From Bacteroidales bacterium (GTDB lineage Bacteria > Bacteroidota > Bacteroidia > Bacteroidales > UBA12077), in assembly GCA_030637515.1 (NCBI GenBank), contig DAOWGM010000073.1, forward strand, positions 1-64,000: DNA of 64,000 nt, read 5' to 3'. The translations under genes and the position numbers were made by a program. Shown here one piece after another: positions 1 to 64,000 of the stretch (position 1 is its first letter; the number at the start of each line of letters is the position of its first letter). The notes under the pieces are model-generated. The model was not told the DNA's origin. It ran no database searches and saw only the letters and a program-made list of their open reading frames with translations.

Positions 1-1
1 A

Positions 2-169
2 AAGATTTTTATATCACTAACAAAGGATGGCTCACAAATCACAGAATTAATTAATAAGCGAATAAAAGAACGGTTTCATAAAGACATTGATGTGTTGTCA
101 CAAAATGAACTGGATGATTTAGAAAAAGGATTGAAAGTATTAAATAAATTATGTACGATAAATGAATAA
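2..169 (+). CDS. C-terminal fragment of a MarR-family-like transcriptional regulator (truncated by window edge)
   Basis: Frame 2 is open from base 2: KIFISLTKDGSQITELINKRIKERFHKDIDVLSQNELDDLEKGLKVLNKLCTINE*; resembles the MarR wing and C-terminal helix. Confidence 0.5.
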   Translation, partial: KIFISLTKDGSQITELINKRIKERFHKDIDVLSQNELDDLEKGLKVLNKLCTINE

Positions 170-315
170 TACCGTTTATTATTCAAAATGCCATATTTAT
201 GAAAAAATATGGATTGAATATATAACGGCATTAACTATTCTATAACTTCAAAATAATGTTAATGATACGAAATTTTAAAGAAGAATAGGTATAATAAAAT
301 TAGGAGAAAATTATA

Positions 316-924
316 ATGAAAAATAAGTTTGATAAAAGAATAATTAATGTAAAAACACAGAATGAAGATATACGAAAGTTTATTAATCATTCTGACGCAT
401 TTATTGAAGCCCAATTTAACCCGGTAATTAGTAAGCCATTTGGCGAAAGTGTAAGTCTTGCTATATCGCAAGTAAACGGATGCAAACTTTGTAGTTATAC
501 TCATGCAAAGAATGCATTAAAGGCTGGAATGACAGAAGAAGAAGTTGAGTTTTTATTATCAGGTGGTTTTGATAATGCACCTAAGGAACAACTAGAGGCT
601 TTGCTTTTTGCCCAACATTATGCAGATACAAATGGATATCCTGATCCTGATGCAAAACAGAAGCTGTTAGATACATATGGTGAAGAAAAAATAAACGATA
701 TTATGTCGCATATCTTAATGATGATGTTAACTAATCTACATGGAAATGTAATGGAGGCATTTACATTACGACTTAAGGGTAGAGCTGTTGAATATAGTAG
801 CTTTTGGCAAGAAATAGCTGTTACAATTAATTTCTTTAAAGTCATGCCCTTTATACTTTATAAGATGTTAAAATATAAATTTCTTGGAACAAAAAGAAAT
901 AGGAATAGTGTTGTGTTCGGTTAG
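316..924 (+). CDS. Carboxymuconolactone decarboxylase / AhpD-like protein
   Basis: CKLCSYTHAKNALKAGMTEEEV: CxxC...H motif of the AhpD family. Confidence 0.85.
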   Translation: MKNKFDKRIINVKTQNEDIRKFINHSDAFIEAQFNPVISKPFGESVSLAISQVNGCKLCSYTHAKNALKAGMTEEEVEFLLSGGFDNAPKEQLEALLFAQHYADTNGYPDPDAKQKLLDTYGEEKINDIMSHILMMMLTNLHGNVMEAFTLRLKGRAVEYSSFWQEIAVTINFFKVMPFILYKMLKYKFLGTKRNRNSVVFG

Positions 925-965
925 CTGAAAATTGTAAGATAAATTTAATTATAAATAATAGTAAA

Positions 966-1412
966 ATGAGAGAACCATTAAACATTTCCATAAACTGGAA
1001 AGAGAAAATGCAATTTATTGCAACAAATGACAAAACAGATTTTGAGGTTGCTATTGATGTGCCTTATGTAGAAGAAGGTGGAGAAAAAAAAGGAACAACT
1101 CCTAAACATTTATTTTTGCAATCTATTGCGGGATGTACAGGGCAAATAGTTGTAATGTTTTTAAGAAAAATGAAAGTAGAAATGCCTTCTGAATTTAGTA
1201 TTGATATTACAGGAAAATTAACTTCTGAACATCCGATGTACTTTGAAAATATTGCTATTACCTATACAGTTGAAGGGAATACTGATGTAAATAAATTGAA
1301 AAAAGTTATTGAAATGAGTGAAAAACAATATTGCGGTCTTACATTAATGGTAAGTAAAATGGCAAATATTGATTCGAAACTATTTTTAAATGGAGAGAAT
1401 ATAGAACTTTAA
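966..1412 (+). CDS. OsmC family protein
   Basis: SIAGCTGQIVVMFLRKM and EMSEKQYCGLTLMVSK (OsmC Cys motifs). Confidence 0.85.
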   Translation: MREPLNISINWKEKMQFIATNDKTDFEVAIDVPYVEEGGEKKGTTPKHLFLQSIAGCTGQIVVMFLRKMKVEMPSEFSIDITGKLTSEHPMYFENIAITYTVEGNTDVNKLKKVIEMSEKQYCGLTLMVSKMANIDSKLFLNGENIEL

Positions 1413-1577
1413 ATAAAGTAATAACTTAACAACCTTGTGTATTAAATCTGCCCTGCTAATTACCTGAACCTTACAAAGCCCAATTTCTTAATATTTTCAT
1501 ATGATTTAGAATTTCAATATTAATTGAAATTTGCTAATAGTATTTTGTAATTTTATGATTCAAATAAATCATAAAAA

Positions 1578-3221
1578 ATGAAAAAGATTTCAGGTATATT
1601 ATTAGTAGTGTTAATACTTTCAATGTCTTGTAATAATAAAGAGCAAGTTAGCTTAATAATTACTAATGTAAAGGTTTATACTGTAAACAGTAACTTTGAA
1701 CTTGCAGAAAGTTTTGCAGTAAAAGATGGTAAATTCATTGCTATTGGGACATCAAAAGAAATATTATCGAAATATAGTTCTGATCAGGTAATTGATTTAA
1801 AAGGTAAATATGTGTATCCTGGATTTATTGATGCTCATAGTCATTTTTATGGTTATTGCATGACATTACTGCAAGCAAATTTGCGTGGTACAAAATCATT
1901 CGATGAAATATTGGAAGTAATTAAAGCACATGATGAAAAATACAATTCTGATTGGGTTTTAGGTAGAAGCTTGGATCAAAATGATTGGGAAATAAAAGAA
2001 TTTCCAACAAAAGAGAAACTTGATGAATTGTTTCCTGATAAGCCTGTTTATTTAAAACGAGTTGACGGACATGCTGCAATAGCAAATTCTAAAGCACTTG
2101 AATTAGCAGGAATTACAAATAAGACACAGGTTGATGGAGGTAAAATATATTTAAAAAACGGAGAACCAACAGGAGTTCTAATCGATAATGCTATGACTCT
2201 TGTTAGTGATTTAATTCCGGATACCGAAAAAGAAACTGCTATTAAAGCAATTAAACAAGGAGAACAGAGTTGTTTTGCGGTTGGCTTAACATCTGTATGT
2301 GATGCCGGTTTATATAAAAAACAAATACTGTTGATAGATTCTCTTCAAAATATTGGCGAAATGAATATGCGTATATATGCAATGCTTGAACCAACCGAAG
2401 AAAATATAGAGCATTTCGTGAAAAAAGGGATTTATAAAACAGATTATCTAAATGTAAGATCAATTAAACTTTATGCTGATGGAGCGTTGGGATCACGTGG
2501 TGCATGTTTAATTGAACCATATTCCGATGATCCTGGAAATTATGGTTTGATAGTAGAACCTGTTAAGTTCTATCATGAAATGTGTAAAGTGGCTATTGAA
2601 AATAATTATCAGATTAATACTCATGCAATTGGTGATTCTGCAAACAGATTAATGCTGGATATTTATTCTGAATATTTAAAAGAACCTAACGATAGGCGTT
2701 GGAGAATCGAGCATTCGCAGGTAATTCATCCTGACGATGTTGATAAATTTGGAAAGTATAATATTATTCCATCAATTCAATCAACGCATTGTACATCGGA
2801 TATGTATTGGGCTGATGAAAGGTTAGGAGAGAATCGAATAAAAAGTGCCTATATATATAAGGTATTACTTGATCAAAATGGATGGATTCCAAATGGAACA
2901 GATTTCCCTGTCGAAAAGATTGATCCACGTTTAACTTTTTACGCATCTGTTTCCAGAAAAGATGTTGAAGGATATCCTGAAAACGGTTTTCAAACCGAAA
3001 ATGCTTTAACACGAGAAGAAACTTTAAAATCAATGACTATTTGGGCCGCAAAAGCTGCATTTGAAGAAAATGAAAAGGGGAGCATTGAAGTTGGTAAATT
3101 TGCTGATTTTATTGTTTTAGACAAAGATATTATGGAAGTTGATGAAGTCGAAATTCCTAACATTAAAATATTAAATACGTATATATCCGGAGAGAAACAA
3201 TTTGACTTGGAAGATATCTAA
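1578..3221 (+). CDS. Amidohydrolase family protein (YtcJ-like), probable lipoprotein
   Basis: PGFIDAHSHFYGY, INTHAIGDSAN, IPNGTDFPVE; N-terminal signal with lipobox-like LSMSC. Confidence 0.9.
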   Translation: MKKISGILLVVLILSMSCNNKEQVSLIITNVKVYTVNSNFELAESFAVKDGKFIAIGTSKEILSKYSSDQVIDLKGKYVYPGFIDAHSHFYGYCMTLLQANLRGTKSFDEILEVIKAHDEKYNSDWVLGRSLDQNDWEIKEFPTKEKLDELFPDKPVYLKRVDGHAAIANSKALELAGITNKTQVDGGKIYLKNGEPTGVLIDNAMTLVSDLIPDTEKETAIKAIKQGEQSCFAVGLTSVCDAGLYKKQILLIDSLQNIGEMNMRIYAMLEPTEENIEHFVKKGIYKTDYLNVRSIKLYADGALGSRGACLIEPYSDDPGNYGLIVEPVKFYHEMCKVAIENNYQINTHAIGDSANRLMLDIYSEYLKEPNDRRWRIEHSQVIHPDDVDKFGKYNIIPSIQSTHCTSDMYWADERLGENRIKSAYIYKVLLDQNGWIPNGTDFPVEKIDPRLTFYASVSRKDVEGYPENGFQTENALTREETLKSMTIWAAKAAFEENEKGSIEVGKFADFIVLDKDIMEVDEVEIPNIKILNTYISGEKQFDLEDI

Positions 3222-3248
3222 CCCTAATTTCTTAATTTAAATTATAAT

Positions 3249-3276
3249 GAATCCATACAGTTTTTTGTATGGATTC
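3249..3276. repeat. Perfect 10-bp inverted repeat (hairpin) downstream of the amidohydrolase
   Basis: GAATCCATAC-AGTTTTTT-GTATGGATTC; no following T-tract, so terminator role uncertain. Confidence 0.5.
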
Positions 3277-3393
3277 TCCATTTGTAGATGAAATTATGTT
3301 GTTGGTTGAAAAGACTTTAATCTTAAAATAATGGCATATATATTTACTCGTATTATAATATTTTGTAAATTTATTTGCAAAATATGTTAAACA

Positions 3394-3975
3394 ATGAATC
3401 CAGCACCATTAATGAAGAAGTTCTTTGATAGATTCTATGACATGCCTTTATTTGAATGGGAGAATTATTGCAAATTAGGAGAAATCATTACAGTTGGTAA
3501 AGAAAAGATTCTGAAAGAAGCGTACTCAACTGAAAAGTATCTTAACTTTTTTATAAAAGGCAGTGGAGGTATTCTGTTATGGAATAAGAATAATTTTATA
3601 TGAACCGAAATTTCATATGAAGGTATATTTTTTAGCGATTATCTCTCGCTGGTAACTCAAAGACCGACTCCCTATGAATTAATGACTTTTGAAGATTCTA
3701 TTTTATTTAGAATCTCAGTTCAAAATATTAATAAATATACAAATGAGAATAAATATGGTGAAATAATATGGAGGTATGCGTATCAGGGTTTGTATGTTGA
3801 CAAACTAACTCAGCAGCTTGAGTTATTAACTAAAACAGCAGCTGAACGATATAAATTGATTTTTGAAAAACACTCATATATAATTAAATACGTACCACAA
3901 CAATATATAGCTTCACTTTTAGGAATTACACCACAAAGTCTCTGTAGAATTAAAAAAGAATTAAAAGTTTCATAA
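3394..3975 (+). pseudogene. Crp/Fnr-family regulator interrupted by one in-frame TGA (3601-3603)
   Basis: ORFs 3394..3603 and 3682..3975 share a frame; readthrough gives ...WNKNNFI*TEISYEGIFFSDYLSLVTQRPTPYELMTFEDS... with C-terminal HTH LLGITPQSLCRIKKE. Confidence 0.75.
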
Positions 3976-4040
3976 TTAACATATGGTAATTGTTTATTTT
4001 TTCTTTTTGGTTTCATTTGTTGAAGACTAAAAACAAAAAA

Positions 4041-4934
4041 ATGAAATTAATTCTACTAAAAGTAATTTTAGCAATTTTCTGCCTTTTTTATATAAAGGCA
4101 ATTAAGTCTCAGAATTTAGAAAATGCAATATTTGAGCAGGATTGTAATGATTCTATTCCTATGATTTTTGCCCCTGAAATTGTTTCAACACAATATGCTG
4201 AATTTGGTATAACTATTACGCCTGATTATCCTGAAATATATTTCACCAGAAGAGGGGAAATGCCAAATCCAAGAGCAGGAAAAATAATGGTAATGAAAAT
4301 GTTAAACGGGAACTGGCAAAAGCCTGAAATTGCATCTTTTTCAGGTAAGTATAATGATATGGAGCCATTAATTACACCTGACGGCAGAAAATTAATTTTT
4401 GGTTCAAATAGACCAATTATAGATCAAAACGAACCAGGTAAATTCCTTCAGTGGTATGTAACAAGAACAGATTCAGGATGGAACGAAGCAATAATTATGG
4501 GAGAGCCTTTTGATAATCGTTTTGTAATGTATCCTACAGTAGCAAATAACGGGAATTTATATTATACATCTGAAGATGGAATTTACATGTCGAATTTTGC
4601 GTATGGAATATATCAGCATCCAAAAAAACTTGTTGATGAAATTAATTCCCTTCCAAGAGCAGCACATCCATTTATTAGCCCTGATGAAAGATATATAATA
4701 TTTGATGCACAACCCAGAGGTCCTATGAAATCTGATATATTTATATCATACAATAAAAATGGTAGTTGGTCTAAAGCAATAAAACTTGGCGGGGAAATTA
4801 ATAAAGCAGAAACACAGGCAATTCCATTTATTTCATATGATGGGAAATATTTGTTTTTTGTAAGAAACGGAGATATTTACATTATAAAAACCGAGTTTGT
4901 TGAAGAATTAAAATTAGTGTTAGATGATAAGTGA
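4041..4934 (+). CDS. PD40/TolB-like beta-propeller protein, secreted
   Basis: Signal peptide from ATG 4041; PLITPDGRKLIFGSNRP and HPFISPDERYIIFDA repeats. Confidence 0.8.
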   Translation: MKLILLKVILAIFCLFYIKAIKSQNLENAIFEQDCNDSIPMIFAPEIVSTQYAEFGITITPDYPEIYFTRRGEMPNPRAGKIMVMKMLNGNWQKPEIASFSGKYNDMEPLITPDGRKLIFGSNRPIIDQNEPGKFLQWYVTRTDSGWNEAIIMGEPFDNRFVMYPTVANNGNLYYTSEDGIYMSNFAYGIYQHPKKLVDEINSLPRAAHPFISPDERYIIFDAQPRGPMKSDIFISYNKNGSWSKAIKLGGEINKAETQAIPFISYDGKYLFFVRNGDIYIIKTEFVEELKLVLDDK

Positions 4935-4946
4935 ATTTCAAAAGGT

Positions 4947-4978
4947 TATTCAAATTATATTTTTCAATAATTTGAATA
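4947..4978. terminator. 12-bp inverted repeat between convergent genes
   Basis: TATTCAAATTAT-N8-ATAATTTGAATA. Confidence 0.5.
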
Positions 4979-4982
4979 GTAA

Positions 4983-6254
4983 TTAAAGATCCGTACGTTG
5001 TATAAGTTTTTCAAGATATCTTGATTTCACCTGTTTGCTTGCCATAATTTGTTTGAAAGGGGGAAGTTTTAAAATCACACCTAATACAGCAGCCATTGCT
5101 CTATGATTCCATAATACTTGATTGTCAAATATCAAATTTTGCAATTTTCCACGTTCAATAGCCATAATAACAGCTCTGTGAGTTCCATTTAATGGAGTAA
5201 TAACTCTTTCAGGTCTTGATTTTAAAACGATACTATTTTTATTACAAACACGAATACAAACACCACATCCCAAACATCTTTCATCACCTACAATCACAAC
5301 TTTTTCATTAGAATTTTCTTGTACTTCAATTCTAATTGCATCAACTGGACATTTTTTCTCACATAAACCACAAGCATTACAATTTTCAGAATTTATTTCA
5401 GGAATAAAATTACTTGTATGAACCGGATTCATTATTGCAAAACGTTTTGATGCAAGTAATGCTTCGCAACAACATCCGCAGCAATTACATATAAAACTTA
5501 TATCTTCGCGAACATTTTCACCAAACTGTACTAAGTTGTGATCATATGCTTTATCTAATAAATCAAGACATTCGTTTTTATCAATATTTCTTGCATGTCC
5601 ATGTTTGGTTAAAGATCTTGCTACATTGTTAAAGGTCATGCAAATTTCCATTGGAGCATCACAATTTCTTCCAATATGTTCCATTTTATGTCGACAATAG
5701 CATACTCCAACACCAATGTGTGTTGCGTTTTTAATCACCTCGGAAGCTCTTTCGTAATCTAAAACATGTATAGCATTTTCATTTGACAATACCGATTCAT
5801 TTACAAAAACTCTTCCTAATTTTGTTTCTCCTTCCGTAAATAAACTTTTAATAAAATCTTCTTCAACATTCATGTATTGATAAAAGAGTTCACTTAAAAC
5901 CTTTTGATCAATGTCTTTTCTTATTCGCATTAAAGAAAACTCAAAGAAACCTGCCATAGGAGGTGGAAGAACATATTGCATTTCTTCATTTTGTTCAATA
6001 TCAATAAGTATAGCACGACTTGCAAGCTTGTCAAGAATATATTGAGTTTTAATTAGCTCTATTTTCCATAATTTGCTTGCCTTTTCAGCAGTAAAAGGTT
6101 TTATAGGTAGTAAAGCTACCAGCTCAGCTTCCTTTTCATCAAAAAGCATTTTCAGAATTTTATATAATAATTCTGATGGAGTAACGCCTTGTGGAAATTT
6201 ATTTAATCTGTTAATCAAATGATCATAAGATGTCTTTATTGTTTTATGTGCCAT
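4983..6254 (-). CDS. 4Fe-4S ferredoxin-domain protein (oxidoreductase)
   Basis: CNACGLCEKKCPVDA and CLGCGVCIRVCNKNS clusters plus Cys-rich GVCYCRHK and CNCCGCCCE. Confidence 0.85.
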   Translation of the reverse strand: MAHKTIKTSYDHLINRLNKFPQGVTPSELLYKILKMLFDEKEAELVALLPIKPFTAEKASKLWKIELIKTQYILDKLASRAILIDIEQNEEMQYVLPPPMAGFFEFSLMRIRKDIDQKVLSELFYQYMNVEEDFIKSLFTEGETKLGRVFVNESVLSNENAIHVLDYERASEVIKNATHIGVGVCYCRHKMEHIGRNCDAPMEICMTFNNVARSLTKHGHARNIDKNECLDLLDKAYDHNLVQFGENVREDISFICNCCGCCCEALLASKRFAIMNPVHTSNFIPEINSENCNACGLCEKKCPVDAIRIEVQENSNEKVVIVGDERCLGCGVCIRVCNKNSIVLKSRPERVITPLNGTHRAVIMAIERGKLQNLIFDNQVLWNHRAMAAVLGVILKLPPFKQIMASKQVKSRYLEKLIQRTDL

Positions 6255-6390
6255 AACTGAAATAGAAAATCTTAATTATTAAAAATAAGAAATCTTTTTA
6301 AATCCTTTTTCATATTTAGATATATTCATGCATTTTTATACTTTTGCAAGCTCGGATAAAGTACTATTCGAAACTGATAAATATTATAAA

Positions 6391-7971
6391 ATGGGGTTTA
6401 AGGAAGAGATACAACGTAGAAGAACATTTGGAATTGTTAGTCATCCAGATGCAGGAAAAACAACATTAACAGAGAAGTTATTATTGTTTGGTGGTGCTAT
6501 TCATGTTGCTGGAGCTGTTAAGAGTAATAAAATTAAAAAAACGGCTACTTCCGACTTTATGGAAATAGAACGTCAGCGTGGTATTTCTGTGGCAACTTCT
6601 GTTATGGGTTTTGAATATAAAGGAAGAAAGATCAATATTCTTGATACTCCTGGTCACCAGGATTTTGCTGAAGATACTTTTCGTACTTTAACTGCTGTTG
6701 ATAGTGTTATTATTGTTATTGACTCAGCAAAAGGAGTAGAGCCTCAAACCAGAAAATTAATGGAAGTTTGTCGCATGCGTAAAACTCCTGTTATGGTTTT
6801 TATTAACAAGCTTGATCGTAGTGGTAAAGATCCGTTTGAGTTACTTGACGAAATTGAAAATGAACTACAAATATTTGTTCGCCCATTAAGTTGGCCAATA
6901 AGTAATGGTCCAACTTTTAAAGGTGTTTATAATTTATATGAAGAAAAACTCAACCTTTTTAGTGGTGAGGATAAACAAAATATAGAGGAATCAATAGAGT
7001 TTAAGGATGTAAATAGTCCTGAATTAGAAGATTATATTGGAGATCAATATGCAAATACTCTTCGAGAAGAATTAGAACTTATTACAGAAGTATATCCTAA
7101 TTTTGAAAATGATGATTATTTGTCTGCTGATCTGGCTCCAGTATTTTTTGGAAGTGCATTAAATAACTTTGGAGTAAAAGAACTTTTGGAGTGCTTCATT
7201 AATATAGCGCCTTTCCCAAGAGTTATTTCAGCTGAAGAAAGAGATATTGATCCTTTTGAAAATAAATTCTCCGGATTTATATTTAAGATTCATGCTAATA
7301 TGGATCCTAATCATAGAGACCGTTTAGCTTTTGTAAAAATATGTTCAGGAAGTTTTAAGCGAAATACAAACTACTTACATGTTGGAACAGGTAAAAAGTT
7401 AAAATTCCCTTCACCTACGGCATTTATGGCAGAAAAAAAGTCAATTGTAGATGAAGCTTATCCTGGAGATATTGTTGGTATACACGATACGGGTAATTTT
7501 AAAATTGGAGATACATTGACAGAAGGCGAAGTAGTACATTTTAAAGGACTTCCAAGCTTTTCACCAGAAATGTTCCGTTATGTTGAAAACGCCGATCCAA
7601 TGAAGTATAAGCAATTAGCAAAAGGATTAGATCAGCTTATGGATGAAGGTGTTGCACAACTTTTTACTAACAAATTCAATGGACGTAAAATTATTGGAAC
7701 AGTTGGACAGCTTCAGTTTGATGTTATTCAATTCCGATTAGAACACGAATATGGTGCTAAATGTAAATACGAATCTATTCAAATGCATAAAGCCTGTTGG
7801 ATTCAATCTGAGGATAAAACTCAGATTGAGGATTTTAGAAAAAGAAAATATGCCAATATTGCTATTGATAAACGGGGACGTGAAGTATTTATGGCCGATT
7901 CTCCTTATGCTTTACAAATGGCTCAAAGCAAATTCGATAAAATAAATTTCCATTTTACTTCAGAATTTTAA
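6391..7971 (+). CDS. prfC: Peptide chain release factor 3
   Basis: [48 protein letters not shown] 6391 fits the RF3 N-terminus better than 6328. Confidence 0.95.
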
Positions 7972-8036
7972 ATTCAGATTAAACCTTTTTAAGACAAGAA
8001 GGTCTTTTAATTGTGGGAATTTAAAAAGCGAGAAAA

Positions 8037-10484
8037 GTGAAAAACATAGTTTTTGGTATATTGATAATTGGGTTATCAGTTCTAAGTTTTAAAGTTAATG
8101 CCTTAAATAATGATAAGCGGACGCTGGAAGTAGTTAAAGTGTCTGAATCTCCAAAAATAGATGGTATTCTTGATGAATCAGTTTGGTTGAATGCAGCTGT
8201 AGCAAAAGACTTTTACCAATATGCGCCTTATAATGGAGTAAAACCTTCATTGCCAACTACTGTTAAAATTATCTATGACGACCATGCTATTTACTTTGCA
8301 GCAATTCTTACAGATAACCAACCTGATAGTATTCTAAAAGATTTATCAACAAGAGACTCGTTTGATGGAGCCAATGCAGATTTATTTGCTGTTGGTATAA
8401 ATACATTTAATGATGGTATTAATGCTGTGAACTTTATGGTTTCAGCTGCTGGTATTCAGTCTGATGCAAAAATTACAGGAGAAGAAGGTGATGCAAACTG
8501 GGATGCTGTTTGGGAAAGTGCTGTTAAGATAACAGAAAACGGTTGGATAGTAGAATTAAAGATTCCATATTCTGCCTTAAGATTTTCCAAAGAGGATAAT
8601 CAAACATGGGGAATTCATTTTTTTAGACATATTAGAAGATACAGAGAATGGAGTACTTGGAATTTTGTTGATATTAACGTTAGAGGATTTATAAATCAAA
8701 TGGGAGAGATGTCTGGTATTAAAGATATTGAACCTCCTTTGCGCTTATCCGTTACTCCTTATGTTTCTGCTTATCTTGAGAATGATGCTGCCGGAAACAC
8801 ATGGGCTAATGATTTTAATGCCGGAATGGATTTGAAATGGGGAATGAATCAGAGCTTTACTCTTGATATGATATTAATTCCAGATTTTGGGCAAGTGCAA
8901 TCTGATGATGAAGTTTTGAATTTATCTCCCTTTGAAGTTCGTTACGATGAAAAAAGACAATATTTTACAGAAGGAACAGAACTTTTTAATAAAGGAAAAA
9001 TATTTTATTCAAGAAGAATTGGAGGATCTCCAAAAGGACCAGAAGATGTTTATGATCACTTAAAAATAAATGAAGAAGTAACAAGATATCCCGCAGAAAC
9101 AAAATTGATAAATGCAACTAAAATTTCAGGAAGAACTTCTGATGGACTCGGAATAGGTTTCTTAAACGCTATGACTGGTGCTGTAGATGCTGAAATTAAA
9201 GATACAATTACAGGAAATAAAAGATTCTATCAAACTCAGGGTTTTACTAATTATAATATGTTGGTGTTAGATCAAACTTTAAAAAATAACTCTTATGTTA
9301 GTTTTGTTAATACAAATGTTTTGCATGCAGAAGAAAATTATACAGCCAATGTTACGGGTGGTGAATTTAAATTAATGAATAAAGAAAATTCATACCAAAT
9401 TTTTGGTCGTGGAGGAGTAAGTCAGATTTATACTGATACTACTGATATAGGCCATACCTATGAAATACAACTGGCTAAAATTAAAGGTAACTTCTTGTTC
9501 GAATTAACTCATTTAATAGAGTCTGATACTTATGATCCAAATGATATGGGATATATTCGACAAAATAATGAATCAACCTGGGATCTTGAGTTAAGTTACA
9601 ATAAAAACGAACCATTCTGGAAGGTACTTAACTGGCATAATGAGATATCATTTAGACAAACAAGTTTATATAACCCAAGAAAATATTCCGATTTTGAAGT
9701 TAATTTCAGATCTAACACAACTTTTGCAAAAAGATATTTACACGTAGGTTTTTTTGCGGAGACAAAACCATTTAATCGGTACGATTATTTTGAACCAAGA
9801 GTTGATGGATGGAAATATAATCGACATAAAATGGCGTATTCAACATTATGGCTTTCAACTGATTATAGAAAGAAGCTTGCGTTAAGTGTAAGGGCGGGTG
9901 GCTGGAAGGCATTTGGATATAACCAATACGGATATAATTACAGTCTGGAGCCAAGAATAAGGTTTAGTGATAAATGGCTTCTAATATATAATCTTAACAT
10001 GCACACAGCTTTCAATACATACGGCTATATTGAAGATTATACAGATGCTATTGGAAATACAATAATTAATTTTGGTAAAAGAGATCAACAAACTTTAACT
10101 AATACATTAAATACAAACTACATATTTAATAATAAATCATCGTTAAGTTTACGAGTAAGACATTATTGGAGTAGAGTGGAATATACTGATTTTTATAGAT
10201 TGGAAGAAAATGGTGAATTAAGTAACTCAATTGGTTATGATACTTATGGCGAAGATCAAAACTATAATTACAATGCATTTACAATTGATATGAAATATTT
10301 ATGGCGTTTTGCTCCTGGAAGTGAAATGGCAATTGTATGGAAAAACGCAATTTATTCAAGTGAAACAAATATTGTAAATGATTTTTTCGATAACCTTAAC
10401 AGTACTTTTGAATCATCACAAATTAACAGTATCTCTCTAAAATTTCTTTATTACTTAGATTATCAGTATTTGGTTAAAAAATAG
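8037..10484 (+). CDS. DUF5916 protein (CBM9-like domain plus outer-membrane beta-barrel)
   Basis: PKIDGILDESVWLNA ... RSDSRD-like region (STRDSFDGANADLFAVGIN) and a long Tyr/Trp-rich barrel; GTG start. Confidence 0.85.
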   Translation: MKNIVFGILIIGLSVLSFKVNALNNDKRTLEVVKVSESPKIDGILDESVWLNAAVAKDFYQYAPYNGVKPSLPTTVKIIYDDHAIYFAAILTDNQPDSILKDLSTRDSFDGANADLFAVGINTFNDGINAVNFMVSAAGIQSDAKITGEEGDANWDAVWESAVKITENGWIVELKIPYSALRFSKEDNQTWGIHFFRHIRRYREWSTWNFVDINVRGFINQMGEMSGIKDIEPPLRLSVTPYVSAYLENDAAGNTWANDFNAGMDLKWGMNQSFTLDMILIPDFGQVQSDDEVLNLSPFEVRYDEKRQYFTEGTELFNKGKIFYSRRIGGSPKGPEDVYDHLKINEEVTRYPAETKLINATKISGRTSDGLGIGFLNAMTGAVDAEIKDTITGNKRFYQTQGFTNYNMLVLDQTLKNNSYVSFVNTNVLHAEENYTANVTGGEFKLMNKENSYQIFGRGGVSQIYTDTTDIGHTYEIQLAKIKGNFLFELTHLIESDTYDPNDMGYIRQNNESTWDLELSYNKNEPFWKVLNWHNEISFRQTSLYNPRKYSDFEVNFRSNTTFAKRYLHVGFFAETKPFNRYDYFEPRVDGWKYNRHKMAYSTLWLSTDYRKKLALSVRAGGWKAFGYNQYGYNYSLEPRIRFSDKWLLIYNLNMHTAFNTYGYIEDYTDAIGNTIINFGKRDQQTLTNTLNTNYIFNNKSSLSLRVRHYWSRVEYTDFYRLEENGELSNSIGYDTYGEDQNYNYNAFTIDMKYLWRFAPGSEMAIVWKNAIYSSETNIVNDFFDNLNSTFESSQINSISLKFLYYLDYQYLVKK

Positions 10485-10509
10485 AAAAACATAACATACA
10501 TTTAGAAAG

Positions 10510-10537
10510 AAAAGGCTCAATTTGATTGGGCCTTTTT
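10510..10537 (+). terminator. Intrinsic terminator
   Basis: AAAAGGCTCAATttgATTGGGCCTTTTTT. Confidence 0.85.
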
Positions 10538-10595
10538 TATTCTTAAAAAAATGAAGCATTTACTTTGAAATAATTATGATGCATATGCCCCTAAT

Positions 10596-10618
10596 AGCGC
10601 AAGCGTCTCGCTTGTGCT
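10596..10618. repeat. REP-like palindrome, copy 1
   Basis: AGCGCAAGCG-TCT-CGCTTGTGCT. Confidence 0.85.
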
Positions 10619-10641
10619 TTAATTAAAACAACCTTCCCAAT

Positions 10642-10665
10642 AGCGCAAGCGTCCTCGCTTGTGCT
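10642..10665. repeat. REP-like palindrome, copy 2
   Basis: AGCGCAAGCG-TCCT-CGCTTGTGCT. Confidence 0.85.
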
Positions 10666-10759
10666 ATAATTAGCTATAATTAATCCGCTTATGCTTAAAA
10701 AACTCACTAAACATTTACCCATAACAGTTATCTCATAGAAAAACGCTATCTTTAATTTC

Positions 10760-11308
10760 ATGAGTAGAAAATATAAATTCAGAGATCAAGATAAACCATA
10801 CTTTATAACATTTGCCACCTTTAACTGGATAGATATTTTTACCAGACGTATTTACAAAGACATCCTTGTTGATGCAATTAATCATTGCATTAAAGAAAAA
10901 GGATTGGTAGTATATGCTTGGTGTATTATGTCAAATCATGTTCATATGATTATTGCTACTCAAGATGAATTATTGCAAAATATAATGCGTGATTTAAAAG
11001 GTTTCTCTGCTAAACAAATTTTGAAAGAAATTGAAAATAACCCGCAAGAAAGCAGAAAAGAGTGGATGATGTCGTTGTTTGAAGTAGCAGGACAAAAAAA
11101 CTCAAACAATACTAAATACCAATTTTGGTAACAACATAACCATCCATTAGTGCTCGATAATCCTGTTGTTTTCGAACAAAAACTAAATTACATACACAAC
11201 AATCCCATAAAAGCAGGTTTTATTGATTTTCCTGAACATTATCCTTACAGTAGTGCCAAAGATTATGCCGACGATAAAGGACTTATTGATATTACTTTAC
11301 CTTTCTAA
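10760..11308 (+). pseudogene. REP-associated tyrosine transposase (RAYT, Y1 HUH) with premature stop at 11129-11131
   Basis: HUH motif SNHVHMII; same-frame continuation after TAA: QHNHPLVLDNPVVFEQKLNYIHNNPIKAGFIDFPEHYPYSSAKDYADDKG. Confidence 0.9.
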
Positions 11309-11331
11309 TTAAGTAAACTTTAACTATTTGT

Positions 11332-11352
11332 CACAAGCGAGGACGCTTGCGC
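11332..11352. repeat. REP-like palindrome, copy 3 (inverted relative to copy 2)
   Basis: CACAAGCGAGGACGCTTGCGC is the exact reverse complement of GCGCAAGCGTCCTCGCTTGTG in copy 2. Confidence 0.85.
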
Positions 11353-11685
11353 CAGTATTGGGACAGATTTAAAATATTAAAAGAATCTTATAAAAAGTTA
11401 AACGTAAATGGCTTCATGTTCTATAATGTAGTTTCTGTTGAATCAATGAAAAACTTTTCAGGTGAAAAAATTGGGAGGAACATTATTAAACTCGAAAATG
11501 GATTAGAAGTAACTTTTTATGATCGAGCTTTAATTGAAAAAGAACTCGGAACTTTTAATATAATTGATGTTTCGAAAATTGATGAACCCATTAAACATAT
11601 GGAAAATCAAAAGTCTCTGAAATGTTTTAATGTAATATGTAAAAAAACTAACTCTTTTTCCAATCATCCAAACTTGTGCTTATAA
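11347..11685 (+). pseudogene. C-terminal fragment of a class I SAM methyltransferase-like gene fused to a REP end
   Basis: ORF opens inside the REP via TTG; YWDRFKILKESYKKLNVNGFMFYNVVSVESMK...FYDRALIEKELGTFNIIDVSKIDEPIKHMENQ...VICKK looks like a methyltransferase C-terminus without the SAM-binding N-terminus. Confidence 0.6.
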
Positions 11686-12445
11686 ATTGAATAATCTGAT
11701 CATTTTGCTCTTTACCGTTTCCTGTAATTTCAACTGGTTTTTCTATTGTAATATATATATCATGTTTTCTTCTTAGGGTACCAAAATCTTTAATAATCTT
11801 ACCATTACCCCAGAAATCCGTTTTTAATGCAACAGGAATAGCTTTTACACCCGACGACTTTGCTAATTTAACTCCAAGAGAATTGAATTCTTCCGGTTTA
11901 AATACATTTCGTCTACCACCTTGTGGGAAAATTATAATTGAGACTCCTTTTTCAAGGTTTTCTTTTCCCTGTTTCATAACTGAGATTAAATCTTCTCGTG
12001 AATTTAATCTGCCTACCGTAATCGGGTTTCTTGCACTTATTACCGGACCAAAGAGAAAATGTTTTGGCAAACTTTCTTTTACAACAAATGTAACTTCCTT
12101 AAAAGGAGCAATTAGTGCAGGGAGAATCATAGATTCCATCGCACTCATATGGTTGCTTATAATTACAACAGGTTCTTTACAATTCCGAATATTATCTATT
12201 CCTTCAATATTAAACCTTCCACCACAACTCTCAATTAATTTGAATACATCAAAAGATGACAATGACCAGGCTTTTCTATTGTATTTTCCTATCCGAGCTA
12301 ATTTTCTGCTTTTAAATATGAGCTGAATATATTTAATTACAAAATAGAATCGCGTATTCAGAAATAACTTATCGATTAATATTCTTGAGTTACTTTTTGT
12401 AGTATAACTATCATTGGGAAATAATTCTAAATCCAACTTTTCCAT
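11648..12445 (-). CDS. Lysophospholipid acyltransferase (PlsC-like)
   Basis: ISNHMSAMES (HX4E variant of HX4D) and IIFPQGGRR. Confidence 0.85.
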   Translation of the reverse strand: MEKLDLELFPNDSYTTKSNSRILIDKLFLNTRFYFVIKYIQLIFKSRKLARIGKYNRKAWSLSSFDVFKLIESCGGRFNIEGIDNIRNCKEPVVIISNHMSAMESMILPALIAPFKEVTFVVKESLPKHFLFGPVISARNPITVGRLNSREDLISVMKQGKENLEKGVSIIIFPQGGRRNVFKPEEFNSLGVKLAKSSGVKAIPVALKTDFWGNGKIIKDFGTLRRKHDIYITIEKPVEITGNGKEQNDQIIQFISTSLDDWKKS

Positions 12446-12565
12446 TTAAGTTAAGTTTTAAGGCTTGGCGAAGATAATTAAAATTCAGAAAAAGATAAAA
12501 AGTAAATAGTATTTGAAATATCAAATTGAATATTTAACTTAACAAGCCTTTAAAATCTTAATATT

Positions 12566-14869
12566 ATGAAAAATTTACTTACAATTTTATTGATTCTCGC
12601 TTTAACACCAGTTTACTCACAAGAGTTTACATATAAAGAAAAAAAGGAATTAAAAGGATATCCTGATTATATAATGGATAGCAAATTTTCTCCATTCAGA
12701 AATTATTTTGCTCTAACGATTGGGAATAATACAGTTGAAATTTATGATGATAATTGGAAAAAGATTTTTTCTCATCAAGGTAATCCAGAATCAGTTGGAG
12801 GACATATTTCATTTTCTCCTGACGAGAAGTATTTAGCTTATGCTAAATATAAAAGTGACAATGATATTGCAATTATTCGTCTTGAAGACAAGAAAGTTGT
12901 ACAGGTTTTAAATGGGCATTCATACAATATAAATAAATTAGAGTTTAGTCATAATGGGAAATATCTGGCAAGTGCATCTTCAGATGAAACCATTTGTATT
13001 TGGAGCTGGAAAGGTGATCAGATGGAGTTATTTCAGAAGTTCATTTATGAAGATGCTGTTATGGGAATAAGTTTTAACTACAACGATGAATATTTAATTG
13101 TAGGTGGATATGATAGAATGGTTTCTGTTTATAAATATTCGAATGATAAGTATTTGTTAAGTGATACAATTCCGGGATTAAAATATTGGCAATATGATGT
13201 TTGCTTTCATCCATCTAAGAATGAATTTGTTTCATCATCTCAATATCAGCTTAGAAGATATAATATTATTAATAATAAGGTTCTATTTCAAGATAGCCTG
13301 AAAATAAGGGTAAATAGAACTATTAGATATAATTCTACAGGTGAATATTTAGTATTTGGAAAAAATAGTGATTTAGTAATTGCAAAAATTTCACCCGATG
13401 AGATTACTGAATTTGAGCATATTTATCGTCATGCTGATCATGTTTTTGGAGGAACATTTAGTGATGATGGTTTGTTTTTAACTTCATTCAGTTCCGATAA
13501 ATCATCAATAGTTTGGGAAATAACAGGAGTAAAACCTTCACGAAAATCATTAATTACCGATTATATGGATGGTGAACTAACTTCTGCTCAGAAAATGATT
13601 TTAACTGCTGAGGTAATTGAAAACATTTTAGGAAAGATAGATAAGAAACTTACAGCACCGCGAGATGAATTTGAAACTACAATTCAATATACTGATAGAC
13701 GAGAAAAATTGAAATCAGAAGTTTTATCTCGATTACAATATAATACTGAAAAACATTTTGGTGTAAAATCAGGAGCTTCAGGCAAAGTTAAAATTCCAAT
13801 TGAAAGACTTATTGGTTATAATGCAGATCTGGAGATTTATAAGATCCGATTTATGGAATCTGATGCTGGAGTAAAAATTCCAATAGCGGATGCTAAAGCT
13901 TTTAAAAATAATTGGACTAAAGCATATTTACAAGCTACGAAGACAAAAAATAAGGATAGTAATTCATACGAATACTCAAGTTTTGAATTGGTAATATCGG
14001 CAAGTAAAAAAGCCTTTGAAGTAACTCCTATTGAAAATCCATTTCATATTGTAAAAAAGAGACGAAACGTAAGTGTACAGGCCGATAGATCAGAATCTAA
14101 TAATGCAAAAACTGAAAAATCAGTTACTGGAGAAGATCTTCTTGGTGTTGATCGAGCACTAATATTCGCAACTAATATTTATGACTCATTTTCTGAGCTG
14201 GTTAACCCAGTTATTGATGCAACAACTATTGCTGATGAATTGCAATCAAATTATTATGTACAGACAGAACTTCTTATAAATCCAACTTTAAAAGAAGCCA
14301 TTGAGAAGATTCGCGAATATGCAAAATTGGAGTATAGCGCAAACGATAATTTATTAATCTTTTTTGCTGGACACGGAATTTACGATGACGTTTTTAAAGA
14401 AGGTTATGTTATTTCGCGTGATTCTAAATCAGATGATGTTGCAAAAACTTCATATTTATCGCATTCTAATTTGCGAACAATGGTTAATAATATTCCGTGC
14501 AAGCATATATTGCTTATAATGGATGTTTGTTTTGGAGGGACTTTTGATCCTCTTATTGCATCAAAAAGTAGAGCAGCTGATATGTATACAGAAGTTACAA
14601 ATGAAGAGTTCATTCAACGTAAAAAGAAATATAAAACTCGTTTATATCTAACTTCAGGCGGGAAAGAGTACGTTCCCGATGGTCGACCTGGACATCATTC
14701 TCCTTTTGCACGTAAGCTTCTGGAATCTTTAAGGAATTATGGTGGTAATGATGGTATTCTTACAATTAATGAAATTATTCAGTATGTTGAAAAAGTAGAA
14801 CCACAGCCACGATATGGAGAATTTGGTAATAATGAACCAGGAAGTGATTTTATTTTATTAGTGAAATAA
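12566..14869 (+). CDS. Secreted WD40-repeat protein with C-terminal caspase (C14) domain
   Basis: Signal peptide MKNLLTILLILALTPVYSQ; HSYNINKLEFSHNGKYLASASSDETICIWSW; LLIFFAGHG and LLIMDVCFGG His/Cys motifs. Confidence 0.9.
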   Translation: MKNLLTILLILALTPVYSQEFTYKEKKELKGYPDYIMDSKFSPFRNYFALTIGNNTVEIYDDNWKKIFSHQGNPESVGGHISFSPDEKYLAYAKYKSDNDIAIIRLEDKKVVQVLNGHSYNINKLEFSHNGKYLASASSDETICIWSWKGDQMELFQKFIYEDAVMGISFNYNDEYLIVGGYDRMVSVYKYSNDKYLLSDTIPGLKYWQYDVCFHPSKNEFVSSSQYQLRRYNIINNKVLFQDSLKIRVNRTIRYNSTGEYLVFGKNSDLVIAKISPDEITEFEHIYRHADHVFGGTFSDDGLFLTSFSSDKSSIVWEITGVKPSRKSLITDYMDGELTSAQKMILTAEVIENILGKIDKKLTAPRDEFETTIQYTDRREKLKSEVLSRLQYNTEKHFGVKSGASGKVKIPIERLIGYNADLEIYKIRFMESDAGVKIPIADAKAFKNNWTKAYLQATKTKNKDSNSYEYSSFELVISASKKAFEVTPIENPFHIVKKRRNVSVQADRSESNNAKTEKSVTGEDLLGVDRALIFATNIYDSFSELVNPVIDATTIADELQSNYYVQTELLINPTLKEAIEKIREYAKLEYSANDNLLIFFAGHGIYDDVFKEGYVISRDSKSDDVAKTSYLSHSNLRTMVNNIPCKHILLIMDVCFGGTFDPLIASKSRAADMYTEVTNEEFIQRKKKYKTRLYLTSGGKEYVPDGRPGHHSPFARKLLESLRNYGGNDGILTINEIIQYVEKVEPQPRYGEFGNNEPGSDFILLVK

Positions 14870-15331
14870 ACTTCTTTGTTGAATAGCACCTTCATGCTCA
14901 AGTAACCATTCTTTTTTTAATAATCCGCCAGCATAACCAGTTAATTTCCCATTATTGCCAATAACTCTGTGGCAAGGTATAATAATAGGAATTGGGTTCT
15001 TCCCATTAGCCGAAGCAATAGCACGAATAGCTTTTTCATCGCCAAATTGTTTAGCTTGATCAAGATATGAAATGGTTTTACCAAATGGAATTTTCATTAG
15101 CAAGTTCCATACTTTTCCCTGAAATTCAGTTCCTGCTGGATTTATTCCAATATTAAATACTTTACGTTCACCTTTAAAATATTCATCAAGTTGAGTTATG
15201 CAGTTTTGTATTTGAACCGGAACCATTTTCATTTTGAAGTACTCATCAACAAATTCAATTTTAATAATATCTCTATCGTTTGAGATAATTCTCAGGTAAC
15301 CAATTGGAGATTTATAATAAGCTTCAAACAT
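14858..15331 (-). CDS. ogt: Methylated-DNA-[protein]-cysteine S-methyltransferase
   Basis: PIIIPCHRVIGNNGKLTGYAGGLLKKEWLLEHE. Confidence 0.95.
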   Translation of the reverse strand: MFEAYYKSPIGYLRIISNDRDIIKIEFVDEYFKMKMVPVQIQNCITQLDEYFKGERKVFNIGINPAGTEFQGKVWNLLMKIPFGKTISYLDQAKQFGDEKAIRAIASANGKNPIPIIIPCHRVIGNNGKLTGYAGGLLKKEWLLEHEGAIQQRSLFH

Positions 15332-15798
15332 TATTTAATATATTCATAAATTAAATTAATTGGAACACCACTTTTTCTATTTATTTGTTCAACAGATAAT
15401 CCTTCTTTATGCATCCTTTTAATAAATGATTCAAGCTTTTCTCCAATTTCAATTAAATTATTATCAGGATCATAAATACGAATAGTTTTTTGTCCCCAAG
15501 ATTCTTCTGTAAGTTCATGATGTTTAAGTATATTATTCGAACTTATAAGATATACAATTTGTGAGATATCTTCAGTTTCAAAGTATAATTCTAATGATTT
15601 ATTGTAATTTTCTTTATCGTAAAAATCACTATATAAAGGATGCCAATCAGATACTTGCCACATTGAAAGTCCACCTTTTAAAGAAATATTATTACCGAAA
15701 TCAGTTTCTATTTCTTGTTTTAGTACATTACAATAAAAATCCTTAGATATTTCTATATTCTTCACAAAAAGAACTGCTGAATGAAATTTTAAGGTCAT
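15331..15798 (-). CDS. VOC/glyoxalase-fold protein with C-terminal helical tail
   Basis: FHSAVLFVKNIEISKDFYCNVL...IRIYDPDNNLIEIGE. Confidence 0.8.
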   Translation of the reverse strand: MTLKFHSAVLFVKNIEISKDFYCNVLKQEIETDFGNNISLKGGLSMWQVSDWHPLYSDFYDKENYNKSLELYFETEDISQIVYLISSNNILKHHELTEESWGQKTIRIYDPDNNLIEIGEKLESFIKRMHKEGLSVEQINRKSGVPINLIYEYIK

Positions 15799-15880
15799 AG
15801 AGTGTTTTTATTATAAATATACAAAAAGTTGTCAATACGCTGATAAATTCAGTATGACAACTTTCTTAAAATTTGTGGTT

Positions 15881-15915
15881 ACACTGTCCCAATAGTTATC
15901 GGGATGTCGAAGTGT
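15881..15915. repeat. Interspersed palindromic repeat
   Basis: ACACT-G-TCCCAATA-GT-TATCGGGA-TGTCGA-AGTGT nested inverted repeat. Confidence 0.7.
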
Positions 15916-15932
15916 TAACCAAATAAAGATAT

Positions 15933-16481
15933 CTATTTATTTAATTCGTTTTCAATAGTTTCTTTCAGTTTTGCAAACTCTTCATCAATAAAACCTGTTG
16001 CCTGATAAATAATATTGCCATCTCGGTCTAAAACAAAGTTTCTTGGAATATACCTTTCAGCAAACAAAGAGTATATCTTTCTTCCCGGATCAGGAACTAT
16101 ATTAAATGTATATCCGTTTTTTTCTTTAAACGCTATCATTTCTTCAGCAACATGTTCTCTTCCAAAAACAATTAATTCAAAGTTGTCATTGTCTTTATAC
16201 TTTGCCCAAATATCACTTTCAACAAAAGGAAGTTCTTTAATACAAATAGGACACGATGTAGCAAAGAAATTCATAAATACTACTTTGCCCTTTAAATCAT
16301 TTACATTGATTGTATCATTATTTAAGGTAATATAGCTAAACTCAGGAACTGTTTGTCCAACTTCAATTAAGGTTGATTTAATAATATCTATCTCAGCTTC
16401 TTTTTCCGCCTTTTTTTCTTTGTAATTACATGAATATAAACTTATAAGTAAGATTGATAAAATTGTAAATGATTTTTTCAT
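15933..16481 (-). CDS. TlpA-like thioredoxin-fold lipoprotein
   Basis: FFATSCPICIKELP (CxxC), lipobox SLYSC. Confidence 0.85.
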   Translation of the reverse strand: MKKSFTILSILLISLYSCNYKEKKAEKEAEIDIIKSTLIEVGQTVPEFSYITLNNDTINVNDLKGKVVFMNFFATSCPICIKELPFVESDIWAKYKDNDNFELIVFGREHVAEEMIAFKEKNGYTFNIVPDPGRKIYSLFAERYIPRNFVLDRDGNIIYQATGFIDEEFAKLKETIENELNK

Positions 16482-16628
16482 AGTTTAAGGTTTAGTTTTT
16501 AATGCAAACAATTTACATTTTAAATTCCAATTCGCATCGAAAAATAAGAGGTTTGTCAATATGAATATTAATAGGAGGGTTTAATTTTAAGATACAATTG
16601 ATTTATCGGCTTTTTTTTACGATCTTAA

Positions 16629-17225
16629 ATGAAAATTTGCTACATGAATGCTAATCTGGAAAACCTTTTAAAGTTTATAAATCAGTTTGTTGATTTTAAC
16701 GAAAAAGAAATAAAATCGGTACAAGAATTTGTTCAGCTTATTCAATTAAATAAAAATGAAATATTTATAAACGAAGGCGAGATTGCTGATCAAATTGCTT
16801 TTACAAATTCAGGTTATTTAAGAGTTTACTACAATCACGATGGGGAAGAAATAACACGAGATATTACACCTTTACATTCCTTTGCTACAGCGCTTCCCAG
16901 CTTCGTTTCGCAAACTCCTTCATTTGAAATAATACGAGCTATAACAGATTGCGAACTTTTAGTTATAAAAAAAGAAGATTTGGAATATCTATATTCTGAG
17001 TATCCTAAGTGGGAACGATTAGGAAGAAGAATAATAGAAGAAATGTTTGTTGAATCGCAATGCAGAATTTACTCATTCATAACTGAGACCGCAGAAACAC
17101 GTTATAAGAGAATATTAAAGCAGTATCCTGATATGATTCATGATGTTCCATTAAAGTATATTGCTGATTTCTTGGGAATTAAACTGCAATCTTTAAGTCG
17201 TTTACGTAAGAATATTGATTGGTAA
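16629..17225 (+). CDS. Crp/Fnr-family cyclic-nucleotide-binding-domain regulator
   Basis: cNMP-binding fold; C-terminal HTH IADFLGIKLQSLSRLRK; start may be 16644. Confidence 0.85.
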   Translation: MKICYMNANLENLLKFINQFVDFNEKEIKSVQEFVQLIQLNKNEIFINEGEIADQIAFTNSGYLRVYYNHDGEEITRDITPLHSFATALPSFVSQTPSFEIIRAITDCELLVIKKEDLEYLYSEYPKWERLGRRIIEEMFVESQCRIYSFITETAETRYKRILKQYPDMIHDVPLKYIADFLGIKLQSLSRLRKNIDW

Positions 17226-17316
17226 GTTTCTATAAGTTTATTTAACATTTGTTAAGCAGTTTATTCGTTATTTATTATGATCTTTGATAAAATATCAACC
17301 TAATACACTCTATTTT

Positions 17317-18948
17317 ATGAAACGACTTTTTGATGAACCATTTGAAAATCATTTTGATTTAATTATTATTGGAGGTGGAATATCTGGTGTTTCTGTCGCA
17401 TATGAAGCAGCAACACGTGGATTAAAGGTAGCACTATTCGAAAAGGGCGATTTTGGTGAAGCTACATCTGCTGCTACTTCCAAGCTAATTCATGGTGGGT
17501 TACGTTATCTGAAAAATTTGGAATTTGGATTAGTACGCGAATCGCTTTCGGAAAGGCGTATATTAGAAAATATAGCACCTAATTTTGTGTATCCAATGCC
17601 CTTTATGATTCCAACATATAGTAATCTTAAAAATAATAAGTTTTCTTTATTTATAGGAATGGTTTTATATGATTTCCTTTCATTGGATAAAGCATGGACA
17701 TGGGATAAAACAAAAAAGCTTCGGTTTCATAAGACAATAAGTGCAAAGCGTACAAAAAGAATTGAACCTTGTATTCCCAAAACAAAATTGACAGGGTCAA
17801 GTATTTATTACGATTGCCAGAATATAAATCCTGAACGTTTAACTTTAGGAATTTTAAATTCTGCTGTATCAAATGGAGCTAAAGTGGCTAATTACGCTAA
17901 AATAGAATCATTTATTATCGATAGTAGTACGGTGAAAGGAGTTAGGGTTGTTGATTTGCTGGAAAATAAAGAACATGAAATAACTGCTGATCTAACAATT
18001 AATTGTACCGGAGCATGGACAGATATAGTACTTAAAACTGCATCTGGTGAAAATAAAGTAAATCATAATATTCGTAGATCAGAAGGAATTCATATAATAA
18101 CTGAAAAATTATGTAGTAAGCATGCTGTTTTAATGATGACAAAAGAAGGTCGTCATGTTATGATGATACCTTGGAGAAATCACACTTTAATAGGAACTAC
18201 AGATAAAGAATATAACGGTCATCCTGATGAATACAAAGTAACAAAGCAAAGTATTGTAGAACTGGTGGATGAAATAAATGCTAATTATAGTACTGATATA
18301 ATTAAATACGAAGATATTCAATTTGCATATGGAGGATTACGACCACTTGTCGATAATCAAACCGAGGCATCGTATGAATCATCACGTAAATACGAAATAT
18401 TCGATAATTCTAAAGATGGATTAAATGGTTTGCTTACAGTAGAAGGTGGTAAATATACTACCAGCAGGAAGCTTGCAGAACATGTTGTGAAGAAAGTTTC
18501 CAAAAAACTGAATCGAAGTTTAGGTAGTTCAATTACTAAAAAAAGATATTTAGTTGATTCTGATATTAAAAACATGGAGAGTTTCATAAGACAATTGGTT
18601 TTACGATATCCTCAATTTCCTGAAGCTACAATTAATTATATTGGAAGAAACTATGGTTTGGAATGTCACACAATATTTCGTTTAGCTATGTACGACAAGC
18701 CTTTGATGGAAGTATTAACAAGCGATGGAGAAATTCTTGCCGAAGTAGTTTATGTTATCAAAAAGGAATTGGCATTTACCTTATCCGATATATTTTTCAG
18801 AAGAACAGGAATTGGTACTTTAGGTTATCCTGGTGATGAAGTTTTCAATAAGGTTGTGGAAACTACAAAGGATTACTTAAAGTGGGATGATAAGAAAACG
18901 CAAGATGAGATTAAAATTGTAATGAGTAAATTTAAATTACCTGAATAA
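17317..18948 (+). CDS. glpD: Glycerol-3-phosphate dehydrogenase/oxidase
   Basis: DLIIIGGGISGVSVAYEAATRGLKVALFEKGDFGEATSAATSKLIHGGLRYL. Confidence 0.9.
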   Translation: MKRLFDEPFENHFDLIIIGGGISGVSVAYEAATRGLKVALFEKGDFGEATSAATSKLIHGGLRYLKNLEFGLVRESLSERRILENIAPNFVYPMPFMIPTYSNLKNNKFSLFIGMVLYDFLSLDKAWTWDKTKKLRFHKTISAKRTKRIEPCIPKTKLTGSSIYYDCQNINPERLTLGILNSAVSNGAKVANYAKIESFIIDSSTVKGVRVVDLLENKEHEITADLTINCTGAWTDIVLKTASGENKVNHNIRRSEGIHIITEKLCSKHAVLMMTKEGRHVMMIPWRNHTLIGTTDKEYNGHPDEYKVTKQSIVELVDEINANYSTDIIKYEDIQFAYGGLRPLVDNQTEASYESSRKYEIFDNSKDGLNGLLTVEGGKYTTSRKLAEHVVKKVSKKLNRSLGSSITKKRYLVDSDIKNMESFIRQLVLRYPQFPEATINYIGRNYGLECHTIFRLAMYDKPLMEVLTSDGEILAEVVYVIKKELAFTLSDIFFRRTGIGTLGYPGDEVFNKVVETTKDYLKWDDKKTQDEIKIVMSKFKLPE

Positions 18949-18950
18949 TT

Positions 18951-20585
18951 ATGAATACTACGTACAGAGATATCCTTAAATGGGGCGATAAACGCGAAAC
19001 TCAAATTGATCAGGGCACCATTAATGTTATCAAAGAAAAATTTGGATATTCTGAATCTGACTTAAAACAAAAGCATTTAGAAGGAAATCAGGAAGTTAAA
19101 CTCGATGTAAAATCTGATTTAGATCAAGAAATTCTTAAGCAATTTATTGAGATTGTCGGTAGTGATAATATTCAAACTGATGATTATTCCAGAGTTGTAC
19201 ACTCATATGGAAAATATTATGCTGATTTATTAAAATTAAGAATGGGAGTTGTTCCAACACCACCAGATGCAGTTATCTACCCCCGATCAGAAGATGAAAT
19301 AATTAATATAGTTGATATCTGCAATAAGAATAATATTGCAATTACACCTTTTGGAGGACAATCATCTGTAACTCGCGGAGTTGAAACACCGAAAGGTGGT
19401 ATTAGCCTTGATCTTACAAAGCATATAAATAAGGTTATTGAAGTTAATGAGATAAACTCAACTGTTACAGTTCAATCAGGAATGTTTGGTCCAGCATTTG
19501 AAGATTACCTGAACAATTTTGGAACAGGTTATTCTTGTGGGCATTTTCCACAATCGTTCGAATATTCAACAGTTGGAGGTTGGGTTGCTGCAAAAGGAGC
19601 AGGGCAAGCTTCTACGGGATATGGTAAAATAGAACATATGGTTTTATCATTGAAAGTAGTTACTCCAAATGGTATAATAAACACAAAAACATATCCGGCA
19701 AGTGCTCAGGGATGGGATTTACACCAGACTTTTTTGGGATCAGAAGGTACCTTAGGTGTAATTACTGAAGTTACAATGAAAATCCACAAATATCAACCTA
19801 ATAATACACAGCACGCTTCATTTATATTTAAAAATTTTGAATCTGCTATTGAGGCTATGCGAACTGTAATGCAAAGTGGAGTGGGAGTTCCTCATTTATT
19901 TAGAATTTCTGACCCTGAAGAATCAGAAATTGCATTTAAAACTAAAAACTTTAACGGAACCTTAGCTGACAAGTTTCTAAATACTATTGGATATAAATCC
20001 GGCGATCGTTGTTTAATGTTTGTTGCTGTTGAAGGGAGTAGATCATATACAAATCAGGTTATATCTTCGATTAAGAAAATAGCTAAAAAAAATAAAGCTT
20101 TTTCACTTGGTGCAAAACCAACAAAAAAATGGCTTAAACAAAGATATTCAAGTGCTTATTTACGCGATCCTTTAATGGATTTAGCTGTGATGACCGATAC
20201 ACTTGAAACAGCAGTAATGTGGGATAATCTTATTCCTTTGTGGACAGAAGTAAGAAAATATTTGAAAAGTCGCGAAAAGACAGTTGCAATGGTTCATATA
20301 TCGCATGTATACGAGAATGGAGCAAATTTATACTTTACCTTCTTAAGCCCAATGAAAAAAGGCGATGAGCTTAATGAATATACTGAGTTTCATAAAGGTA
20401 TTATTGAAACAATCCAGGCAAATAATGGTTCTTTATCTCATCATCATGGAGTTGGAAGAACTTTAGCTCCTTGGATGGAAAATGAATTAGGAAAAGAAAG
20501 TTTAAATTTAATGCAAGCTGTTAAAGATCACTTAGATCCGAATGGAATAATGAATCCTGGAAATACATTAGGATTAAAACCATAA
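18951..20585 (+). CDS. FAD-binding oxidase similar to alkyldihydroxyacetonephosphate synthase (AGPS)
   Basis: PPDAVIYPRSEDEIINIVDICNKNNIAITPFGGQSSVTRGVE; TGYSCGHFPQSFEYSTVGGWVAAKGAGQASTGYGKIE; HHHGVGRTLAPW. Confidence 0.85.
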   Translation: MNTTYRDILKWGDKRETQIDQGTINVIKEKFGYSESDLKQKHLEGNQEVKLDVKSDLDQEILKQFIEIVGSDNIQTDDYSRVVHSYGKYYADLLKLRMGVVPTPPDAVIYPRSEDEIINIVDICNKNNIAITPFGGQSSVTRGVETPKGGISLDLTKHINKVIEVNEINSTVTVQSGMFGPAFEDYLNNFGTGYSCGHFPQSFEYSTVGGWVAAKGAGQASTGYGKIEHMVLSLKVVTPNGIINTKTYPASAQGWDLHQTFLGSEGTLGVITEVTMKIHKYQPNNTQHASFIFKNFESAIEAMRTVMQSGVGVPHLFRISDPEESEIAFKTKNFNGTLADKFLNTIGYKSGDRCLMFVAVEGSRSYTNQVISSIKKIAKKNKAFSLGAKPTKKWLKQRYSSAYLRDPLMDLAVMTDTLETAVMWDNLIPLWTEVRKYLKSREKTVAMVHISHVYENGANLYFTFLSPMKKGDELNEYTEFHKGIIETIQANNGSLSHHHGVGRTLAPWMENELGKESLNLMQAVKDHLDPNGIMNPGNTLGLKP

Positions 20586-20596
20586 ATTGAATTGCA

Positions 20597-20642
20597 AAGT
20601 TATCATCCTGTCCCGAAAGTTTTCGGGACAGGATGATAACTT
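20597..20642. repeat. Perfect 22-bp inverted repeat, 2-nt centre
   Basis: AAGTTATCATCCTGTCCCGAAA-GT-TTTCGGGACAGGATGATAACTT. Confidence 0.95.
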
Positions 20643-20652
20643 GTATAACTTA

Positions 20653-20699
20653 TTGTCACACTGAGCCTGCCTGAAGGAAGTCAGGCTTGTCGAAGGATG
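20653..20699. repeat. CACACTGAGCCTG...TGTCGAAGG interspersed repeat
   Basis: GTCACACTGAGCCTGCCTGAAGGAAGTCAGGCTTGTCGAAGGATG adjacent to the 22-bp palindrome. Confidence 0.65.
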
Positions 20700-20711
20700 A
20701 ATATTGAAAGG

Positions 20712-22286
20712 ATGGAAAAAGAAGAAAAACAATATGTTATAGTTGTTGATGCTGGTACACAGTCAATTCGTGCTGTAATTATTGATTTGCAAGGTAATAT
20801 ATGTGAATTAGAACGTACCGAAATTGATCCATATTTTTCTGAACAACCTGGATATGCAGAACAAGATCCTGATTATTTATGGGATATTTTATGTGAAACT
20901 ACTCGGCGATTAATTAAAAACACATCAATACCTATTTCTCAAATAAAAGGCTTATCGGTTACATCACAGCGTGGAACAGTTGTAAATCTTGATAAAAATG
21001 GAAAATCTTTGCGTCCTGCAATTGTTTGGCTTGATCAACGTAAAGCAAAAGTTGAAAATTGGCCTAAGGGAATTATAAAAAAAGGTTTGCAGGTAATTAA
21101 TATGCATGAGTCATTAGTTCATGCAATAAAAGATGGAGAATCAAATTGGATTCGCCAGAATCAACCTGAAATATGGAAAAAAACCTATAAATATGTGTTT
21201 CTTTCTGCTTTTTTTAATCATAGATTGGTTGATAAATTTGTTGATTCAATAGGAAGTACAGTTGGATATATGCCATTTAATTATAAAAAACAAAAATGGT
21301 CGAAACCAACTGAAATTAATTTTAAACTTTTTCCTATTGAGCGCGATAAACTGGTTGATTTGGTTAAACCTTCAGAAAAGTTAGGGGAAATTACTATCAA
21401 AGCAGCAGAACAAACTGGTTTGCCTGTCGGGCTACCGGTAATTGCAGCTGCAGCTGATAAAGCATGTGAAGTATTAGGCTCAGGATGTATTTCTCCAGAA
21501 ATAGCTTGTCTTAGCTTTGGAACAACTGCTACTGTTGAAACAGTAAATAAGAAATATATAGAGGTCATAAAATTCTTTCCCTCATACCCAAGTGCAATTC
21601 CAAATTATTTTAACACGGAAGTTATGATTTACCGTGGGTATTGGATGATAAACTGGTTTAAAAAAGAATTTGGTCATAAGGAAATAGAACTTGCAAAAGA
21701 AAATGGCAAAACACCCGAAGAACTCTTTGATGAAATGATTAAAGATATTCCTCCAGGATCAATGGGATTAACTTTGCAACCATATTGGTCGCCTGGAGTA
21801 AAGATTCCAGGACATGAAGCAAAAGGAGCTATAATAGGATTCGGTGATGTTCACACCAGAGCACATTTGTATCGTTCTATTCTTGAAGGACTTACGTATG
21901 CATTAAAAGAAGGAGCAGAGCGAACTCAAAAGCGTACAGGTGTAAAAATTGAAAAACTGCGTATTTCTGGCGGTGGTTCTCAAAGTAATAATGCCATGCA
22001 AATGACAGCAGATATTTTCGACATGCCTGTTGAAAAACCGCATACATACGAAACTTCAGCACTTGGTGCAGCTATTAATTGTGTTGTTGGATTAAATTTA
22101 TATCCTGATTTCCAGTCGGCTATAAATAATATGTGTAGAGTAGGTGAAGTTTTTTTACCAAAATCTGAAAATCGTGACATTTATAAAAAGCTATATAATA
22201 AGGTGTATAAGAAAATGTACAAGCAATTAAAACCTTTGTATCACGATATCAGACATATTACGGATTATCCGAAAAAAGAGTTGTAA
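20712..22286 (+). CDS. FGGY-family carbohydrate (glycerol-type) kinase
   Basis: VIVVDAGTQSIRAVIIDLQGN; LRISGGGSQSNNAMQMTADIF; ATG 20712 avoids initiating within the repeat (ORF track starts at 20697). Confidence 0.85.
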   Translation: MEKEEKQYVIVVDAGTQSIRAVIIDLQGNICELERTEIDPYFSEQPGYAEQDPDYLWDILCETTRRLIKNTSIPISQIKGLSVTSQRGTVVNLDKNGKSLRPAIVWLDQRKAKVENWPKGIIKKGLQVINMHESLVHAIKDGESNWIRQNQPEIWKKTYKYVFLSAFFNHRLVDKFVDSIGSTVGYMPFNYKKQKWSKPTEINFKLFPIERDKLVDLVKPSEKLGEITIKAAEQTGLPVGLPVIAAAADKACEVLGSGCISPEIACLSFGTTATVETVNKKYIEVIKFFPSYPSAIPNYFNTEVMIYRGYWMINWFKKEFGHKEIELAKENGKTPEELFDEMIKDIPPGSMGLTLQPYWSPGVKIPGHEAKGAIIGFGDVHTRAHLYRSILEGLTYALKEGAERTQKRTGVKIEKLRISGGGSQSNNAMQMTADIFDMPVEKPHTYETSALGAAINCVVGLNLYPDFQSAINNMCRVGEVFLPKSENRDIYKKLYNKVYKKMYKQLKPLYHDIRHITDYPKKEL

Positions 22287-22293
22287 TAATAAA

Positions 22294-22671
22294 CTATTTC
22301 TTGTCAATTATATCCCTACCAAAAGGAGTGAGGGCTAAGCCAGCAAGTTTGAAATGCTGATTACCAAATGGGATCCCAATTATGGTTATGTAAAGAATAA
22401 GTCCAAAAACAAGGTGAGAAAGTGCTATCCAAATTCCTCCTATAAAAATCCAAATAATATTAAATATTATATATAAACAACCACTGGAACGTTCACTTTG
22501 AATTGTTGTTTTACCAAATGGCCACAACGCAAGAACTCCTAACTTAAGTGTTTGTATTCCAAAAGGAATGCCTATTATAGTAATCATTAAAATGACACTG
22601 CTAATAAAATATTCAAGTGCAGTAATTATTCCTCCAAGCAATAGCCATAAAATGTTTCCAAGTATTCTCAT
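22294..22671 (-). CDS. YccF domain membrane protein
   Basis: Two copies of ITIIGIPFGxQxxKLxxLALxPFG. Confidence 0.85.
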   Translation of the reverse strand: MRILGNILWLLLGGIITALEYFISSVILMITIIGIPFGIQTLKLGVLALWPFGKTTIQSERSSGCLYIIFNIIWIFIGGIWIALSHLVFGLILYITIIGIPFGNQHFKLAGLALTPFGRDIIDKK

Positions 22672-22790
22672 AATCTATTTATATTTTTTATTATAAAACT
22701 AATAAATCTTTTAAGTATGTCCTAACGAAATAAATTGTTTGGCATAGTAATTGAATTTGATTTTTAGATTAATTATTAAAACGTAAAATT

Positions 22791-23534
22791 ATGATAACAA
22801 AGAGAATAGTCAGATTTGGCATATTTATATTGTTTGTTATAACAATGATTTCGTGTGATGAATGGTTAAATGACAGGATAGAAGGAAATAACCATGTTGT
22901 TTATAAAACACGCGACATTTCTGCCTTTAATGAAGTTGTTTCTACCGGAAACTTTGATGTAAAGATAGTTATAGCTGATTCTACATCACTTATTGTACAA
23001 GCAGAAGAGAATCTTTTTCCTTTTATTATGACCACTGTTCGCGGACAGAAATTTTATGCCGAGGTAAAAGACGATTACCAGATTGATAATAATCAACCTA
23101 TAAAGATATTTTTATCAACACCTAATTTGGAAGGAGTGATGCTTACTGGCTCCGGAATTATTGTATGCGATAGTTTAACAACTGACCTTTTAAGTGCTGA
23201 AATTACAGGATCAGGTAGAATTGAATTCTCTAAAGTTATAGCAAAAGATGTTATTGGGGATATTCCTGGACCGGGCGAAATTTTTATTTCGGGAGAAGCC
23301 GATAAAAGCGAATTTTATATTTCAGGATCGGGTAATATTCAATGTTTAGATTTACATCAAACTTATTGTTATTCAAATATTTCAGGATCGGGTAATATAT
23401 ATACGTATGTTATCGAATATCTTGAAGTTGATATATCCGGTTCTGGTAGTGTTTATTTCTCAGGAAGTCCAGAAATTGATTCATATATTTCAGGTTCCGG
23501 TCAGGTATTAAGATACACTTACAATATACATTAG
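22791..23534 (+). CDS. Head GIN domain (DUF2807) putative lipoprotein
   Basis: RDISAFNEVVSTGNFDV and repeated ISGSGN/ISGSGS; lipobox TMISC. Confidence 0.85.
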   Translation: MITKRIVRFGIFILFVITMISCDEWLNDRIEGNNHVVYKTRDISAFNEVVSTGNFDVKIVIADSTSLIVQAEENLFPFIMTTVRGQKFYAEVKDDYQIDNNQPIKIFLSTPNLEGVMLTGSGIIVCDSLTTDLLSAEITGSGRIEFSKVIAKDVIGDIPGPGEIFISGEADKSEFYISGSGNIQCLDLHQTYCYSNISGSGNIYTYVIEYLEVDISGSGSVYFSGSPEIDSYISGSGQVLRYTYNIH

Positions 23535-23550
23535 TATAAACTATTGATTT

Positions 23551-23586
23551 AAAGGGGAGATTTTATTTGGAATCTCCCCTTTTTTA
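23551..23586. terminator. Bidirectional terminator
   Basis: AAAGGGGAGATT-TTATTTGG-AATCTCCCCTTTTTT. Confidence 0.85.
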
Positions 23587-25239
23587 TACACTAAGTTTTT
23601 CTCTTTTCGATTTTACTATCTCCTTTTTCGATTCTATCGTATCTATTACAGCTGCTCCAATGCTATCGCCCCAAACATTTATGGCTGTTCTGAATCTGTC
23701 TAATATCCAATCGATTGATAAAATAAGTCCGATTCCTTCAAGAGGTAAATTAACTGCTTTCATTACAATAACCATGGTTACCAAACCAGCTTGTGGAATT
23801 CCTGCGGCACCAATTGCAGCAAGTGTTGCAGTTAGAAATATAATTCCCATTGATACAGGGGGGAGATGAATTCCGTAGATTTGTGCTATAAATATTACAG
23901 CAACAGCTTCATATAATGCTGTTCCATCCATATTTACTGTTGCCCCAAGAGGTAGAACAAAACTTGCAGTTTTATCAGATACTTTATTTTCTTCAACAAC
24001 ACCTTTTAATGTTAAAGGTAAAGTAGCTGTACTGGAGGCTGTTGAAAAGGCATTAAGTAGGGCAGTAGCGACTCCTTTGGCATATTTCCCTGGATTTGTT
24101 TTGCCAAATATTTTAAGAATAAGTGGAAGTACTATTAATCCGTGTATAAGCAAACCAATCATAACTGTTATGCTATACTTTCCAAGAGATATCAATTCAG
24201 GGACAAAACCTTTAAAACCACCTGCCAATCCAATACGAGCAGCAATTAAGCCAAAAATACCAAATGGAGAAATAACAATAATCCAGTGGACAATTTTCAT
24301 TATTGCATCATTTAATATAGATAAAACATTAATTGCAGGAACTGCTTTTTCACCTAACAACGAAAGTGCAACTCCCAGTAATAATGCAAAAAATATTAAT
24401 GGAAGAATATCCATGTGTACCATTGCTGAAAATATATTGGACGGTATTAATCCCTGTTTGTCAGTTTCTTTATTGCCTATTAGCAGCTCATTCAGGGTAT
24501 TCCCAATATTTCTTACATCTTTACCATTAAGATCACCTTTAATAAATGAACTTATTTCAACACCAGTTCCTGTTGATTTTAATTGTGGTTCTGCCGAAAC
24601 TAATTGGCCATTGATACGATAAAAAGGTAATTGTGTTCCATCTTCGGCAGTAACATAATATAATTCCTCGGTCTTTAAATTCTCCCAAAGTTTCACTGTA
24701 ACTTTATTCTCTGAAAAAGATTCAATAACGCCCTTTACTTCCTGATCCACAAGTACTAAAACATATTGATCTGTATATTGATTTTTATCAAATATTTCAT
24801 CAGTTAAATATACTGTTCGATTATTTTCTCCTTTTACTATATAACTAAAATCAGGATGAGTTTCGCCAGGACTTATTCCTATACCTGGTTTAATAATATT
24901 AACCATAAAAATTCCGATTAATACAGCTATACTTGTTGTTACAAGATAATAAATAACCGTTTTACCACCTATGGATCCCAGTTTGCTAATATCGCCTAAA
25001 TGTGTAATTCCTATAATTAATGATAACATTACAATTGGAACTACAATCATCATTAATGAATTGAGAAAAACTTCACCTAATATATTAAATCGAACAGCGA
25101 AATCAGGGAACCAACCACCAACGATTGTGCCTACAATAATTGCTATAATTATTCCAAACAGAATAGAAGGACGTCTTCTTCTTTTTAATAAAGATTGCTG
25201 TTTATCAAACTTATTCGATTTTGAAATTGTATTATTCAT
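23584..25239 (-). CDS. Dicarboxylate/amino-acid:cation symporter (DAACS) with large loop insertion
   Basis: ALLNAFSTASSTATLPLTL and GATVNMDGTALYEAVAVIFIAQ. Confidence 0.92.
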   Translation of the reverse strand: MNNTISKSNKFDKQQSLLKRRRRPSILFGIIIAIIVGTIVGGWFPDFAVRFNILGEVFLNSLMMIVVPIVMLSLIIGITHLGDISKLGSIGGKTVIYYLVTTSIAVLIGIFMVNIIKPGIGISPGETHPDFSYIVKGENNRTVYLTDEIFDKNQYTDQYVLVLVDQEVKGVIESFSENKVTVKLWENLKTEELYYVTAEDGTQLPFYRINGQLVSAEPQLKSTGTGVEISSFIKGDLNGKDVRNIGNTLNELLIGNKETDKQGLIPSNIFSAMVHMDILPLIFFALLLGVALSLLGEKAVPAINVLSILNDAIMKIVHWIIVISPFGIFGLIAARIGLAGGFKGFVPELISLGKYSITVMIGLLIHGLIVLPLILKIFGKTNPGKYAKGVATALLNAFSTASSTATLPLTLKGVVEENKVSDKTASFVLPLGATVNMDGTALYEAVAVIFIAQIYGIHLPPVSMGIIFLTATLAAIGAAGIPQAGLVTMVIVMKAVNLPLEGIGLILSIDWILDRFRTAINVWGDSIGAAVIDTIESKKEIVKSKREKLSV

Positions 25240-25679
25240 ATTGAATTTGCTTGTATAATAGTTGATAAAGACCTTTAAATTACGGAATTTTTTAAAAGAA
25301 TAAAAAGTATTACAAACAAGACTATTGATTTAATTATAAACCTGACTTAAAAGTTACTGTTGATAACATATACTGAGTAAGGAAAGTTATTTTGTAAAAT
25401 ACTTTCATAACTTTGAACTTGCAACTCTTTCTTATGCATAATATCTCTTCCAAAATAGGAGTTAAGTTTAATTCTTAAGTCAAAATACGAAAAAAACATA
25501 TTTAGTCTGATTTTGATATTTCGTACATATACTAAAACTGAATTCAAATATTCAATTCTAAGAAGGTTAAAAATTAAGATAGAAATAGGAGTATTGGTAT
25601 TCCAAATAGATAATTGAATATAGATAATTATGTAACACTATTGAAAAATCATTATTACAAAAGTGAATATTTCGATAAG

Positions 25680-25777
25680 TTACAAATGTAATAAGACAAA
25701 AATGTACAACTAATTACAATTGTAACCATAAATTCATATTAATTAAGATTACATTTGGATACACTTACAGATTGTAA
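25680..25777. promoter_or_regulatory. Upstream cluster of TTACA-N2/3-TGTAA inverted repeats
   Basis: TTACAAATGTAA (25680), TTACAATTGTAA (25714), TTACAGATTGTAA (25765). Confidence 0.5.
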
Positions 25778-26208
25778 CCGATTACCTGATCTAAAATATT
25801 ATTGTATTCATATAATCAATTACTTATAAGGTGTAATTAAAGTAATAATTCAATAATATTATAACAATTTATTCATTTTCATATAAAATCAAACCCTACT
25901 CATAACTTATTATGCTCTATTTCTGTTTATTATGACTTTATTGTTAAAGAAATGGTTTACGTAATCAATAATAGTAATAAATCAAGCTATAAATGCTCCA
26001 AAAACAATCAAATTATAGCAATTTATATAGATATAAGCATTGTATTTGTCTTATTAAATATAAACGCCACATTGATTTTAATCAAGTTTCTACTTATTAA
26101 TATGCATATATGATAAAATTGGGTAAACTTTAGGCTTATCTTAAAAAAAACTCTTAAAAACCAATACCTGAATATCACATATGTAAACTACAAAATCCAT
26201 ACTAATAA

Positions 26209-26244
26209 TTACATTTGTAAATAATATTATAATTACATTTGTAA
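26209..26244. promoter_or_regulatory. Two TTACATTTGTAA operator-like sites 24 bp apart, just upstream of an HTH gene
   Basis: Identical 12-mers at 26209-26220 and 26233-26244; start codon at 26262. Confidence 0.65.
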
Positions 26245-26261
26245 TATTAACTGTTTACATT

Positions 26262-26696
26262 ATGAAAGACCGAATAATTCAATTTCTTAAAGAAAACAAC
26301 CTAACATCAACAAAATTTGCTGATGTCATTGGTGTTCAGCGTTCCAGCATATCTCATATATTATCAGGAAGAAACAAACCAAGCTACGATTTTATAGAAA
26401 AAATGTTACTTTCTTACCCTGAAATAGACGCCCAATGGCTTATTACCGGTAAAGGGAACATGTTTTTAAACCAACCTTCGTTATTTAAATCTGAGGCTGA
26501 AACATCTGAAAAAGTGTTAAGCTCGCCAGAATCGCATATTCAAAATTCTGTAAATAGTATATCGGAAATAAGGGAAACTGAGAAAGAAAAGGAAATAACA
26601 CCTAAAATTCATCATTTAAGTGATGAAAAAAAGATAATTGAAAAAGTTTTGATTTTTTATCAAAATGGTACTTTTAAAGAATTCATTCCTGAGTAA
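26262..26696 (+). CDS. XRE-family HTH regulator
   Basis: TSTKFADVIGVQRSSISHILSGRNKPSYDFIEKML. Confidence 0.9.
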   Translation: MKDRIIQFLKENNLTSTKFADVIGVQRSSISHILSGRNKPSYDFIEKMLLSYPEIDAQWLITGKGNMFLNQPSLFKSEAETSEKVLSSPESHIQNSVNSISEIRETEKEKEITPKIHHLSDEKKIIEKVLIFYQNGTFKEFIPE

Positions 26697-26731
26697 ATTT
26701 GTATTAATCGTATTATCTTTGTAAAAAAACG

Positions 26732-27763
26732 ATGTATAAGTTTATTATTCGCCCTCTTCTATTTCTTCTTCAACCAGAAAGTATACACGCATTAATAGTA
26801 ATTATCCTTAAAATTGGATTTAAAATCCCTGGAATAGCATTTCTGGTAAGGAAAATGTATGCAGTTAAAGACATTCGCCTAAAAACCAATTTTTTGGGAC
26901 TTGAATTCGATAATCCTGTTGGGTTTGCAGCTGGTTTCGATAAAAATGCTGAGGTTTATAATCAGTTTTCTAATTTTGGGTTTTCTTTTATTGAAATAGG
27001 TACTGTTACTCCATTAGCTCAGCCCGGGAATCCTAAACCGAGATCTTTCAGAATACCTAAAGATTCAGGTTTAATTAATCGTATGGGATTTAATAATAAA
27101 GGAGTCGATTTTGCAGTTGAAAAGCTTAGAAATAAGAAGCATAAAGTAATTATTGGTGGTAATATTGGTAAAAATACCGCTACTGCAAATAACGATGCTC
27201 TAAATGATTATGTAGTATGTTTTGAGAAACTTTATGACCACGCTGATTACTTTGTGGTTAATTTAAGTTGTCCAAACATCAAGGATTTAAGAAAATTACA
27301 AGATAAAGATTCTACTATTAATATATTGAATAAACTAACAGAAATAAGGGCGGAGAAGTCATTACGTAAGCCTATTTTGTTAAAAATATCCCCTGATTTA
27401 ACAAACGATCAACTCGATGATGTTATTGAAACCTTTAAAATAACTGATATTGACGGTATTGTAGCTACAAACACAACAGTTTCAAGAGATAATCTACTAA
27501 CTGACACTAAACGTGTTGAAGAAATTGCAAATGGTGGTTTAAGCGGAAAACCACTAACAAAAAGATCTACTGAAATTATTAAATATTTAACTGATAAATC
27601 GAATGGAACAATTCCGATTATTGGTGTTGGTGGAATAATGACAGTTCAAGATGCAATAGATAAACTTGATGCAGGAGCAACCTTAATTCAAGTTTACACA
27701 GGCTTTATATACGAAGGTCCTGGTTTTGTTAAGCAAATAAATAAGACCTTATTAAAGAAATAG
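26732..27763 (+). CDS. pyrD: Dihydroorotate dehydrogenase (quinone)
   Basis: GLEFDNPVGFAAGFDKNAEVY; VNLSCPNIKDLRKLQ; IPIIGVGGIMTVQDA. Confidence 0.95.
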   Translation: MYKFIIRPLLFLLQPESIHALIVIILKIGFKIPGIAFLVRKMYAVKDIRLKTNFLGLEFDNPVGFAAGFDKNAEVYNQFSNFGFSFIEIGTVTPLAQPGNPKPRSFRIPKDSGLINRMGFNNKGVDFAVEKLRNKKHKVIIGGNIGKNTATANNDALNDYVVCFEKLYDHADYFVVNLSCPNIKDLRKLQDKDSTINILNKLTEIRAEKSLRKPILLKISPDLTNDQLDDVIETFKITDIDGIVATNTTVSRDNLLTDTKRVEEIANGGLSGKPLTKRSTEIIKYLTDKSNGTIPIIGVGGIMTVQDAIDKLDAGATLIQVYTGFIYEGPGFVKQINKTLLKK

Positions 27764-27789
27764 GTAAAAGAAGATATATGAAAATAAAA

Positions 27790-27816
27790 AAGAGAAGCTT
27801 TAGCTTCTCTTTTTTT
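27790..27816. terminator. Terminator shared by pyrD and tRNA-Lys copy 1
   Basis: AAAGAGAAGCTTTAGCTTCTCTTTTTTT. Confidence 0.8.
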
Positions 27817-27817
27817 G

Positions 27818-27890
27818 TGACCCAACAGGGGCTCGAACCCTGGACCCCATCCTTAAAAGGGATGTGCTCTACCAGCTGAGCTATTGAGTC
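27818..27890 (-). tRNA. tRNA-Lys(TTT), copy 1
   Basis: GACTCAATAGCTCAGCTGGTAGAGCACATCCCTTTTAAGGATGGGGTCCAGGGTTCGAGCCCCTGTTGGGTCA; cloverleaf with loop CTTTTAA. Confidence 0.96.
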
Positions 27891-28030
27891 AATCATTTTG
27901 GGACTGCAAATGTAATATCTTATATGTTAAATGCAAATCTTTTTTTAAAATAATTTCAATATTTTTTTACTTAAATAAAGTTGTTAACTACTCTTTGTAA
28001 CGTATTGTATTACAAATTGTTGAAAAAACA

Positions 28031-28059
28031 AAAAGAGAAGCAGTATTTGCTTCTCTTTT
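28031..28059 (-). terminator. Terminator after tRNA-Lys copy 2
   Basis: AAAAGAGAAGCAAATACTGCTTCTCTTTTT on the minus strand. Confidence 0.8.
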
Positions 28060-28060
28060 G

Positions 28061-28133
28061 TGACCCAACAGGGGCTCGAACCCTGGACCCCATCCTTAAA
28101 AGGGATGTGCTCTACCAGCTGAGCTATTGAGTC
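28061..28133 (-). tRNA. tRNA-Lys(TTT), copy 2 (identical)
   Basis: Same 73-nt sequence as 27818-27890. Confidence 0.96.
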
Positions 28134-28359
28134 AATCGGATTGCAAAAATAAAACCTTTTTTTATAAATCAAAAGAATTCAAAAAAAAATATCATATTAA
28201 TTTACTAAATAATAAATCCAGTAGATTTTTATAAAAATTTACAAAGCTTAAAAGCCTCTTAAACAATGGAAATGCTGTATAAATATTAGAAAAGAAATAG
28301 TTTGTTATCGATTGAAAAAAAATCTCTGTATAATTGCAAAATAATAAATAAGTAATAAA

Positions 28360-28767
28360 ATGTTCACTTTTGAAACAAAAATAAGAGTACGCTACGGTGA
28401 AACAGATAAGATGGGGTATGTATATTATGGAAATTATCCATTATATTATGAGGTAGGACGTACCGAATTAATGCGTAATTTTGGTTTTTCATATAAGAAA
28501 ATTGAAGATATGGGTATTATTTTACCTGTAAAGACATTGGATGTCAAATACCATAAGGCTGCAATGTATGATGATCTTTTGACTTTAAATACCACGATTA
28601 AAGAGATACCGGGCATCAGAATAACATTTAATTATGAAGTCTTAAACGAAAAAGGGGAATTGCTAAACGAAGGTACTACAATGTTAATTTTTGTTGATGA
28701 AAAAACCAGGAGACCCCGAAAAGCACCCGATGAATTAATTCAGAAATTAGAACCATACTTTAAATAA
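28360..28767 (+). CDS. Acyl-CoA thioesterase, YbgC/4-HBA-CoA family
   Basis: RVRYGETDKMGYVYYGNYPLYYEVGRTELMR. Confidence 0.92.
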   Translation: MFTFETKIRVRYGETDKMGYVYYGNYPLYYEVGRTELMRNFGFSYKKIEDMGIILPVKTLDVKYHKAAMYDDLLTLNTTIKEIPGIRITFNYEVLNEKGELLNEGTTMLIFVDEKTRRPRKAPDELIQKLEPYFK

Positions 28768-28771
28768 ACTT

Positions 28772-28801
28772 AAGAGGAGCATTAAAAATGCTCCTCTTTT
28801 T
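28772..28801 (+). terminator. Intrinsic terminator
   Basis: AAGAGGAGCATTAAAAATGCTCCTCTTTTT. Confidence 0.9.
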
Positions 28802-28927
28802 GATTTCTATCATTCTTTTAGATCATTTTTTTGAAATACTTGTAATGTTTTTAAAATCGATTCGTCTTGTTATTGAATTGAGCTCATAATAAACAATTGA
28901 AAATTTAAAACATTAAAAAAAGTAATC

Positions 28928-29434
28928 ATGAAAAAGATAATTTTAGTTTTAGTAATAGCAGCATTTCCATTTATACTTAACGCACAGGATTTTGTTGATA
29001 ATTTAATAAGTAAATATCAAGGTGAAAAAGGATTTACAACAATAGTAATTAACAGTGCTTTATTTGATATTGTTGCTGCCATTGATGATGATGAAGATCT
29101 TCAGAAAATGAAAGGCATGATAGATAATATACGAATAATTGCAATGGAAGACCATGTTAGCTCTGATATTAATTTTTTCGAAGAAATGAAATCTCAGGTT
29201 GACACAAAAGCTTATGTAGAGCTTATGACTATTAAAGAACATGATAATGATGTGGTATTTTATGTGAAATATGCAGGAAAGGATATCGAGGAGTTAATGC
29301 TGGTTGCTGGAGGTCATGATGATAATGCTGTAATAAGTATAAAAGGCAAAATTGATTTAAAACAATTAGCTTCTTTATCAAACTCAGTGCATATATCAGG
29401 ATTTGAGTACCTCGATGAATTAGAGAATCATTAA
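28928..29434 (+). CDS. DUF4252 protein (copy A), secreted
   Basis: Signal peptide; YQGEKGFTTIVINSALF...LVAGGHDDNAVISIKGKIDLKQLASL. Confidence 0.85.
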   Translation: MKKIILVLVIAAFPFILNAQDFVDNLISKYQGEKGFTTIVINSALFDIVAAIDDDEDLQKMKGMIDNIRIIAMEDHVSSDINFFEEMKSQVDTKAYVELMTIKEHDNDVVFYVKYAGKDIEELMLVAGGHDDNAVISIKGKIDLKQLASLSNSVHISGFEYLDELENH

Positions 29435-29436
29435 TA

Positions 29437-29459
29437 AAAGGGAGTATTTTACTCCCTTT
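29437..29459 (+). terminator. Hairpin between DUF4252-A and the sigma gene
   Basis: AAAGGGAGTA-TTT-TACTCCCTTT. Confidence 0.7.
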
Positions 29460-29503
29460 CTCAAAATTAATTTGTAATTTTCATGGTCTTGAATTGGGAA
29501 TAA

Positions 29504-30049
29504 ATGACTGCTGAAACTTTTAAAGAAAACATATTACCATTAAACAGGAAATTGCTTGGATTTGCAAATCGATTTATGCAAGATATGGATGATTCTAAAG
29601 ATGTAGTTCAAGAAATATATGTTAAACTGTGGAATATGCGTACTGAACTTGATAAATACAATAGTGTAGAAGCTTTAGCAATGAGAATGACACGAAATCT
29701 TTGTTTAGATAAAATAAAACTAAAAAAAACAGTGCCATTAAGTGGAATTGAAAGAAATGAAACAGCAGCAGAATCGTTGAATAAGGAAAAACAAACAGAA
29801 ATTAACCTCGCATACGAAAGAGCAAAAGACGCAATTAATAAACTTGATGAGCCACAGAAAACAATTATGCAATTGCGTGATATTGAAGGATATGATTATG
29901 AGGAAATTTCGCAAATACTTAATATGAATATAAATACTATTCGTGTTAGTTTATCCAGAGCAAGAAAAAAGATAAGAGAACAACTATTAAATAAATATTA
30001 TAACCATGGATCTGAAAAGAATAAAAGTTCTGTTAGAGAAATATTATAG
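29504..30049 (+). CDS. ECF RNA polymerase sigma factor
   Basis: RFMQDMDDSKDVVQEIYVKLWNMR; YEEISQILNMNINTIRVSLSRARKKIRE. Confidence 0.92.
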   Translation: MTAETFKENILPLNRKLLGFANRFMQDMDDSKDVVQEIYVKLWNMRTELDKYNSVEALAMRMTRNLCLDKIKLKKTVPLSGIERNETAAESLNKEKQTEINLAYERAKDAINKLDEPQKTIMQLRDIEGYDYEEISQILNMNINTIRVSLSRARKKIREQLLNKYYNHGSEKNKSSVREIL

Positions 30050-30578
30050 TGGTGAATCTACGTTGGACGAAGAAAATATTCTCCGCGAGTATTTTAATAG
30101 CGAAGTAGTAGATAGTGAGCTTATTGCAGATAAGGATATATTCTTATATCAATCACAGGAGAATGCTAAAAGTGATGATATGCCAGATATTTCAGATCAA
30201 ATTTGGGATACACTAAAAGATATTGATAGCAAGAACGTGCAAACTAAAAAGAGTGTAAATTATTTATATTTAAGAATTGCAGCAAGTATAATAATATTAA
30301 TGGGTTCTTATTATCTTTTAAGGAATGAAGTTTTTAATAAAGAACAAGATATTCAGTTTTCAGATACATATGATAACCCTGAAATCGCTTACCAACAAGC
30401 AAAAGAAACTCTTTTGTATGTTTCTGCAATGTTAAATAATGGAACAGATCATTTAGAACCTATTCAAAAAGTTAGCGAAGGAACTGAACAATTATATAAA
30501 TTGTCAAGCTTTAATAAAGGACTGAAAGAGTTAAGTCCTGTAAGTAAATTCGAAGTAGCAGATAAATATATTAAATAA
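30006..30578 (+). CDS. Probable anti-sigma-like membrane protein, overlapping the sigma gene by 44 bp
   Basis: Single TM (YLRIAASIIILMGSYYLL); position after ECF sigma. Confidence 0.7.
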   Translation: MDLKRIKVLLEKYYSGESTLDEENILREYFNSEVVDSELIADKDIFLYQSQENAKSDDMPDISDQIWDTLKDIDSKNVQTKKSVNYLYLRIAASIIILMGSYYLLRNEVFNKEQDIQFSDTYDNPEIAYQQAKETLLYVSAMLNNGTDHLEPIQKVSEGTEQLYKLSSFNKGLKELSPVSKFEVADKYIK

Positions 30579-30585
30579 TAAAACC

Positions 30586-31095
30586 ATGAAAAAAATTATT
30601 TTATTATTAACCGTAGTGCTTTTAAATCTACCCGGATTTTCCCAGAATACACCGGTAGATGATCTTTTTGACAAATACAGTGGACAAGAAGGCTTTACTT
30701 CAGTTTATATTACAAGCTATATGTTTAGCATGTTTACTGATGTAGAAACAAATGATCCTGAATTTGATGAGTTAATGAAGAATTTAAAGGGAATTAAGAT
30801 TCTTGCAACAGATGAAACATATGAAGGAAATGCTAATTTTTATAAGGAAATTATTGATAAGCTTCCAATGGAGGATTACAAAGTATTAATGGTAATCAAG
30901 GAAAAAGATCAGGATGTAAAATTTCTTATTAATGAAAAAGATGGTAAAATTATTGAACTTCTACTAATTGCAGGAGGAAAGGATGAGAATGCCTTAATAA
31001 GTATTAAAGGAAATATTGATTTGAAAAACATCTCAAAATTATCGAAGTCAATGAACATTAATGGGCTTGAACATCTTGAAGAAATTGATAAATAA
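30586..31095 (+). CDS. DUF4252 protein (copy B)
   Basis: YSGQEGFTSVYITSYMF...LLIAGGKDENALISIKGNIDLKNISKL; signal peptide. Confidence 0.85.
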   Translation: MKKIILLLTVVLLNLPGFSQNTPVDDLFDKYSGQEGFTSVYITSYMFSMFTDVETNDPEFDELMKNLKGIKILATDETYEGNANFYKEIIDKLPMEDYKVLMVIKEKDQDVKFLINEKDGKIIELLLIAGGKDENALISIKGNIDLKNISKLSKSMNINGLEHLEEIDK

Positions 31096-31102
31096 TTAAA
31101 CC

Positions 31103-31624
31103 ATGAAGAAAACTACATTACTATTAATAATCTTAATACTGGGATTACAATTTTCTTGTATTACCGATAAAAATAAATATAAAGAAACTGACATTTTTGA
31201 AGAATATGAAGCCGAAAACGGTTTTGCCATTTTGCATATTCCTCCTGTTTTATTTAAAATAGTCCTATCATTATCAGATGATGAAGAGTATAATTCAAAA
31301 GAGCTTTTAGATAAGGTAGAGGTAATTAAATTTATGATGTTTGAGGAGAAAGAAAATACTCTTACCTTGGATGATTTAAAACATTCCCTTAATGCTAAAA
31401 TAAAAGACTTCAATTATAATCTTCTTACCAGAATAGCACAAGAGGATAACGACATATCTATTTATATAATAGAAAGTGAGAATAGTATTCGAGAAGTATT
31501 GGTAACTATAATTTCTGAAAATGAATATATGGGTATTAATATTTTAGGAGAGCTAACAAAAGAGGAGGTAATGAAAGTTTATAAATCCATTAATATGGAC
31601 AAGGTTAAACTGAGCGGGAATTAA
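31103..31624 (+). CDS. DUF4252-like lipoprotein (copy C, divergent)
   Basis: Lipobox LQFSC; YEAENGFAILHIPPVLFKIV. Confidence 0.75.
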   Translation: MKKTTLLLIILILGLQFSCITDKNKYKETDIFEEYEAENGFAILHIPPVLFKIVLSLSDDEEYNSKELLDKVEVIKFMMFEEKENTLTLDDLKHSLNAKIKDFNYNLLTRIAQEDNDISIYIIESENSIREVLVTIISENEYMGINILGELTKEEVMKVYKSINMDKVKLSGN

Positions 31625-31647
31625 ATATCTTATAATTAATAATTTGC

Positions 31648-31686
31648 AATGAGTGGGATAATGAAAATTCCACTCATTTTTTTTTG
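31648..31686 (+). terminator. Intrinsic terminator of the DUF4252 cluster
   Basis: AATGAGTGG...CCACTCATTTTTTTTT. Confidence 0.85.
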
Positions 31687-31867
31687 GCATAGTACTTACT
31701 TTATGATGTTTAAGTGAAACAAAACAAGAGACTTGTTTGTAATATATTTGGTTCAATTGATTTGAGAGAAAAATACTCATTAACGGAACCTTTTTATATA
31801 TTTTAACGTCTTATTAAAAACCGGCTTAAAATTAATTGCTAACCAAAATACTAAACTTATGCAAAAT

Positions 31868-33016
31868 ATGAAAAAATTAATTGCAATGATGCTAATGCTT
31901 ACAATGGTATTTTTTATTGCATGTGACAAAGATGAAGATAATAATGAAATGTCTCCTGCAGATGCTAAGGTTGCTTTAGAAGAGCTTAATACCGATATGT
32001 CAGGTTATTTTGATGAAATGTTAAATGCTGAAGGAGTAAAAGCTATGGAAGCTCTTATGGAGCTGCCATTAGATCCTTTTAGTGGTAAAAAATCAAATGA
32101 ACCTAGTGCTGTTCTTTTAAACATGCAAAAATTAATACTTCCTTCTAACTATGAAAGAACAAAAATTGCTTTAGAGACAGGATTGTTTGATTTTGATAGT
32201 AATGTAGGAACATATACCTGGAATGCTACTTACGAAAAATGGGATGTAGCTCATGGAGTTCCGAGTTATAAAATTATTATTAATTTTCCAACTGAAAATA
32301 GTACAACTAACGATGCTACAATTACTATTTCAAGTTATGACGAAACTAATATAGGAGAAGATTATTATCCTACAGAACTTGCCGCAGATCTTACAATCGA
32401 CAATATTGAATATGTTAATATTGATTTTTCTGCTTCTTGGAAAACAGGAGGAGAACCTGAAATATTATCAGTTGAAATTTATCTTAACCCATTTACTTTT
32501 GGAGGTAGTTTTAGTAATATTGGAACAACAGCAAGTGTTAACTTTGATATTGATTATGAAGAAATTTTAATTTTTGCTGCAGGCGTTGGAGCTACATTTG
32601 AAACTACAAATTGGGACAATCCTCCTTTAAACATTAATGGTTACATTCAGCTTTTAAATGTAAAAGTAGAGGTTGATGTAAACTTCGAAAATATTGCCCA
32701 AATAATACAAGATGTTGAAAATGGAACATCTACAGCTACAGACTTAGATGAATTAGCTGAAGCAATTAATGCGGAAATTGATGCTTATGTTTCTGTAGAT
32801 GGCGTTAAAGCAGTTGATATAGAATTCGAATTTGATAGAATTTTTTCAGACTATTCAATTCCAATTGACGAAGAAATAGGTTTATATATTAACATCAATT
32901 TCGTATTCTCAGATGGTTCAATTGCACCTGCTTATCCTTATTTCGAAGACTTTGCAACTGACATCGAAGAGTTCTTTTCTTTTCTTGAAGAAATATTCTC
33001 TGGAGATAGTATGTAA
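31868..33016 (+). CDS. Hypothetical acidic lipoprotein
   Basis: MKKLIAMMLMLTMVFFIACDKDEDNN lipobox; no family recognised. Confidence 0.75.
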   Translation: MKKLIAMMLMLTMVFFIACDKDEDNNEMSPADAKVALEELNTDMSGYFDEMLNAEGVKAMEALMELPLDPFSGKKSNEPSAVLLNMQKLILPSNYERTKIALETGLFDFDSNVGTYTWNATYEKWDVAHGVPSYKIIINFPTENSTTNDATITISSYDETNIGEDYYPTELAADLTIDNIEYVNIDFSASWKTGGEPEILSVEIYLNPFTFGGSFSNIGTTASVNFDIDYEEILIFAAGVGATFETTNWDNPPLNINGYIQLLNVKVEVDVNFENIAQIIQDVENGTSTATDLDELAEAINAEIDAYVSVDGVKAVDIEFEFDRIFSDYSIPIDEEIGLYININFVFSDGSIAPAYPYFEDFATDIEEFFSFLEEIFSGDSM

Positions 33017-33033
33017 GAATATAATTATTACTT

Positions 33034-33063
33034 AAAAAAAGGGGGCTTAAAGGCCCTTTTTTT
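33034..33063. terminator. Terminator between convergent genes
   Basis: AAAAAAAGGGGGCTTAAAGGCCCTTTTTTT. Confidence 0.6.
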
Positions 33064-34333
33064 ATGTCCTTTTTAATTCAATAACTGTGATTTCAGGAGG
33101 CATTCCTATACGACCAGGAAAGCCAATATAACCAAACCCTCTGTTAACATATAAATACTGATTATTCTCTTTATACAAACCGCCCCAACGAGGATATTTA
33201 TATTTTACCGGGCTCCATTTCACATTTCCTATTTCTATTCCAAACTGCATTCCGTGTGTATGTCCTGACAGTGTTAAATCGATATTCGTTTTTTCAATAA
33301 CTTCAGCATCCCAGTGAGAAGGATCATGAGACATAAGAATATTAAAAGGTAATTCTGCAGATCCATTCATCGCTTCTTTTAAATCTCCATACTGTGGAAA
33401 AGGAGGTAGGCCCCAGTTCTCGACACCAAATAAGCCTATTTGGGAGTTGTTTAATTCAATATTTTCAAATTCATTTAAGAGCAGTCTAAAACCAAGGTCT
33501 TTGTGAGCTTGCTTCAAACTAATGAGATTTTGCTCTTTTTCCGCCTTATCAGCCCAATCAAAGTAATCTCCATAATCATGATTACCCAAAATAGAGAACT
33601 TGCCGTATTTAGCTCTTAAATCGCTTAATATTGGAATCCAACCATTTAGTTCTTCTGCAAAGTTATTTACAAGATCACCAGTGAATAAAATAAGGTCCGG
33701 ATTTTGCTCATTTACCAACTCAACAGCTTTTTTTACCTGATTTTCGTGACCCAAAAAGCTTCCAATATGAATATCTGATATTTGCACCACTTTAAAGCCA
33801 TTAAAAGCTTCTGGCAGATTAGGAAACCAAAGCTTTTCATTTGTAATTCTGAAATTGAAGCGTCCTTTGGTCATTCCGTATAAGATAGAAGTAAAAGGAA
33901 TTGCAGCTAATATCAATCCTAATTGTGTTAAGAACTTTGCTCTTGAAATATCCGGACTTGCTATAACAGATTCATTTCCTGCAAATACTGTGAATTTACT
34001 TATTGTCCATTTACCTATATGAATAATATCTTCCGTTAAATGAAAAGTAATAAATATAAGCTTTGGAACATAAAACAAAATAAAGAATCCTGCCAATAAA
34101 AAGAAATTCCTGAATATGCGTGGATCTCTGTCAAATGGTTGTAATGTTCTGAAATATAGCAATGTTGAAACAACCAGGATTGGTATTATCCAATAAAAAA
34201 TATAAATACTATTTTTTAATATTGCTGATTGAAACACAGATGTGAGTAGTTTTATTCCTTTAAAAGAATAGATATCTACTATAAATATAAAGGCAACTAT
34301 AAAAATAAATATCATAATAAATCGTTCTTTCAT
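33062..34333 (-). CDS. Membrane metallophosphoesterase
   Basis: ISDIHIGS, FTGDLVNN, LGNHDYGD, LSGHTHGMQ. Confidence 0.93.
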   Translation of the reverse strand: MKERFIMIFIFIVAFIFIVDIYSFKGIKLLTSVFQSAILKNSIYIFYWIIPILVVSTLLYFRTLQPFDRDPRIFRNFFLLAGFFILFYVPKLIFITFHLTEDIIHIGKWTISKFTVFAGNESVIASPDISRAKFLTQLGLILAAIPFTSILYGMTKGRFNFRITNEKLWFPNLPEAFNGFKVVQISDIHIGSFLGHENQVKKAVELVNEQNPDLILFTGDLVNNFAEELNGWIPILSDLRAKYGKFSILGNHDYGDYFDWADKAEKEQNLISLKQAHKDLGFRLLLNEFENIELNNSQIGLFGVENWGLPPFPQYGDLKEAMNGSAELPFNILMSHDPSHWDAEVIEKTNIDLTLSGHTHGMQFGIEIGNVKWSPVKYKYPRWGGLYKENNQYLYVNRGFGYIGFPGRIGMPPEITVIELKRT

Positions 34334-34546
34334 ATTCTTATATTGTACATAATGAGATTGTTACATCACAAACATTCTCATTCAATTCGGAAGTAATGTA
34401 AGTCTTTAACTGATAGAAACAGAATCAGAAAAGAATTGTTTAAATTTACTACAACATAAAAAACAATAGAAATTATAAAATAGAATGAAGTTATATGATT
34501 AATAATCTTTGTTTTATGGCATCTATTTGAATAATGAATTTATACA

Positions 34547-34948
34547 ATGATAAATAAAAATCAAATATTAAAGGAATTCGTTTTTAAAACATCTCGCAGT
34601 AGTGGAAGTGGAGGACAAAATGTGAATAAAGTCTCTACCAAAGTCGAATTGCGGTTTGATCTTTACAATACAGCTTTATTATCTGATATTGAAAAGGAAA
34701 GGATCGGAGTCAAACTTAAAAATAGGATCTCTTCAGAAGGAATTTTAATAATATCTTCTGATTCAGAAAGAACACAATTGCGTAATAAAAAGAACGTAAT
34801 TGACTTGTTTTTTGAATTACTTGAAAAAGCATTATTAAAGCCCAAAAAACGTATTAAGACCAAACCTACAAGGGCTTCTAAGGAAAGAAGACTCAAAGAA
34901 AAAAAGATAGTATCTCAGAAGAAAAGATTGCGAAACCCCGATGAATAA
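34547..34948 (+). CDS. arfB: Alternative ribosome-rescue peptidyl-tRNA hydrolase
   Basis: SSGSGGQNVNKVSTKVELRF (GGQ) and basic C-terminal tail. Confidence 0.88.
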   Translation: MINKNQILKEFVFKTSRSSGSGGQNVNKVSTKVELRFDLYNTALLSDIEKERIGVKLKNRISSEGILIISSDSERTQLRNKKNVIDLFFELLEKALLKPKKRIKTKPTRASKERRLKEKKIVSQKKRLRNPDE

Positions 34949-34949
34949 A

Positions 34950-35732
34950 CTAAGTTTTGAGTTTATCAATATCATTTTTCATATTTAAAATCATGCTATG
35001 TAATTTTTGAGTAGTAATTTCGCCTGGCTCAGGCAACTCAAAGCTTATAAAACCAAGTGCTTTCCATACTTCATAAACTTCTTCTGCTTTTATTGAATAT
35101 GCATCATATTCAGGATTATCCGACTTTAATATAACCTCGTCCGAATCATATATTTTGTTATATAAGCGCTTATAAACAATACCATCATCTTTTGAAATTA
35201 AAATATAAGGTTTGCCATCGTATATTTCATCCCAATTTGCAAGGTATTCACAAATAATATAAGAACCTGATTTTATAGGCTCCATACTATCACCTTTTAT
35301 TTGAAAAACCCTGTACGTTCTTTCTTTACTAAGCTCCATAAGAGGTAATGAAAAATGAGGAAGCTCTTCAACGTAATCTGGATCGGCATAACCTTTGGTA
35401 TAACCGGCAGAAGCTTGAATTGGAACTGTTGTAATAAGTTCTTTATCGGTTTTATCAACAACGGTGCTAATAACTCTTAAATTACCGCCTTTTATAAATT
35501 CCTTTACAGAATCACGGTTTGATTCTTCCCAAAGCCTTGTTTTTATAAGATCATCAATGGATACTTTAAAAAAATAAGCCATGTCTTTTAAAACCGATAA
35601 TTTAGGAACAGCTCTGTTTTCTTCATAAGAACCAATCATTGCACGATTTACACCAATATTATTAGCTAATTCTTCCTGAGTTAAGCCGCCTTTCTTTCTT
35701 AAATACTTAATATTCTGCGCAATAGATTCCAT
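34950..35732 (-). CDS. XRE-S24 (LexA-like) repressor
   Basis: HTH LTQEELANNIGVNRAMIGSYEENR; S24 KGDSMEPI (Ser), GIVYKRLY (Lys), candidate Ala-Gly cleavage site QASAGY. Confidence 0.9.
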   Translation of the reverse strand: MESIAQNIKYLRKKGGLTQEELANNIGVNRAMIGSYEENRAVPKLSVLKDMAYFFKVSIDDLIKTRLWEESNRDSVKEFIKGGNLRVISTVVDKTDKELITTVPIQASAGYTKGYADPDYVEELPHFSLPLMELSKERTYRVFQIKGDSMEPIKSGSYIICEYLANWDEIYDGKPYILISKDDGIVYKRLYNKIYDSDEVILKSDNPEYDAYSIKAEEVYEVWKALGFISFELPEPGEITTQKLHSMILNMKNDIDKLKT

Positions 35733-35747
35733 TTTTTATATTTTAAA

Positions 35748-35778
35748 TTGCTATTAGCCCTTAGCTATTGGCTCTTAA
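35748..35778. repeat. TTAGCY-rich flank of the four-helix-bundle gene (left)
   Basis: TTGCTATTAGCCCTTAGCTATTGGCTCTTAA. Confidence 0.55.
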
Positions 35779-36121
35779 TTTTACTAATTAAGCTATTTAT
35801 CATTCTTTGTTCATTGTTTAATAATTCTAATATTGGAATTAATTGTTCTTTTACTATAAATTTTAACTCAGAGAGTATTATTAGTTGTGTTTCTAATTCA
35901 AATGCTGAACCAATGGCAATTTCTAAAAACCTTTTGAATTCAGTTTCACTATTTCTTGAGCACCCTTCAGCTATGTTAGAAGGAATGGAAACCACAGCTC
36001 TGCACATTTGGCTTTTTAAACCATATTTTTCTTCATATGGTAGACAATCTGTAAGCTTATAGATCCTTTTTACAAGGACAATTCCATCTTTCCAAATATT
36101 CAATGATCTAAAATTTCTCAT
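35765..36121 (-). CDS. Four-helix-bundle protein (S23 / 23S rRNA intervening-sequence protein family)
   Basis: MRNFRSLNIWKDGIVLVKRIYKLTDCLPYEEKYGLKSQMCRAVVSIPSNIAEGCSRNSETEFKRFLEIAIGSAFELETQLIL. Confidence 0.92.
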   Translation of the reverse strand: MRNFRSLNIWKDGIVLVKRIYKLTDCLPYEEKYGLKSQMCRAVVSIPSNIAEGCSRNSETEFKRFLEIAIGSAFELETQLIILSELKFIVKEQLIPILELLNNEQRMINSLISKIKSQ

Positions 36122-36129
36122 AATAATCG

Positions 36130-36163
36130 TTAATAGCAAATAACTAAAGGCTAAAAGCTAATT
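36130..36163. repeat. TTAGCY-rich flank of the four-helix-bundle gene (right, inverted)
   Basis: TTAATAGCAAATAACTAAAGGCTAAAAGCTAATT; reverse complement resembles the left flank. Confidence 0.55.
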
Positions 36164-36184
36164 TATTACAAACATACAATTAAA

Positions 36185-36255
36185 TACTAAATAAATTAGT
36201 ATAAATGCAGATTTATTTAGTATATTTGCTAATATAATTTGCATATTAACAAATA
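36185..36255. promoter_or_regulatory. Operator-like repeats upstream of the radical SAM gene
   Basis: TACTAA-ATAAA-TTAGTA inverted repeat (36185-36201); direct repeats TTAGTATAAATGC and TTAGTATATTTGC. Confidence 0.45.
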
Positions 36256-37529
36256 TGAGATCCGAAACTGTAAATAAACTAAAAATATCTGCAAATGCAG
36301 CAAAATACGATGTGTCATGTGCATCAAGTGGTAGCAATAGACCGAATAGTGGAAAAGGAATAGGAAATGCCTCACCATGGGGAATTTGTCATAGTTTTAC
36401 TCAGGATGGGCGCTGTGTTTCCCTTATGAAGTTAATGCTAACAAATCATTGCATTTATGATTGTGCGTATTGTGCTAATAGAAAAAGCAATGATATTGAG
36501 CGAACTACATTTACAGTTAAGGAAGTTGTTGATCTTACCATAGAATTTTACCGAAGAAATTACATTGAAGGTCTTTTTTTAAGTTCTGGGATAATAAAAA
36601 ATCCTGATTATACCATGGAACGTATGGTTCGTGTAGCAAAAGAGCTTAGAACTAAACAAAATTACAATGGTTATATTCATTTGAAAGCAATTCCAGGAGC
36701 AAGTGACGAATTACAGCAAGAGGCTGGTTTATACGCCGATAGACTAAGTGTAAATATTGAAATTGCAACTGAGAAGAATCTAAAAATGATTGCTCCGGAC
36801 AAGAATTTTAAAAGTATTCTTAGCCCAATGAATACGATTAAAAGTAAAATCATTGAAAATAAAGAGGAACGCAGGAAATTTAGGCATGCCCCACGGTTTA
36901 CACCAGCAGGACAAAGCACACAACTAATTGTTGGAGCTACTCCTGATAGTGATAAGCATATTTTAAATTTAGCAGGAAACCTATATAACTCTAAGAATCT
37001 TAAAAGAGTATATTATTCAGGTTTTATTCCTGTAAACAGCTACGATAAGAGGCTCCCAGCTCTTACTGAACCACCATTAAAACGCGAAAACAGGCTTTAT
37101 CAGGCCGACTGGCTTTTTAGATTCTACAATTATACTATTGATGAAATTGTAAATGACGATCATCCTGATCTTGATTTAGAAATAGACCCCAAATTAAGTT
37201 ATGCGCTACGTAATCCCTGGATGTTTCCAATCGATATTAACAAAGCGAGCTACGAAACTATATTGAGAGTGCCTGGAATAGGTGTGTTGTCGGCTAAAAA
37301 GATCATTTTAGCAAGACGCTATAGCAAACTGAACTTATCAAATTTGAAAAAAATTGGAGTTGCACTAAAAAGAGCAAAATACTTTATTACGTGCAACGAA
37401 CTTAAAGCTCATACTATAAATGAATTATTACCTGAAAATGTAAAGAAGATTATTTTAAGCGAAAAAAGTATTGTTAAAAAATCCAATAAAAATGCACATA
37501 AGCAATTAAGCTTATTTGCTGTAAATTAA
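36255..37529 (+). CDS. Putative DNA modification/repair radical SAM protein
   Basis: LTNHCIYDCAYCANR (CxxxCxxC-type); C-terminal HhH VPGIGVLSAKKIILARR. Confidence 0.9.
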   Translation: MRSETVNKLKISANAAKYDVSCASSGSNRPNSGKGIGNASPWGICHSFTQDGRCVSLMKLMLTNHCIYDCAYCANRKSNDIERTTFTVKEVVDLTIEFYRRNYIEGLFLSSGIIKNPDYTMERMVRVAKELRTKQNYNGYIHLKAIPGASDELQQEAGLYADRLSVNIEIATEKNLKMIAPDKNFKSILSPMNTIKSKIIENKEERRKFRHAPRFTPAGQSTQLIVGATPDSDKHILNLAGNLYNSKNLKRVYYSGFIPVNSYDKRLPALTEPPLKRENRLYQADWLFRFYNYTIDEIVNDDHPDLDLEIDPKLSYALRNPWMFPIDINKASYETILRVPGIGVLSAKKIILARRYSKLNLSNLKKIGVALKRAKYFITCNELKAHTINELLPENVKKIILSEKSIVKKSNKNAHKQLSLFAVN

Positions 37530-37540
37530 ACCATTGCATT

Positions 37541-38329
37541 ATGAATATATTTATATATGATCACACATTCGAAGGCTTAATAACTGCTATACACGATGCT
37601 TTTGACTTAAGTATTAAACCTGATAAAATAGTAAGTGTTAAATCCTTCCAGGATGATCTATTTGCAACAAAGCATTATATATCAACTAATTCTGACAAGT
37701 TTGATACAATATGGAATAGGGTTAAGGAGAAGTCAAACGAGCAGAATTGTCAAAGAATTTTTAAGGCTTACTTGTCAGAAGTACCAGATATTGAAATAAT
37801 TATATATGATTACATTAAGTTAATTCTGGAGACACCATATAATGTTGAAGTTAATTTCAGCGAAGATTCAGTAATCAAACTTAACAACCTGCAAAAGAAA
37901 GTAGGAACTGAAGCACAAAGAGTACTTATGTTTGTGCGCTTTCAGAAAACTGTTGATGATATCTACTATGCATCTTTTGATCCAAAATACAACGTAATAC
38001 CACTTACCGTGAATCATTTCAGGAATAGGTTTGCTGATCAGAAGTGGGTAATATTTGATACACGCCGTAAATTTGGATATTACTATGATTTAGAAAATGT
38101 GAGAGAAATCACTATTGGAAAACAAAAGGTGGATTTTGCAAGTGGAAAGGTAAACAAAGATGTTATGCATGTTAGCGAGAAATTATTTCAAAAACTCTGG
38201 AAGAGCTACTACGACACCATAAATATTAAGGAACGTAAGAACATGAAGGTTCACATGCAGTTTTTACCTAAAAGGTTCTGGAAATTCCTTCCTGAAAAGG
38301 ATTTTAAAATGAAATATGAATTAAACTAA
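37541..38329 (+). CDS. TIGR03915-like putative DNA repair protein
   Basis: NIFIYDHTFEGLITAIHDAF...VRFQKTVDDIYYASFDPKYNVIPLTVNHFRNRFADQKWVIFDTRRKFGYYYD; partner of the preceding gene. Confidence 0.88.
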   Translation: MNIFIYDHTFEGLITAIHDAFDLSIKPDKIVSVKSFQDDLFATKHYISTNSDKFDTIWNRVKEKSNEQNCQRIFKAYLSEVPDIEIIIYDYIKLILETPYNVEVNFSEDSVIKLNNLQKKVGTEAQRVLMFVRFQKTVDDIYYASFDPKYNVIPLTVNHFRNRFADQKWVIFDTRRKFGYYYDLENVREITIGKQKVDFASGKVNKDVMHVSEKLFQKLWKSYYDTINIKERKNMKVHMQFLPKRFWKFLPEKDFKMKYELN

Positions 38330-38474
38330 TTTTTGTAAAGGTATTCTGATAAAAATGGTATTAATTGTGAATACTTTTAATTTTATTGAATAAATAATGC
38401 TTTTAAACTAAACGCATTTGTAATTTTACAGTCAAATAAACTCATAATTAGTTTTTTGTATATAAATCTGTAAA

Positions 38475-39428
38475 ATGAATTTTTCAATTATTATCCATCA
38501 AATATTAATTCTTGGTTTTTTAGCATTAATAGGAGTTATAGCTACAAAATTAAAAGTTATTACCGAAGAAATTAAAAATAGTATTGCCACAATTGTTTTT
38601 AATATTACACTTCCGGCGCTTATTCTTTCTTCTGTTTCTAATGTTGAATTGAACCGTGAAATATTATTCAATAGCTTACTTGTTTTTATTGCATCTCATG
38701 TTGGAATACTTCTATTGTATATTACAGGGAAATTCTCTCGAAAATTAATTGGTATTGACGGTAAAAAAGGGAATATTCATGTAATACATACCATGCTTGG
38801 AAATGTAGCTTTCCTTGGCTATCCATTATTTTCTGCATTATTTCCAGGTGGAGAAGGTTTATTATATGCCGTAATTTTTCACTTAACACAAGATATTTAC
38901 ATTTGGACCGTAGGAGTATTTGAATTTAATAACACAGGAAACCTAAAATTCAGAGAAAGTCTTAAACATCTTGTAAATCCAAATATAATTGCATTTGCAA
39001 TTGGAATATTTATGCTTGCATTTGGAATCAGATTTCCCGAATATGTTTATAATCCAATATCGGGTCTTGGGAAAACAACAATTTACCTTGCAATGCTATA
39101 CATTGGTGCTGTATTAGCCAGAAACCCAATGATTGCAGCATTTAAAAAGCCAGAAATTTATGCCTTGATTTTTAATAAAATGCTTCTGGTTCCTTTTGTT
39201 TTGTTATTATTAATAAATGCAGTTTCACTTGTTTTTAATATTCATATTGGAAATATTGCGAAAACGGTAGTTGTTATGCAAACTGCAATGCCTTGTATGG
39301 CAATGGTTGTTGTATTAGCAAAAAAGTTTGGTAGTGATGATATTCATGCCACTGAAAATTTGTTTCTATCTACCATATTATCATTGGCAACACTTCCTTT
39401 TTTATATTTTTTGATAAATATATTTTAA
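38475..39428 (+). CDS. AEC (auxin efflux carrier) family transporter
   Basis: Multiple TM; IVFNITLPALILSSVSN, MLGNVAFLGYPLFSALFP. Confidence 0.85.
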   Translation: MNFSIIIHQILILGFLALIGVIATKLKVITEEIKNSIATIVFNITLPALILSSVSNVELNREILFNSLLVFIASHVGILLLYITGKFSRKLIGIDGKKGNIHVIHTMLGNVAFLGYPLFSALFPGGEGLLYAVIFHLTQDIYIWTVGVFEFNNTGNLKFRESLKHLVNPNIIAFAIGIFMLAFGIRFPEYVYNPISGLGKTTIYLAMLYIGAVLARNPMIAAFKKPEIYALIFNKMLLVPFVLLLLINAVSLVFNIHIGNIAKTVVVMQTAMPCMAMVVVLAKKFGSDDIHATENLFLSTILSLATLPFLYFLINIF

Positions 39429-39655
39429 AACAAAAAGTATTTATAAATAAACGTAGGGTAAAATCTAAGTTTATTATCATGTAATTGAAAAGCTTTAAAG
39501 TTTTTTGATTTTAGGGTGAGGTTAGTTCTTATTCAGATTGATTTAACAGGTACTTATGGTCAGTGTAGAAAATGACTGACCATAAGTTTTTAAAGCGATT
39601 TTTGTATTAACGAGATTAATATTTTATATTTAAAGGTAAACCATAGAGTATATTC

Positions 39656-40207
39656 ATGAATTCTGCCGACAAGAAGGTATTAGCGAATATTAATAAAGGT
39701 GATATTCGACAATTTGAAGTTCTTTTTAAGGATTATTATGAAAAGCTATGTCAGTTTGCTATGGTATATCTCAAGAATTTAGAACATGCTGAAGAGATAA
39801 TTCAGGATACTTTTTATAACATCTGGAAAAATAAAAAAACTTTAAATATTAAAACATCCTTAAAAGCGTATTTATATACCGCTGTTAAGAATAATTGTTT
39901 GCAGGAAATACGAAAGCGTAATCTGGATATTAAGTATGAAAACTATTATAAATCTCATTATGTTAATGATAGCGTTAATCCTGTTGACGAATTAAACGCA
40001 AAAGAGCTCTCTAAAGTGATTAATAAGACTTTAAACTCATTACCAGAGCGATGTCGTGAGATTTTTAAAATGAGTAGGTATGAGGGTCTTAAATATCATG
40101 AAATTGCTGATAAGTTGTCAATATCAATAAAGACAGTTGAAGCAAATATGGGTAAAGCACTAAAGCAATTCAGATCTAATCTGAAAGAATACGCAGAAGC
40201 TGTATAG
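39656..40207 (+). CDS. RNA polymerase sigma-70 factor, ECF/FecI-like
   Basis: EEIIQDTFYNIWKNK; YHEIADKLSISIKTVEANMGKALKQFR. Confidence 0.92.
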   Translation: MNSADKKVLANINKGDIRQFEVLFKDYYEKLCQFAMVYLKNLEHAEEIIQDTFYNIWKNKKTLNIKTSLKAYLYTAVKNNCLQEIRKRNLDIKYENYYKSHYVNDSVNPVDELNAKELSKVINKTLNSLPERCREIFKMSRYEGLKYHEIADKLSISIKTVEANMGKALKQFRSNLKEYAEAV

Positions 40208-40228
40208 TTTAATATAAAAGGGGAAACT

Positions 40229-41257
40229 ATGGAAGCAAATTTAAATAATGAATATTGGGACCTTATTGCAAAGTATCTTGCAAATGAATGCGATAAAGAT
40301 GAAATAGATAATTTATTTAATTGGATAAATGAAAGCGAAGAGAATAAAATATTATTTAATCAGGTAAAACAAGATCTTAAAATTATAAATATAGATAAAT
40401 CGATGAATAAAATTAATGTAGATTCGGCTTGGGAGAAGTTGAAAGACAGGATAGAGGAAGATGAGCAGGCTCTGCCGATAATAGAAGAGCGCAAATCAAG
40501 GCGACTTCATGCTCCGTTCGTATTAAAATATGCTGCAGCTATTATCCTTTTAGTGAGTGTTGGATTTTTTACTACAAAATATTATATGAGTTTGCAGGAT
40601 GATTATCGCAACATAACTGAAATAACTGCCAAAAATGAAATAATAGAACAGATAACATTGCCTGATGGGTCTATTGTTTCTTTGAATGCTGATAGTAAGT
40701 TGGAATACCCTGAAGAATTTACAGATAATGAAAGAAAAGTAAAACTGACCGGAGAAGGTTTCTTTGACGTTACTAAGAACCCTGAAAAACCTTTTATTAT
40801 TGAAGCTGAAAATGCAGAAGTAAGAGTTTTAGGAACTTCTTTTAATGTAAATACAAGATTATCAAAAGATAATGTCGAGGTTTTTGTTAAAACTGGATTG
40901 GTTGAATTAAAACGCAAAAATAACGGTGACGAAAAACTGCTTATTAAACCTGGTAACGTAGGAGTATTGACAAAAAGCAAATTAGAAAAATCGGTTAATA
41001 CAAATAATAATATTATCGCATGGAAAACGCGTGAAATTATATTCCGTGAAGATAAAATGTCTGACGTTATTCATATTTTAAATACGGTATACAATACAAG
41101 TATTATCTGTGAAAACCAAGAAGTGTTAAACCTAAAATACACATCAACCTTTGCTAATCAGGATATTAACTCTGTACTAAATGTAATATGTGTAACATTT
41201 GATCTAAAAGTAGAATACAAAAACGATAAAATTTATTTGATAAAATTGGATAGTTAA
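40229..41257 (+). CDS. FecR-family anti-sigma regulator
   Basis: TLPDGSIVSLNADSKLEYPEEF...GEGFFDVTKNPEKPFIIEAENAEVRVLGTSFNV. Confidence 0.93.
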   Translation: MEANLNNEYWDLIAKYLANECDKDEIDNLFNWINESEENKILFNQVKQDLKIINIDKSMNKINVDSAWEKLKDRIEEDEQALPIIEERKSRRLHAPFVLKYAAAIILLVSVGFFTTKYYMSLQDDYRNITEITAKNEIIEQITLPDGSIVSLNADSKLEYPEEFTDNERKVKLTGEGFFDVTKNPEKPFIIEAENAEVRVLGTSFNVNTRLSKDNVEVFVKTGLVELKRKNNGDEKLLIKPGNVGVLTKSKLEKSVNTNNNIIAWKTREIIFREDKMSDVIHILNTVYNTSIICENQEVLNLKYTSTFANQDINSVLNVICVTFDLKVEYKNDKIYLIKLDS

Positions 41258-41300
41258 TTTAAAAATAATCAGTATTTTAACGATTATATAAAGTTGCTCT

Positions 41301-42863
41301 ATGATTAACTATTTAAGAAATAAACTCAAACCCATGATTATGACAGTAATAATCATGGGTTTTTCTTTTTTTACAAACCAAGTTTCTTCGCAAAATAGTT
41401 CTCCTCTCGATAGCATTATAACATATAAGGCTAAAAACATTAATTTATTTGAAGTATTAAGTAATATTGGAAGCATTACAGGTTATGAGTTTTCTTACAA
41501 CTCAGATTTGGTTAAAACCAATACCGAGATAAAAGGAATTTTTGAAAATATCTCGATAAATAATCTACTCAAAGAAATATTAAATGACACAACACTTGAA
41601 TGTAAGGTTGTCGATAAACAGATTGTTATTTGTAAGAAAAATTCTTTTGATCAATTAGTCTCATTAAATATTCCTTTAGAAATAGATAATTATCTTCTTA
41701 TTGACGGTACTATTATTGATATTAATACACAACAGGCACTTTCATACGCTAATGTTTCGGTTTTAGGTAAGAGTATTGGAACAGTTTCAAATGAGCAAGG
41801 ACGATTTGTATTGAAGCTACCGGTTGAAAGTCATATTGATACTATAGCAATATCGTATGTTGGATATAAAAATGCTTTGATCCCAATTCATCAACTATCT
41901 ATAAAGAATAATAAAATATATTTAAAACAAGATCCTTTTATGATACAGGAGATTGTGATAAGAAGTAGTAACGCAAAAAGCATACTTGAGCAATCAATAG
42001 ATAAAATAAAAGACAACTATTATACCGATCCCTACTATATTACATCATTCTACAGAGAGATTGTGAAAAATAAAGAAGAATTAGCCTCTATAACAGAAGC
42101 AGTAATTAAAGTTTACAAAAGCCCATACTCTGGTATTTTTTCAGATCAAATTAAACTTCTTAAGAGTCGAAAAAATAAATATTTTACCAGTGCAGATACC
42201 ATTTCACTTAAACTCCAGGGTGGAATGTCATCAAGTTTATATCTTGATTTAATTAAGAATCCTTTGCTTTTTATTAGTAAAGAACATCTTAAATACTATA
42301 AATATAACATGAAACAAATTGTAAATTTCAATAACACTTCAGCTTACGTTATTGGGTTTGAACCTAAAATGTATATTGAAAACAATGCTTTTGAGGGTAA
42401 TATATATATAAACACAGATGATTTGGCCATAGTAGCTATTGATTTTAAACTAACCGAAGAGGGTTTAAAAAGGACTGGAAGAAATTTTGTTGTTCAGAGT
42501 TCTTTTAGAACACAAGTAAAAGCAGTTTCAGTAAGTTATGTAATAAATTACAGAAAGATTAATAATAAATATTTTATTAATCTTACTAAAGGAGAATTAG
42601 AATTTAAAGCAAGATACAAACGAAAACTTTTTTCAACTGAATTTAAAACGGTTTTTGAATTTGCAGCAAATAATATTGATACTACAGATGTTATTAGATA
42701 TAACAGGATAGAGACAATTTCACCAAACAAGGTTTTTATTGATGAATATTATAAGTATGATCAATCTTTTTGGGGTGATTATAATTATATAAGCCCCAAC
42801 GAATCACTCGAAGAGGCTTTAATACGAATTCAATACAAGCTGGATGAGTTAAAAGAAGAATAG
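41301..42863 (+). CDS. STN + carboxypeptidase-D regulatory-like domain protein
   Basis: Signal peptide; STN YKAKNINLFEVLSNIGSITGYEFSYNSDL; CarboxypepD_reg GTIIDINTQQALSYANVSVLGKSIGTVSNEQGRFVL. Confidence 0.85.
   Translation: MINYLRNKLKPMIMTVIIMGFSFFTNQVSSQNSSPLDSIITYKAKNINLFEVLSNIGSITGYEFSYNSDLVKTNTEIKGIFENISINNLLKEILNDTTLECKVVDKQIVICKKNSFDQLVSLNIPLEIDNYLLIDGTIIDINTQQALSYANVSVLGKSIGTVSNEQGRFVLKLPVESHIDTIAISYVGYKNALIPIHQLSIKNNKIYLKQDPFMIQEIVIRSSNAKSILEQSIDKIKDNYYTDPYYITSFYREIVKNKEELASITEAVIKVYKSPYSGIFSDQIKLLKSRKNKYFTSADTISLKLQGGMSSSLYLDLIKNPLLFISKEHLKYYKYNMKQIVNFNNTSAYVIGFEPKMYIENNAFEGNIYINTDDLAIVAIDFKLTEEGLKRTGRNFVVQSSFRTQVKAVSVSYVINYRKINNKYFINLTKGELEFKARYKRKLFSTEFKTVFEFAANNIDTTDVIRYNRIETISPNKVFIDEYYKYDQSFWGDYNYISPNESLEEALIRIQYKLDELKEE
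41328..41371 (+). promoter_or_regulatory. Perfect 14-bp hairpin plus U-rich tract inside the start of the STN CDS
   Basis: AAACCCATGATTAT-GACAGTA-ATAATCATGGGTTT-TTCTTTTTTT. Confidence 0.6.
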
Positions 42864-42883
42864 CTTTGCTATTTATAGTTTAA

Positions 42884-44746
42884 CTATTCATTTTTACTGT
42901 AAGCTCTTACCCAGTCAACTTCCATATTACAAGGAACTGAAGGATTACCTTCCTGACTAATACCTGAACTTAAAATAATATACATTGGTTCTTGTGGAAC
43001 ACCCTGAGTTTGCTCATATAAAACAACATCATTTATTTTCCATACAAGCTTATCTTGTGTCCATTCCAATGAATAAATAAAGTAATCTTTAGAGAAATTC
43101 AATCCACTAAGCGCCTTTTTATTGTTTCCATCATCACTCCAGTAATTAGCAACTTCAAGTTTTGAAGCAGACTTTTTACCATACTTAAAAATATCAATTT
43201 CAGGCGTAATTTTCTCGCCTAACATCCAAAATGCATGATGAGCAGGGAAGGAGTGATTAACTTTAATTTTAGCCTTAAATAAGCCATATTGTTGTCTGAA
43301 TGATTGTCCTGTATTAATTAAACCTGAAGTGTAATCAAAGTCCTTAGAATAGAATCCCATTGTAGGATCCCAAACTTTTCCGGAAACATTTTCTTGTCTT
43401 GTTGAAATTTTAAGGTTGCTATTACCCAACTCAATATTATTTTCAGTAAAAAATTGTTTTTCATTTACTTGTACATAATTATCGTTTAACAAATTCTTTC
43501 CCCAGTAATAACCACTAATCCACTTTTCAGAATCTAATTTAGCACCTTCGAAATCATCTTCAAATGTAAGCTGCCACACACTAAGCTTATCAAAATCGTT
43601 TTTCTTTTCTAACTTCTGATACCATTTAATTTTTTCTGAATTTTTAAGTTCTTTAAACTCTTCTGATTGCTTAAATTCTTCTGATAATTTGAATTTATCT
43701 TTTGTTAATAAGTATTTCTTTTCTTCAGCAAAATCATTTGAGTTAATATATACCTCGAGTTCTTCGTAATCTGCAATCTCTTGTGATTCATTTAATTCTG
43801 TAAATATTTTAAGCTTTTCTGAATCTTTAAACTTAAAATACTGCTTAATTTCAGCTGATTTTTTAAGAGATTTATATTCCTGCAGTTTCTTGTACTCTTC
43901 CGTGTTCTCAAATTTCATATTCTTTACCTCAAGTACATGATTTTTGAATTCTTCTGAGTTGCTCTCTTTTTCTAAACTTAAATATGACTCTATTTCCTCA
44001 GAACCATCAAGTTGTGTGTAATTTTTATATTTTTCTGAATCTTTAAATTTGAAATAATTCTTTACTTTTGACGATTTAGAAAGACTTTTAAATTGATTAA
44101 GCTTAGCAAATTCTTCAGGGTTCTCTTTTTTATCTATAGAATTGAAGTTTACCGACTCAACGTAGCCTTTTAATTCATTATATTCCTCAAGTTCTTTAGA
44201 ACCATTGAAATTCTCAAAATCTGAAAGTTGATTAGAACCTTTTAAAGTAAAATAACCTTTATATTTCTTTTTTAGTTCTTTATACTTTGCCTGTTTATCT
44301 TTAATTACTTGTGTTTTTTCTGTTTTTTGCTGAATCAATGATTTTTTGAATTCTTCAAACTCAGGTGAAGTATAAAACTGATCCAATTCCTGATAATTGG
44401 CAAGCTTATCAGAATCTTTAAATGATTTGTAATCTTTTAATTCCTGCGAATCTTTTACTTGGTAATAGGTTTTAACTCGCTTCGATTTCTTTTGTTCTTT
44501 GAATTTCTTTTCTTTTTCTGCTGGTTCAGAGCCTGGATATTTTTTCCCGTTTATTTCTTTTTTTATATCCTCAAACTCCTTTGAAGTAACAAAAGCTTCG
44601 AGCTCTTTATAACGTGCTAGTTCTTCTGACTCAGAGTAGGCTGTAAAGTCTTCAAACTCTTGTTTTAGTTTATTCTCTTTTTCTTCTAAAACCGAAGTTT
44701 TTGGGATCATTCCCAATTTTGCATATAACGAAAATTTTGCGCTCAT
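42884..44746 (-). CDS. Repeat-rich protein with C-terminal GH16-like (concanavalin-fold) domain, probably non-catalytic
   Basis: About 4-5 units of ~70 aa (KDSEKLKxYxEL..SxEIxxYxELExY..S.EF...); GH16-like region LTFEDDFEGAKLDSEKW..., PEIDIFKYG at the GH16 EIDxxE position, EVDWVRAY C-terminus; no signal peptide. Confidence 0.85.
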   Translation of the reverse strand: MSAKFSLYAKLGMIPKTSVLEEKENKLKQEFEDFTAYSESEELARYKELEAFVTSKEFEDIKKEINGKKYPGSEPAEKEKKFKEQKKSKRVKTYYQVKDSQELKDYKSFKDSDKLANYQELDQFYTSPEFEEFKKSLIQQKTEKTQVIKDKQAKYKELKKKYKGYFTLKGSNQLSDFENFNGSKELEEYNELKGYVESVNFNSIDKKENPEEFAKLNQFKSLSKSSKVKNYFKFKDSEKYKNYTQLDGSEEIESYLSLEKESNSEEFKNHVLEVKNMKFENTEEYKKLQEYKSLKKSAEIKQYFKFKDSEKLKIFTELNESQEIADYEELEVYINSNDFAEEKKYLLTKDKFKLSEEFKQSEEFKELKNSEKIKWYQKLEKKNDFDKLSVWQLTFEDDFEGAKLDSEKWISGYYWGKNLLNDNYVQVNEKQFFTENNIELGNSNLKISTRQENVSGKVWDPTMGFYSKDFDYTSGLINTGQSFRQQYGLFKAKIKVNHSFPAHHAFWMLGEKITPEIDIFKYGKKSASKLEVANYWSDDGNNKKALSGLNFSKDYFIYSLEWTQDKLVWKINDVVLYEQTQGVPQEPMYIILSSGISQEGNPSVPCNMEVDWVRAYSKNE

Positions 44747-44851
44747 AATTTATATGTTTTCTTGCCAATGGTTAAAGATATAAAAAAATCACAAGATGTA
44801 TTTATAATTTATTTGAATTGTTTCCGTGTTTGAGTTTATTTAAAAACAAAA

Positions 44852-44878
44852 AAAGACCGGCATTTATTGCCGGTCTTT
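44852..44878. terminator. Bidirectional terminator
   Basis: AAAGACCGGCA-TTTAT-TGCCGGTCTTT. Confidence 0.85.
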
Positions 44879-44898
44879 CATAATATATTGATTTTTAA

Positions 44899-46956
44899 CT
44901 ATTTTATACGTTTTAAAGCTTCTTCTGTTGCTTCAATCATAGGATTAATTGAAATGTTCTCACCAACTGCTTCTTGCATCCAAATCTGTGGTGTAACTTG
45001 TCCGATACTCCATATTCTGTCAACCTCATCTGAAAAATTCTTTCCAACAAGGTATTGTTCAATCTGAAAATCAATTAAATGTCCAAACGAGTAATTTGCA
45101 AGATATAAAGCAGCATTAATCATATGTGAATATACAGAAAGTATTGGCTGATCATTAATTCCGTAAACAGGCGCAAAATATTTGTTCCAAACTTCATTAG
45201 CAATATTTACTGTTGCCTCATTCAATTGTGCTGCGTTTGCTTCTGGATTTGCATAAAGCCATTTCCATACTTTCATATCAACCATTGAAACACCCATTAT
45301 TTCAAAAACAGACCAATATAAATCAAGTGTCTCAAGATATTCTTTATCAGGATTTTCATTTGTAAAACCTAATAACTGAAGATCTCTTTTCTGGAAAATA
45401 AATGCTAAAGCTTCAGTAAAGGCAGTGTTAGGAACACCGTTAATCAGATAATAATCAGCATCATGTAATGATATTGTTTGCTCTACATTATGTCCGAACT
45501 CATGAACTGCAATATTATAACCTTTATAATCCATTCCTTTTCCTGAAATTCGAGTACGTAAATGTGCGTTTTCAGCTTTCATTTGTGCTCCCCAAGCATG
45601 ACCAGAGCCACGAGCTGCATCAACAACTACTTTCGAAGCAATAAATTCGGCTCTGCTCTTTTCCCAACCTAATTTTTTTAAAATATTTCCTAAATCAGCT
45701 TCTAATGCTTTTTCGTTTGGATATTTTTTTCGAGTTATATCGTTCAATGTTTCTTCAGAAATAGAGCTTCTGGCCTTAAAACCATCGTACCAAATATCAT
45801 AAGGTTTTAAATCACGACCAAGGCGAGATTTAATAAGTTCACCAACCTGTTTTGCAACCGGAGATGATAAATATTCGTCAAATAAGATTTCCACTTCTTC
45901 CTGAGGAATTTCTTTTGATCCTGAAAATGCTCTTTTAACAAATGTATTATAATCAGCATAATACTCATCTGTAGCTTTCAGTGCATGAAAATTATTTAAT
46001 ATTTCCTGATATCGTGAATTAGGTTCTGAAGTTAGTTCAACTGTGTTATCATCCTGATATACTTTATTTTCAATTGGATTCCAGTCGTAATCGCCTGAAT
46101 TAATAACTGCTTCAGGTATAGTCTGATTTATAATGTGTTTCATTACAGTATAAATCATATCTTGCTTTTCAAGCCCGTTTTCTTTGTTTGCGTAGTTTGA
46201 TTTTATTTCGTCGCGTAAATTCCAATGCGAAAGTAAAACCATATTTTCAGGGAATAACTTTATATTTTCGTTATTTAAAAGATGTCCCATATAGATATTA
46301 TATTCAGCAATATAAATATCAGAACCAGTACTTGCATTTCCTATTTTTTGAGATAATTCAGCAGGAACACGTGCAGTAAATACATCACCTAATCTGGCGT
46401 AAGCCCATTGTAATGAATCCCAGTTTTTTCCAATTTCATTCTTTTCATCTAAAGAAAAAGGAGGAAAGTTAAGCGCAATTACAAATGCAATTTTGTTTGA
46501 ATAAAAATCATCTGCGAAATGCGAACTTGGACTGTATGCAGCAAACATAGCATCAATACTGTGATAAGGACCGTTATTCAAATGCATATTCTCATTTAAA
46601 TCAAGAATAATTTTGTTTTGATGCCCCCATAACGATTCAAAATTAGCAGATATCTTAAGAAATACTGCTTCCTTTATAGAATCATTCGAAATATACTGAT
46701 CTAAACAGAAATTTTCAAACTCTGAAGTTGTTCCGTCAGAAGCTCTCCAAAGAGATGCAGCATGTTTTACACCACGACCAATTAGTTCCTCATTCTCGGA
46801 ACCATATTTTTCAACAAGTGCTTTTTGAGTGGTTTCAATTACCTGATCATTAATATTTTTTTGATCGGATACTTTTTTATCAATAGCTGTATTTGTACAT
46901 TGTACAAATATAAAAGCTACTATAGATAATATAATTACAAAACTTTTTTTCATCAT
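44899..46956 (-). CDS. HEXXH zinc metallopeptidase, lipoprotein (gluzincin-like)
   Basis: IAVHEFGHNVEQ...NTAFTEALAFIF; lipobox FVQC. Confidence 0.75.
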   Translation of the reverse strand: MMKKSFVIILSIVAFIFVQCTNTAIDKKVSDQKNINDQVIETTQKALVEKYGSENEELIGRGVKHAASLWRASDGTTSEFENFCLDQYISNDSIKEAVFLKISANFESLWGHQNKIILDLNENMHLNNGPYHSIDAMFAAYSPSSHFADDFYSNKIAFVIALNFPPFSLDEKNEIGKNWDSLQWAYARLGDVFTARVPAELSQKIGNASTGSDIYIAEYNIYMGHLLNNENIKLFPENMVLLSHWNLRDEIKSNYANKENGLEKQDMIYTVMKHIINQTIPEAVINSGDYDWNPIENKVYQDDNTVELTSEPNSRYQEILNNFHALKATDEYYADYNTFVKRAFSGSKEIPQEEVEILFDEYLSSPVAKQVGELIKSRLGRDLKPYDIWYDGFKARSSISEETLNDITRKKYPNEKALEADLGNILKKLGWEKSRAEFIASKVVVDAARGSGHAWGAQMKAENAHLRTRISGKGMDYKGYNIAVHEFGHNVEQTISLHDADYYLINGVPNTAFTEALAFIFQKRDLQLLGFTNENPDKEYLETLDLYWSVFEIMGVSMVDMKVWKWLYANPEANAAQLNEATVNIANEVWNKYFAPVYGINDQPILSVYSHMINAALYLANYSFGHLIDFQIEQYLVGKNFSDEVDRIWSIGQVTPQIWMQEAVGENISINPMIEATEEALKRIK

Positions 46957-47054
46957 AATTGTATTAGTATTTGAAATTTGTTTAATTGCTAAAAAAAGGT
47001 AAAAATAATATTAAAAAGATTTAATCAAAATCATACAGATTAAAAATATTTACC

Positions 47055-48320
47055 ATGGAAAGACAAGAAAGTTTACTCAACAAATATAAAGAAGTTAGAG
47101 AAAGAACAATTGAAATATGCAAACCTTTAAGTATAGAAGATTACGTTGTTCAACCTATAGAAGATGTTAGTCCTCCGAAATGGCACTTGGGGCATACAAC
47201 CTGGTTTTTTGAAGTTTTAATTCTGAAAGAAAACACCAAAGATTATCAGTTTTATAATAAGAAGTACAATTATATTTTTAATAGTTATTATGAAAGTTTA
47301 GGCGAAAGAATAGTTCGTGTAGATAGAGGAAATTTAACACGTCCTACTGTTGAAGAAATTCTTCATTATAGAGAGATAACTGATGAAAATATGGAGATTT
47401 TACTTTCCGAAAAGGTAAGTGATGAAGTGCTGGATTTAATTGAATTAGGTTTAAATCATGAGCAGCAACATCAGGAATTATTGATCACTGATATTAAATA
47501 TATTCTTGGGCATAATCCTCTTTTTCCGACATACAAACTACAATACGATAAAACTCTTGATAATCTGGCAAAATTTGTTAAACCCGATTATTTAAAAATA
47601 AATGAAGGATTATTTGAGGTGGGATATGAAGGAGATGAATTTCATTTCGATAATGAAGAAAAAAAGCATAAAGTTTACCTGAATGGAGTTATGTTTTCTG
47701 ATATGTTGGTTAGTAATAGTGAATACACCGATTTTATTAAAGATAAAGGCTACAAGCGCTTCGAATTATGGTCGTCGGATGGTTGGGATTGGGTACAACA
47801 AAATAACATTAAATCGCCATTGTACTGGCATTTAATAGATGAGAAGTTTTATGAGTATACTTTAACTAACGGATTACAGAAAATAAATCCTGACGCACCA
47901 GTTACGCATGTTAGTTTTTACGAAGCAGATGCTTTTGCAAGATGGCGAAAAATGAGATTACTTACCGAATTTGAATGGGAGGTTGCGGTAAAGAAATATG
48001 CTACTGAGCTTGATTACAATTTATCGAATTTTCAGGATAATAATTTATTTCATCCTCTGGCTCGAAAAGAAAGCTCATATCAGCTTATAGGTGACGTATG
48101 GGAGTGGACTAATAGCGCATATTTACCTTATCCCGGTTATAAACAACCCGAAGGAGCTTTAGGTGAGTACAACGGAAAATTTATGGTTAACCAGATGGTT
48201 TTACGCGGCGGTTCTTGTGCTACATCCTTCAACCATTACAGAAATACATATCGAAACTTTTTTCAGCCCGATAAACGATGGCAATTCACAGGAATAAGAC
48301 TGGCTTCGGATCTTGAGTAA
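47055..48320 (+). CDS. egtB: EgtB-like sulfoxide synthase (DinB_2 + FGE-sulfatase)
   Basis: PPKWHLGHTTWFFE; LNHEQQHQELLITDIKY; GDVWEWTNSAYLPYPGY...LRGGSCATSFNHYRNTYRNFFQPDKRWQFTGIRLA. Confidence 0.92.
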   Translation: MERQESLLNKYKEVRERTIEICKPLSIEDYVVQPIEDVSPPKWHLGHTTWFFEVLILKENTKDYQFYNKKYNYIFNSYYESLGERIVRVDRGNLTRPTVEEILHYREITDENMEILLSEKVSDEVLDLIELGLNHEQQHQELLITDIKYILGHNPLFPTYKLQYDKTLDNLAKFVKPDYLKINEGLFEVGYEGDEFHFDNEEKKHKVYLNGVMFSDMLVSNSEYTDFIKDKGYKRFELWSSDGWDWVQQNNIKSPLYWHLIDEKFYEYTLTNGLQKINPDAPVTHVSFYEADAFARWRKMRLLTEFEWEVAVKKYATELDYNLSNFQDNNLFHPLARKESSYQLIGDVWEWTNSAYLPYPGYKQPEGALGEYNGKFMVNQMVLRGGSCATSFNHYRNTYRNFFQPDKRWQFTGIRLASDLE

Positions 48321-48323
48321 CTT

Positions 48324-48421
48324 TTGTCATCTCCAACTTGATTGGAGATCTATTTGTGAGTTAAGAATAAGATTCCCTTTTGCAAGGGAACTTTTCTCAT
48401 GAACGAAGTGAGTAATGACAA
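48324..48421. repeat. MITE-like composite palindromic repeat
   Basis: Ends TTGTCAT/ATGACAA; internal hairpins TCTCCA..TGGAGA, TTCCC..GGGAA, CTCA..TGAG. Confidence 0.65.
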
Positions 48422-48504
48422 TTTTGTTACTTATTGCATCTTTTTAAATTCATGAACATTTTTATTTAGTCACTGTATTACTTTTAAAACAATATTAAAG
48501 CAGT

Positions 48505-48798
48505 ATGATAAAAGCAATATATAACGGCAATATCATTGCAGAAAGCAATGAAACCATAATAGTTGAAGGAAATCATTATTTTCCTTTAGGTTCAATTAAT
48601 AAAGATTTCTTAGAAAAGAGTGATTTAAAAACGACCTGTCCGTGGAAAGGTGTGGCAAGCTACTACAGTTTGAATATTAAAGGTGAAATACTAAACGATA
48701 TGGTTTGGTATTATCCTGAACCTTCATATAAAGCAAAACAGATTAAAGACAGAATTGCTTTTTACCAGAAAAACGGACTGAAAGTTATTGAAGAATGA
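48505..48798 (+). CDS. DUF427 protein
   Basis: TTCPWKGVASYYSLNIKGE...VWYYPEPSYKAKQIKDRIAFY. Confidence 0.88.
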   Translation: MIKAIYNGNIIAESNETIIVEGNHYFPLGSINKDFLEKSDLKTTCPWKGVASYYSLNIKGEILNDMVWYYPEPSYKAKQIKDRIAFYQKNGLKVIEE

Positions 48799-48808
48799 TC
48801 TTTTGTGA

Positions 48809-50146
48809 TTAAAATACTTTACATTTATTAACCTTTGTTTTTTCAAATTCCTTTATATCAATACTATATAAATCTGAAGATGGCTTAGTTCTAAAATCTT
48901 CCTTTATATATCCTCCAAGTAAGTATAATTTATTATTTGCAAAAAATAATTCTGAAAATAGAAGAGGCAAATCAATTAAATATTCATTTAATTCTTTTGT
49001 TTCCACATTATACGTATTTATTCTTTCATCTTCGAAAATATAAATGATATTCTTGTAAAAGGTTATTGCCGGTCTTTCCATACCTCTAAATAATTCTCCT
49101 TCAATTTCCCATTCAGATGTAATTAAATCATATGTTTCTATTTCTTTTAAAGGCTGAAAATTGAAACCTCCAATAAAATATATTTTGTTATGAATAAGAA
49201 CTCCTTTTGTTTCTTTCGCTTTTGGCATATCCTTTAATTCAAACCAATATCCAGTTTCCAAATTAAATACATGGACTTTATTTGAATACTCTTTTTGTCC
49301 ATCTATTTGCAATTTAGTTGAACCACCTGCAATGATTATATTTTTATTGTAAACGAATGATGCGAAATTTACAGCCTGATGTGGATTTACATTATCAATT
49401 AATATAGTATCGCTCTTTAAGTAATAAACTTCAATTTTATCATCTAAATACTCATATACTCTGTTTGTTGATAGTCTTTTACCGCCTATAACATATATTT
49501 TATTATTATAAAAATGTATATTATGATATGCTCTTTCTCTAAAACTTAAATTACTAACCCTCCATTTATCTGTATTAATATCATATATATACATACTGCC
49601 TTTAAATTCTTCCCATGAGAAATCAGGTTTAATACCTCCTATAAAATTTGGGTTATTAGCATAATTAGATAAAGCTTCTAAAGCCATATCTTCCTTATAT
49701 GAAGCATCGCCGCTTATAACATAAATTTGATCTCCAATTATTAAAGATCCAAACGAGTATAATCCATCAGTAATAGATGTTAATTTAGTATAGTTTAAAT
49801 TAGATTTTAAAAGCTTTGGAACAATAGTTACTTCTTTAAGGATATGAATATCAACTGAAAGAGGAATAATAAATTTATTTTCTTCTAAATTATTATACGT
49901 GATTTTTTTTGTTTTATAACCAATACATGAGAACTGGATTGTATCTTTAATGTTGATTTTGGAATGTATTTTTAAGTTGAATTCACCTTTTGAGTTGGTT
50001 GAAGTTCCTTCGTTTATTTTTATAAAATAAACATGTACACCTATTAAGGGCTCGTTGTTTTGACTGTCAAGTACTATCCCTTTTATATTTTGTGTATATC
50101 CCCATACAGAAGGAAGTAAAAATAATAAAATCAGCACCGATCTCAT
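48809..50146 (-). CDS. Carboxypeptidase-regulatory + Kelch-repeat protein, secreted
   Basis: GIVLDSQNNEPLIGVHVYF; Kelch motifs NNKIYVIGGKRL, HNKIYFIGGFNF, NNKLYLLGGYI. Confidence 0.85.
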   Translation of the reverse strand: MRSVLILLFLLPSVWGYTQNIKGIVLDSQNNEPLIGVHVYFIKINEGTSTNSKGEFNLKIHSKINIKDTIQFSCIGYKTKKITYNNLEENKFIIPLSVDIHILKEVTIVPKLLKSNLNYTKLTSITDGLYSFGSLIIGDQIYVISGDASYKEDMALEALSNYANNPNFIGGIKPDFSWEEFKGSMYIYDINTDKWRVSNLSFRERAYHNIHFYNNKIYVIGGKRLSTNRVYEYLDDKIEVYYLKSDTILIDNVNPHQAVNFASFVYNKNIIIAGGSTKLQIDGQKEYSNKVHVFNLETGYWFELKDMPKAKETKGVLIHNKIYFIGGFNFQPLKEIETYDLITSEWEIEGELFRGMERPAITFYKNIIYIFEDERINTYNVETKELNEYLIDLPLLFSELFFANNKLYLLGGYIKEDFRTKPSSDLYSIDIKEFEKTKVNKCKVF

Positions 50147-50225
50147 TGAAATACAGATTTATATACAAAGATACGGTTTCTAAAACGTTTATTCAATTAT
50201 TTTTACAGCGTATAGATTGATACAA

Positions 50226-51980
50226 TTACAACTTCGTATTATAAATCTTACCAACCGGATAAATATTTTTCTGTTTATCCCAATATGGTGTTCTTTCGAA
50301 AAACCAGAATAATTTAACCCACTGGTTATTATAAAACTCTGGATTATCTTTTACAGCCTGCTCGTATTGTTCAAGCAATTCAGGATTTTCTTTTATCATT
50401 TCCCGAGCCATTTTCTCCATTACATAGGTTTCCACATATTCTTTACGTTCAAAAATAGAATTAAAGAATCCCCAACTCACATACGAATCGGGTCCAATTG
50501 GTTCCAGAATGTGTGCAATTATTTTTGCTGTTCGCTGGTTAGTTGGAACAATAACCGAACCTGCAGGAAATAGTTTCTTAATTGATATTTCCTCCAATTC
50601 AAAATCTTGCACCATTTGTCGCCCTTCAAAAGGTGCGTTCGCAAAAGACACATTACTGAATTTGTACGTTTCAATCTCAAATTCTTTTGATTCCTGTAAT
50701 GTTGTAAATTGTATATCATGCATTTCAAGGCGATTAATAACTTCTGTCCACTCAACAGGAATAATGTAGGCATCTGGTATCACAACTGTTTTTGAGGGCA
50801 TTAATTTATCAAATAGTACTAAATTATAATCTTTTGGCTTATCGCTAAACTGTACCCAAATATCATCTGTTAAATCACTATGAACAATATCATATTCAAC
50901 GCCTTTAAACTTAACCATAATACTATCATCCTGAGAAGTATAGTAACTCAAGACTAATTCTTTGCCGGCAAGTTGCTTCGTCTCTAAATCAGCATTTTTA
51001 TTTATTTCTTTTAATTCTGTATTGCTATTATCAATAACTTCTATTGAGTGTCTTAGTAAATGGTAAGTAGCATCAACACGTGTTTTATAGTCTTTTAACA
51101 TATGTGTTTCTACAAGTAAAGCAGGTCTGTTCTGATTTGCCACATAACCAGTTGAAAATCGGGGAGAAGCAGTTCTTCTGATTAATCCGCTTCGTGGATC
51201 ATGCCATCGTCTAAAAGAAACGTATGGAAACATTAAAATATCGTCTTCTATTAATTTTTCCTCAACATTAATAAGGTATTCATTCTGCCATGCTGATTGT
51301 TCTTCGTTCATATCACCCATTGTATGCATTCCGTAGGTTAATGAATACTGATAATCAGCACCATCAGTAGTATGAATATCGATAAACATATCGGGTAACC
51401 ACTTGTTAAATAACTTAAGCCATTGTTGCATTTCAGGAGCATCTGCTTTAAGAAAATCACGGTTTAGGTTAAGATTTTCGGCTGTTGTACGCCAACCCAT
51501 TTCTTTAGGTCCATTTTGATTAATACGATTATATGCACTAAACCTTTCGTGTCCATCTGTGTTAAAAATGGGTATAAACAGGAGAGTAGTATTTTCAAGT
51601 AGTTCAGGATATTTTTCATGAATTATAATATCTCTTATTAGCATTAATCCTGCATCTTTTCCTTCCGATTCGCCTGGATGAATGCAAGCTTCAATAAACA
51701 AAACAGCATTTTCTGATTCTTTAACACTTTCGGGTGTGAAATTTTTGTTTTTATCGATAATTAGAAATGGTAAATCACGTCCTTGGACACTTTCTCCAAA
51801 AGTCTCATACTCAATAAATTCAGATGATTCTGCCAGTTTTTTGCTATACTTTATGGTTTCATCATAGCGAGGTGTTTCCAGAAAGTTAGATTTTTCGTAA
51901 TAAGTTAACCAATCTTTTTCCTGTGCGTTTACGGCTAATTGCAATAATACAATTCCAATGATAATTAATCTTGTTTTCAT
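50226..51980 (-). CDS. M14-family zinc carboxypeptidase
   Basis: EACIHPGESEGKDAG, TENLNLNRDF, DIHTTDGADY. Confidence 0.9.
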   Translation of the reverse strand: MKTRLIIIGIVLLQLAVNAQEKDWLTYYEKSNFLETPRYDETIKYSKKLAESSEFIEYETFGESVQGRDLPFLIIDKNKNFTPESVKESENAVLFIEACIHPGESEGKDAGLMLIRDIIIHEKYPELLENTTLLFIPIFNTDGHERFSAYNRINQNGPKEMGWRTTAENLNLNRDFLKADAPEMQQWLKLFNKWLPDMFIDIHTTDGADYQYSLTYGMHTMGDMNEEQSAWQNEYLINVEEKLIEDDILMFPYVSFRRWHDPRSGLIRRTASPRFSTGYVANQNRPALLVETHMLKDYKTRVDATYHLLRHSIEVIDNSNTELKEINKNADLETKQLAGKELVLSYYTSQDDSIMVKFKGVEYDIVHSDLTDDIWVQFSDKPKDYNLVLFDKLMPSKTVVIPDAYIIPVEWTEVINRLEMHDIQFTTLQESKEFEIETYKFSNVSFANAPFEGRQMVQDFELEEISIKKLFPAGSVIVPTNQRTAKIIAHILEPIGPDSYVSWGFFNSIFERKEYVETYVMEKMAREMIKENPELLEQYEQAVKDNPEFYNNQWVKLFWFFERTPYWDKQKNIYPVGKIYNTKL

Positions 51981-52133
51981 GTACTTAGCATTTGATATTT
52001 TTCAACTAATATGACATACTAATATTGATAAAGTTTAATATAAAGATATGAGTTTAAAGATGGTTAGAAAAATAGAATTAGTGCTTTTCAAAATTTTTGT
52101 ATATTGGCAATTATTAACTAAAAATTTAAGTTT

Positions 52134-52475
52134 ATGAAACCTATTAAATCATTATTTCCTATTTCAATCTGGTTAATGCGAATAGGATTATTACTTTTTG
52201 CTTATACCGAGTATTTTAAAGAATTTAGTAAATTTCATATAGATGATTTACACTTTTATGTTGCAACACTATTTTTAATTTCTGCAGCTATAATTTTCAT
52301 AACAGGATTTATATCTAAAATAACACTGACAGTTGTTTCGGGATTGGTAATTACTGCGATTTCGGTATTTAATATTTTGGATGGATTAAATGGAGGAATT
52401 GATTCTACATTGGTAATTAATATAATTATAGCTTCATTAGCAATATATTTTATTTCAGCACCTTTCGGTAAATAA
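52134..52475 (+). CDS. Small four-TM membrane protein
   Basis: Hydrophobic segments; no family assigned. Confidence 0.6.
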   Translation: MKPIKSLFPISIWLMRIGLLLFAYTEYFKEFSKFHIDDLHFYVATLFLISAAIIFITGFISKITLTVVSGLVITAISVFNILDGLNGGIDSTLVINIIIASLAIYFISAPFGK

Positions 52476-52500
52476 TTAATTATAATATAATTGACATTTA

Positions 52501-52540
52501 GAAAAACTTGTAAAAAGATTATTCATTTTACAAGTTTTTC
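52501..52540 (+). terminator. 15-bp perfect hairpin terminator
   Basis: GAAAAACTTGTAAAA-N10-TTTTACAAGTTTTTC. Confidence 0.8.
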
Positions 52541-52581
52541 AGTTATTTTTAGCCTGATTTAACAATGATTATTGCAATCTA

Positions 52582-53511
52582 ATGAATAAAATATTAATTC
52601 TATATTATTCTCAATCAGGACAATTAACAGAAATAGTTAAGAATTTTGCCAAACCTTTTGAGAATTCCGACGAATATACCGTAACATATGCGAATATTGA
52701 ACCTGTTAAAGAGTTTGGTTTCCCCTGGAAAGGATATAAGTTCTTCGATGCATTTCCTGAATCTGTAAACAGAATTCCATGTGAACTGAAACCTATTGAT
52801 TTAGGTGATGAAAATTTTGATCTAATTGTATTTGCTTATTCTGTTTGGTATATGTCGCCTTCAATACCATCAAATTCATTCTTACTATCAGAGCAAGCAA
52901 AACGAATTTTTAAAAACAAGCCCGTTATTACACTTTTAGGAGTACGTAATATGTGGGTTGTAGCACAGGAATATATAAAACAAAAAATTGCTGAGCTCGG
53001 AGGAAATCTTATTGGAAATATTGTTTTAAGAGATAGGTCGGAGAATCTTACTGGAATTGTCACCATCTCATATTTTCTTTTTACAGGTAAGAAAGACCGA
53101 TTCTTGGGTTTCTTTCCTAAACCTGGTGTATCACAAAAAGATATTGAAGGATCTGCTGAATTTGGCGAAATTGTTAAAAATCATTTTGACAATAACAAAA
53201 CAGAAACATTACAGAATGCTTTAATAGAAGCTAAAGCAGTAAAAATTAACCCTTATTTAGCTACTACAGAACAAATGGCTTATAAGAGAGTTTTTACTAA
53301 ATGGTCAGGATTTATTTTGAAAAAGGGTGGACCGGACGATCCTGCTCGAAAAACAAGGGTTAGAATCTTTACATACTATTTTCCTTTCGCAATTTTAGTA
53401 ATTGCACCTTTAGAATATGTTTTTTTTCTTATTTTTGCACCCTTTAGATTGAAAGCGATAAAAAAAGATATTAAGTATTTCTCAGGAGTAAAATTGAAAT
53501 CTTCTAACTAA
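52582..53511 (+). CDS. darA: DarA-like dialkylresorcinol condensing enzyme
   Basis: MNKILILYYSQSGQLTEIVKNF flavodoxin-like N-terminus; next to a KAS III gene. Confidence 0.8.
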   Translation: MNKILILYYSQSGQLTEIVKNFAKPFENSDEYTVTYANIEPVKEFGFPWKGYKFFDAFPESVNRIPCELKPIDLGDENFDLIVFAYSVWYMSPSIPSNSFLLSEQAKRIFKNKPVITLLGVRNMWVVAQEYIKQKIAELGGNLIGNIVLRDRSENLTGIVTISYFLFTGKKDRFLGFFPKPGVSQKDIEGSAEFGEIVKNHFDNNKTETLQNALIEAKAVKINPYLATTEQMAYKRVFTKWSGFILKKGGPDDPARKTRVRIFTYYFPFAILVIAPLEYVFFLIFAPFRLKAIKKDIKYFSGVKLKSSN

Positions 53512-53526
53512 GAACGTAAATTGAAA

Positions 53527-54669
53527 ATGCCAAACCAAGTATATATAAACAACATAGCTAAATTCTTACCAAACGAACCAGTTTCCAACGATGAAATGGA
53601 ATCCATTTTAGGAATGGTTAATGGTAAGCCCTCCAGATCAAAAAATATTGTACTTCGACAAAATGGAATAAAAAACAGGTACTATGCAATTAACAAAGAA
53701 GGAAATATAAAATATTCTAATGCTGAAATATCTGCTTTAGCAATTAAAAATCTTGAAAATAAGAATTTTTCTATAAAGGATATTGAAGTACTTTCTTGCG
53801 GCACATCACTCGCAGATCAGTTATTACCTTCGCATTCTTCAATGGTGCATGGTGAATTAGGAAATAATCCACTTGAAGTTATATCACCTTCAGGTGTTTG
53901 TTGTGCAGGAATGCATGCTTTGAAATATGCATATTTATCAGTTTTATCTGGACAATCAAAAAATGCTGTTTCTACAGGTTCAGAAGTTATTTCGACTTTA
54001 TTACGTGCAGATAAGTTTAACAAAGAAATGAACTGTACCAATACGCTTGAGAAAAAACCAATTTTAGCATTTGAAAAAGATTTCTTAAGATGGATGCTAT
54101 CAGATGGTGCTGGAGCAGCTTTACTTGAAAACAAACCTAATACAGATGGCATTTCGCTTAAAATAGAATGGATTGATACTATATCATATGCAAATGAACT
54201 AGATGCTTGTATGTATGCTGGTTCCGATAAAAATGAAGCCGGAGAGCTTAAGGGATGGAAAGAATTTGATCCTGAATTATGGCTCGAAAAATCAATTTTT
54301 TCTGTAAAACAGGATGTGAAATTGCTTGATAAGCATGTTGTTAATCGATGTATTACTGCATTAGCATCTTCTCTCAATAAAAGAAATATCGACAGCCACA
54401 AGGAAGTTAATTACTTTTTACCTCATTTATCATCTATGTATTTTAAGCAAAAACTGTATGATGAATTAAAAGTGCAGGGAATTGAAATTACAGATGAAAA
54501 GTGGTTTACAAATCTTACGAAAGTTGGAAATGTAGGATCAGCATCTATTTATATCATATTAGAAGAATTATTCCATTCAGGAAAACTAAAAAAAGGAGAA
54601 AAAATTCTTCTTATGGTTCCAGAAAGTGGGCGCTTCTCTTATGCATATGCTTATTTAACTGTTGTTTAA
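53527..54669 (+). CDS. darB: Beta-ketoacyl-ACP synthase III, DarB-like
   Basis: SPSGVCCAGMHALKYAYLSVLSG (Cys active-site region); FTNLTKVGNVGSASIYIILEEL. Confidence 0.82.
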   Translation: MPNQVYINNIAKFLPNEPVSNDEMESILGMVNGKPSRSKNIVLRQNGIKNRYYAINKEGNIKYSNAEISALAIKNLENKNFSIKDIEVLSCGTSLADQLLPSHSSMVHGELGNNPLEVISPSGVCCAGMHALKYAYLSVLSGQSKNAVSTGSEVISTLLRADKFNKEMNCTNTLEKKPILAFEKDFLRWMLSDGAGAALLENKPNTDGISLKIEWIDTISYANELDACMYAGSDKNEAGELKGWKEFDPELWLEKSIFSVKQDVKLLDKHVVNRCITALASSLNKRNIDSHKEVNYFLPHLSSMYFKQKLYDELKVQGIEITDEKWFTNLTKVGNVGSASIYIILEELFHSGKLKKGEKILLMVPESGRFSYAYAYLTVV

Positions 54670-54691
54670 AAGATGTTTTACTAAAAAATAT

Positions 54692-54723
54692 AAACCCTGT
54701 AGTTTTAATCTGCAGGGTTTTTT
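54692..54723 (+). terminator. Intrinsic terminator
   Basis: AAACCCTG...CAGGGTTTTTT. Confidence 0.85.
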
Positions 54724-54809
54724 CGTTTCTAAAAATGAATTATAATTGTGTAATTAGTCAATAAACCTTATTTTAGCTTTTATCAAATTAACCTCTAAAA
54801 CTTAACTAA

Positions 54810-55982
54810 ATGTATAATATTGCATTATTTGGTCCTCCGGGAGCTGGAAAAGGAACTCAGTCTCGCAAACTGATTGAGAAGTATAACCTTGCTTATATAT
54901 CTACAGGAGATATTCTAAGAGAAGAAATTGCAGAAGGTTCAGACTTAGGTATGCAGGCAAAGAGTGTTATTGAGATGGGTGGATTGGTTTCGGATGAAAT
55001 AATAGTACAAATTATTGAAAAGAAAATTAAAACAAATACTGAGGTTAATGGATTTCTTTTTGATGGTTTTCCAAGAACCATTGTTCAGGCATATATCCTT
55101 GAAGGATTACTACTAAAATTAAATACATCATTAAATTGTATGGTAAGCCTGGAAGTTCCTCAAGATAATTTAATGGAACGAATGCTGGAACGTTCAAAAA
55201 AAGAGAATAGAATTGATGATACTACGGAAGTTATTGAAAACAGATTAAAAGAATATAAAAACAAAACAATTCCTGTTGCTGAATTTTACAAAGATAAAGG
55301 CATTTGTTATTCAGTTGACGGAATAGGTACTCTTGATGAAATATTTGAAAGAATAACCAATGTTGTTGAGCAATCATTAACAAAAACATGGTTAAATGTT
55401 GTTCTTTTTGGTCCTCCGGGATCAGGAAAAGGAACTCAGGGGAAAATGTTAGCAGATAAATATGATTTAGTTTACATTTCGACAGGTTCTTTGCTAAGAA
55501 AAGAAATTGAGAAAGGTACTGAAATGGGACTGGCAGCAAAAGAATATGTAGAGAAAGGTGATATTGTGCCTGATGAATTTGCTATAAAACTTATAGAAAA
55601 ACAGATTCAGACACATCCTGATGCTAAAGGTTTCTTTTTTAAAGGTTACCCGAGAACAATTGTTCAAGCATACATACTTGATGGTTTACTAAGAAAATTA
55701 AATTCATCTGTATCATGTGTATTTAATTTAGATGTTCCGACACTGGAATCGATAAAGCGACTAAGTGCTCGTAGTAAAACTGAAAAGAGCAGATATTATG
55801 ACATGGATACTGAAGTAATTATAAGACGTTTAGAAAGTTTCCAGACACGAACAGCTCCAGTATTGGATTATTACGAAAAACAGAAAAATATTTATAATAT
55901 TAATGGAATAGGATCGGAAGAAGAGGTTCTTGAACGTCTCACAGAAAATCTTGAACTGGCATTTAAAAATGCACGTCGTTAA
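54810..55982 (+). CDS. Tandem (two-domain) adenylate kinase-like protein
   Basis: Two P-loops GPPGAGKGTQ and GPPGSGKGTQ; two LID/core regions; DGFPRTIVQAYIL and KGYPRTIVQAYIL. Confidence 0.92.
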   Translation: MYNIALFGPPGAGKGTQSRKLIEKYNLAYISTGDILREEIAEGSDLGMQAKSVIEMGGLVSDEIIVQIIEKKIKTNTEVNGFLFDGFPRTIVQAYILEGLLLKLNTSLNCMVSLEVPQDNLMERMLERSKKENRIDDTTEVIENRLKEYKNKTIPVAEFYKDKGICYSVDGIGTLDEIFERITNVVEQSLTKTWLNVVLFGPPGSGKGTQGKMLADKYDLVYISTGSLLRKEIEKGTEMGLAAKEYVEKGDIVPDEFAIKLIEKQIQTHPDAKGFFFKGYPRTIVQAYILDGLLRKLNSSVSCVFNLDVPTLESIKRLSARSKTEKSRYYDMDTEVIIRRLESFQTRTAPVLDYYEKQKNIYNINGIGSEEEVLERLTENLELAFKNARR

Positions 55983-56004
55983 AAATAAAAAGCTCCTTAA
56001 ATAG

Positions 56005-56039
56005 ACTGCACCTAAAAAGTTAGACACTATTTGGGGGTA
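56005..56039. mobile_element. Possible solo insertion-sequence end remnant
   Basis: ACTGCACCTAAAAAGTTAGACACTATTTGGGGGT resembles the terminal repeat style of IS3-like elements; no transposase nearby. Confidence 0.35.
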
Positions 56040-56042
56040 TTT

Positions 56043-57260
56043 TTAATATAGTATAAACTCTACTTTTCTGGATTTTTCATGATCTATTTCAGAAGATATT
56101 TCACCTTTACCAAAAGAACTTATTCTAAGCTCTTCAATTCCGTTTTCTATTAAATATTTTTTAACCTGATCGGATCTTTTCTTTGAGAGTGCAAGGTTGT
56201 AATCAGGGGCACCAATTTCATCAGCGAAACCGTTAATTATTAAATTATAATTGGAATATGATAATAAATTAAGGAGAGGCTTAAGTATTTGATTTGATTC
56301 TATTTTTAATTCGTACGAGTTATAGCCAAAGTAAACCGGAAATATAATATGCAACTGAGACTCTTTAGTATAGATCTCAACGCTATCATTTTCTACACTT
56401 TTGAAATATTCGCTAATATCTTCATAATCAGGATTTACAATATTACCGTTACTTTTAAATGAATTTCCTTTTAGAAAAATCCATGAATCAAATTTTCTAT
56501 CTCCCGCATCTGCAATTGCTATTTTAAAATGATACTTTTTAAAAGGTTCTAATTTAATTCCGGAACTTATTGCTTTGGTGAATCCATCAAATTGAAATAA
56601 TCTTACGTTTTCAGAATATTTTGAATCATCCTCTTTATTCCCTTTAAACTGATGCTCTATAGAATTATTTGCAGTATAAAAGTCAGAATTAAAAGATTTG
56701 TTTATCATGTCAATAGCAACAGGAGTATTATTCCGGGAAAGAACAGCAATATTCTTCTTTTTATTATTTGAATAATCAGTAATTAAAAATCCAAAGACAT
56801 CGCTAACACCTTTATTTACATATTCAGGGTATTCTTCCGACGCAAACTGAAAAATGAAATTAATGCTGTCTGTAAACGATGTAAAATCAAATTCGAGGAT
56901 TGCAGAATCAAATGTTTTTGCGTTAATAATTTTAGATAAATCGTCATCTCTATGAGTATAATTCTCAAATGATGCTGTATGATTATTCGGACCAATAGCT
57001 GCTAATACAGAACCTGAACTTAAAATTAGACCGTATTGTGGAAGTGCATTATAATTACCTTCATAATAAAATAAACCCAGAGCATGTTTTAATCCTGAAT
57101 AGTTAATATTCTCTATTTTAATGCCATTCTGATTATTATCCAAAAAATATTTATTGACTATTTCTTGTGGAGTATAAGCAGTATCAACAATAAAAACTTG
57201 TGATTTTGAAGTAATAACGCTACAAATGAAAAAAACAGCTAAGAAATATTTATAAAACAT
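56043..57260 (-). CDS. Choice-of-anchor-L + OmpA-like peptidoglycan-binding protein, secreted
   Basis: ALGLFYYEGNYNALPQYGLILSSG...IFQFASEEYPEYVNKGVSDVFGFLI; INGFADEIGAPDYNLALSKKRSDQVKKYL. Confidence 0.82.
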   Translation of the reverse strand: MFYKYFLAVFFICSVITSKSQVFIVDTAYTPQEIVNKYFLDNNQNGIKIENINYSGLKHALGLFYYEGNYNALPQYGLILSSGSVLAAIGPNNHTASFENYTHRDDDLSKIINAKTFDSAILEFDFTSFTDSINFIFQFASEEYPEYVNKGVSDVFGFLITDYSNNKKKNIAVLSRNNTPVAIDMINKSFNSDFYTANNSIEHQFKGNKEDDSKYSENVRLFQFDGFTKAISSGIKLEPFKKYHFKIAIADAGDRKFDSWIFLKGNSFKSNGNIVNPDYEDISEYFKSVENDSVEIYTKESQLHIIFPVYFGYNSYELKIESNQILKPLLNLLSYSNYNLIINGFADEIGAPDYNLALSKKRSDQVKKYLIENGIEELRISSFGKGEISSEIDHEKSRKVEFILY

Positions 57261-57265
57261 TCCGA

Positions 57266-57607
57266 TTAATAAAGATTTAATATCTCATCAATCTGCTCAC
57301 AATTTTCATCAAAAATTAGTGAGTAAGTTCCAATCTCAAATTGTGTTTTTTCCTGAATAAGATCAATTGCAACTTCAATGCACGGAACAGTGAATTCTTT
57401 ACTATTCAAATAAATTACTGCAGCTTTTAACTGAACACCAATCTCTTCAATTTTGATTTCTTCAGGAAACTCTATTTTTAAGGCATTAACATCATCACCA
57501 GTAAAAGTATCGGCTAATAATCCGCTTAAACTGGCAAGTGTGTCCTCAATAAGCTGATCTTTAGTTCGATTCTTAAAAAGAATACTCTCAATTTGTTCTA
57601 ATATCAT
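57266..57607 (-). CDS. Hypothetical protein
   Basis: Coherent acidic ORF 5 bp upstream of the OmpA-like gene, same strand. Confidence 0.6.
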   Translation of the reverse strand: MILEQIESILFKNRTKDQLIEDTLASLSGLLADTFTGDDVNALKIEFPEEIKIEEIGVQLKAAVIYLNSKEFTVPCIEVAIDLIQEKTQFEIGTYSLIFDENCEQIDEILNLY

Positions 57608-57713
57608 TATGTTTAAATTATCGTTTAATAAAATCTAAAATTAATTATTCTTTTCAGATATAAAAAATACTCATGATTAGTTATTATTTTATTTCATAGT
57701 AAAAATTATATTT

Positions 57714-58337
57714 GTGATAATCAAAAATGAAATGAAAGAATTCTCAATTATATCAGTTTCAATTATCAATATTATTATTGGTGTAAGATATTGTTTTTTA
57801 ATATATAAAAATAAGATAAAGCCTGTATTAGCTATGTGGTTGTTTTTCACATTAGCTGTAACTATGAGTCTTACAACGTACATGGCCGAAAGTAATTTTA
57901 GTTTATGGGATAATATTTTAAATACAGCAGACTTGATATTAGTATCTACCGTTTCTGTAATGATTTATATTTACGGTGATAAAAGCTCGCGGTTTACAGG
58001 CTTTGATAAAGGATGCTTAGTTGCAGTTGCTCTGATTGCCTTATTTTGGTTTATAACAAAAACTCATTTTTTATCGCACACTATGATTCAGGGAGTATTG
58101 GTTATAGCTTATTTTCCTGTTATCAGAAGATTATGGATATCAAGAGAAAACTCAGAGCCATTTTCTGTCTGGATTTTAATGATGATAGCTCCATTTTTCG
58201 CATTGTTATCAAGTAAAGGAGTATTAGCTACAGTATATTCTGTAAGAGCAATAGTTTCAACGAGTCTACTGCTTATACTTATGTTAAGAATAGAGTATAT
58301 AAGCAGGAAATTAAAATATGACTCAATCGATAAGTAA
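57714..58337 (+). CDS. Hypothetical multi-TM membrane protein
   Basis: Several hydrophobic segments. Confidence 0.7.
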   Translation: MIIKNEMKEFSIISVSIINIIIGVRYCFLIYKNKIKPVLAMWLFFTLAVTMSLTTYMAESNFSLWDNILNTADLILVSTVSVMIYIYGDKSSRFTGFDKGCLVAVALIALFWFITKTHFLSHTMIQGVLVIAYFPVIRRLWISRENSEPFSVWILMMIAPFFALLSSKGVLATVYSVRAIVSTSLLLILMLRIEYISRKLKYDSIDK

Positions 58338-58408
58338 TTTCAAGCTTCAAAAGGGGTAAAATCCTAAATAATTAATATTTTTGTTCTTCTTAAACTAAAT
58401 TTTTTTAA

Positions 58409-59689
58409 ATGAATTCCAATAAAAAACAATTCGTAACTTCAATGATAATTATTGGAGTTTTATTTTTTCTTTTCGGCTTTATTACCTGGTTAAATGGTAT
58501 TTTAATCCCATACTTAAAAATAGCATGTGAGCTAAATAATCTGCAAGCTTTAATGGTTGCCTTTTCGTTTTATATAGCATATTTTGTTATGGCTATTCCA
58601 TCGGGCTGGTTATTGAAAAAAACGGGATTTAAGAAAGGAATGATGCTTGGTTTATGGATTATGGCAATAGGTGCATTAATTTTCATTCCAGCGGCATATA
58701 TCCGTTCATTTCCTATTTTCTTACTTGGATTATTCGTTATGGGAACAGGACTTACAGTGTTACAAACTTCTTCAAACCCATATATAACAATAATTGGTCC
58801 TGTTGAAACTGCAGCAAGCAGAATTAGCATTATGGGTATATGTAATAAAATTGCAGGAGCTCTTGCTCCAATAATTCTTGCTTATTTTATTTTAAGCGAT
58901 GGAGACAGCTTTGTACAAAGTTTAGCAACTATGAGTCCGGGAGATAAAATAATTGCTCTTGATGCTCTTGCTGCACGTGCAATTGCTCCATATTCCGTAA
59001 TTGCATTAAGTTTGTTCTTACTTGGAATAATGATGCGTTATTCTCCATTACCAGAGATTGAGAGTGAAGAAGATAGTGAATCTGAAAAAGGTACAGGAAA
59101 GAATGAGGTTAAAAGCATTTTTCATCTTCCACACCTATGGATGGGAGTAATTGCTTTGTTTTTTTATGTAGGAGTAGAAGTAATAGCGGGTGATACAATT
59201 ATCCGATACGGAATGCTTTTAGGTATTGATATTGCACAGGCAAAAGTTTATACCAGTTACACATTGATAGCAATGATTGTAGGTTATGTTTTTATAGGTC
59301 TCGTTCTGATACCAAGAGTGATTTCACAGCGTACTGCTCTCGTTTTAAGCTCAGTACTTGGAGTTATTTTTACCTTAGCTGCAATATTTACTTCAGGAAC
59401 TACATCTGTTTTATTTATTGCATTGTTAGGAATAGCAAATGCAATTGTTTGGCCGGCAATATGGCCATTAGCAATACACAATACAGGTAAACATATTAAA
59501 ACAGCATCTTCACTTCTTATAATGGCAATTGCTGGTGGAGCTACACTTCCTTTAGTTTGGGGCGCTTTGGCTGATCATTTTCCAAATCAACCACAAAATG
59601 CTTATTGGATATGTATTCCTTGTTACCTTGTAATTTTTTACTTTAGCATGTGGGGATATAAATTAAAACCTAAAAAAGTATTACAATAA
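58409..59689 (+). CDS. Sugar MFS transporter (FucP/GluP-like)
   Basis: LFFLFGFITWLNGILIPYLKIACELNNLQALMVAFSFYIAYFVMAIPSGWLLKK. Confidence 0.93.
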   Translation: MNSNKKQFVTSMIIIGVLFFLFGFITWLNGILIPYLKIACELNNLQALMVAFSFYIAYFVMAIPSGWLLKKTGFKKGMMLGLWIMAIGALIFIPAAYIRSFPIFLLGLFVMGTGLTVLQTSSNPYITIIGPVETAASRISIMGICNKIAGALAPIILAYFILSDGDSFVQSLATMSPGDKIIALDALAARAIAPYSVIALSLFLLGIMMRYSPLPEIESEEDSESEKGTGKNEVKSIFHLPHLWMGVIALFFYVGVEVIAGDTIIRYGMLLGIDIAQAKVYTSYTLIAMIVGYVFIGLVLIPRVISQRTALVLSSVLGVIFTLAAIFTSGTTSVLFIALLGIANAIVWPAIWPLAIHNTGKHIKTASSLLIMAIAGGATLPLVWGALADHFPNQPQNAYWICIPCYLVIFYFSMWGYKLKPKKVLQ

Positions 59690-59765
59690 ATTAAGATCTG
59701 TTTTGATTAATTGCATATTTTTATAAAAACTCAGAACTTTAAACTTTAAACCTTTAACTAAAAGT

Positions 59766-60668
59766 ATGGATTTAACGTTATTAGTATTAGCAGCAGGAAT
59801 GGGAAGTCGCTATGGTGGCTTAAAACAATTGGATCAGGTTGGTCCAAGTGGTGAAACAATTATAGATTATTCTGTTTACGATGCCATTGAAGCAGGATTT
59901 AATAAAATAGTTTTCATTATCAGAAAAGATATTGAAAAGGATATGAAAGAACTTCTGTTTGATAAATACAGTAAGAAAATAAAAATCGACTATGTATTCC
60001 AGGAACTGGATAATATACCTGAAGGTGTTGATTTACCAGCTGATCGCGTAAAACCCTGGGGTACAGGACATGCTGTACTTATGGCTAAAGGTGTTATAAA
60101 TGAGCCATTTGTAGTTATTAATGCAGATGATTTTTATGGTAAAAGTGCATTCAGAGTTGTAGCAGATTATATGAAAAGTAATCAGGATGATCTTAAAGGT
60201 AAAAACTGTATGGCAGGTTATTTATTAAAAAATACTCTTTCTGATTACGGCCATGTTTCAAGAGGGGTGTGTAAGGTTAACGAAAAGAATGAATTGGTTG
60301 AAATTACTGAAAGAACTAAAATAGAATGGAAGAACAAGAAAATTATTGCCGATAATAATGGCAATGACTTAGAGCTTGATGGTGATGTTTTTGTATCAAT
60401 GAATTTCTGGGCTTTTACACCTGATGTTTTTCCTGAGTTGGAATCAGAATTCAAAAAATTTATACAAAAAAATTCTACTGACATTAAATCAGAATATTAC
60501 ATCCCTTCCATTGTAAGTCATCAGATGAATAGTAGTTTAGCAACATTTAAGGTTCTTGAAGCAAATGACCAATGGTTCGGTGTTACTTATAAAGAAGATA
60601 AACCTATAGTTATAGAAAAAATTAAGAAATTAACTGAAGCTAAGGAGTATCCTGAGAAACTTTGGTAG
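59766..60668 (+). CDS. NDP-sugar nucleotidyltransferase-like protein
   Basis: LLVLAAGMGSRYGGLKQLDQVGPSGETIIDYSVYDAI; VVINADDFYG. Confidence 0.9.
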   Translation: MDLTLLVLAAGMGSRYGGLKQLDQVGPSGETIIDYSVYDAIEAGFNKIVFIIRKDIEKDMKELLFDKYSKKIKIDYVFQELDNIPEGVDLPADRVKPWGTGHAVLMAKGVINEPFVVINADDFYGKSAFRVVADYMKSNQDDLKGKNCMAGYLLKNTLSDYGHVSRGVCKVNEKNELVEITERTKIEWKNKKIIADNNGNDLELDGDVFVSMNFWAFTPDVFPELESEFKKFIQKNSTDIKSEYYIPSIVSHQMNSSLATFKVLEANDQWFGVTYKEDKPIVIEKIKKLTEAKEYPEKLW

Positions 60669-60696
60669 GATATTAGATTTAAAAGCAAAGAAAAGG

Positions 60697-60728
60697 AAAA
60701 GGACTTTACTAATTAAGTCCTTTTTTTT
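60697..60728. terminator. Terminator between convergent genes
   Basis: AAAAGGACTT-N8-AAGTCCTTTTTTTT. Confidence 0.85.
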
Positions 60729-62763
60729 ATTCATCGAGTAAAAGCAATAAATAATGTGCAGCCGACCAGCTGAAATTATAAGATTCTAATCCTTTTCCTG
60801 TTAGTGGTTGATAATTTTCTCTTATTGCAGGTCCTTTATCAAGTAAACCTTCTGCATTTTCAATTAACATTTGTGTAGCTTGGTCTGCTTCTTTTATATA
60901 TCCATAATTTTTTAATGCAATTACAGCAAAATAGGCTTGGTCTAACCAAACAGGACCACGCCAATATCCACCATCAGGTTTAAACTTCGGGTGATCTGCC
61001 GAAACAGTAGGAAAGGGAACTTTTGTAAAAAACTTGGAACTGTCAGTCATTATCAGCATTGCTTTTTCAGCTTGCTCTGATGTAGCTATGTTTGCCCATA
61101 AAGGAATCCATCCTTCAGGTCCCATTGCTTCAATATACTTTTCGCCTGTAATATCAGTATCAAAGAACCATCCCAATTCGTCATTCCAGAATTGCTGTTG
61201 AATTCTAATTTTCAAATGATTAGCATCTGTACTAAAGCTTTTATTATCAGCTTCTAATCTTAAAATCTGTGCTATCTTGCTTAAATAAAGCTTTTCAGCA
61301 TATAAATAGGCATTCAAATCAACACTTTCTTGATCTAAGGAGTATGCATTGGTATTATTTGTTAGAATTTTACTTTTATCAAATCTTACAGCGTTATCCA
61401 TTCCGCTTTCCCATTTTGCTGCTATTAAGGTACCATCTGTTGATCCATACTCGCATAAACTATCCATATCGTGATCTCGATTTGTATACCACCAATCGTG
61501 GTATTTAACAAGCTTTGGATACATCTCTTCTAAAAAAGACTCATCATTTGTTTGTTCAAATATATTCCACACAGCCCAAGCAGATAATGGTGGCTTAGTA
61601 TTTCTGTAATTATTAGCTTCAATAGTAGTATCACGATAAACGCAGTCAGGAATAAAACCGTTTAAAGTTTGAAAATCATACATAGCTCGAATCTGATCTT
61701 TAGCCAGTTCTGGATTAAAATATGTCAAAGCAACCGCATGTTTCCAGCTATCCCAAGCCCAGAATCCATGAAACCAAACATAATGATAACTTGGGAAGCA
61801 GCCTGCATAGTTTAAACCTTCTGCAGGTACACGCCAATTATTTTGCAGAGTCTGAACACATTTTACTAATAAGTTCTGATAATCATCAATTTGAAATTCC
61901 GGTTCAAGTTTTTCGGTTAAACTATTTAGCTGTTTTGTCTTCTCTTGAATCCTTTTATTTAATAGAAGATCAAAATCAATATTTTCTAAATGTTCATTGC
62001 TATTCTCATGAAAAGAAAATGATTGCATTAATAAAATTTCTTTTGATTCATGAGGTTTTAAGTATATGTAATCAAGCTTAATTGAGTATGTTGAATCTGA
62101 ATTGCTAATTATAAATGATTCCTCATTTAACAATGTAATTCTGCCATTTGAATTACTTTTTTCAGACTTAATATTTAAAACTTGACCATCATTATTGATA
62201 TGAAAACCACTTTTAAAAAAATTACCATAAACAATAGGGGAAAAACTAATTTGATCTTTTGAAACATTTCGAATCTCAGTTTTAATAATCGCTTTTTCAT
62301 CAGAATAAAAAACAAGTTGTTGTTTTATTTCAATATCTTCATTTACAAATGATTGTTCTAAATGACTTAAATATGATTTCTGGTTTACATTTATTGATTC
62401 TTTGTTTAGTAAATCTTTCCCTTCCTCGTTTTCAAGAACTAAGTTTGACAAACAAGGCGAAATCCAAATACCATTTTCTTGTGTCATTATGAAAGGACCA
62501 GTAAAACCAATAATATTTGAGCTTGTATCAGGAAAACCATATGCAAACCAAGCACCCTGATCAGAATATGAGAAAAATGAACGATCATCTGCTGACTTTG
62601 GGTTTCCCACATAGTTTATAACATTTTCAGGATAATCAATTTTGTCATTAATTTGATCTTTTTGCTGGACACATGATAAAAGCAATTGTAAACTAATAAT
62701 AGCTACAGTAAAACTATTTAATATTCTCATTATTAATATATTATGCTTATGGATTTTTACCAA
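60727..62763 (-). CDS. MGH1/GH63-like glycoside hydrolase, lipoprotein
   Basis: WFHGFWAWDSWKHAVALTYFNPELAKDQIRAMYDFQ; WESGMDNAVRFD; YWRGPVWLDQAYFAVIAL; signal likely from internal Met MRILNSFTVAIISLQLLLSC. Confidence 0.88.
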   Translation of the reverse strand: MVKIHKHNILIMRILNSFTVAIISLQLLLSCVQQKDQINDKIDYPENVINYVGNPKSADDRSFFSYSDQGAWFAYGFPDTSSNIIGFTGPFIMTQENGIWISPCLSNLVLENEEGKDLLNKESINVNQKSYLSHLEQSFVNEDIEIKQQLVFYSDEKAIIKTEIRNVSKDQISFSPIVYGNFFKSGFHINNDGQVLNIKSEKSNSNGRITLLNEESFIISNSDSTYSIKLDYIYLKPHESKEILLMQSFSFHENSNEHLENIDFDLLLNKRIQEKTKQLNSLTEKLEPEFQIDDYQNLLVKCVQTLQNNWRVPAEGLNYAGCFPSYHYVWFHGFWAWDSWKHAVALTYFNPELAKDQIRAMYDFQTLNGFIPDCVYRDTTIEANNYRNTKPPLSAWAVWNIFEQTNDESFLEEMYPKLVKYHDWWYTNRDHDMDSLCEYGSTDGTLIAAKWESGMDNAVRFDKSKILTNNTNAYSLDQESVDLNAYLYAEKLYLSKIAQILRLEADNKSFSTDANHLKIRIQQQFWNDELGWFFDTDITGEKYIEAMGPEGWIPLWANIATSEQAEKAMLIMTDSSKFFTKVPFPTVSADHPKFKPDGGYWRGPVWLDQAYFAVIALKNYGYIKEADQATQMLIENAEGLLDKGPAIRENYQPLTGKGLESYNFSWSAAHYLLLLLDE

Positions 62764-63122
62764 GGATAATAACTATCCCAATAATCTTCTTCTAAGGTAA
62801 TTGTAATTCGTCGATCATCATAAAAATGAACTTCCTCATTTGTATATTCCAATGCGTCAGGATTATCACTTGTTATTTTAAAATCATAAATGTAATTGTC
62901 TTCAGCATTAAGAGTAAACGTTTTACTTCCACCAGGACCTATATTACTACTAATTCTGTTTGAACCATAACCGGAATTTGAATAATAAACTCCTGTAATA
63001 TTGTACGATGAAGAATTGTTTTCAACAACAAGAAAAGCTTCTTGTTTTAATGCATCAGGCTTATCACAAGCAACTATGCTTAACATTATAATGCTCGTAA
63101 AAATTAATATCGTTTTTCGTAT
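62757..63122 (-). CDS. Small putative lipoprotein with apparent ATA start
   Basis: Upstream in-frame extension (I)RKTILIFTSIIMLSIVACDKP restores a full signal peptide; only ACT GTC ATA follow the upstream stop TAA. Confidence 0.6.
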   Translation of the reverse strand: MRKTILIFTSIIMLSIVACDKPDALKQEAFLVVENNSSSYNITGVYYSNSGYGSNRISSNIGPGGSKTFTLNAEDNYIYDFKITSDNPDALEYTNEEVHFYDDRRITITLEEDYWDSYYPW

Positions 63123-63262
63123 GACAGTTTATTTTAGAAAATATAATATAAAAGTATAAAATGTGTAGTTTAAATTCAACTAACTTACTTTATAAATGTT
63201 ATTTATGATGATTGTAATTAATAATTTTCATAATTTTAATTCAAATTTTAAAATACCTGCTT

Positions 63263-63991
63263 ATGAAAAGCTTTAAAAGTCTTATTTCCATTATATTAAT
63301 TATGATTTCTGTTTCCTTTTTATCATTTAATATTGTTAAAAATGATTCTGACAAGTATGAAAAGGTGCGTCAAAGAATGGTTCGGAATCAAATTGTTGCA
63401 AAAGGAGTTAAAGATCAAAAAGTGATACAAGCCATGCTAAACGTGCAAAGACATTTATTTGTGCCTAAGAATTATGAACGAATGGCTTATGAAGACAGAC
63501 CTCTTTCAATAGGCGAAGGACAAACTATTTCACAACCATACATTGTGGCTTTAATGACTGAAACTCTTGATTTAAAGAAAGAAATGAAAGTCCTTGAAAT
63601 TGGAACTGGTTCAGGTTATCAAGCTGCAATACTTGCTGAAATTGTTGATCATGTTTATTCAATTGAAATTATTGAATCATTGGGTTTAAGGGCTAAAAAA
63701 CTATTAGAAAGTTTAGATTATAAAAATATTAACCTGAAAATTGGTGATGGATATAAAGGATGGAAAGAGAATGCTCCATTTGATGCCATTATTGTGACAT
63801 GTGCACCTACTAATATTCCAAAACCACTGGAAGAACAGTTAAAAGAAGGAGGAAAAATGATTATTCCTCTTGGAGGAAGTATTACTCAGAAATTAGTATT
63901 ATTTGAAAAGAAAAATGGGAAATTAATTAAGAAAATTGTTGCTCCTGTTCGTTTTGTACCCATGATTCGTGATGATGGGAAGCATTATTAA
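63263..63991 (+). CDS. pcm: Protein-L-isoaspartate(D-aspartate) O-methyltransferase, exported/anchored
   Basis: VLEIGTGSGYQAAILAEIVDHVYSIEI; EDRPLSIGEGQTISQPYIVALMTE. Confidence 0.93.
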   Translation: MKSFKSLISIILIMISVSFLSFNIVKNDSDKYEKVRQRMVRNQIVAKGVKDQKVIQAMLNVQRHLFVPKNYERMAYEDRPLSIGEGQTISQPYIVALMTETLDLKKEMKVLEIGTGSGYQAAILAEIVDHVYSIEIIESLGLRAKKLLESLDYKNINLKIGDGYKGWKENAPFDAIIVTCAPTNIPKPLEEQLKEGGKMIIPLGGSITQKLVLFEKKNGKLIKKIVAPVRFVPMIRDDGKHY

Positions 63992-64000
63992 ATAATATAT

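Follow-up and report, generated by a model that had tools for sequence, protein, structure and literature searches.

The window, by which we mean the whole stretch of 64,000 nt of Bacteroidales DNA that was analysed, carries on its reverse strand an ORF (42884-44746) that codes for a non-catalytic GH16 helical-repeat protein of 620 aa. Both the coordinates and the sequence of this ORF, as given in an earlier note made on the DNA, proved exact when re-checked. A genome search showed that this gene, degenerate in its catalytic motif, is the sole GH16 gene of its own genome. The features of the gene and its protein are collected in Table 1.

Table 1. Positions of the gene, its predicted flanking elements and the parts of its protein within the window
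Feature	Position	Strand	Basis or remark
Whole CDS, 620 aa	42884..44746	-	Exact ORF and orthologues
Conserved N-terminal tail, residues 1-21	44684..44746	-	Pattern FxxxLFGxIPxTxKIE; not a signal peptide
Helical repeat 1, residues 26-99	44450..44671	-	66.8 bits; modelled helices
Helical repeat 2, residues 100-170	44237..44449	-	50.7 bits; modelled helices
Helical repeat 3, residues 171-236	44039..44236	-	52.8 bits; modelled helices
Helical repeat 4, residues 237-308	43823..44038	-	72.9 bits; modelled helices
Helical repeat 5, residues 309-383	43598..43822	-	71.1 bits; modelled helices
GH16-like jelly-roll domain, residues 390-617	42896..43579	-	Pfam PF00722, PDB, Foldseek
Family-specific loop SGKVWDPTMGFYSKDFDYTSGLIN, residues 455-478	43313..43384	-	W459 and G464 invariant
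Degenerate active-site motif EIDIFK, residues 516-521	43184..43201	-	ExDxxE in enzymes
Conserved promoter/leader element TTTTTTTATATCTTTAACCATTGGCAAG (putative)	44761..44788	-	Conserved in genus orthologues
Terminator-like hairpin, 12-bp stem and T run	44851..44879	-	Between the gene and the upstream metallopeptidase

The promoter-like element TTTTTTTATATCTTTAACCATTGGCAAG that precedes the gene is found in a single copy in its genome within three mismatches, and its core also precedes orthologues in several other families. We considered a regulon controlled by TTTTTTTATATCTTTAACCATTGGCAAG and rejected it, as the genome holds no second full copy; a shorter -7-like core was rarer than its reversed control, although five of its six matches precede ORFs. 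As predicted from these elements the gene is a unit of its own, bounded by a terminator and equipped with a conserved promoter, and we count this in favour of the explanation preferred below.

The upstream gene (44899-46956, reverse strand) codes for a lipoprotein-like protein of 685 aa with a HEFGH zinc-peptidase motif, for which neither a Pfam match above cut-off nor a PDB sequence match was obtained. It adjoins the GH16-repeat gene in the majority of loci from its own family-level group and also in one from another (L054). Convergent to the GH16-repeat gene lies a set of genes (39656-42863, forward strand) for an ECF sigma factor, a FecR protein and a CarboxypepD_reg-domain protein, with no SusC/TonB barrel partner; this set is conserved in the same family-level group. 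Further, a 390 aa ORF at 54810-55982 on the forward strand is made up of two tandem adenylate-kinase-like halves (P-loops GPPGAGKGTQ and GPPGSGKGTQ), and similar ORFs occur in the related loci L063, L074 and L075, in part truncated at the ends of contigs or loci.

The surroundings of the gene vary within the order. In family f1 the neighbours are the metallopeptidase and the ECF-sigma/FecR genes. Several other families have a histidine kinase and a response regulator immediately upstream of the GH16-repeat gene, beside lepA and sometimes with the gene of a SiaC-family phosphoprotein in between (the gap from SiaC to the GH16-repeat gene being 21-22 bp in two cases, L212:5708-9776 and L200:8653-13143); this arrangement, too, we count in favour of the explanation preferred below. 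In six other families its neighbourhood holds a GT9 glycosyltransferase along with genes of ATP synthase. As the neighbours differ between families no single pathway emerges, and a function based on operon context was rejected since conservation of the neighbours is confined to sets of families.

The claim that the protein ends in a GH16-type domain is borne out by several searches. Residues 390-617 match PF00722 with a Pfam E-value of 3.7e-15, PDB laminarinases match the domain with E-values down to 1.9e-9, and among the matches listed by Foldseek for the C-terminal domain the structures were of GH16 type throughout. The chain terminates at the EVDWVRAY of this domain, and the GH16 fold (PF00722) was detected in 26 of 27 diverse members of the family. 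The protein thus has the fold of GH16, and it lacks the motif of GH16 enzymes (ExDxxE or ExDxE). As previously read, EIDIFK replaces ExDxxE at the active site, where it aligns column by column with the EIDIME/EIDILE of solved enzymes.

To count the catalytic residues we used 111 complete members of the family and 33 ordinary GH16 controls. ExDxxE was present at the active site in none of the 111 members and in all 33 controls, which gives strong support to the term pseudoenzyme used in the earlier note. The nucleophile Glu is kept in 34 members and lost in 77, and the acid/base Glu is kept in six, never in the same member as the nucleophile. The earlier note proposed to check the replacement of the acid/base Glu by Lys in orthologues, and Lys or Arg occupies this position in 82 of the 111. 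In 32 members the motif has neither nucleophile nor Asp, while 26 keep both along with Lys or Arg at the acid/base position. No alternative acidic residue near the motif was conserved family-wide among the 111 members.

Other positions of the domain are retained or new in the family. Within the family-specific loop, W459 and G464 are present in 111 of 111 members and F465 in 107, and the loop is missing from 32 of the 33 controls. Further family-specific positions are W415, F483-R484-Q485 and N572. The tryptophans W459, W562, W569 and W612 are conserved in the family, and the general His column of the cleft is lost. The AlphaFold model of the GH16 domain was poor (pLDDT mostly below 60), hence the basic character of the cleft is read from sequence only.

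Residues 26-383 form five charged helical repeat units of ~70 aa, where four to five had been proposed. The units are 31-42% identical in pairwise comparison, and each of them reaches 51-73 bits with an HMM built from the five units and their homologues; 200 shuffles of the repeat region gave no match to the same HMM. The fifth repeat merges with the first jelly-roll strand. Modelling of the repeat fold by AlphaFold, using residues 1-385 along with ten orthologues, gave a confident all-helical model (pLDDT 89.7, pTM 0.52) of short helices, about five per unit. It should be noted that a low pTM is to be expected of an extended arm. Across the family the detectable number of repeats ranges from 0 to 9 and the protein length rises in step with it from ~324 to 905 aa, while both ends of the protein stay conserved.

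The repeat could be assigned to no known family, as the first reading of the sequence had it. Residues 1-385 gave no Pfam match up to an E-value of 1, and no Pfam domain was common to the N-terminal region of 27 diverse members. DUF349-like and other known tandem helical repeats of Pfam were rejected as the repeat has no profile match to them. A PDB profile search with the repeat region returned a weak match at best (E 0.006), and comparison with the solved helical-repeat folds in the PDB by Foldseek gave long coiled coils (best E 0.063, TM < 0.4). Foldseek of the repeat model against viral proteins yielded no real match. We regard the repeat as a candidate new Pfam family. All repeat matches in 98 genomes sit in the family gene and none in any other gene, hence the arm and the head appear, judging from these sequences, to have evolved as one unit.

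The pattern of the N-terminal tail is found in the first ~20 residues, where its G is present in 91, its P in 88, its T in 90 and its E in 107 of the 111 members. The absence of a signal peptide was confirmed: the frame spans just 621 codons from stop to stop and ends shortly before the ATG on the upstream side, which leaves no room for a missed signal peptide. A strongly hydrophobic window of 12 residues within the first 45 aa is seen in 2% of the family versus 97% of the GH16 controls, and a lipobox in no family member versus 8 of 33 ordinary GH16 controls. None of the features of Sec/T9SS export (signal peptide, lipobox, T9SS-type C-terminal domain) was found. A membrane-binding amphipathic helix at the N-terminus was also considered and rejected, its hydrophobic moment being not above that of shuffles (z -0.54).

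Among 98 relatives searched, full-length copies of the protein turn up within the genus, within the family and in many of the order's families, and the named relatives are uncultivated Bacteroidales/Marinilabiliales MAGs. In an order-wide sample of 393 genomes 105 match at E <= 1e-25, and ~102 genomes from 34 family-level groups carry the family, with essentially one copy each. The latter number excludes G617, G760 and G742, each scoring only about 100-109 bits; the match in G617 (L193) is an intact GH16 and has the best non-family score, 109 bits. Outside the order no family member was found in 387 genomes (of 392 drawn from the phylum); these contain ordinary GH16s only, which score at most 85 bits with only the GH16 part aligned. 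Among the matches listed, plasmids carry ordinary GH16s only. A phage or defence origin was rejected: the PHROG match is weak and confined to the GH16 part, PADLOC gave no match and BFVD no good fold match.

In a GH16 tree from which the catalytic columns had been left out, the family makes up one side of a branch with an SH-aLRT of 83; an earlier build of this tree was disturbed by one fragmentary control row. Estimates of dN/dS came to about 0.06-0.17 for the GH16 domain and 0.065-0.085 for the repeats as long as synonymous sites were unsaturated. The family is under strong purifying selection, and the low dN/dS means that the catalytic loss is not decay.

By profile the closest intact kin is the EglC-type group of secreted glucanases. 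The EglC-type GH16 endo-beta-1,3(1,4)-glucanases (NCBIfam NF052454) and the GH16_3 laminarinases have in common with the family the beta-jelly-roll, the FEDDF..W start, the YTSG strand and the (E/D)xDW/YVRxY end, and (R/P)PEID is common to the family and its intact rhizobial and cyanobacterial relatives. Unlike EglC and GH16_3, the family has no signal peptide and no catalytic Glu pair in any member, and it has an extra W..GF loop along with the long N-terminal helical repeats. EglC is the best NCBIfam match, with 75.4 bits from the GH16 part only, which is below the curated cut-off of 700. The intact GH16 of G617, from the same order (L193:6020-7408), has part of the W...KxFDYTSG loop region of the family; unlike the family it has a signal peptide, an intact CEIDVFE and a C-terminal domain that looks like a T9SS sorting tail, and no repeats. 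Going by these features, it is possible that L193 offers a view of the ancestor.

The insect bGRP/GNBP proteins are GH16 proteins without the catalytic glutamates and with an N-terminal extension, and they bind and do not cleave (PMC6403176). By analogy only, the family is like them in GH16 fold, loss of catalytic Glu and N-terminal extension. The bGRP/GNBP proteins are animal, mostly secreted and have an N-terminal carbohydrate-recognition domain, whereas the family has unrelated helical repeats instead, this region being helical and without a Pfam match; we infer that the two are likely of independent origin. The GH16-related SKN1/KRE6 of yeast (Pfam PF03935) gave a weak match in 2 of 27 members (best E 1.8e-5), and these are membrane-anchored eukaryotic proteins unlike the family. 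In a survey of GH16 subfamilies about 1% of the proteins, and 0.7% of GH16_3, are reported to have lost catalytic residues, while in metazoan and fungal GH16_4, with ~9% affected, the loss was without resolution into monophyletic groups (PMC6827312). Our literature search for a paper on a bacterial GH16 pseudoenzyme, or for a bacterial clade of such kind, found no precedent.

What we hold as firm is that there is a conserved family of GH16 proteins which are non-catalytic, lack a signal peptide and carry a helical repeat not assigned before. The interpretation given in the earlier note is supported in part, and none of the three outcomes that it named as refuting (orthologues with an intact motif, a missed signal peptide, a repeat of a known Pfam family) was seen. 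With no export signal and the catalytic residues gone from all members, the protein most likely serves to bind or scaffold something within the cell and not to digest sugar. We suggest, giving it about an even chance, a non-catalytic binding or adaptor protein, most likely cytoplasmic, with a jelly-roll head and an arm of adjustable length. That the family is ancient and vertically inherited in Bacteroidales is part of this explanation and is put forward with the same reserve. The protein would then need no Sec export for its work, the cytoplasm being its most likely site, and the head may be a binding module, either lectin-like or protein-binding. The former active site seems to have become basic through Lys or Arg at the acid/base position, which makes an anionic or glycosylated ligand our leading guess. 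The repeats could provide an extended all-helical arm of tunable length and the conserved N-terminal tail may dock to a partner or a site, so that the whole protein would be an adaptor or scaffold rather than an enzyme.

The main rival is that the jelly-roll has lost sugar binding too and is purely a structural or protein-protein module, the protein being a cytoskeletal or spacer element. The loss of the nucleophile in 77 of 111 members, of nucleophile and Asp together in 32, the missing His column and the dominance of long charged repeats all speak for this, but the conserved W459, W562, W569 and W612 along with the new loop suggest that a functional face has been kept, and the dN/dS in the head is as low as in the repeats; we regard it as conceivable, though on the unlikely side. 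Non-classical export, with binding of an extracellular or surface glycan in the manner of a soluble lectin, seems rather improbable for a chain that stops at EVDWVRAY and has neither signal peptide, lipobox nor T9SS-type C-terminal domain, even if secreted glucanases with signal peptides are the intact proteins nearest to it and an unrecognised targeting signal might reside in the conserved N-terminal tail.

We think it very unlikely that the protein is still an enzyme that relies on alternative residues or another kind of chemistry in the same cleft. Retention of the fold and of several aromatic residues of the cleft, and the 26 members with nucleophile, Asp and a Lys or Arg at the acid/base position, might be taken to point that way, but this is opposed by the lack of a family-wide alternative acidic residue near the motif and by the 77 of 111 members without the nucleophile. 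A decaying gene or an annotation artefact has the loss of catalytic residues to its credit and nothing else, and conservation refutes it: the ORF is intact in about 100 genomes, purifying selection is strong and the promoter is conserved, so that we find it hardly credible.

A complete and ancient loss of this kind in a bacterial clade, going together with a repeat architecture dedicated to it, would clearly exemplify the conversion of an enzyme to a binder. Further, we tentatively speculate, with more doubt than for the adaptor function itself, that Bacteroidales evolved on a single occasion a cytoplasmic non-catalytic GH16 'lectin' on a new tunable helical-repeat arm, which would be an undescribed intracellular glycan-binding or scaffolding system present in dozens of families. 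As the genes match the GH16 model above cut-off, automated annotation will probably call them family 16 glycosidases, and such mislabelling likely overcounts the degradative capacity in Bacteroidales.
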